Shown here piece by piece: positions 1-23,516 of a stretch of 23,516 bases of DNA (the stretch's first letter is position 1; each line of letters begins with the position of its first letter). A model generated the notes under the pieces. The model was given only the letters and a program-made list of their open reading frames with translations. It was not told the DNA's origin and searched no databases. This stretch comes from a virus. The stretch spans positions 1 to 23,516 of the IMG/VR virus record IMGVR_UViG_3300037193_003602; one strand, 5' to 3'. A program made the translations under genes and the position numbers.

Positions 1-360
1 TCAATTAAACATATCAGGCTGCGATTTTGATATCGCGGAACGACGAATACGTTTAAGCGCGCGATACACAGCATTCACACTAATCCCATGCTTCCGGGCA
101 ACAGCGTGCATATTATTCCGATTCGCCTCATTAAAGATAGCCAGATCGCGCTCGGTAATCTTGAATAAGTGGTTTTTAGGCACACTGAATACCTGGCCGC
201 CCCAATGTTCGGACAAATGGTTTGAGACATCTATGCCGGTTTGCTCGGCAAGCGATGCATCGACGTTATTGTCGATTAATATTTGTTTGATTTGCGAGGC
301 AATATCATCCAAAAACTCATGCCTAGTGCAACTCATATCTGTTTTTCTATCGTCCAGCAT
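1..360 (-). CDS. mor: Mor/C-family middle/late transcription activator
   Basis: This 119-residue protein is close to the length of Mu Mor (about 129). Visible family marks are the GGQVFSVPK segment at residues 54-62, the turn between the dimerisation helices and the DNA-binding part, and a C-terminal helix-turn-helix at about 79-105 with HAVARKHGISVNAVYR. Mor and C proteins bind a dyad upstream of promoters that lack a good -35 and recruit RNA polymerase. It is the last gene of the leftward early operon, as expected for an activator made late in early expression. The ATG at 360 has GGGAGG about 11 bases upstream; an internal ATG at 336 has no ribosome site. No second C-like gene is visible in the window, so this one protein may activate the late promoters directly. 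The stop codon is the first three bases of the window. Confidence 0.88.
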   Translation of the reverse strand: MLDDRKTDMSCTRHEFLDDIASQIKQILIDNNVDASLAEQTGIDVSNHLSEHWGGQVFSVPKNHLFKITERDLAIFNEANRNNMHAVARKHGISVNAVYRALKRIRRSAISKSQPDMFN

Positions 361-380
361 ATGTCGTTTAACCTCCCGAT

Positions 381-842
381 CTAACCCATTGTTTTTATCG
401 AGCGATCACACCAATTCTTTAGCGACTCAATCACTTTATTAATTTGGGATTGATCTAACCACGCCAAATCATCCACCTTAGTGATACGTTTTACGTAACT
501 GTTAAGAGCCTTCTCGCTGGAGTCCCGTAAAACTCCAGCGTCTCGTAGGCATAGCCAATAATGGCGAGCCAATTTTGCCTGCGGATCATCCGCCAAGCGG
601 CGGGTTGATACTTTGTTGGGGCCCTTGGCGCGAACACGAAAACCCTTGGCCTTCAAGGCCTCCAACACAAGCTCCAGCCCTTTTATGCTTAAATCAGCGG
701 ATGAAGTACGGCCACCCAATGCGGGCATATTCGCCAACATATTGCGGTAATCTTCATCTTGCATACCTAATTCACGGCGAGCGACGTGAATCAGTTTAAT
801 TAACTGGTTGCGTCGATCATTAGCAGGTTTACTTCTACGCAT
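381..842 (-). CDS. Mu gp16-like protein (DUF1018)
   Basis: This 153-residue basic protein has the gp16/DUF1018 signature. An N-terminal stretch at about residues 10-30 contains RRNQLIKLIHVARRELGMQD, followed by DYRNML, a GGRTSSADLS segment and the LVLEALKAKGF motif near residue 60. The family is found in the early region of Mu-like phages, next to mor, and its function is not established. I place the start at the ATG at 842, four bases after the preceding stop, because an upstream reading from 929 would run over the whole neighbouring gene. A GGAG lies about 13 bases upstream inside the neighbour, so translational coupling is likely. The C-terminal half (about 80-150) is helical and lysine/arginine rich, compatible with nucleic-acid binding, but that is inference. 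Confidence 0.8.
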   Translation of the reverse strand: MRRSKPANDRRNQLIKLIHVARRELGMQDEDYRNMLANMPALGGRTSSADLSIKGLELVLEALKAKGFRVRAKGPNKVSTRRLADDPQAKLARHYWLCLRDAGVLRDSSEKALNSYVKRITKVDDLAWLDQSQINKVIESLKNWCDRSIKTMG

Positions 843-846
843 TTGG

Positions 847-1074
847 TTAACTTTTCTCCTGTTTTGCCGAGTCGGTTCTACGGTAGTACCAAACATGCTT
901 CTCGCGGCGGCAGTAAATCTCACGGCCATTAGCGCGCAATTCAGAAATGATGCTATTCACGGCACACACCTGGGCTTTGTTCACGATTTCCATCGTGCTG
1001 TATTCCTGGCCATCGGCCAGCAACGCATCCACTCGCTTTAATCGGGCACTCCTATCAATGCTCGCGCTATGCAT
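847..1074 (-). CDS. Small winged-helix DNA-binding protein (HTH_39-like)
   Basis: The 75-residue product reads as one compact winged helix. An N-terminal helix (RLKRVDALLADG) is followed by a turn, STMEIVNKAQVCAVNSIISE, then ELRANGREIYCRRE and WYYRR, which resemble a recognition helix and a beta wing. This pattern (isoleucine-serine-glutamate-leucine-arginine before the wing) is common in small phage HTH_39-type regulators. The ATG at 1074 has AGAGGTG with good spacing; the GTG at 1080 has no room for a ribosome site. It sits between the DnaT-domain gene and the gp16-like gene in the early operon. A regulatory role is inferred from the fold only. Confidence 0.6.
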   Translation of the reverse strand: MHSASIDRSARLKRVDALLADGQEYSTMEIVNKAQVCAVNSIISELRANGREIYCRREKHVWYYRRTDSAKQEKS

Positions 1075-1076
1075 AC

Positions 1077-1619
1077 TCACCTCTCATCGATTGAATAGAC
1101 GGTTGGTTGGATCGCCCAGGAACGGTCTACCAGTTCCTCCTGCAAAGGGCGCATGCGTTGACCATTGCTATGGATATTTGCAGCGGCTTGCGCCTGTTGA
1201 TCGCGGAATTGGCAATGCTGCACAAACTTGCTATTCCAGGTGTTATGCAACTCGCCGCGCTCTACCCAATACATCACAAATGAAACGGTGCATTCGTCGA
1301 TAAATGCCTTGGTGATGCCTGCCTTCAATAAGTAATCAGAGGCTTTTTTGCTGGGCCGCCATTCGTTGCTCATTGCAGTGAGTGGTTTTTCGGCGCTGCT
1401 GCGAGCCTGCTTAATTTCATGTGAACGCCATTCATGGATGACATGCTTCAAAAACTTGGAGCCCCAACTGTGATTCTTTTGCCCACGCTCCTGCCAATAC
1501 AAAATAAATTCCGGTAATTGATCCTCGGCAAATTCACGCGGGATGGCGCGTTGCTCCAGGAGTTGGTAAACCGCATCGTTAGGGCGCCAAGTTCTATCTA
1601 TAGCGGTAAGTGGCGGCAT
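1077..1619 (-). CDS. Protein with two tandem DnaT-type DNA-binding domains
   Basis: The 180-residue product contains two copies of a domain of about 55 residues. The first (about 10-65) starts WRPNDAVYQLL and continues through FILYWQERG and SWGSKFLKHVIHEW. The second (about 85-140) starts WRPSKKASDYLL and continues through FVMYWVERG and TWNSKFVQHC. The W-x-P start, the Y-W-x-E-R-G centre and the W-x-x-K-F-x-x-H end match the DnaT DNA-binding domain, which in DnaT binds single-stranded DNA during primosome assembly. In a replicative transposing phage this could help load host replication proteins on transposition forks, which is an inference. The start is the ATG at 1619 with GGAG eight bases upstream; a longer frame upstream overlaps the next gene. 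The tail after residue 145 is glutamine rich and not recognised. Confidence 0.7.
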   Translation of the reverse strand: MPPLTAIDRTWRPNDAVYQLLEQRAIPREFAEDQLPEFILYWQERGQKNHSWGSKFLKHVIHEWRSHEIKQARSSAEKPLTAMSNEWRPSKKASDYLLKAGITKAFIDECTVSFVMYWVERGELHNTWNSKFVQHCQFRDQQAQAAANIHSNGQRMRPLQEELVDRSWAIQPTVYSIDER

Positions 1620-1620
1620 T

Positions 1621-1809
1621 CTATTTCTCCACATACTCTTCAATTTCGGGATAAAGTTTGAGAATGCGCTCACGGGTTTTAAGCGACTCGGTGTAAATGA
1701 TGTTCCGCTTATCAAAAACATGCAGGGATAACACCTTAAGAGCGCTGTAAAGTGTGATTGCTTGTTCAGGTGTTAACGTGAGGCTTCGGCGGATAGTTTG
1801 TTTTCCCAT
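1621..1809 (-). CDS. Small hypothetical protein
   Basis: This is a 62-residue protein I do not recognise. It starts with a basic segment (MGKQTIRRSLTLTPEQA) followed by two predicted helices and an acidic end (EIEEYVEK). The beginning, with RRSLTLTPEQA, looks like a short strand followed by a helix as in small ribbon-helix-helix regulators, but the match is not convincing. It ends one base before the DnaT-domain gene, so it is co-translated within the early operon. The ribosome site before the ATG at 1809 is weak (GGGTG). Confidence 0.5.
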   Translation of the reverse strand: MGKQTIRRSLTLTPEQAITLYSALKVLSLHVFDKRNIIYTESLKTRERILKLYPEIEEYVEK

Positions 1810-1824
1810 GATCTACACCCGGTC

Positions 1825-2373
1825 TTAAAACTTGGAGCGCTGTTGCGCCTTAGCTAATTTTTCATTGAAATCATTGAGGGAAATAGACCCATCGTTAAGT
1901 TGGAAAAGCAGGTTTTGGCCTTTTTCCTGACCTACCTGTTCGGCCTCACGAATGACATCCGCCATGCGGTACATAAGCATCGTATAAAGCGATCGTTGTT
2001 CTTGCGTCATGAGCATTAAGATATTTTGCTCATATTCTTGATAGCTGGCGTCGTTAGGAAAGTGGCAGCTTTCATCACTCCGATACTTAAAATCATTCGC
2101 ATATACCTTCAATTGCTCAAGCGGCAATGAACCGTTTGCTCTCAGAAATTCAGACATAACCTTGCCGAACTCTTTTGCCGTTTTGTAATTACAAATCAGC
2201 CCCGGTACTGGTGCCACCAATCCAATTTTGTATTCAGACATGCGTACATTTTCAGCAGCTTTCAGTTGTGGATACTCACGAATCGCATTGCTGCAATTAC
2301 GGCAAACTGATTTGGGTGGGAGAGATAAAAATCTTCCGCAGCCAGGGCACTCTTTGCTGGTATAACCCGCCAT
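1825..2373 (-). CDS. Hypothetical protein with N-terminal zinc ribbon
   Basis: The 182-residue product starts with a four-cysteine zinc ribbon (C9-x2-C12 and C24-x2-C27, in CPGC and CRNC). An unrecognised, mostly helical domain follows, with many aromatic and glutamine residues and a C-terminal NDGSISLNDFNEKL stretch. The ATG at 2373 directly follows the TraR-like gene and has GGGGGT about seven bases upstream; an upstream extension of the frame would overlap that gene completely. Its place between TraR-like and DnaT-like genes suggests an early role in host takeover or replication, but no function can be read from the sequence. Confidence 0.6.
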   Translation of the reverse strand: MAGYTSKECPGCGRFLSLPPKSVCRNCSNAIREYPQLKAAENVRMSEYKIGLVAPVPGLICNYKTAKEFGKVMSEFLRANGSLPLEQLKVYANDFKYRSDESCHFPNDASYQEYEQNILMLMTQEQRSLYTMLMYRMADVIREAEQVGQEKGQNLLFQLNDGSISLNDFNEKLAKAQQRSKF

Positions 2374-2374
2374 A

Positions 2375-2599
2375 TTACTTACCCCCGTAATTAAACCGTT
2401 CACGATCAGCAAACCACGTTGCGCACTCGCTGCAATGTTCAGTTCCTGGAATTGCTTCGCGGCGTTTTTGTTCGATGGGTTCGCCGCATTCCTCGCAGTC
2501 AACCGGGCTAACGGTTGGTGTGGTTTTAATGCGATTAGCCAATGCACGCTCTACAGCTTCATGCGCTAATTGGTTTGCTACATCTACATTGTCACTCAT
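2375..2599 (-). CDS. DksA/TraR-family C4 zinc-finger protein
   Basis: The 74-residue product has the length and plan of phage and plasmid TraR proteins. It has an N-terminal helix (about 5-25, ending RALANRIK), then a four-cysteine zinc finger at C35, C38, C56 and C59 (CEECGEPI, then IPGTEHCSEC), then a short C-terminal helix with ERF. TraR binds in the secondary channel of RNA polymerase and changes promoter use without ppGpp. The family is common in early regions of Mu-like and P2-like phages. The ATG at 2599 is preceded by AAGGGG. Confidence 0.85.
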   Translation of the reverse strand: MSDNVDVANQLAHEAVERALANRIKTTPTVSPVDCEECGEPIEQKRREAIPGTEHCSECATWFADRERFNYGGK

Positions 2600-2632
2600 T
2601 AAAAAATCGCCCCTTGGAAAACGACTAAAAAG

Positions 2633-2869
2633 TTAAGCATCAACAGTTTGATAAACTTGCCCGTCTACAACAGCATTGGACTTTAAATATTCCATGCGAT
2701 TTTCAGCATCCGCTTGGGATAAGGCCCAAATATCAAATACCATCCGCGCCCTACGATAATCAACATAGCTACATGTAAACCGGTACCATGTTTCGCCTTG
2801 GTCATCGACAAAAACATGGTCGCTGTCCGGGGCGTTTTTATCGGGAAATTGAACTACGTTATTACCCAT
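2633..2869 (-). CDS. Small hypothetical early protein
   Basis: The 78-residue product is not recognised with certainty. It starts MGNNVVQFPDK and then forms what looks like a small alpha-beta fold (FVDDQGETWYRFTCSYVDYR, then a helix with LSQADAENRMEYLKS, then a last strand GQVYQTVDA). Small phage proteins with a similar strand-helix-strand layout exist, but no role is known to me. It sits three bases downstream of the membrane-protein gene and about 30 bases before the TraR-like gene. Confidence 0.5.
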   Translation of the reverse strand: MGNNVVQFPDKNAPDSDHVFVDDQGETWYRFTCSYVDYRRARMVFDIWALSQADAENRMEYLKSNAVVDGQVYQTVDA

Positions 2870-2872
2870 GTC

Positions 2873-3382
2873 TCACCCCAACGATTTGGCAAGTGCTTGC
2901 TCTACAGTACCCGCGTGCCGTGGGTACGCAGCGGCGAAGTGGCTCAGTTTGTTGTAGGTGGTGCCGTTGTAGTGGTAGATAAAACCTTGCACTACATCAA
3001 CCCACGGAAGCACCAGTATTAGCTTTCCCCGCCGAAAGCTGTTTTTAGAAAGTGTCTTGTAGTGAGGCCAAAAATAGCGGTGTACAACGCGGTCAATGCG
3101 AAGGGTTTTACCATCCACTGTTGTGTTCGTGTGCTGCTCAACTGAACGCAGTACGGGAATCCTGTTAAACGTTATCCACGCAGTTAGAAACTCCAGGCAA
3201 AGTGCCGCGAATAAAACGACACCCTCGGTTATCAGCATCAGCAGCACGCACGAAGTGGCAAAATATGCGCAATAGGTTTTACCGGGGAGCGTCACCAGTT
3301 TTATTGGCTTGAAGAAAAAGTAACCATGCAATGCACATATCACGATTACAGAAATAAGCAGGATTGAATTATTAATGCCCAT
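2873..3382 (-). CDS. Putative membrane protein
   Basis: The 169-residue product has a hydrophobic N-terminal half. A first membrane segment lies at about residues 5-23 (ILLISVIVICALHGYFFF), and one long or two shorter segments at about 38-70. The C-terminal 95 residues are soluble, basic and aromatic rich (HRYFWPHYKTL, then LPWVDVVQGFIYHYNG). The ATG at 3382 directly follows the stop of the upstream gene and has GGGAAGG seven bases before it. Early membrane proteins in phages often act in superinfection exclusion or host alteration, but nothing specific supports either here. Confidence 0.55.
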   Translation of the reverse strand: MGINNSILLISVIVICALHGYFFFKPIKLVTLPGKTYCAYFATSCVLLMLITEGVVLFAALCLEFLTAWITFNRIPVLRSVEQHTNTTVDGKTLRIDRVVHRYFWPHYKTLSKNSFRRGKLILVLPWVDVVQGFIYHYNGTTYNKLSHFAAAYPRHAGTVEQALAKSLG

Positions 3383-3383
3383 A

Positions 3384-3716
3384 TTAAGCCTTCCCACCAG
3401 CGCGAAAGCTGGATGAATTGTTTGCTAGCTCGCCGTTAGGCAGTTGCGGATATTCATAAACAACCAATTCATCCACAGCACAAACTACTTCCTCACAGAG
3501 CTTGCGAAACTTGGGTTTAATTTCAATAATGCCAAAATCAGCGCAGCGATGGATTTCAGTCATAACTTTTGAGAGTGCATCGCGAAGCTTTTCTAAAACC
3601 TCATTACTTTCACGCTGTTTTATAAAATATTCTTCAATGCGATTAGTTAGTTCGGCTTCCAGCTCGGTCGTCGGCTGTATATTAAGAAGCTCGCTGTCAG
3701 TTAGATTGTTATACAC
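3384..3716 (-). CDS. Hypothetical protein, GTG start
   Basis: The 110-residue product is acidic and helical in its first two thirds ([20 protein letters not shown], then [17 protein letters not shown], which could form a coiled coil). It has a serine-rich C-terminus and I do not recognise it. The start is a GTG at 3716 with a perfect AGGAGG six to seven bases upstream, inside the end of the HD-domain gene. The two genes overlap by eight bases, so they are coupled in translation. Confidence 0.5.
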
Positions 3717-4524
3717 CTGTGGCCTCCTTGCTGCGCTGCCATACTTGATGGAAATGCTCCACGCACTTTTGGGGGTCTTGGTAGCTTACTGTGCGCTCCA
3801 GAAATTGTTGTAGTGCATCCTCTAAGCCAGCAGCGCTGTAGAGTATTTCAATCAATCGGTCATACGATTCGGTGCCATGCATCACATCGTAAAAGTTTTG
3901 CTTATGGATCATCCGATTAAGCAAATAAAGGCAATGCTTAATGACCTTTATCGATTGCTCGTTTTTGCGGTCATGGACAACCAGACCTATACCATGCGAC
4001 CTGGTCATGATTTCCGTAAACCGGCCTAAAAAGCGTGATTTGGCTTGCTCAGGTGCTAGCGCCGTAATTCGTTCAGGCAATGGCTTTACGCCAATGATCA
4101 GCGCCCATTCGTCATCATGCCGTGGCATCAAGTCGCGTTGTTCTGTGGCGAGTAATCTTAGGTCCGCGTCTTTTACGCATTGCGGAATAGAGGTAATACC
4201 AAAACTACCGAGAACAGCTTTCTCAACGGTTTTTTCAATAGATTTATAGTCAGGCAAAAGTTGCTTTAACGGGCGCGCAACGTCACCAACAAACGCTTCG
4301 GCTGCGTCATGAAGCAAGCCGGCCAGTGCATGTTCAGGCGGAACAATTTCACTCACTAACACCGAATGCTGTGCGACGCTGTAAAACTGCGTGGTATGAC
4401 CATTGAAGCGGCACAAATTCGACAACGCATGCGCAATAGCTCGGATGGTAAACTGATTTTTTTCAGGATGAATAAAATTAAAGTATTTGCCTTCAACGGT
4501 AAGAATGTCGGGTCTAATTTCCAT
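3709..4524 (-). CDS. HD-domain phosphohydrolase (YfbR-like 5'-nucleotidase type) with C-terminal extension
   Basis: The 271-residue protein has an HD hydrolase domain at about residues 15-185. It is marked by [14 protein letters not shown] (metal ligand H53), [15 protein letters not shown] (H72-D73) and [16 protein letters not shown] (D119 or D121). [14 protein letters not shown] between them is typical of phage and bacterial YfbR-like enzymes, which remove phosphate from deoxynucleoside monophosphates. The likely role is in the nucleotide pool during infection. After residue 190 there is an extra helical region of about 80 residues ([18 protein letters not shown] onward) that I do not recognise and that is not part of the usual domain. 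The ATG at 4524 has GAGGTG upstream and overlaps the preceding stop region. It belongs to the early operon. Confidence 0.75.
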
Positions 4525-4525
4525 C

Positions 4526-4702
4526 TCACACCTCTACTTTTGTTAAATCTGAGCTGTTGATACCAACAAAGGTATTCCACACCGAGTAACAACTGTTGCA
4601 TTCGATAACGATATCCAAATGACTGCCATCATCTAAATCGACGATATCCACCTGTACATCTTCATCAGCGATTTCGGCTTCGCATGTAGGGCAATTGGCC
4701 AT
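4526..4702 (-). CDS. Small zinc-ribbon protein
   Basis: The 58-residue protein is essentially one zinc ribbon. [10 protein letters not shown] gives C4 and C7, and ECNSCYSVW gives C35 and C38, with an acidic loop ([10 protein letters not shown]) between the knuckles. Such small ribbons often bind nucleic acid or a protein partner such as RNA polymerase. The ATG at 4702 follows the DUF3164 stop at once and has a GGGGGTG ribosome site. It is the third small zinc-binding protein of this operon. Confidence 0.6.
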
Positions 4703-4703
4703 C

Positions 4704-5315
4704 TCACACCCCCGCAATATCAAGTGGAATTTGCTTGTAGCTATCAGTTTTTCCAATACGCTCATAAACTCTGATATAGGCTTTTGAAAAGACTCTCTGC
4801 AATGCGTCAGCGATAATATTCATTGCCTGTACCCAACGTTCATCAGGGAAATTGTGGCGACGCAGCGACAGCACTGCCGCTGTGCGTAATTGACCATCGG
4901 CGTTGGTGCGGAAAATGTCATTTACGATGGCAACCATGTATTGATTTGACGTTCCAGACCAATCCAAAAGGCATTCATCAATCAGCACCTTTGCCGCATG
5001 AATGCGCTCATCGAAAATAAGAGCGTCAGCATTAGAGCGAATAATTCGATAGCTCCCATCGAAACTCGTTAGCGTAACGTTGCCTTTAATGCCGCCCAGC
5101 TTCACACCGTATTGTTCAGCAGAAAGTTCAACAAACGCTTCAATATCACCAAACACATCGGCTTTCAGTTTGATTAATTGATCGCGCGTCATTTTCGCTT
5201 TTTCAACAATGTCCATAACCAATTTGTCGCGCATTAAATCGATTGGCTTAATGGTAGAGAGTGGGCGCAATGCGCCCGATCCATCTTCCTTATACCCGTC
5301 TGGTACCTGATTCAT
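4704..5315 (-). CDS. DUF3164 family phage protein
   Basis: The 203-residue product matches DUF3164 over its whole length. Marks are the GALRPLSTIKPIDLMRDKLV start, FGDIEAFVELSAEQYG, the GGIKGNVTLTSFDGSYRI core, DERIHAAKVLIDECL, and the end with VFSKAYIRVYERIGK. The family is conserved in early regions of Mu-like phages near A and B. Its function is not established, although the placement suggests a part in DNA metabolism. The ATG at 5315 has GGAGG seven bases upstream in the end of the preceding gene. Confidence 0.82.
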   Translation of the reverse strand: MNQVPDGYKEDGSGALRPLSTIKPIDLMRDKLVMDIVEKAKMTRDQLIKLKADVFGDIEAFVELSAEQYGVKLGGIKGNVTLTSFDGSYRIIRSNADALIFDERIHAAKVLIDECLLDWSGTSNQYMVAIVNDIFRTNADGQLRTAAVLSLRRHNFPDERWVQAMNIIADALQRVFSKAYIRVYERIGKTDSYKQIPLDIAGV

Positions 5316-5317
5316 AA

Positions 5318-5518
5318 TTACCTCCGTTGATTTTCGGATGCCTTGGCAACAGTCACTTTCGCGACCAAGCCGCTGGCATATTTAGCTTCAACCTGAATTG
5401 CGTGAAGTGCGGTTGCTGCATTAGAAAAATTGCCGGATTCCATTGCGCTGTTGAGCTTTGCTAAGTGAATGTTCAGCATACTTACCGCTGCATCCAAATC
5501 TTGTTTGGCAGTACACAT
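5318..5518 (-). CDS. Small hypothetical helical protein
   Basis: The 66-residue product (MCTAKQDLDAAVSMLNIHLA onward) looks like two or three amphipathic helices and is not recognised. Its ATG overlaps the TGA of the upstream gene (ATGA at 5515-5518 region), and its stop lies two bases before the DUF3164 start, so it is clearly part of the operon. A longer reading of the frame to 5638 would overlap the upstream gene fully and is not used. Confidence 0.5.
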   Translation of the reverse strand: MCTAKQDLDAAVSMLNIHLAKLNSAMESGNFSNAATALHAIQVEAKYASGLVAKVTVAKASENQRR

Positions 5519-5811
5519 CAGTGCACCGCCTTCGCAGATGACTGCGTATTGCTTGGCTCCAACCATCTCACCAGCACACCGGAAACCTCGGCTTGGTAAA
5601 CGCCAAATTCCAAACCGTGAATAAACGTTGAACCGCACGCTTTACCGTTCAGCTTTTTAGTTTGTGGTGCGTGCGCAATAGCAATCACCGCGTCGTTTGC
5701 CTTGATGGAAATATTCAAAATCGAATGGCCACCTTCATGCAGTACCTGGGCGCACGTCGCAACCGACAGGGCAAGCTTTGCCTCTTTGCAGAATTCTTTT
5801 TGCTGGCTCAT
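5518..5811 (-). CDS. Hypothetical protein
   Basis: The 97-residue product (MSQQKEFCKEAKLALSVATC onward) has mixed helix and strand character, a central HEGGHSILNISIKAND segment and a serine-rich tail. I do not recognise it. It overlaps its upstream neighbour by four bases (ATGA type) and its downstream neighbour by one to four bases, which supports real translation in the operon. Confidence 0.45.
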   Translation of the reverse strand: MSQQKEFCKEAKLALSVATCAQVLHEGGHSILNISIKANDAVIAIAHAPQTKKLNGKACGSTFIHGLEFGVYQAEVSGVLVRWLEPSNTQSSAKAVH

Positions 5812-6143
5812 GAAACCCTCCGCACGGTTATCGCATCAGTGTCTATCGGCAACGCAGAAACGTAGGTCACGGAAACACCGCTTTCCAGCCAGCCTTCCTC
5901 AGTATGGAAAAGCGCTGTGAATTCTTCTGCTGAATCGCGGTCAATTACTTCCCAGCCTTTACGGCGCATCATGTTAATGACGGTAACAAAACCAATTTCC
6001 AGAATTGCTTCAATGGAAGATTCAACATCGAAAAAACTGGCGAGTTCATGCACTAATTCATCGTTGCATTTGGAAGTGTCAACACGGAAGTGCACAGTGT
6101 TGGATTCGAAGTCCTCCAATTCGTATTGTCTTATTACACCCAT
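5808..6143 (-). CDS. Hypothetical phage protein, possibly DUF2528-like
   Basis: The 111-residue acidic protein starts MGVIRQYELEDFESNTVHFR. A central helix VHELASFFDVESSIEAILE is followed by INMMRRKGWEVIDRD, then a strand-rich end with EEGWLESGVSVTYVSALPID. The layout of a strand pair, a helix with a W or F, a segment about R-R-K-G, and a closing strand resembles the DUF2528 proteins found in early operons of transposable phages. I rate that resemblance as weak. It lies directly downstream of the ATPase gene B, touching it. Confidence 0.45.
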   Translation of the reverse strand: MGVIRQYELEDFESNTVHFRVDTSKCNDELVHELASFFDVESSIEAILEIGFVTVINMMRRKGWEVIDRDSAEEFTALFHTEEGWLESGVSVTYVSALPIDTDAITVRRVS

Positions 6144-7297
6144 TACGCCACCTCATTAATTACATCGGCGTCGATCTTATCCACACCGATTTTTGCGGCC
6201 AGATTCATGGAGGCAACCAAAAAATTTCCCACTGCGAGTGGGTAAAGTTGGCTTTCGTTATTGCGACTTACAAGACGGGAGGCGATAGCAGTAATGCCTT
6301 CCTGGTTGATCACGTCTTTTGCGGATTTACCGATGCGGGCAAGGCGGTGATGGATAAAATCTTCCAGCTTGGAAACTTCAATTGGCGGGAGTGTTACAAC
6401 CTCGCAGCGCTGCACAATTTCGCGCACTTCAGGATTGCGTTCGCTCAGTTTTATCAACAGCTCTGGCTGACCGATTAAAATGATACTGATCAGCTTGGTA
6501 TACCCCACTTCCAATTCAAATAGCCGCTTTAAATGTTTAAGGGTGGGGATCGGTAAGCTGTGGGCTTCCTCAATCACCACACAAACGCGCTGGCCGCTTT
6601 TGTGGGCGTCCTTGAGCACACGGTGTAATTGTTGGAAGCGTGCCTCTGGCGAGGATTTGAGGCGCTCCATCGGTGCTACAGTGGCCAGGATCGCTTCGGC
6701 AATATGGGTGCTTTTCAGCGTCTTACCTTTCTTGTCGTTATCCTCCGCCGCCAGTACATAGGGCTGTACTAAAATCACGGGTATATTTTCATTGGCAATG
6801 CGTTGTTCCAAGCTGCGGCGCACAGTTGATTTGCCGCTGCCGCTCTCGCCGGTCACTGCTAAAAAGCCACCATGTTTGGCGGTGCTATACATATGCTCGC
6901 GCACATAGCGAAGGTCCGGGCTGACCCACATATCGTCGTCGCATTGCAGGTCAGAAAACGGATCACGCACAATTTCAAAGTGCCGTTTGGCGGCTGGTGT
7001 TAACGTTTGCTTGCGTAGTAACATATCAACGTCCTCCTGGGACTGATTACTTTTGTGATCAGGAGCCTGGGTGTTGCTGCACTCAGGCTCCACTTTTGAA
7101 AACGGGTCTTTCACCATTGCGCCATGCGTTACCAGGAATTCAACAATGCGCAGCCGCAACACGTTTTGCTCTACACACTTTGGCCATACTTCATGGTTAA
7201 TTAATTGCGCAATGGATGCCTTGCTTAACCCACAGTGATCCGCTAACGCCACTTGTGTTTGGTTTATCTCGGCCAATACTTTTTTCAGCTTTAACAT
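6143..7297 (-). CDS. B: Transposition target-activator ATPase (Mu B / ExeA-like AAA+)
   Basis: The 384-residue protein has two parts. Residues 1-55 form a helix-turn-helix (NQTQVALADHCGLSKASIAQ), as in Mu B proteins. Residues 110-350 form an AAA+ ATPase with Walker A GESGSGKS at about 150-157, Walker B VCVVIEEAH at about 238-246 and a sensor-like IILIGQPEL near 275-283. By family, B binds target DNA with ATP and brings the target to the A transpososome, also giving target immunity. A DPFS motif occurs twice, at about 63 and 112. I use the ATG at 7297, which has GAGG six bases upstream; a GTG at 7309 has no site. It is just downstream of A, as in all transposable phages. Confidence 0.88.
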   Translation of the reverse strand: MLKLKKVLAEINQTQVALADHCGLSKASIAQLINHEVWPKCVEQNVLRLRIVEFLVTHGAMVKDPFSKVEPECSNTQAPDHKSNQSQEDVDMLLRKQTLTPAAKRHFEIVRDPFSDLQCDDDMWVSPDLRYVREHMYSTAKHGGFLAVTGESGSGKSTVRRSLEQRIANENIPVILVQPYVLAAEDNDKKGKTLKSTHIAEAILATVAPMERLKSSPEARFQQLHRVLKDAHKSGQRVCVVIEEAHSLPIPTLKHLKRLFELEVGYTKLISIILIGQPELLIKLSERNPEVREIVQRCEVVTLPPIEVSKLEDFIHHRLARIGKSAKDVINQEGITAIASRLVSRNNESQLYPLAVGNFLVASMNLAAKIGVDKIDADVINEVA

Positions 7298-7305
7298 TAC
7301 CAACC

Positions 7306-9072
7306 TCACTTAATTAAACGCAGTGGTGCCGCATTGGTGTTTTGCAGTTGTAGCGCGATGGAATCCAATTGGTCTTCCGTTGCGCCGTCTGCATAGCGTT
7401 GTTTTAACCACGCGAAATGCTCCGCGCCTTTCCATGCATCGCCCATTTTTTCAGCCAATTTTTTAGCGAGTTGCACAGGGGAAAGTTTGGGTAATTCGAT
7501 GACTGGCGCGTTGATTTCATGCTGGGTACCGCGCTTGGTCATATAATCTGGCAGCACGGTATCGGTGATATTTTTCATCGGGTCGATTGCACCGCTAAAC
7601 GGCACCTTCTTGGCTTTACGATTGCGCGCTGCCTCTTCATCCGTTTCAGCAGCCATTAGCAACCGCTCAATGGATTTGCGATTCGTATCGGTTTTTGAAT
7701 CCGCGTGGCGATGGTGGCTTTCACCCCATACAGGCCCGCCGATTGGGAAGCCATACTCATTTTTCTGAATTGGTTCAATGACGGTAATAACTTTGCGGCC
7801 ATCGGCATCCATCGTTATGACTTGCGCGCTATTGTCATCACTCCATGGGTTGATGGTGACTAATAATTTTTCCTTAACCTCCACATCGGGAATATTTGCG
7901 ACGCTGTATTCGCGACCATTGAAGTCGATGGTCAGTTGTGTAGAAACTGTCCGCTGCACTGGCGCTGCATAACTGAGGTCTCGCATCAATTTCGCGGGTG
8001 GGGCCAGTTTTAGCTGCGACTCCGTAATTCGTGACCACACGGCGTAACGGGTTTCGTTTGTGCGTGTGTGGATTTTTGTTGCGTTGAACCAACGCATCCA
8101 CTCCCAAGCCTTGGTGTTTAATTCAGCAAAGCTGGTGGGCGGTTGCTTCATCATTTTTATGCGATGTTCAAACTCACATTCCACAATATCGTTTGCTTTT
8201 TCTACCTGTCCTTTCGCCCAAGGCTGCTTTGGTTTATTAACCTGTAACACAATACCCAGCGCATCGCACAAATTACCAAACACGGCGCCAATGCCAGCAC
8301 TACCTGGGTCAATTACCACCATTTTGGGTATGCCATTCACAGGGTCTTGAACATCCCGCTTTTGCGTTGCCGCAATAAACGCAGTAACCAAATTTTTTCC
8401 GCTTTCCGCACCGGGTACGTAGTGCACGTAAATCCAGCCGCTTGCATGGTCGGTGATCACATAACGCCAGACGCGTTCTTTCTCCACCCGCACTATGTTT
8501 TCCGGCTTATTTTTATAAAACTGCTCTTTCTCCATCACATGCAGTGCTTCGCCTGCTTTGGATGGCAGGTAGTAAAGTACACAGAGTGACGGGTCTATTT
8601 GCCAAACATGGTTTGGGTGCAGGCTCACCATGGTTGTTTTGGCGCTAGGCTTATTGATTTGATCAGGATGCAAGCGGTAACCGTAGAGCGCTCGCGTTAC
8701 GGCGCTTTCGCTCAACGGTTTTAATTCACCCGTTTTGGTGCACACCTTTTCCGCACGCACCAACCCATTGGCTCGCAAAACTTCGAGTGCGTTTTTAACA
8801 GTGGCTAAGCGCTTTTCGTTTTTACGTGCACTTTCCACCAGATACGCGCTGATGATTTTTGCTTCTTCAAATGGCAATTCGCTGGTGCCAGCATCGCTGC
8901 GACGTTTACGGGTTTTCACGATAGCCACCTCTTTTAACTTGCGGTGCAACGTTGCCAATGACATGCCCAAGTCTTCCGCCGCCGCCTGATAGACGGCATT
9001 CTTTTGGCCGTGGCCCGCTGCCTCCGCAGCGCGGGCAACGGCTTGCAAAGCCTCTATCAATGCTGGGTTCAT
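7306..9072 (-). CDS. A: Mu A-like DDE transposase
   Basis: The 588-residue protein carries an N-terminal helix-turn-helix (about 10-50, with DLGMSLATLHRKL). A basic linker follows, then an RNase H-like rve catalytic core with WQID (D160), MVVIDPG (D255) and KGQVEKAND (E291). The spacing of 35 residues between the second D and the E is the classical DD35E. A Mu-A beta-barrel region follows (LTIDFNGREYSVANI), and a C-terminal tail of about 100 residues that should contact B. The enzyme performs end cleavage and strand transfer, both for integration and for replicative transposition. The ATG at 9072 overlaps the DUF3102 stop (ATGA) and has GGGAAG upstream. The catalytic triad is intact, so the element looks functional. 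Confidence 0.93.
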   Translation of the reverse strand: MNPALIEALQAVARAAEAAGHGQKNAVYQAAAEDLGMSLATLHRKLKEVAIVKTRKRRSDAGTSELPFEEAKIISAYLVESARKNEKRLATVKNALEVLRANGLVRAEKVCTKTGELKPLSESAVTRALYGYRLHPDQINKPSAKTTMVSLHPNHVWQIDPSLCVLYYLPSKAGEALHVMEKEQFYKNKPENIVRVEKERVWRYVITDHASGWIYVHYVPGAESGKNLVTAFIAATQKRDVQDPVNGIPKMVVIDPGSAGIGAVFGNLCDALGIVLQVNKPKQPWAKGQVEKANDIVECEFEHRIKMMKQPPTSFAELNTKAWEWMRWFNATKIHTRTNETRYAVWSRITESQLKLAPPAKLMRDLSYAAPVQRTVSTQLTIDFNGREYSVANIPDVEVKEKLLVTINPWSDDNSAQVITMDADGRKVITVIEPIQKNEYGFPIGGPVWGESHHRHADSKTDTNRKSIERLLMAAETDEEAARNRKAKKVPFSGAIDPMKNITDTVLPDYMTKRGTQHEINAPVIELPKLSPVQLAKKLAEKMGDAWKGAEHFAWLKQRYADGATEDQLDSIALQLQNTNAAPLRLIK

Positions 9073-9917
9073 TCTTGTTCTTCCCACTCCGTACCGGCAC
9101 CTGCAAATGCACTGCGTAAGAACTTAACGGCGTCGTCCAGCATTTTGATTTGCGACTTAATGAATTCGTGTTGCGATTCGCCAAATGCCTCCAGCATGTC
9201 TAATGCGTTGTGCATGTTGGTGCGTATTTGCTGCTCAATATCATTTTGTATCGCTGAAATTTCGCTACGCATTTGCTTAATGTCTTCGTCAACAGGCATG
9301 CGCTTGATGCGATTAATTAGCTTGGATTGCTCGTTGATTTTTTTATCTTTGTCGGAAATTACGCGCTCTTGGTCTTGCTGCTGGTCGCGCGCTTTGCGCA
9401 AAGCCTGGCGCAGTTCGCGCGAACTCATGCGGTCAATCTCATCCAAATTCATACCGGCTATGGTTCCGCCTTCGGCCAGTTCTGCCAGCGAGTCGTCATC
9501 CTCGGTCATGAGTTCAAATAATTTGGTTTTACCCAAAACCGCCAGCGCTGGCGCTTTTGATTGGAGCGTTGGGGAGAGGTACTTGATCGCGCTTTGCATC
9601 ATGCGCTGGGCGGTACGTTCCGGCAGGCCAATTTGCTCACGCACAATGGTTTCAAATTCGCCATGCGGTTCATGCTCTTTCAAAATAACAAGGCGCTTGC
9701 CTGCCTCCAGCATTGCTTCGGCGCTTGTTGCCATGTAGAAGCGCGCTTCATGCACAACACGGCTGCGGTCATACGGTAAGCCTTCACCGTAGGCAGTCAT
9801 GACCTGCTGCGAATGTTCGCTTGCCACATTTGCTGTGTTGCGAACTTGGTCCCAGCTAGTAATAGAGGGAACTTCGTTTTCAATAACGTCAGTTGTCACG
9901 GCTTTTTTTCTGGCCAT
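9069..9917 (-). CDS. DUF3102 family protein with coiled coil
   Basis: The 282-residue protein has a DUF3102 domain at about 35-150. Marks are AEAMLEAGKRLVILKEHEPHGEF and then LPERTAQRMMQSA, the signature glycine-x-x-leucine with LKE-x-x-x-HG-x-F and R-T-A-Q-R. A long charged coiled coil follows at about 165-235 (LRQALRKARDQQQDQERVIS, many K, E and Q), then a helical end. The domain occurs in phage and plasmid proteins of unclear function, often next to transposition or partition genes. It is directly upstream of A and overlaps it by four bases, so a role as a transposition helper is possible. The ATG at 9917 has GGAG eight bases upstream. Confidence 0.75.
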   Translation of the reverse strand: MARKKAVTTDVIENEVPSITSWDQVRNTANVASEHSQQVMTAYGEGLPYDRSRVVHEARFYMATSAEAMLEAGKRLVILKEHEPHGEFETIVREQIGLPERTAQRMMQSAIKYLSPTLQSKAPALAVLGKTKLFELMTEDDDSLAELAEGGTIAGMNLDEIDRMSSRELRQALRKARDQQQDQERVISDKDKKINEQSKLINRIKRMPVDEDIKQMRSEISAIQNDIEQQIRTNMHNALDMLEAFGESQHEFIKSQIKMLDDAVKFLRSAFAGAGTEWEEQE

Positions 9918-9930
9918 TTTTTATCTCCGG

Positions 9931-10242
9931 TTAGCGTGCGCCCGAATGGACGCGTTGGTTAAGTTCGTTGATGCGGCCTTGGGCGCGCGCCATTTCATCC
10001 GCATGTGCTTGTGCTATTTGCAGCATGCGCACGCTCAGTGCGTAGCGCCCGTTGTCCAGCTTCATTGCAAAATTCTCGGCAATTAGCGTGTTCAAACAGC
10101 GGTTAACGGTTGCGGGGCTTTCGCCCAGGTGTTTTGCCAAATCGGTATTGCTTAAACCGTTGAGTGTTTGGCCCTTGAGTGCGCTGATCACGCGCAGCAA
10201 ACGGGCGCCACTTTCGAGCGTGCGAGTTTTATCGTTACTCAT
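9931..10242 (-). CDS. IclR-type winged-helix regulator
   Basis: The 103-residue protein has a winged helix at about 8-75. It shows SGARLLRVISALKGQTLNGLS, then NTDLAKHLGESPATVNRCLNTLIAENF as the helix-turn-helix, then LDNGRYALSVRM as the wing. This is the plan of the IclR DNA-binding domain without the effector domain. Small IclR-like proteins occur in early operons of BcepMu/B3-type phages. The ATG at 10242 overlaps the preceding stop by eight bases and has GGAAG upstream. Confidence 0.72.
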   Translation of the reverse strand: MSNDKTRTLESGARLLRVISALKGQTLNGLSNTDLAKHLGESPATVNRCLNTLIAENFAMKLDNGRYALSVRMLQIAQAHADEMARAQGRINELNQRVHSGAR

Positions 10243-10450
10243 CTTCCAACTGCTCCAGCAATTCCAGGGCTTCGTTGTAATTGTGGTGCGGCATATAGCC
10301 CACACTGTGAACACCGAGCAAAAAGCCTTTAATCAGTGTTAATGAATTGCTGCACCAATCACTCACCAATTCGTCCCAAGGGTTGAGCACCGAATACACC
10401 TGGGGCAAAAGGCTGCTGACTTGATGGAGGATTTGGGATTGCTTACCCAT
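10235..10450 (-). CDS. Small hypothetical protein
   Basis: The 71-residue protein is not recognised. It begins MGKQSQILHQVSSLLPQVY, contains DELVSDWCSNSLTLIKGFL, and ends with an acidic ALELLEQLEDE. The tail is probably helical. The start has GGGAG seven bases upstream, and the gene overlaps both neighbours by eight bases, so it is translated as part of the operon between two regulators. Confidence 0.45.
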   Translation of the reverse strand: MGKQSQILHQVSSLLPQVYSVLNPWDELVSDWCSNSLTLIKGFLLGVHSVGYMPHHNYNEALELLEQLEDE

Positions 10451-10865
10451 TGCATATCTCCCTTCTGTTGACGGTTTTTGATTGCAGCGATGCAGCTGCT
10501 GCGTGGGGTTGGTCCAGCGGTAACTGGTTAATCGTTATTTCTTCAACCGGAATCACCGCTACGGCGATCATTACGCGCATATCGCCACCGCAAGCGCGTA
10601 TTGCAGATTGCACGTTGCTAATAAGGGCGTTGGCGCCTGCGCTGGTTTGTATGGCATTGGCGGGTAGTGCAAAAACAACTTGGCCTATATCCATGATTGC
10701 TTGCGCAACCTCGCTGGACTGGCTGATTTGCTGTTGCAATTGGTAAGCGTGGATGGTGCGAAGCACATCGACTGTTGACATACCCATTTCAGTGGCAATT
10801 TTTTTTGCATCGCCGACCTTTTTGTATTTGCGCAAGATTTCTGCATCGCGTTCGTTGGTGTTCAT
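10443..10865 (-). CDS. Hypothetical protein with N-terminal helix-turn-helix
   Basis: The 140-residue product starts with a probable helix-turn-helix (ILRKYKKVGDAKKIATEMGM, then STVDVLRTIHAY). A middle region follows with small residues (FALPANAIQTSAGANALI), then a strand-rich part (DMRVMIAVAVIPVEEITINQ). I do not know the family. The ATG at 10865 has AGGAG eight bases upstream; the frame continues to 10967 without a ribosome site and crosses the preceding gene, so the short form is used. It is the second gene of the early operon. Confidence 0.5.
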   Translation of the reverse strand: MNTNERDAEILRKYKKVGDAKKIATEMGMSTVDVLRTIHAYQLQQQISQSSEVAQAIMDIGQVVFALPANAIQTSAGANALISNVQSAIRACGGDMRVMIAVAVIPVEEITINQLPLDQPHAAAASLQSKTVNRREICNG

Positions 10866-10890
10866 GGTTTTGCTCCTTGTTGTTTTCCGG

Positions 10891-11115
10891 TTATGCGGCT
10901 TTCTTATTAATTGCGTCGGGGTCTTCTTTAATGCCCAAGGCGATGGCGGCCCTATGGGCTTTGCCACGGCTTCCCTTGGATTTTTCTCTTAACACGTCGG
11001 TTACTGCGCCATAGTCCAGCCCCAGGCGCTTACACCAATCCACAATGCAAATGCCATAACGCTGGAACCAGGCGCGAGCCTGCTTGGCAGTGGATGGATA
11101 AGGGGGTCTTTTCAT
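10891..11115 (-). CDS. BcepMu gp16-family DNA-binding protein (Ner analogue)
   Basis: The 74-residue protein reads STAKQARAWFQRYGICIVDW, then CKRLGLDYGAVTDVLREKSKG, then RGKAHRAAIALGIKE. The order of an ARAWF-x-x-x-GI helix, a helix-turn-helix, SRG-x-AH and ALG-x-K is the hallmark of the BcepMu gp16 family of phage-associated proteins. It occupies the place of ner, the first gene of the early operon opposite the repressor, so a turn-down role on the early promoter is likely (inference from position). The start is the ATG at 11115 with GGAGA just before it; a longer frame has no such site. The start codon lies inside a copy of the operator core GACAAATATG. Confidence 0.78.
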   Translation of the reverse strand: MKRPPYPSTAKQARAWFQRYGICIVDWCKRLGLDYGAVTDVLREKSKGSRGKAHRAAIALGIKEDPDAINKKAA

Positions 11116-11125
11116 ATTTGTCTCC
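11112..11125 (-). promoter_or_regulatory. Imperfect operator at the start of the Ner-type gene
   Basis: On the minus strand this reads GGAGACAAATATGA. It shares the ten bases GACAAATATG with the operator that overlaps the repressor start, and here too the ATG is the start codon of the gene. The right half of the dyad is degenerate, so binding may be weak, or the similarity may only reflect similar translation signals. Confidence 0.4.
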
Positions 11126-11137
11126 GTCTGCGAAGAT

Positions 11138-11151
11138 GGACGTTTATGTCT
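11138..11151 (+). promoter_or_regulatory. Operator copy 1 (GGACGTTTATGTCT)
   Basis: This is a 14-base near-palindrome whose core GACGTTTATGTC differs from the perfect dyad GACATTTATGTC by one base. It lies in the 60-bp space between the divergent Ner-type and repressor genes, where the early promoter and the repressor promoter must be. It is a probable binding site of the XRE repressor, the Ner-type protein, or both. Confidence 0.65.
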
Positions 11152-11167
11152 ATTTTCGGAAAGATTA

Positions 11168-11181
11168 GGACAAATATGTCT
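11168..11181 (+). promoter_or_regulatory. Operator copy 2 (GGACAAATATGTCT), over the repressor start codon
   Basis: This is the second 14-base copy, 30 bases (about three helical turns) from copy 1. Its ATG is the start codon of the repressor gene, and its first bases supply the AGGA ribosome site. Occupancy would therefore block the repressor promoter region or its leader, which suggests autoregulation. On the minus strand the same place gives TTGTCC, a possible -35 for the early promoter, but I could not find a convincing -10. Confidence 0.65.
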
Positions 11182-11637
11182 AACAGTCAAGAGATTAACA
11201 GCCCTCTTTCGGACATTTATGTCTGTTTAAGATTGAAAGAGGAGCGTGAGCGCAAGAGGTTGAGCCAAGGTCAGGTTGCAGCCGAACTGGGGGTTACCGG
11301 AAAAACCGTGTGGCGATGGGAAAAGGAAATTCCCATACCTAGCGATAAATTGAATATGTTGAAGAATTTGGGGTTCGATGTTGTTTATGTGCTTACCGGG
11401 GAACGAAGCCTCAGCTCCATGATTGCGGCTGATTTAACTGGTGTTCAATATGAAATCTATGGTGAAAATGGCAGGGCGCCACGAATGCCGGGTGATGGGG
11501 TTGGTGAGCCTGTATCGGAATACGAAGTGAGACTAAAGAAACTATGCAAAGACTTTATGGATATCGATGAGCCAGGACGCTTGGTTGTCGAAGCAATGAT
11601 TGCGGCGCTACTAACAAAGAAAAATACGGAGAATTAA
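11176..11637 (+). CDS. XRE-family phage repressor
   Basis: The 153-residue protein has an XRE helix-turn-helix at about 17-72: CLRLKEERERKRLSQGQVAA, then ELGVTGKTVWRWEKEIPIPS, then KLNMLKNLGFDVVYVLTG. The VVYVLTGE end is typical of phage-repressor-like XRE proteins. The C-terminal half (about 80-150) is acidic and helical, with no S24 peptidase or serine-lysine dyad, so induction would not go through RecA-stimulated self-cleavage. I choose the ATG at 11176, with AGGA five bases upstream, over the ATG at 11146. It is divergent from the early operon, the standard place of the c repressor. It probably binds the GGACnnnTATGTCT sites around its own start. Confidence 0.8.
   Translation: MSNSQEINSPLSDIYVCLRLKEERERKRLSQGQVAAELGVTGKTVWRWEKEIPIPSDKLNMLKNLGFDVVYVLTGERSLSSMIAADLTGVQYEIYGENGRAPRMPGDGVGEPVSEYEVRLKKLCKDFMDIDEPGRLVVEAMIAALLTKKNTEN
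11211..11224 (+). promoter_or_regulatory. Operator copy 3 (GGACATTTATGTCT), inside the repressor gene
   Basis: This is the best copy, with perfect dyad symmetry in GACATTTATGTC. It lies 43 bases (about four turns) after copy 2, within codons 12-17 of the repressor. The phased spacing of the three sites suggests cooperative binding on one face of the DNA. Confidence 0.65.
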
Positions 11638-11640
11638 ATT

Positions 11641-12027
11641 ATGCGAATTTTGATGCTTGGGTTGGTTATCGTAGGGGCGGTTTTACTTTCGGGCTGCAAA
11701 ACTGATGAAGAGAAGCTTGTTGATGCATGTGTCGATGGATTGGAAGCATATTTACAGAAGCGTGCCAAATTTGAAGGCTGGTCAATCGCAAATGCGAAGG
11801 GGAAAATTTATGAGATGGAGGTTGATAGTGAACGAAACAAAAAATACGACACAGATCAATTTTGGACTTTTAAAGTACTTATTCATGGTTTCACAGTAAA
11901 GAATAGATTCAATGCTGACGTTAAATCTATCGCATCCTGTAATGGCTTTCTGAGTAAGTACAGTGACGGTAAATATGACCCACCAGAGCTGACGATGTTG
12001 GAAATTACCGTAAGCGATCAACCATGA
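11641..12027 (+). CDS. Putative lipoprotein, co-transcribed with the repressor
   Basis: The 128-residue protein has a lipoprotein signal (MRILMLGLVIVGAVLLSGCK) with lipobox LSGC and C19 as the lipidated residue. The mature part is soluble, with two further cysteines (C29 in DACVDG and C100 in IASCNG) that could form a disulphide, and a WTFKVLIHGF strand. I do not recognise a family. It starts three bases after the repressor stop, with GGAGA before the ATG, so it is probably expressed in the lysogen. Lipoproteins in such positions often act in superinfection exclusion or lysogenic conversion. That role is inferred from position and signal peptide only. Confidence 0.65.
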   Translation: MRILMLGLVIVGAVLLSGCKTDEEKLVDACVDGLEAYLQKRAKFEGWSIANAKGKIYEMEVDSERNKKYDTDQFWTFKVLIHGFTVKNRFNADVKSIASCNGFLSKYSDGKYDPPELTMLEITVSDQP

Positions 12028-12031
12028 GCTA

Positions 12032-12181
12032 TTAAGTAATCTGGTCAGGCGTAAGCCCATCTTTAAGGGTGACCCAAATTGTCACCATCGGAATTAAATT
12101 CACACACAGTCGCCGGTTATAGGGCGACCAGTGCGCTCCAATCCAAAAATTACCCCAACGAAATTTAACTCCCCATTTCAT
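12032..12181 (-). CDS. Small 49-residue protein, tryptophan rich
   Basis: A short minus-strand frame starts at the ATG ending at 12181, with AGGGGGC five to six bases upstream, and stops at 12032. The product begins MKWGVKFRWGNFWIGAHWSP, continues YNRRLCVNLIPMVTIWVTLK and ends DGLTPDQIT. Five tryptophans, the WSPYNRRLCVNLIP motif and the clear ribosome site argue for a real gene. I have a general memory of small phage proteins with a similar SPYNRR-x-C-x-N-L-x-P motif, but I cannot name a family. It is convergent with the lipoprotein gene, four bases apart, and fills an otherwise empty stretch. Function unknown. Confidence 0.6.
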   Translation of the reverse strand: MKWGVKFRWGNFWIGAHWSPYNRRLCVNLIPMVTIWVTLKDGLTPDQIT

Positions 12182-12253
12182 AAGTGCCCCCTAGAACGGC
12201 AAATCTCTGGTTTGATTGACCCTTCCATCCTCGCGCGCGCGCCGTGGAATGTA

Positions 12254-12298
12254 TTTTTGCGCGCGCAAAATTACACAAATGAATGCTCCCGCTAATCT
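12254..12298 (+). promoter_or_regulatory. Putative activated late promoter before the lysis genes (Plys position)
   Basis: A 22-base element at 12254-12275 consists of the perfect palindrome TTTTGCGCGCGCAAAA (12255-12270) with one more T before it and TTACA after it. The same 22 bases occur once more, before gene I. About 31-33 bases from the palindrome centre are GCTAAT and TAATCT, possible -10 boxes, and no -35 is visible. That is the plan of promoters activated by Mu Mor or C. Transcription would begin near 12305 and read into the holin gene. The remaining stretch between 12182 and 12351 holds only an alternating CG tract at 12232-12243 and no gene I can support. Confidence 0.55.
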
Positions 12299-12351
12299 GG
12301 CGTTGTTGGTACGAACTAAAACTATTCAACGAAAAGCTTACGGAGTGTGTA

Positions 12352-12783
12352 ATGGAAAAACTAATTTTGATTGCCTCATTGGTGCTCGTATTTTCTGCAT
12401 CGGCTTGGTTGTTACTGAAATTGTTCCCTGGGCAATCAAAGTCCGAGGAAGTATGGCCGCGTTTATTTGCCTGGGTCTTTTTTACAGCCGTGGTATTTGC
12501 CGGGCTTTATTTTATTTCCCCGGCACAGGCAGCAGTGGCGTATTACAAATTCACGCTGGTAATTGGTTCCTCATTGCTGGGGTACTGGATTGACAGGGCA
12601 ATATTTCCGTATTCCAGGCCCGATGGTTATTTAAAAGAATTTTGGCAAAAAGGCAGCGATGAACCGATTGGGCGCGCGGACTATGAAGTTGTAGAGCAAT
12701 ACAACCGCGTGTTCGGTACCGCGATGATTCGCCGCGCGATTATTATCGGCTCGACGGTACTCAGTGTTTGCCTGGGGCTATAA
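12352..12783 (+). CDS. Putative holin (2/3 transmembrane type)
   Basis: The 143-residue protein has hydrophobic segments at about 3-22 (LILIASLVLVFSASAWLLL), 40-58, 63-85 (including VIGSSLLGYWID) and 122-143 (AIIIGSTVLSVCLGL). The middle carries LGYWIDRAIFPYSRPDGYL, a motif I know from Mu-like phage holins of the putative 2/3-TM class. It is the first gene after the predicted late promoter and directly upstream of the lytic enzyme, so it most likely forms the membrane lesion that times lysis. The ATG at 12352 has CGGAG eight bases upstream; a longer reading from 12283 has no such site. Confidence 0.72.
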   Translation: MEKLILIASLVLVFSASAWLLLKLFPGQSKSEEVWPRLFAWVFFTAVVFAGLYFISPAQAAVAYYKFTLVIGSSLLGYWIDRAIFPYSRPDGYLKEFWQKGSDEPIGRADYEVVEQYNRVFGTAMIRRAIIIGSTVLSVCLGL

Positions 12784-12785
12784 CC

Positions 12786-13538
12786 ATGAACAAATTAATT
12801 TTATGGTGGCCTCAAATCGCCATTATTGTCCTGTTCGCAGTGCAATGTTGTGCCGCGATCTGGATGCACGGCAATCAAGTAAAAATTCACGTATTCCCAA
12901 GCTTTGTTCGCACAGCGCTATTTTTATTCTTGTTGTCTGCGGGTGGTTTCTTTGTAAAACCAGCGTCGGCAGAAATTATCCCAAATGCAGCAAAACAACA
13001 CCGCGCAACGCTCGTACGCAGCGCGCATATGGTGTGGGGTTTGGATGCGCCCGTTGCAACGTTTGCTGGCCAAGTGCATCAGGAAAGCCGTTGGAATGTA
13101 GTTGCGCGTTCGCCCGTTGGTGCTGAGGGTTTAGCGCAATTCATGCCGACAACTACAGAATGGATTGCAGCGGCGTACCCGAAACATTTAGCAGCCGCAC
13201 AACCGTATAACCCAGGCTGGGCAATGCGAGCCCTGGTGCAATACGACCTGTGGTTATATTCACGAAACCAAGCCCGTAGCCCATGCGAGAAATGGGCAAT
13301 GATCCTCTCGGCCTACAACGGCGGCCAAGGTTGGGTTAACCGTGACCGCAGGCTGGCGTTAGCTTCCGGGGCTGATGGGCTGGCTTGGTTTGACTCAATC
13401 GAAAAATTCAATGCGGGCCGTTCCGCCGCAAACTTTAAAGAAAACCGACATTACCCGCGCGTAATTCTATTGCGTTGGGAGCCGCTTTATGTGGATTCCG
13501 GTTGGGGTAATGGGGTTTGTACCAGTTTTAAATTCTGA
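12786..13538 (+). CDS. Lytic transglycosylase (SLT/lysozyme-like endolysin) with membrane N-terminus
   Basis: The 250-residue protein has an SLT-type domain at about 75-200. The catalytic glutamate lies in GQVHQESRW (E100), followed by the substrate motif GAEGLAQFMPTT and the later SAYNGG. It cuts the glycan strand of murein for host lysis. The N-terminus is unusual. A first membrane segment (about 5-27) is followed by a short basic stretch and a second one (about 42-58) that ends in KPASA, a good signal peptidase site. An internal ATG at 12864 would give just the second segment as a plain signal peptide. The ATG at 12786 follows the holin stop by two bases. Confidence 0.8.
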   Translation: MNKLILWWPQIAIIVLFAVQCCAAIWMHGNQVKIHVFPSFVRTALFLFLLSAGGFFVKPASAEIIPNAAKQHRATLVRSAHMVWGLDAPVATFAGQVHQESRWNVVARSPVGAEGLAQFMPTTTEWIAAAYPKHLAAAQPYNPGWAMRALVQYDLWLYSRNQARSPCEKWAMILSAYNGGQGWVNRDRRLALASGADGLAWFDSIEKFNAGRSAANFKENRHYPRVILLRWEPLYVDSGWGNGVCTSFKF

Positions 13539-13549
13539 GGATTTACACA

Positions 13550-13768
13550 ATGAATATGCGCGCAAAATTTCAAGTTGCCAGTGTCACCTTCAGCGAAAAC
13601 GGGGCGGAGGTAAAACTGGTTCCGGTGGTGAATGGAAGTGAAGAAAACCAGAAGTTCTTCAAATGGACACCATACGGTGAGATCAAGTTAGGGCTGGTTA
13701 ACAAGGAGCAGGCCGAAGCAATGAAACCCGGTAAAGCGTTTTATATCGACTTTACCCCCGCTGAGTAA
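13550..13768 (+). CDS. Small conserved phage protein
   Basis: The 72-residue protein reads RAKFQVASVTFSENGAEVKL, then FFKWTPYGEIKLGLVNKEQA, and ends KPGKAFYIDFTPAE. The pattern of strands, with TP-x-x-x-I-x-L-x-x-x-N and a final FY-x-DFTPA, is common to small phage proteins of unknown function that sit in lysis or pre-terminase regions. It looks like an all-beta fold. The ATG has GAGG nine bases upstream. It is followed at short distance by Rz. Confidence 0.6.
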   Translation: MNMRAKFQVASVTFSENGAEVKLVPVVNGSEENQKFFKWTPYGEIKLGLVNKEQAEAMKPGKAFYIDFTPAE

Positions 13769-13781
13769 CCAGGTGAAGACC

Positions 13782-14183
13782 ATGCTGCTTAAAAGACTAA
13801 CCCCCTGGATTATCGGTTGCGTAGTGTTTTGCGCAGCATGCGTTATGAGTTACCGCGAGGGCGTGACGGCGACTCACAAAAAATATTTAACGGAAGAAAT
13901 CAGCGAACTGAATAAATCTATCGGCAATTTGCAAGCGGCCACCAGGGATGCGGGCCATGCGAATTTGCTGCTGAACCAAACTATCAGCAAGCGCCAGAAG
14001 GCGGACGCTGAATCTACAAAGGTATTTGCCAATGCGCTCGCTGCTACTGCTCATTTGCGTTTTAACTGCCTGTTTGATCACAACATCATGCAACAAATTT
14101 CAGAGACGGCAGACCGAGCCGATCAAGCCGCAACCAGCGGTATTAGTTTCACCCTGCCCACCAGTTCCCCGCCCGATGGATAA
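13782..14183 (+). CDS. Rz: Rz-like inner-membrane spanin subunit
   Basis: The 133-residue protein has one N-terminal membrane anchor (about 7-25, IIGCVVFCAACVMSY). A periplasmic coiled coil follows at about 38-95 (EEISELNKSIGNLQAATRDA), then a flexible serine- and proline-containing end. This is the plan of Rz, which spans the periplasm and fuses inner and outer membrane at the last step of lysis. The identification is backed by the nested Rz1 gene in the +1 frame. The ATG at 13782 with AGGTGA upstream is preferred over the GTG at 13773. Confidence 0.75.
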   Translation: MLLKRLTPWIIGCVVFCAACVMSYREGVTATHKKYLTEEISELNKSIGNLQAATRDAGHANLLLNQTISKRQKADAESTKVFANALAATAHLRFNCLFDHNIMQQISETADRADQAATSGISFTLPTSSPPDG

Positions 14184-14283
14184 CAGTTGTGATGCTATGA
14201 CTGCAACGCTGAAAGCGATGTACGACGCCTACGGCCTGTGCGCCGGGCGATACCTGGAACTAATCAAAAGACAAAGTGAGTAA
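14032..14283 (+). CDS. Rz1: Rz1-like outer-membrane lipoprotein spanin, overlapping Rz
   Basis: The 83-residue product in the +1 frame has a short lipoprotein signal (MRSLLLLICVLTACLITTSC). The best lipobox is LTAC, with TTSC a second option. A proline-rich stretch (KPQPAVLVSPCPPVPRP) follows, the hallmark of Rz1. It starts inside Rz and runs 100 bases beyond the Rz stop, a common embedded-overlapping arrangement. The ATG at 14032 has AAAGG upstream. It pairs with the Rz coiled coil across the periplasm. Confidence 0.78.
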   Translation: MRSLLLLICVLTACLITTSCNKFQRRQTEPIKPQPAVLVSPCPPVPRPMDNSCDAMTATLKAMYDAYGLCAGRYLELIKRQSE

Positions 14284-14288
14284 ATGAA

Positions 14289-14660
14289 ATGAGCTTAGGC
14301 GAATTAATTGCTGTAGCAGTGACAGTGGTATTAGCGCTCATAGCTGCATTTTGGGGGCTGCTTTCAATTTTGTTTCGCCAGTCACAAGAGCGAATAGCAG
14401 AAAAATTTGAAGCTCTCGAAAAAAGCAATGCTGAAAGATTTTCAGTACTTGAAAAAAGTAATCAAGAGAAGTTTGCCGTATTGGATCAGTCCACAAAAGA
14501 ACTGGCTAGGCTGGAAAAAGAGTTTCTTAACTTCAAAGCCGACCTACCCAACCAGTATGTGCGCCGTGAAGATTACATACGCAATCAAGCGGTGATGGAA
14601 AGCAAGCTGGATGCGATAGCTAACTTATTAATGACAGGTGGAAACAATGTTAAATGTTGA
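14289..14660 (+). CDS. DUF2730-like membrane coiled-coil protein
   Basis: The 123-residue protein has one membrane segment (about 5-28, LIAVAVTVVLALIAAFWGLL) and then a long coiled coil built on three repeats of 11 residues. It ends in VRREDYIRNQAVMESKLDAI, an end typical of Mu-like phage proteins of the DUF2730 type found just before the terminase genes. The function is not known. There is no strong ribosome site, and the short distance from Rz1 suggests coupled translation. Confidence 0.62.
   Translation: MSLGELIAVAVTVVLALIAAFWGLLSILFRQSQERIAEKFEALEKSNAERFSVLEKSNQEKFAVLDQSTKELARLEKEFLNFKADLPNQYVRREDYIRNQAVMESKLDAIANLLMTGGNNVKC
14400..14498 (+). repeat. Three tandem 33-base (11-codon) repeats in the coiled coil
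   Basis: Codons 38-48, 49-59 and 60-70 encode EKFEALEKSNA, ERFSVLEKSNQ and EKFAVLDQSTK. The unit of 11 residues (hendecad) is expected to give a straight or slightly right-handed coiled coil. The DNA of the first two units is still similar, so the array probably arose by recent duplication and may vary in copy number between relatives. Confidence 0.7.
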
Positions 14661-14964
14661 TCACGCAAAAGCTCGCCGCGAGAGTATGCGGTGGACCATT
14701 GTGTTAACACTCCAACACGCACGGCCAATGGGGGCGCACGAAAGTTTAATTCTGGCGACTATCCAAGGGGTTTACCCGGATGCAACTGGGTTGGAATTGC
14801 GCCGCGAATTGGACTACCTGCATGACCGGCTGGTAATTGAAGTTAAAAAAGAGCCGTCGGGCATTTGGTTTGCCGAATTAACTGCATTGGGTGTAGATAT
14901 CGCTGAATACACAGTGGATGTACATCCGGGCATTGCACGGCCAGCAAAATATTGGGCGGGCTAA
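14647..14964 (+). CDS. Winged-helix phage protein of the pre-terminase region
   Basis: The 105-residue protein reads RWTIVLTLQHARPMGAHESL, then LRRELDYLHDRLVIEVKKE, then IWFAELTALGVDIAEYT, and ends GIARPAKYWAG. The helix pair and wing, plus the G-V-D-x-x-E-Y-T and GIARP-x-KYW ends, are typical of a small protein regularly found between the lysis and small terminase genes of BcepMu-like phages. Its role is unknown; DNA binding is inferred from the fold. The ATG has AGGTGG six bases upstream and overlaps the preceding gene by 14 bases. Confidence 0.65.
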   Translation: MLNVDHAKARRESMRWTIVLTLQHARPMGAHESLILATIQGVYPDATGLELRRELDYLHDRLVIEVKKEPSGIWFAELTALGVDIAEYTVDVHPGIARPAKYWAG

Positions 14965-14967
14965 ATC

Positions 14968-15489
14968 ATGCCACCACGTAGCAAAGTCGAACAAATGCCA
15001 CCGGAAGTTAAAGCTTGGCTTGACCGCGCTTTGGTCGAAAACAATTTCAGCGAGTACGAAGCGCTTGCAGCCGAATTGAAAGAACGTGGTTTTGCAATCA
15101 GCAAAAGCGCGCTCAACCGGTACGGCCAGGATTTTGAAATGCGGTTGGCCGCATTAAAGATGGCCAGTGAACAAGCCAAGGCGATTGTAGAGGCCACGCC
15201 CGATGATGAAGGTGCAGTTAGCGACGCGCTCATGCGCTTGGTGCAAGAAAAGCTATTCACAATGCTATTGGCCGAGGAAGGCAAAGTGGATTTGCCAAAA
15301 GCCGCAAAAGCGATCGCTGAATTAGCCAAGGCCACCATTGCGCAAAAGAAATTCTCCATTGAGCAAAGTGCCCGGAAGAAACTGCTGGCGGAACAAGAAG
15401 AGCGTTTGCAGGAGGAGCTTCGCGGCGCAGACGGCGCGAGTGAAGAGTTTGAGGCTCGCTGCCTTAGAGTTCTAATGGGTAAATCCTGA
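14968..15489 (+). CDS. DUF3486 (Mu gp27-like), probable small terminase subunit
   Basis: The 173-residue protein starts MPPRSKVEQMPPEVKAWLDR and continues NFSEYEALAAELKERGFAIS and KSALNRYGQDFE, the signature helix-turn-helix of the DUF3486 family. A long helical part with ARKKLLAEQEERLQEEL follows. In Mu this gene (gp27) lies before the large terminase and is taken as the small, DNA-recognising packaging subunit. Its stop overlaps the terminase start by one base. Confidence 0.82.
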   Translation: MPPRSKVEQMPPEVKAWLDRALVENNFSEYEALAAELKERGFAISKSALNRYGQDFEMRLAALKMASEQAKAIVEATPDDEGAVSDALMRLVQEKLFTMLLAEEGKVDLPKAAKAIAELAKATIAQKKFSIEQSARKKLLAEQEERLQEELRGADGASEEFEARCLRVLMGKS

Positions 15490-17255
15490 TGAGTGCTGAA
15501 GCTAAGTTAGTTCCCACATCCAAACCGCGCAAAATCAACCTTGCTGAAGAGATGGAGTTGCACGGCGTAGTGGTACCGCAAGAGGTATCAACGGCTCAGC
15601 CAGAAAATGAAGCGGTGTTTCTGCCATACCAAAAGCGTTGGTTTGAAGACGAAAGCCAAATCATGATTGCGGAAAAATCGCGCCGTACCGGTTTGACCTG
15701 GGCGGAAGCGGGCCGCAATGTTATCAATGCAGCCAAGCCACGCAAGCGCCGGGGTTGTAATACCTTTTACGTGGGCAGCAAACAGGAAATGGCCCTGGAA
15801 TACATTGCGGCCTGTGCGCTGTTTGCAAAAGCATTCAACGAAATGGCGCAAGCCGATGTGTACGAACAAACCTTTTGGGATGAAGGCAAGAAGGAAGAAA
15901 TTCTGGCGTACATGATTCGCTTCCCCAAAAGCGGCCACAAAATTCAGGCGCTCAGTTCACGCCCGTCAAACCTGCGTGGTTTACAGGGTGATGTGGTGAT
16001 TGATGAGGCGGCGTTCCATGAATCCCTGGAAGAATTATTGAAAGCTGCCCTGGCATTAACTATGTGGGGTAATAAGGTTCGTTTAATCAGTACACACGAT
16101 GGGGTTGATAATGCGTTTAATGCCTACATTCAGGATGCACGCGAAGGTCGGAAGGATTACAGCGTGCACCGCATCACGCTCGATGATGCGATTGCCCAGG
16201 GTTTGTATAAACGTATTTGCTACGTTACCAACCAGGAATGGTCGCTAGAGGCCGAAAAAAATTGGCGGGATAAGCTATACAAGAATGCTCCCAATATCGA
16301 ATGTGCGGATGAAGAATATGGATGCGTGCCCAAAAAGAGCGGCGGAAATTACCTATTGCGTGTAAGTATTGAAGCGGCAATGGTGCAAGACCAATCCATT
16401 CCGATCCTGCGTTACGAAGCTCCAAAAGATTTTATATTGTGGTCGGAAGAGATGCGCAAGGCAGAGATTAATACTTTTTGCAATGACATCATCCTGCCTG
16501 AGCTAAACAAACTGGATAAAAAGTCACGACACACCTTTGGTGAAGACTTTGCGCGCCGTGGTGACTTAACCTCATTGGTACCTCTCACGATTAATGAACA
16601 TTTGCGCAAACGCACCCCTTTCATTGTGGAGCTGCGTGACCTTACGTTTAACCAACAATGGCAAGTGGTGGAATTCATTATTGATCGCCTGCCAGGATTC
16701 CAACATGCCTCTTTTGATGCGACGGGTAACGGTGCCTGGATTGCCGAACAAGCCGCGCTTAAATACGGTGTGAATATGGTGGAGCAAGTGCAAATCACTC
16801 AAGGCTGGTACGCCGAGTGGATGCCCAAACTGAAAGGCGAGTTCGAAGCGTTCAAGATTGAAATTCCACGTCACCAAAATATCCTGGATGATTTGTTAAG
16901 TGTGAAATTGGTTAACGGTATCCCTCTCATTGATAAAGGCCGTACCAAAGACGAAGAGTCCCAAAATATAAAAGCAAAACGCCATGGCGATTTTGCGGTT
17001 GCCTTGTGTATGGCAAACCGATCCAGTTGGGCAGATGGTGGTCCGATAGAAGCCACAATACCCAATGGCCGCCACAGTCGTGGTAATGATGATGATGACG
17101 AAGATTTGCATGGTCGCTTTGGCGGCGTTTGGAGAAAAATATGCTCATTGATATCCACGGTAATCCACTCAAGCGCGACGCAATTAGTGAGCCTCAAACC
17201 GCGAAACTCGGCAGTTTGCATCGCGAGTTTGCCGGGCACCCTGCAAAAGGTTTAA
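15489..17255 (+). CDS. Terminase large subunit (Mu gp28-like)
   Basis: The 588-residue protein has an ATPase part with the variant Walker A AEKSRRTGLT at 61-70 and Walker B LQGDVVIDEAAFH near 165-177. A nuclease part follows with GEDFARRGD (about 350), SFDATGNGAWI (about 407) and KRHGDFAVALCMA (about 496), supplying the acidic metal ligands. It drives headful packaging of phage plus flanking host DNA. After the expected end around GRFGGVW, the frame runs on for some 38 residues inside the portal gene (a 115-base overlap). That tail (KICSLISTVIHSSATQLVSL and on) looks like out-of-frame portal DNA, so the original stop was probably lost. Confidence 0.9.
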   Translation: MSAEAKLVPTSKPRKINLAEEMELHGVVVPQEVSTAQPENEAVFLPYQKRWFEDESQIMIAEKSRRTGLTWAEAGRNVINAAKPRKRRGCNTFYVGSKQEMALEYIAACALFAKAFNEMAQADVYEQTFWDEGKKEEILAYMIRFPKSGHKIQALSSRPSNLRGLQGDVVIDEAAFHESLEELLKAALALTMWGNKVRLISTHDGVDNAFNAYIQDAREGRKDYSVHRITLDDAIAQGLYKRICYVTNQEWSLEAEKNWRDKLYKNAPNIECADEEYGCVPKKSGGNYLLRVSIEAAMVQDQSIPILRYEAPKDFILWSEEMRKAEINTFCNDIILPELNKLDKKSRHTFGEDFARRGDLTSLVPLTINEHLRKRTPFIVELRDLTFNQQWQVVEFIIDRLPGFQHASFDATGNGAWIAEQAALKYGVNMVEQVQITQGWYAEWMPKLKGEFEAFKIEIPRHQNILDDLLSVKLVNGIPLIDKGRTKDEESQNIKAKRHGDFAVALCMANRSSWADGGPIEATIPNGRHSRGNDDDDEDLHGRFGGVWRKICSLISTVIHSSATQLVSLKPRNSAVCIASLPGTLQKV

Positions 17256-18721
17256 CCCCTGCGAAACTCGCCGGTGTTCTCCTGGAAGCTGAGCAAGGCG
17301 ACTTAACCCGGCAAGCAGAATTGTTCATGGACATTGAAGAGCGCGATGCACATATTTTTTCTGATATGAGCAAGCGTAAGCGCGCGGTGATGATTCCGAG
17401 CTACGAGGTAGTTCCTGCCCGCAACGCCGGACGTGAAGAGAAAAAGGATGCGGAGTATCTGACCGAGGTGTTACAGGATATCGACGGTATCCAGGATTTA
17501 TTTTTTGATTGTATGGACGGTATAGGTCATGGCTTCGCAGCGATTGAAATTGATGGCTGGCAACGCTTGGGCACAGACTTTATGCCGAAAGCATTTGTGC
17601 ACCGCCCGCAAAGCTGGTTCCAGTTAGCACAGGAAAATCAAAACGAATTACGGCTGCGGGGCCCCGGTGAAGGTGAGGAATTACGCCCATTGAACTGGAT
17701 TATGCATCGGCCACGCGCACGTAGCGGATATGTTGCGCGCACAGGGTTGTTCCGCGTGTTGGTGTGGCCGTATTTGTTTAAACACTATTCCGTGTCCGAC
17801 TTGGCGGAAATGCTGGAGATTTATGGATTGCCATTACGCATTGGTAAATATCCATCGGGTGCAGGGGAAGATGAAAAGGCGACGCTATTACGTGCAGTGA
17901 TGGCGCTGGGGCATTCAGCGGCAGGCATTATTCCCAGCAGCATGGCAATTGAATTTGAAAAAGCCAGCGAAGGAACCAGCGAGCCATTCCTTGCAATGAC
18001 ACGCTGGGCCGAAGAGGCTTGTAGCAAAGCGATCCTGGGTGGAACCTTAACCAGTAGCACATCCGCAAGCGGAGGTGGCGCGCATGCATTAGGGGAAGTG
18101 CATAACGAGGTGCGCAAAGACTTACGCGATGGTGACTGCAAGCAATTAGCGAACACACTGACCCGTGATTTGTTGTGGCCCATTTTGGTGTTGAGTAAAG
18201 GCAACCGCGATCCACGCCGCGCGCCGCGCTTGCAGTTTGATTTACGTGAACCGGAAGACCTGGAGAAATTTACCAAGTCCATCCCGGTGTTAGTGGATTT
18301 GGGAATGGAAATACCGAAAAGCTGGAGTTACGAAAAAACCGGCATACCCAAACCGGTGGATGGTGAGGAAATTTTGGCAAGAGCAAAACCAAAATCCGAA
18401 CCGGAACTGAAACCAATGGATGAGAAAAAGCAACGCGTAGCATTAAGCCGTGTTATCGCCCCGGTTTTTAATGACCAGCAAGAGCTGGACGACTCCCTGG
18501 ATGATATACCGGCAGACGAAATGCAAAACGCAAGCCTTGCAATGATGGGACCGATAATCGATGCCATTAATGCGGGTGCCAGTGAGGCGGAATTGTTGGG
18601 GATGCTTAACGAAGTACTGCCAGGCATGGATGAATCGGTGCTCACCGACGCATTGCATAAAATCATGTTCGCTGCGGATGCCTGGGGCAGATTATTTGCG
18701 GCGGCGGAGAGGGTGGATTAA
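17141..18721 (+). CDS. Portal protein, DUF935 (Mu gp29-like)
   Basis: The 526-residue protein shows DUF935 marks: an N-terminal LTPAKLAGVLLEAEQGDLTR, then FMDIEERDAHIFSDMSKRKR, the core FVHRPQSWFQL, and RTGLFRVLVWPYLFKHYSVS, EIYGLPLRIGKYP, NEVRKDLRDGDCKQLANTL. The family forms the dodecameric portal through which DNA enters the head and to which F is attached. The ATG at 17141 has GGAG seven bases upstream, inside the terminase frame. The last base of the stop codon overlaps the start of F. Confidence 0.9.
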   Translation: MLIDIHGNPLKRDAISEPQTAKLGSLHREFAGHPAKGLTPAKLAGVLLEAEQGDLTRQAELFMDIEERDAHIFSDMSKRKRAVMIPSYEVVPARNAGREEKKDAEYLTEVLQDIDGIQDLFFDCMDGIGHGFAAIEIDGWQRLGTDFMPKAFVHRPQSWFQLAQENQNELRLRGPGEGEELRPLNWIMHRPRARSGYVARTGLFRVLVWPYLFKHYSVSDLAEMLEIYGLPLRIGKYPSGAGEDEKATLLRAVMALGHSAAGIIPSSMAIEFEKASEGTSEPFLAMTRWAEEACSKAILGGTLTSSTSASGGGAHALGEVHNEVRKDLRDGDCKQLANTLTRDLLWPILVLSKGNRDPRRAPRLQFDLREPEDLEKFTKSIPVLVDLGMEIPKSWSYEKTGIPKPVDGEEILARAKPKSEPELKPMDEKKQRVALSRVIAPVFNDQQELDDSLDDIPADEMQNASLAMMGPIIDAINAGASEAELLGMLNEVLPGMDESVLTDALHKIMFAADAWGRLFAAAERVD

Positions 18722-20055
18722 TGCCTACGCCCACTGCCGCCGACTTACAAGCGATGTTCGGCATGGAGCCCGCGCAAGCGATCAATTATTTGAAGCGCAA
18801 AGGCTATGCAATCACCTGGGACTGGCATGAAGTGGAGGCAGCAACCCACGCCCGCGCCTTCACGGTTGCGAAGGCCGCGCGGTTGGATATTTTGCAAGAC
18901 ATTCGCAACGCACTGGTTGAGAACTTTAGGGCGGGAAAAACGGAAAGGGATTTTCAACGTGAGCTAACCCCGATCTTGCAAGCCAAGGGCTGGTGGGGAA
19001 AACAAATTCTGGTGGACGCTAAAGGCGACGCAGAAAAAGTGCAATTGGGTAGCCCGCGCCGATTAAAAACCATTTACCAAACCAACGCCCAAAGCGCGTA
19101 CATGGCGGGCCGCTATGCGGAAGCGCTACGTGCGGTGAAAACACATCCGTATTGGATGTACATCGCCATCAATGACCGGCGTACGCGCCCAAGCCATCGC
19201 GCGCTGCATGGCAAAGTGTACCGTTGGGATGATCCGATCTGGCAATACATCCTGCCCCCCAATGGCTACAACTGCCGCTGCCGCTTCATTGCGTTAAGTG
19301 AGCGTGAAGTAAAACGGCGCGGTTTAAAAATTGAAAGCAGCGAAGGCATGGTCAGTGTAAAACCGGTGGACGCGGGCTTTAGCAAACGCACCGGCGAAGT
19401 CAGCACGACCAATGTGATTGTGTTACGCACAATGGATGCCGCAGGCAAAAAAATTACATTCTCGCCAGACCCTGGCTTTAACGGCTCGCCCGCACAAAGC
19501 CATCTGTTTGATGAATTCTTACTGGGAAAAGCAAAACGCGCCCTGGGCGATGAACAGGGATTAGCGGAAGTGCAAAGCACCTTGTTAAGCCCAATACGGC
19601 AAGCCGCGTGGGAAGCGTTTGTTGATTCATCATTAAAAAATCAAGTGCCCCAGGGGCAAACCATGGCCTTTGGTGTAATGAGTAAAACAGACACGGACTT
19701 TGCGCAACGAAAAGGAGCAGCATTGCAAAGCGGTGTTCTCTTCCTGGAGGACCGGCAACTAACCGGCGCAAAAGCCACGCGGCACCAGTCAGCGGAAAAT
19801 GGATTAACACCGGACGAATGGAAATCGCTACCCCAACGCATTAGCCAGGCTGAACGTGTGTTATGGGACACCAAAAATAAAACCCTGTTGTATGTATTCC
19901 CCGCTGGTGATGGCCGCGACACCAAAATCGCGATTCGTTTTGGGCGTACAACGGTGGCGGGCAATAAAGTGGAAGATGCCGCAACTGCGTTTAAAGTTCA
20001 GCGAGCGAATATAGACGATGGGATCAACAACGGAATGTATGAAGTGGTGAGGTAA
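18721..20055 (+). CDS. F: Minor head protein F (MuF/SPP1 gp7 domain) with C-terminal nuclease-like extension
   Basis: The 444-residue protein has the MuF domain at about 50-195: TIYQTNAQSAYMAGRYAE, then INDRRTRPSHRALHGKVYRW, then ILPPNGYNCRCRFI. By family it is a minor capsid protein bound to the portal, injected or needed for morphogenesis. The C-terminal 145 residues (about 300-444) are a separate domain with LEDRQLTGAKATRHQSAENG, then LPQRISQAERVLWDTKNKTL, then DTKIAIRFG. That layout (a histidine-containing loop, a helix, then paired strands) resembles the PBECR group of BECR-fold nuclease-like domains fused to MuF in other phages. The assignment of this tail is tentative; the MuF part is secure. 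Confidence 0.87.
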   Translation: MPTPTAADLQAMFGMEPAQAINYLKRKGYAITWDWHEVEAATHARAFTVAKAARLDILQDIRNALVENFRAGKTERDFQRELTPILQAKGWWGKQILVDAKGDAEKVQLGSPRRLKTIYQTNAQSAYMAGRYAEALRAVKTHPYWMYIAINDRRTRPSHRALHGKVYRWDDPIWQYILPPNGYNCRCRFIALSEREVKRRGLKIESSEGMVSVKPVDAGFSKRTGEVSTTNVIVLRTMDAAGKKITFSPDPGFNGSPAQSHLFDEFLLGKAKRALGDEQGLAEVQSTLLSPIRQAAWEAFVDSSLKNQVPQGQTMAFGVMSKTDTDFAQRKGAALQSGVLFLEDRQLTGAKATRHQSAENGLTPDEWKSLPQRISQAERVLWDTKNKTLLYVFPAGDGRDTKIAIRFGRTTVAGNKVEDAATAFKVQRANIDDGINNGMYEVVR

Positions 20056-20120
20056 GCGGGGCGCCGGACTTGCACCGGATAACAGGCGAACCTGACCTTT
20101 CTATTAGGAAACTACCCCGT
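20056..20120 (+). ncRNA. Possible branched structured RNA in the F-G space
   Basis: A closing stem of six pairs (20056-20061 GCGGGG with 20115-20120 CCCCGT) encloses three small hairpins. These are CCGG-loop-CCGG (20064-20078), CAGG-CGAA-CCTG (20083-20094) and TTTC-loop-GAAA (20098-20111). All four stems can form together, giving a compact four-way-junction-like shape in only 65 bases between the F stop and the G start. I know no named RNA family that it matches. It could be an mRNA control element for G or chance pairing. Confidence 0.3.
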
Positions 20121-20148
20121 GGAAACACTATAAACCTGGAACTGGTAA

Positions 20149-20757
20149 ATGACAAACATCGAACTCAAGGTTACCCATAATGACGTTCAGCAAGGCTTGC
20201 AGGACTTGCTCGAGCACCTGACCAACACCGCCCCGGTGTTTGCATCCATTTCGCAAGAGTTCGCAACACAAACCGAATTGATTATTCAAAACGAAGGGCC
20301 AGGCTATTCCACACTGAATGCAAATATTAAAGGGCGCGGCACTGCCTCTGGCGGCTGGCCGCAACTTGCACCACGGACAATTAAGCAGCGCGGCAGCGCG
20401 CACCCCATCTTACAAATTACCGGTGCATTGGCGCGTTCGTTCCTGCCGTACTCCGGTGACGACTATGCCGGGATTGGTAGCAATGACCCGCGCGCAGCGA
20501 TTCACTTTTTCGGTGGCAAAATCCAAATGCCAGCCAGAAGCCAGCAAGCGTATTTCCGGCAAGACCAAAAAACCGGTGAAGTCGGTAATAAGTTTGTGAA
20601 GAAAAAGAAAAGCAATTTTGCCCAATGGGTAACGATCCCTGCGTACGTTATCAACATTCCCGCCCGCCCAATGTTTCCGGTAGATGCCGAGGGGAATTTG
20701 TTGCCCCACGTTGCAGAAACCTTGCTGGAAATTTTTGCGGATTACCTGCTGGAATAA
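20149..20757 (+). CDS. G: Phage virion morphogenesis protein G
   Basis: The 202-residue protein has the virion morphogenesis/tail completion signature: EGPGYSTLNANIKGRGTASG, then GGWPQLAPRTIKQRGSAHPI, then LQITGALARSF. It ends with an IPARPMFPVDAEGNL segment. In Mu, G follows F and is needed for tail and head completion. Its position between F and the protease gene agrees with the Mu order. The start has only a weak ribosome site (GGAACTGG). Confidence 0.85.
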   Translation: MTNIELKVTHNDVQQGLQDLLEHLTNTAPVFASISQEFATQTELIIQNEGPGYSTLNANIKGRGTASGGWPQLAPRTIKQRGSAHPILQITGALARSFLPYSGDDYAGIGSNDPRAAIHFFGGKIQMPARSQQAYFRQDQKTGEVGNKFVKKKKSNFAQWVTIPAYVINIPARPMFPVDAEGNLLPHVAETLLEIFADYLLE

Positions 20758-20925
20758 TGTGGCCTCTCAGAGCGCCTACAATCGCTTGGGTTGCGTTCCG
20801 CTACACTCGCCCGACTTTCTCCCTCGACCGCGTTTATAAACCCGCTTGCACGGTTTAATTGGCAGCGAAACCCGCCGGTTGGCGCTGCATGTAAAAAAAA
20901 TCCCGAATGCTATCCAAAAATAGTT
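20758..20925. other. G-I intergenic region, position of the Mu strong gyrase site
   Basis: No gene is supported here, although a TTG-started frame runs through it into gene I. It contains an inverted repeat at 20862-20888 (GCAGCG with CGCTGC, and inside it AACC-CGCC-GGTT), then a run of eight A at 20893-20900. The A run is not followed by T, so it is not a standard rightward terminator. In Mu the space between G and I holds the strong gyrase-binding site that aligns the prophage ends. Position alone suggests the same here; no gyrase consensus can be read by eye. Confidence 0.35.
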
Positions 20926-20970
20926 TTTTTGCGCGCGCAAAATTACAAATTTTTTTACGCCATGCACTAT
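20926..20970 (+). promoter_or_regulatory. Putative activated late promoter before gene I (PI position)
   Basis: This is the second exact copy of the 22-base element (20926-20947), with palindrome TTTTGCGCGCGCAAAA at 20927-20942 followed by TTACA. CACTAT at 20965-20970 lies 33 bases from the palindrome centre, the same distance as TAATCT in the copy before the lysis genes. No -35 box is seen. In Mu the C-activated promoter PI stands in this place. A start about seven bases after the -10 would fall on the ATG of gene I itself. Confidence 0.55.
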
Positions 20971-20976
20971 GGCCAC

Positions 20977-22089
20977 ATGAATACAAAAACCCCCACACCA
21001 GTACCGTTTGCCGTCGCCGCCTGTTCCTTTGGAATACGCGAGGCCATTAATGCTAACAACGAAGTTGTTATGCAGCTCACTCCGGCTGGCATTTTCAAGC
21101 CAGCGGATGACCGACCATTAAAAGTGCCGCATTGGCATATCGATAAAGCAATCGCTACGAAAGTCATTGATCGCTTCAATGCGCGTAAACAACGTGTGGT
21201 GGTGGATTACGAACACCAGACCTTGCACAAGGAAGAAAACGGGCAACCAGCGCCCGCCGCTGGCTGGATGCGTGAACTGATCTGGCGCGAAGGCGAAGGC
21301 TTGTTTGCACGCGTGAAGCTTACCAAGCGCGCACGTGCGGCCATTGAAGACGAAGAGTATTTATTTGTATCCCCTGTTTTCCGTTATGCCACCAACGGTG
21401 ACGTAACTGAAATTGAAATGGCGGCATTAACCAATGACCCCGGCATTCACGGCATGCAAGCCCTGGAGCTGCGTGCCGCCGCAACATTCGGCTATCAAAC
21501 TGAGGAACCCGTTATGAACAAACTGCTTGCTGCATTAATCGCTGCACTGTCATTACCGCAAAACACATCTGAAGACGATGCCGTAGCGGCATTAACAGCC
21601 CATATTGCGAAAGACCCTTTCAAAAACCTGCGCGAAACTTTGGGGCTTCCCAGTGCCGCAAGCGAAACAGAGTTAGTTGCTGCGTGCACATCGTTAAAAA
21701 CCAAAAACATTGACCCGGCGCAATATGTGCCCGTGGGCGTGGTCACCGAACTGAAAAACGAAATTGCCGCGCTGACCAGGCGCGTGAACGAGGGGGACGA
21801 AAAATCGGTAGCCGAAGAAATTGAAGCGGCAATCGCTGATGGCCGTCTTCACGGATCAATGAAGACCTGGGCGGAGGACCTGGCTAAATCAGATCGCGCC
21901 GCACTGACGCGTTACCTGAAAGACCAGCCAACCATTGCGGCGCTGACTGGCTCGCAAACCGGTGGCAAACACCCTGCGCCAAATGCAGACAGCGAAACCG
22001 GGTTAACGGCGGATGAGATTGCTATCTGCACGCAATTGAATATCACGCATGACGAATTCAAAAAGTCGAAAAAGGAAGTCGCTAAGTAA
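20977..22089 (+). CDS. I: Mu-like head maturation protease with scaffold (I/Z)
   Basis: The 370-residue protein has a Mu-type protease domain at about 5-170, with VVVDYEHQT (residues 74-82), PAAGWMREL (93-101), EEYLFVSPVF (126-135) and MAALTNDPGIHGM. By family the histidine in YEHQT and the serine in SPVF are the catalytic candidates. The C-terminal part (from residue 180) is the helical scaffold, ending in LTADEIAICTQLNITHDEFK as in other Mu-like phages. It cleaves scaffold and head proteins during capsid maturation. I take the ATG at 20977, which gives the usual family N-terminus (VPFAVAACSF). No ribosome site precedes it or the ATG at 20962. Confidence 0.85.
   Translation: MNTKTPTPVPFAVAACSFGIREAINANNEVVMQLTPAGIFKPADDRPLKVPHWHIDKAIATKVIDRFNARKQRVVVDYEHQTLHKEENGQPAPAAGWMRELIWREGEGLFARVKLTKRARAAIEDEEYLFVSPVFRYATNGDVTEIEMAALTNDPGIHGMQALELRAAATFGYQTEEPVMNKLLAALIAALSLPQNTSEDDAVAALTAHIAKDPFKNLRETLGLPSAASETELVAACTSLKTKNIDPAQYVPVGVVTELKNEIAALTRRVNEGDEKSVAEEIEAAIADGRLHGSMKTWAEDLAKSDRAALTRYLKDQPTIAALTGSQTGGKHPAPNADSETGLTADEIAICTQLNITHDEFKKSKKEVAK
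21514..22089 (+). CDS. Z: Internal in-frame scaffold protein (Z-type) from an internal start
   Basis: The ATG at codon 180 of gene I is preceded by TGAGGA at the right distance (about eight bases). The product would be 191 residues, starting MNKLLAALIAALSLPQNTSE, which is exactly the scaffold part without the protease. In Mu, the scaffold Z is made from an in-frame start within I. The present site is far better than the start of I itself, so separate scaffold synthesis is likely. Confidence 0.65.
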   Translation: MNKLLAALIAALSLPQNTSEDDAVAALTAHIAKDPFKNLRETLGLPSAASETELVAACTSLKTKNIDPAQYVPVGVVTELKNEIAALTRRVNEGDEKSVAEEIEAAIADGRLHGSMKTWAEDLAKSDRAALTRYLKDQPTIAALTGSQTGGKHPAPNADSETGLTADEIAICTQLNITHDEFKKSKKEVAK

Positions 22090-22133
22090 TTCTGTTGCGT
22101 TACCCAATTATCAAACTTTCGAGGATTTAGAAA

Positions 22134-22562
22134 ATGGCTTTAGCAAAAGATCGCCTCATCAAGCGCCGTGAAAAAACCATGTACAGCGACCCCATTGCGG
22201 CAAATACCCGGATATATAAGGGCGCGTTGGCGTGTTTGGATGCAACGGGTAACGCAGTACCTGGTTCAACGTCAACGACTTTGAAGGCGCGTGGTGTTTG
22301 TTTTGGGGGTACTGATTCCACGGGCCAAGCAAACAACCTGGGCGGCGCCGCTGGTGCTGTGCGCGCGGATATTCGCCCCGGTGTGTACCCGTTTAAAAAC
22401 TCTGCGTCCGGCGATTTGATTACCCGCGCGGACATCAAGACTGACTGTTACATCGTTGACGATGAAACAGTTGCGAAAACCAGCGGTACTTCAACCCGAT
22501 CCATTGCCGGAAAAGTTATTGATGTTGATAGCGATGGCGTATGGGTAGAAGTCGGCATGTAA
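22134..22562 (+). CDS. Small head protein, probable capsid decoration protein
   Basis: The 142-residue protein is beta rich, with many small residues: AANTRIYKGALACLDATGNA, then LKARGVCFGGTDSTGQANNL, then VRADIRPGVYPFKNSASGDL, and the end GKVIDVDSDGVWVEVGM. Small proteins of this kind stand between the scaffold and the major head gene in Mu-like phages and are thought to decorate or stabilise the head. That role is inferred from position and composition. The ATG has GAGG nine bases upstream. Confidence 0.62.
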   Translation: MALAKDRLIKRREKTMYSDPIAANTRIYKGALACLDATGNAVPGSTSTTLKARGVCFGGTDSTGQANNLGGAAGAVRADIRPGVYPFKNSASGDLITRADIKTDCYIVDDETVAKTSGTSTRSIAGKVIDVDSDGVWVEVGM

Positions 22563-22622
22563 CCCGCGCTGACTCATTTATTTAACGCAATCGGTTTTTA
22601 AGATTCTCACGGAGATCAAAGC

Positions 22623-23516
22623 ATGATTATTAACAGTACAACCTTGCGCAACATGTATGTGGCTTTCAGTGCTGCATTCAAGTCAGGCATTCCCAATGCG
22701 AAGCCTGAGTACGAAAAATTCACTATGACCACCACGTCAACCACCAAATCGAATGAATATGGCTGGTTGGGTGCAACCTCTCGCTTCCGGGAATGGATCG
22801 GTGACCGGGTATTGCAGTCATTGAAGTCTCATGGCTATACCATCAAGAATAAAAAATTCGAGAACACCGTTGAGGTGGATCGCGATGATATTGAAGACGA
22901 TAACCTTGGGATTTACACCGTACCGTTTCAACAACTGGGTAAAGATGCGGCTGACCATCCCGGCGAACTGGTTTACACCCTTTTCAATAGCGCGTTCACC
23001 ACTGAGTGTTACGACGGCCAATATTTCTTCGACACAGACCACCCCGTATTAAATGCGGATGGGACTGAAAGCAGCGTGAGTAACTTTGGTGGCGGGTCAG
23101 GGCCTGCATGGTATTTGTTTGATACCACCCAAATTATCAAACCCTTCATTTTGCAAAAGCGCCGAGATTACAAATTTAAAGCGTTGGACAACGAAACCGA
23201 CCAGAACGTGTTTATGCGCGATGTGTATATCTATGGCGTGGATGCCCGCTTAAATGTCGGCTTCGGTTTGTGGCAATTGGCATACGCCAGTAAGCAACCG
23301 TTAACCGAAGCAAATTTGAATGCTGCATTCGACGCGATGCGTGCATTCAAAGGGGACAACGGTAGACCATTGAACATTAAGCCATCGTTGCTGGTTGTTC
23401 CAACCACGCTGCGTCAGACCGCTAAAAAATTGCTGGAAAACGAAAACAACGATGCGGGCGCAAGTAACTCAACCCGCAACCTTGTTGAGTTTATGGACAC
23501 CGCTTATCTGAACTAA
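22623..23516 (+). CDS. T: Major head protein T (Mu gpT-like)
   Basis: The 297-residue protein matches the Mu-like major head family: LRNMYVAFSAAFKSG at the start, EYGWLGATSRFREWIGDRV, IKNKKFENTVEVDRDDIEDD, DGQYFFDTDHPV, and the end with PSLLVVPTTLRQTAKKLLEN. It forms the capsid shell. The ATG has GGAG nine bases upstream. The stop codon is the last three bases of the window, so the gene is complete and the tail genes must lie further right. Confidence 0.92.
   Translation: MIINSTTLRNMYVAFSAAFKSGIPNAKPEYEKFTMTTTSTTKSNEYGWLGATSRFREWIGDRVLQSLKSHGYTIKNKKFENTVEVDRDDIEDDNLGIYTVPFQQLGKDAADHPGELVYTLFNSAFTTECYDGQYFFDTDHPVLNADGTESSVSNFGGGSGPAWYLFDTTQIIKPFILQKRRDYKFKALDNETDQNVFMRDVYIYGVDARLNVGFGLWQLAYASKQPLTEANLNAAFDAMRAFKGDNGRPLNIKPSLLVVPTTLRQTAKKLLENENNDAGASNSTRNLVEFMDTAYLN

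Follow-up and report, generated by a model that had tools for sequence, protein, structure and literature searches.

The window, by which the whole analysed stretch of 23,516 bases is meant, is an IMG/VR fragment of a Mu-like phage with a B3-like layout, and it raises the question of what acts at a short palindrome that stands once before the lysis genes and once before gene I. Its leftward early genes end in GemA and Mor at the left edge, a repressor-like helix-turn-helix (HTH) gene is found at 11146, and the rightward genes follow in the order holin, endolysin, spanin, terminase, portal, F, G, protease I and major head protein. The genes needed for the argument are these:

1..360, minus strand: Mor-family activator (Pfam PF08765 at 2e-28; PHROG 'late transcriptional activator')
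12352..12783, plus strand: holin, first gene of the lysis/packaging operon (PHROG 1528 at 1.4e-32; Pfam Holin_2-3)
12768..13538, plus strand: endolysin (PHROG 669)
20977..22089, plus strand: gene I, head maturation protease/scaffold (PHROG 328 at 1.5e-109)
22623..23516, plus strand: major head protein (PHROG 371; comparison with JBD25)

The Mor-family protein has the recognition helix ISVNAVYRALKR and is matched in phmmer to Mu Mor (1rr7, 2.6e-8) and Mu C (9l0x, 0.0014). It is the only PF08765 protein in the window, which is a fragment with the contig end at 23516. As this end falls into the major head protein gene, the tail genes and an expected third element are missing. The GC content of the window is 49%, compared with 62-63% in the relatives L004, L049 and L050, and the host of the window phage is therefore probably from a different group.

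An identical 22-mer, TTTTTGCGCGCGCAAAATTACA, is located at 12254-12275 and 20926-20947 and nowhere else in the window, as the earlier note had claimed. It contains the 16-bp palindrome TTTTGCGCGCGCAAAA (12255-12270 and 20927-20942, plus strand), for which a scan of all 23,516 bases allowing up to three mismatches gave no third match. Of 660 random 40-bp segments taken from related phages, not one had a 21/22 match elsewhere in its own locus, so the two exact copies are not due to chance. The description of the element as a 16-base palindrome followed by TTACA holds for both copies, with one refinement: because the dyad of the lys copy reaches 26 bp, TTACA is the outer arm of this longer palindrome. 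The gene I copy shares this core and has a degraded left outer arm, and symmetry over 26 bp drops to 10 of 13 positions.

12250..12275, plus strand: lys copy, a 26-bp near-palindrome TGTATTTTTGCGC/GCGCAAAATTACA, centre 12262/12263, 12 of 13 positions symmetric
20922..20947, plus strand: gene I copy, centre 20934/20935, perfect 16-bp core at 20927-20942

Both copies read in the late direction, ahead of the holin with the other lysis genes and ahead of gene I. The same places are occupied in related phages, in line with the assignment to the Plys and PI positions of Mu. An alternating C/G run is seen upstream of the lys element at 12232-12242. The same 22-mer is also present in a 7.6-kb contig with a GC content of 48% (L003:1674-1695, minus strand), the sole other contig matching the 21-mer pattern. 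There it is placed between a tail gene and an open-ended reading frame resembling a tail-fibre gene, with TACAGT at the right distance for a -10 box. This contig may come from a sibling phage with a further late promoter.

Candidate -10 boxes are found at the same offset from both copies, +31..+36 from the dyad centre, which agrees with the distance of about 33 bases given in the earlier note.

12293..12298, plus strand: proposed -10 TAATCT of Plys, same offset from the element as at PI, start predicted at about 12305
20965..20970, plus strand: proposed -10 CACTAT of PI, ending 6 nt before the gene I ATG

As single hexamers these boxes are weak, and no sigma-70 -35/-10 pair was found at either element, again as had been proposed. 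The gene I start at 20989 was dropped in favour of ATG 20977, the conserved start, which aligns with the annotated gene I starts of JBD25, Fc02, UMP151, phiSHP3 and LPB1. Between this ATG and the dyad centre there are 42.5 bp.

When the window Mor and gene I were each used as a single protein to scan viral contigs, no close relative came up; to the gene I of B3-like Pseudomonas phages that of the window has 55% identity. With an alignment of three gene I proteins as the query, 80 viral and 22 genome loci were obtained. The search for repeats started in each of them from nothing but the DNA upstream of gene I, for which the best match anywhere in that locus was determined. A repeated element with at least 19 of 22 positions matching was obtained in 29 of 44 non-redundant loci as compared with 10 of 660 random segments (Fisher 5e-32), whereas in the remaining 15, Mu and distant ones among them, the scan from upstream of gene I revealed no strong repeated element. 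The best partner of the gene I element is mostly found either some 8 to 9.8 kb upstream or at 5 to 7.6 kb on the downstream side. The reading frame following the upstream copy is a holin in eight of ten tested cases, and that following the downstream copy is the tape measure in seven of ten and a tail protein in one more. The search of related phages named in the earlier note thus recovered the repeated dyad at holin, gene I and tape measure. In complete relatives the number of copies is exactly three, and each of them is in late orientation. Of this B3/D3112-like late promoter set the window holds the lys and gene I copies, with the tape-measure region beyond the contig end.

The sequence of the element differs between phages and is common to the copies within each phage. 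JBD25, Fc02 and UMP151 carry the 22-bp element TTTTCGCnCCTTCCAAAAnACA before the holin, gene I and the tape-measure gene; Stenotrophomonas phage phiSHP3 has another element before its first late gene and gene I. The IMG/VR relatives L050 and L069, with L055 alongside, have TTTTTGCGCC[G/C]GCAAAA[A/T]TACA at the lys, I and tape-measure positions, and the window element differs from it at the central two base pairs. D3112-like phages, which include DMS3 and JBD30, are represented by LPB1; a first shared-motif search, confined to 200 bp ahead of annotated genes, missed this phage, since the start annotated for its first late gene is downstream of the element. In two further relatives, L071 and L059, the transposase genes (L152 and L156) each contain one TAA within the transposase match; these are perhaps decayed prophages or sequence errors. 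That the element might be a functionless repeat, left by a recent duplication or of a host-type intergenic kind, is suggested by the exact identity of the two window copies, but relatives carry differing dyads at the same two or three places, changing in concert, which makes a repeat of this sort almost inconceivable.

The spacing is kept together with the positions. A -10-like A...T was present at the PI offset (±1) in all 42 lys and tail copies of relatives, where 9% would be expected, and in 32 of 33 non-redundant phages, against a background of 5%, a NANNNT has its end 6-7 nt ahead of the ATG of gene I. In phages with a clear dyad its centre is about 42-44 bp before this ATG. As the distance to the -10 nearly matches that in Mu, the element sits where a Mor/C dimer should, without a -35; the dyad takes the -35 place with its centre near -43 relative to the predicted start. 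In the spacer between element and -10, an alternating C/G run of at least 8 nt occurs in 19 of 42 lys and tail copies (L028, L022, L014 and L069, for instance) and in 1 of 27 gene I copies, with a background of 0.2%. The fixed spacing also bears on a role of the element in RNA, as a terminator or attenuator hairpin between operons. Its placement between transcription units would suit such a role, and in the accessible text of the Fc02 study a terminator bounds a late cluster (PMC9936078). The distance to the -10 is constant, however, the dyads of many relatives are too imperfect to form good hairpins, and in window scans neither copy was among the terminator-like hits or matched an Rfam family. 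An RNA-level function is therefore considered very improbable.

Which protein uses the site was approached through covariation. A PF08765 match was detected in 37 of the 42 phage records searched, exactly one in each; no Mor was found in the L055 contig, which is a fragment. In 22 non-redundant phages the similarity of the PI site correlated with the identity of Mor (r=0.78). Controlling for gene I left a partial r of 0.755 (p=2e-4), while gene I identity given Mor gave r=0.16 (p=0.13), although in the window gene I is 43 bp from the PI site and Mor more than 20 kb. In the 16 phages with a comparable transposase, Mor remained correlated with the site given transposase and gene I (r=0.64), and so did transposase given Mor (r=0.60), so part of the covariation may reflect shared ancestry of the early region. 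For this reason the best evidence comes from natural swaps of Mor and from a common recognition helix. L020 and L028 are 88% identical in gene I and 84% in transposase, their Mor proteins only 31%, and the L028 element differs from the L020-type element at lys, I and tape measure; the latter was read from the relative L022, which has the same Mor helix and PI site as L020. Many relatives have a Mor at much the same distance (36-42%) from that of the window, which is 40% identical to those of L050 and L069, yet the helix pattern NAxYR (NAIYRLLKR in both L050 and L069) is common to the window phage and these two only, and only they have 91% of the site alike. The identity and positions of the sites, their spacing, their sameness within each phage and their covariation with Mor are established by these sequence data.

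An immunity repressor or a Ner-like protein could also have the dyad as its operator and silence the late promoters during lysogeny. Repressor operators are often perfectly symmetric, HTH proteins are encoded in the window at 11146-11637 and 9931-10314, and the correlation of transposase with the site would be in keeping with an early-region regulator. This explanation is nevertheless unlikely. The site takes the -35 place at the distance known for Mu Mor and C, no copy was seen at the early control region in the window scan, and there is no sigma-70 -35/-10 pair that would need repressing. The site moreover follows Mor in phages whose early and late neighbouring genes are similar and whose Mor proteins are not.

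The repeated palindrome is thus very probably the site where the Mor-type activator of the phage turns on the lysis and head genes, and the proposal of the earlier note agrees with the positions, the spacing from the dyad to the -10 and the tracking of Mor by the site in relatives. In the full explanation, to which we assign a probability of about 0.88, Plys and PI would have operators bound by a dimer of the single Mor-family protein (1-360), one activator would serve the late units, and gene I would be leaderless. Occupying the -35 place, about 43 bp ahead of the start, Mor would recruit host sigma-70 polymerase to the weak NANNNT -10; binding and activation are what we infer from the comparisons above. 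Since the leftward early operon has mor at its end, late genes would come on only after Mor has been made. In the B3-, phiSHP3- and D3112-like lineage one activator would directly serve lys, gene I and usually the tape-measure region, with no Mor-to-C cascade of the Mu type, and the sites would evolve together within each genome as the recognition helix of Mor changes.

A further point, new here, is that the mRNA of gene I appears to be leaderless and that the -10 lies inside a small inverted repeat. With the predicted +1 placed 6-7 nt after the -10, it coincides in nearly all relatives with the A of the gene I AUG or the base before it. A start at or beside this A at PI would give a leaderless message. 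No Shine-Dalgarno sequence was seen before gene I in the window, where the spacing is CACTAT-N6-ATG; the holin ATG at 12352 is preceded by GGAG. Shine-Dalgarno sequences of at least 4 nt precede gene I in 2 of 33 phages as against 21 of 24 other late genes of JBD25 (Fisher 2e-10). The gene I mRNA is therefore probably leaderless, starting right at the start codon.

20959..20973, plus strand: inverted repeat GCCAT-gcact-ATGGC around the PI -10, GC-rich, with the -10 in the loop

A stem score of at least 5 was obtained for the gene I repeat in 24 of 33 relatives compared with 24% of shuffles, and its loop is over position -9/-10 in 28 of 33, with arms that vary between phages. The repeat may act as DNA, in melting or as a protein site, or as a translation block in read-through RNA. 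We lean slightly towards a general scheme for the B3- and D3112-like phages in which gene I would be made only from a leaderless mRNA started by Mor, with the -10 in the loop of the repeat and without product from Plys read-through, and in which the lineage would be a series of activator-site pairs with many shifts in specificity. In LPB1 (L005, 9997-10341) the lys-side element seems to give a leaderless first gene (CACGAT-GGCGGC-ATG); this reading frame belongs to PHROG 3648 and is unannotated, the first late gene of the record being annotated from 10289.

The suggestion that the GC-alternating core might mark a new recognition class was not borne out. L050 and L069 have nearly the same element and the NAxYR helix, which places the window element as one specificity in a fast-diverging set. 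As one Mor-family protein per phage and no separate C were found, a diverged specificity within the Mor/C family is indicated. Judged by its sequence, the element is a variant of the Mor/C-activated late promoter, with the core as one of many lineage specificities. It probably does not belong to a Mu C regulon in the strict sense, since a separate C under Mor control was found neither in the window fragment nor in any of the 37 relatives positive for PF08765, and the half-site CATAACC is absent from the window element.

With these elements, late promoters can be identified by sequence alone for the B3- and D3112-like transposable phages, a large group in wide use, for which the literature searched, as far as its accessible text goes, offered only sigma-70 predictions and RNA-seq clusters. 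No earlier description of such a repeat was found in the accessible text of that literature, which did not include the B3 genome paper. Pairs of Mor and site, with constant geometry and changing site, are in addition a ready data set for DNA recognition in an HTH family.

Among known systems the closest in layout are JBD25, Fc02 and UMP151, B3-like phages of Pseudomonas aeruginosa, in which Mor also stands at the end of the leftward operon. They differ from the window in the element TTTTCGCnCCTTCCAAAAnACA and in a Mor that is 38-40% identical (39.5% over the aligned part for Fc02) with the helix PSSIYK; L050, one of the two relatives with a similar site, differs in GC content (63% versus 49%). 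For Fc02, the accessible text on strand-specific RNA-seq after induction describes a leftward operon ending in mor and then three rightward clusters, namely holin with packaging, structural genes and a third (PMC9936078). These clusters fit the three element positions in number and gene content, in a text that is without start sites.

The late promoters of Mu (Plys, PI, PP and Pmom), which are activated by C, stand at the same places before the lysis and I genes and, like those proposed here, have an activator dyad instead of a -35 and a weak NANNNT -10. In our alignment of the four annotated C-dependent promoters the -10 is 25-30 nt after ATAA, compared with 23-28 nt after AAAA in the window, where the element reads GCAAAATTACA. 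The half-sites differ, GCAAAA(T)TACA versus CATAA(C/T)CC, and so do the activators, one Mor-family protein versus Mor plus C. In Mu the PI transcript has a leader for which a ribosome-binding site is annotated, whereas none was seen at the window PI. At the Mu middle promoter Pm, according to the accessible text, Mor has a 16-bp dyad centred at -43.5 (PMC4390567). The homologous protein of the window would have its centre at -42.5 if gene I starts at the AUG. Mor thus activates a middle promoter in Mu and, as proposed, two or more late promoters in the window, through different half-sites. This comparison suggests that the two-step cascade of Mu, from Mor to C, is one arrangement among others and that in many relatives a single activator serves every late unit.
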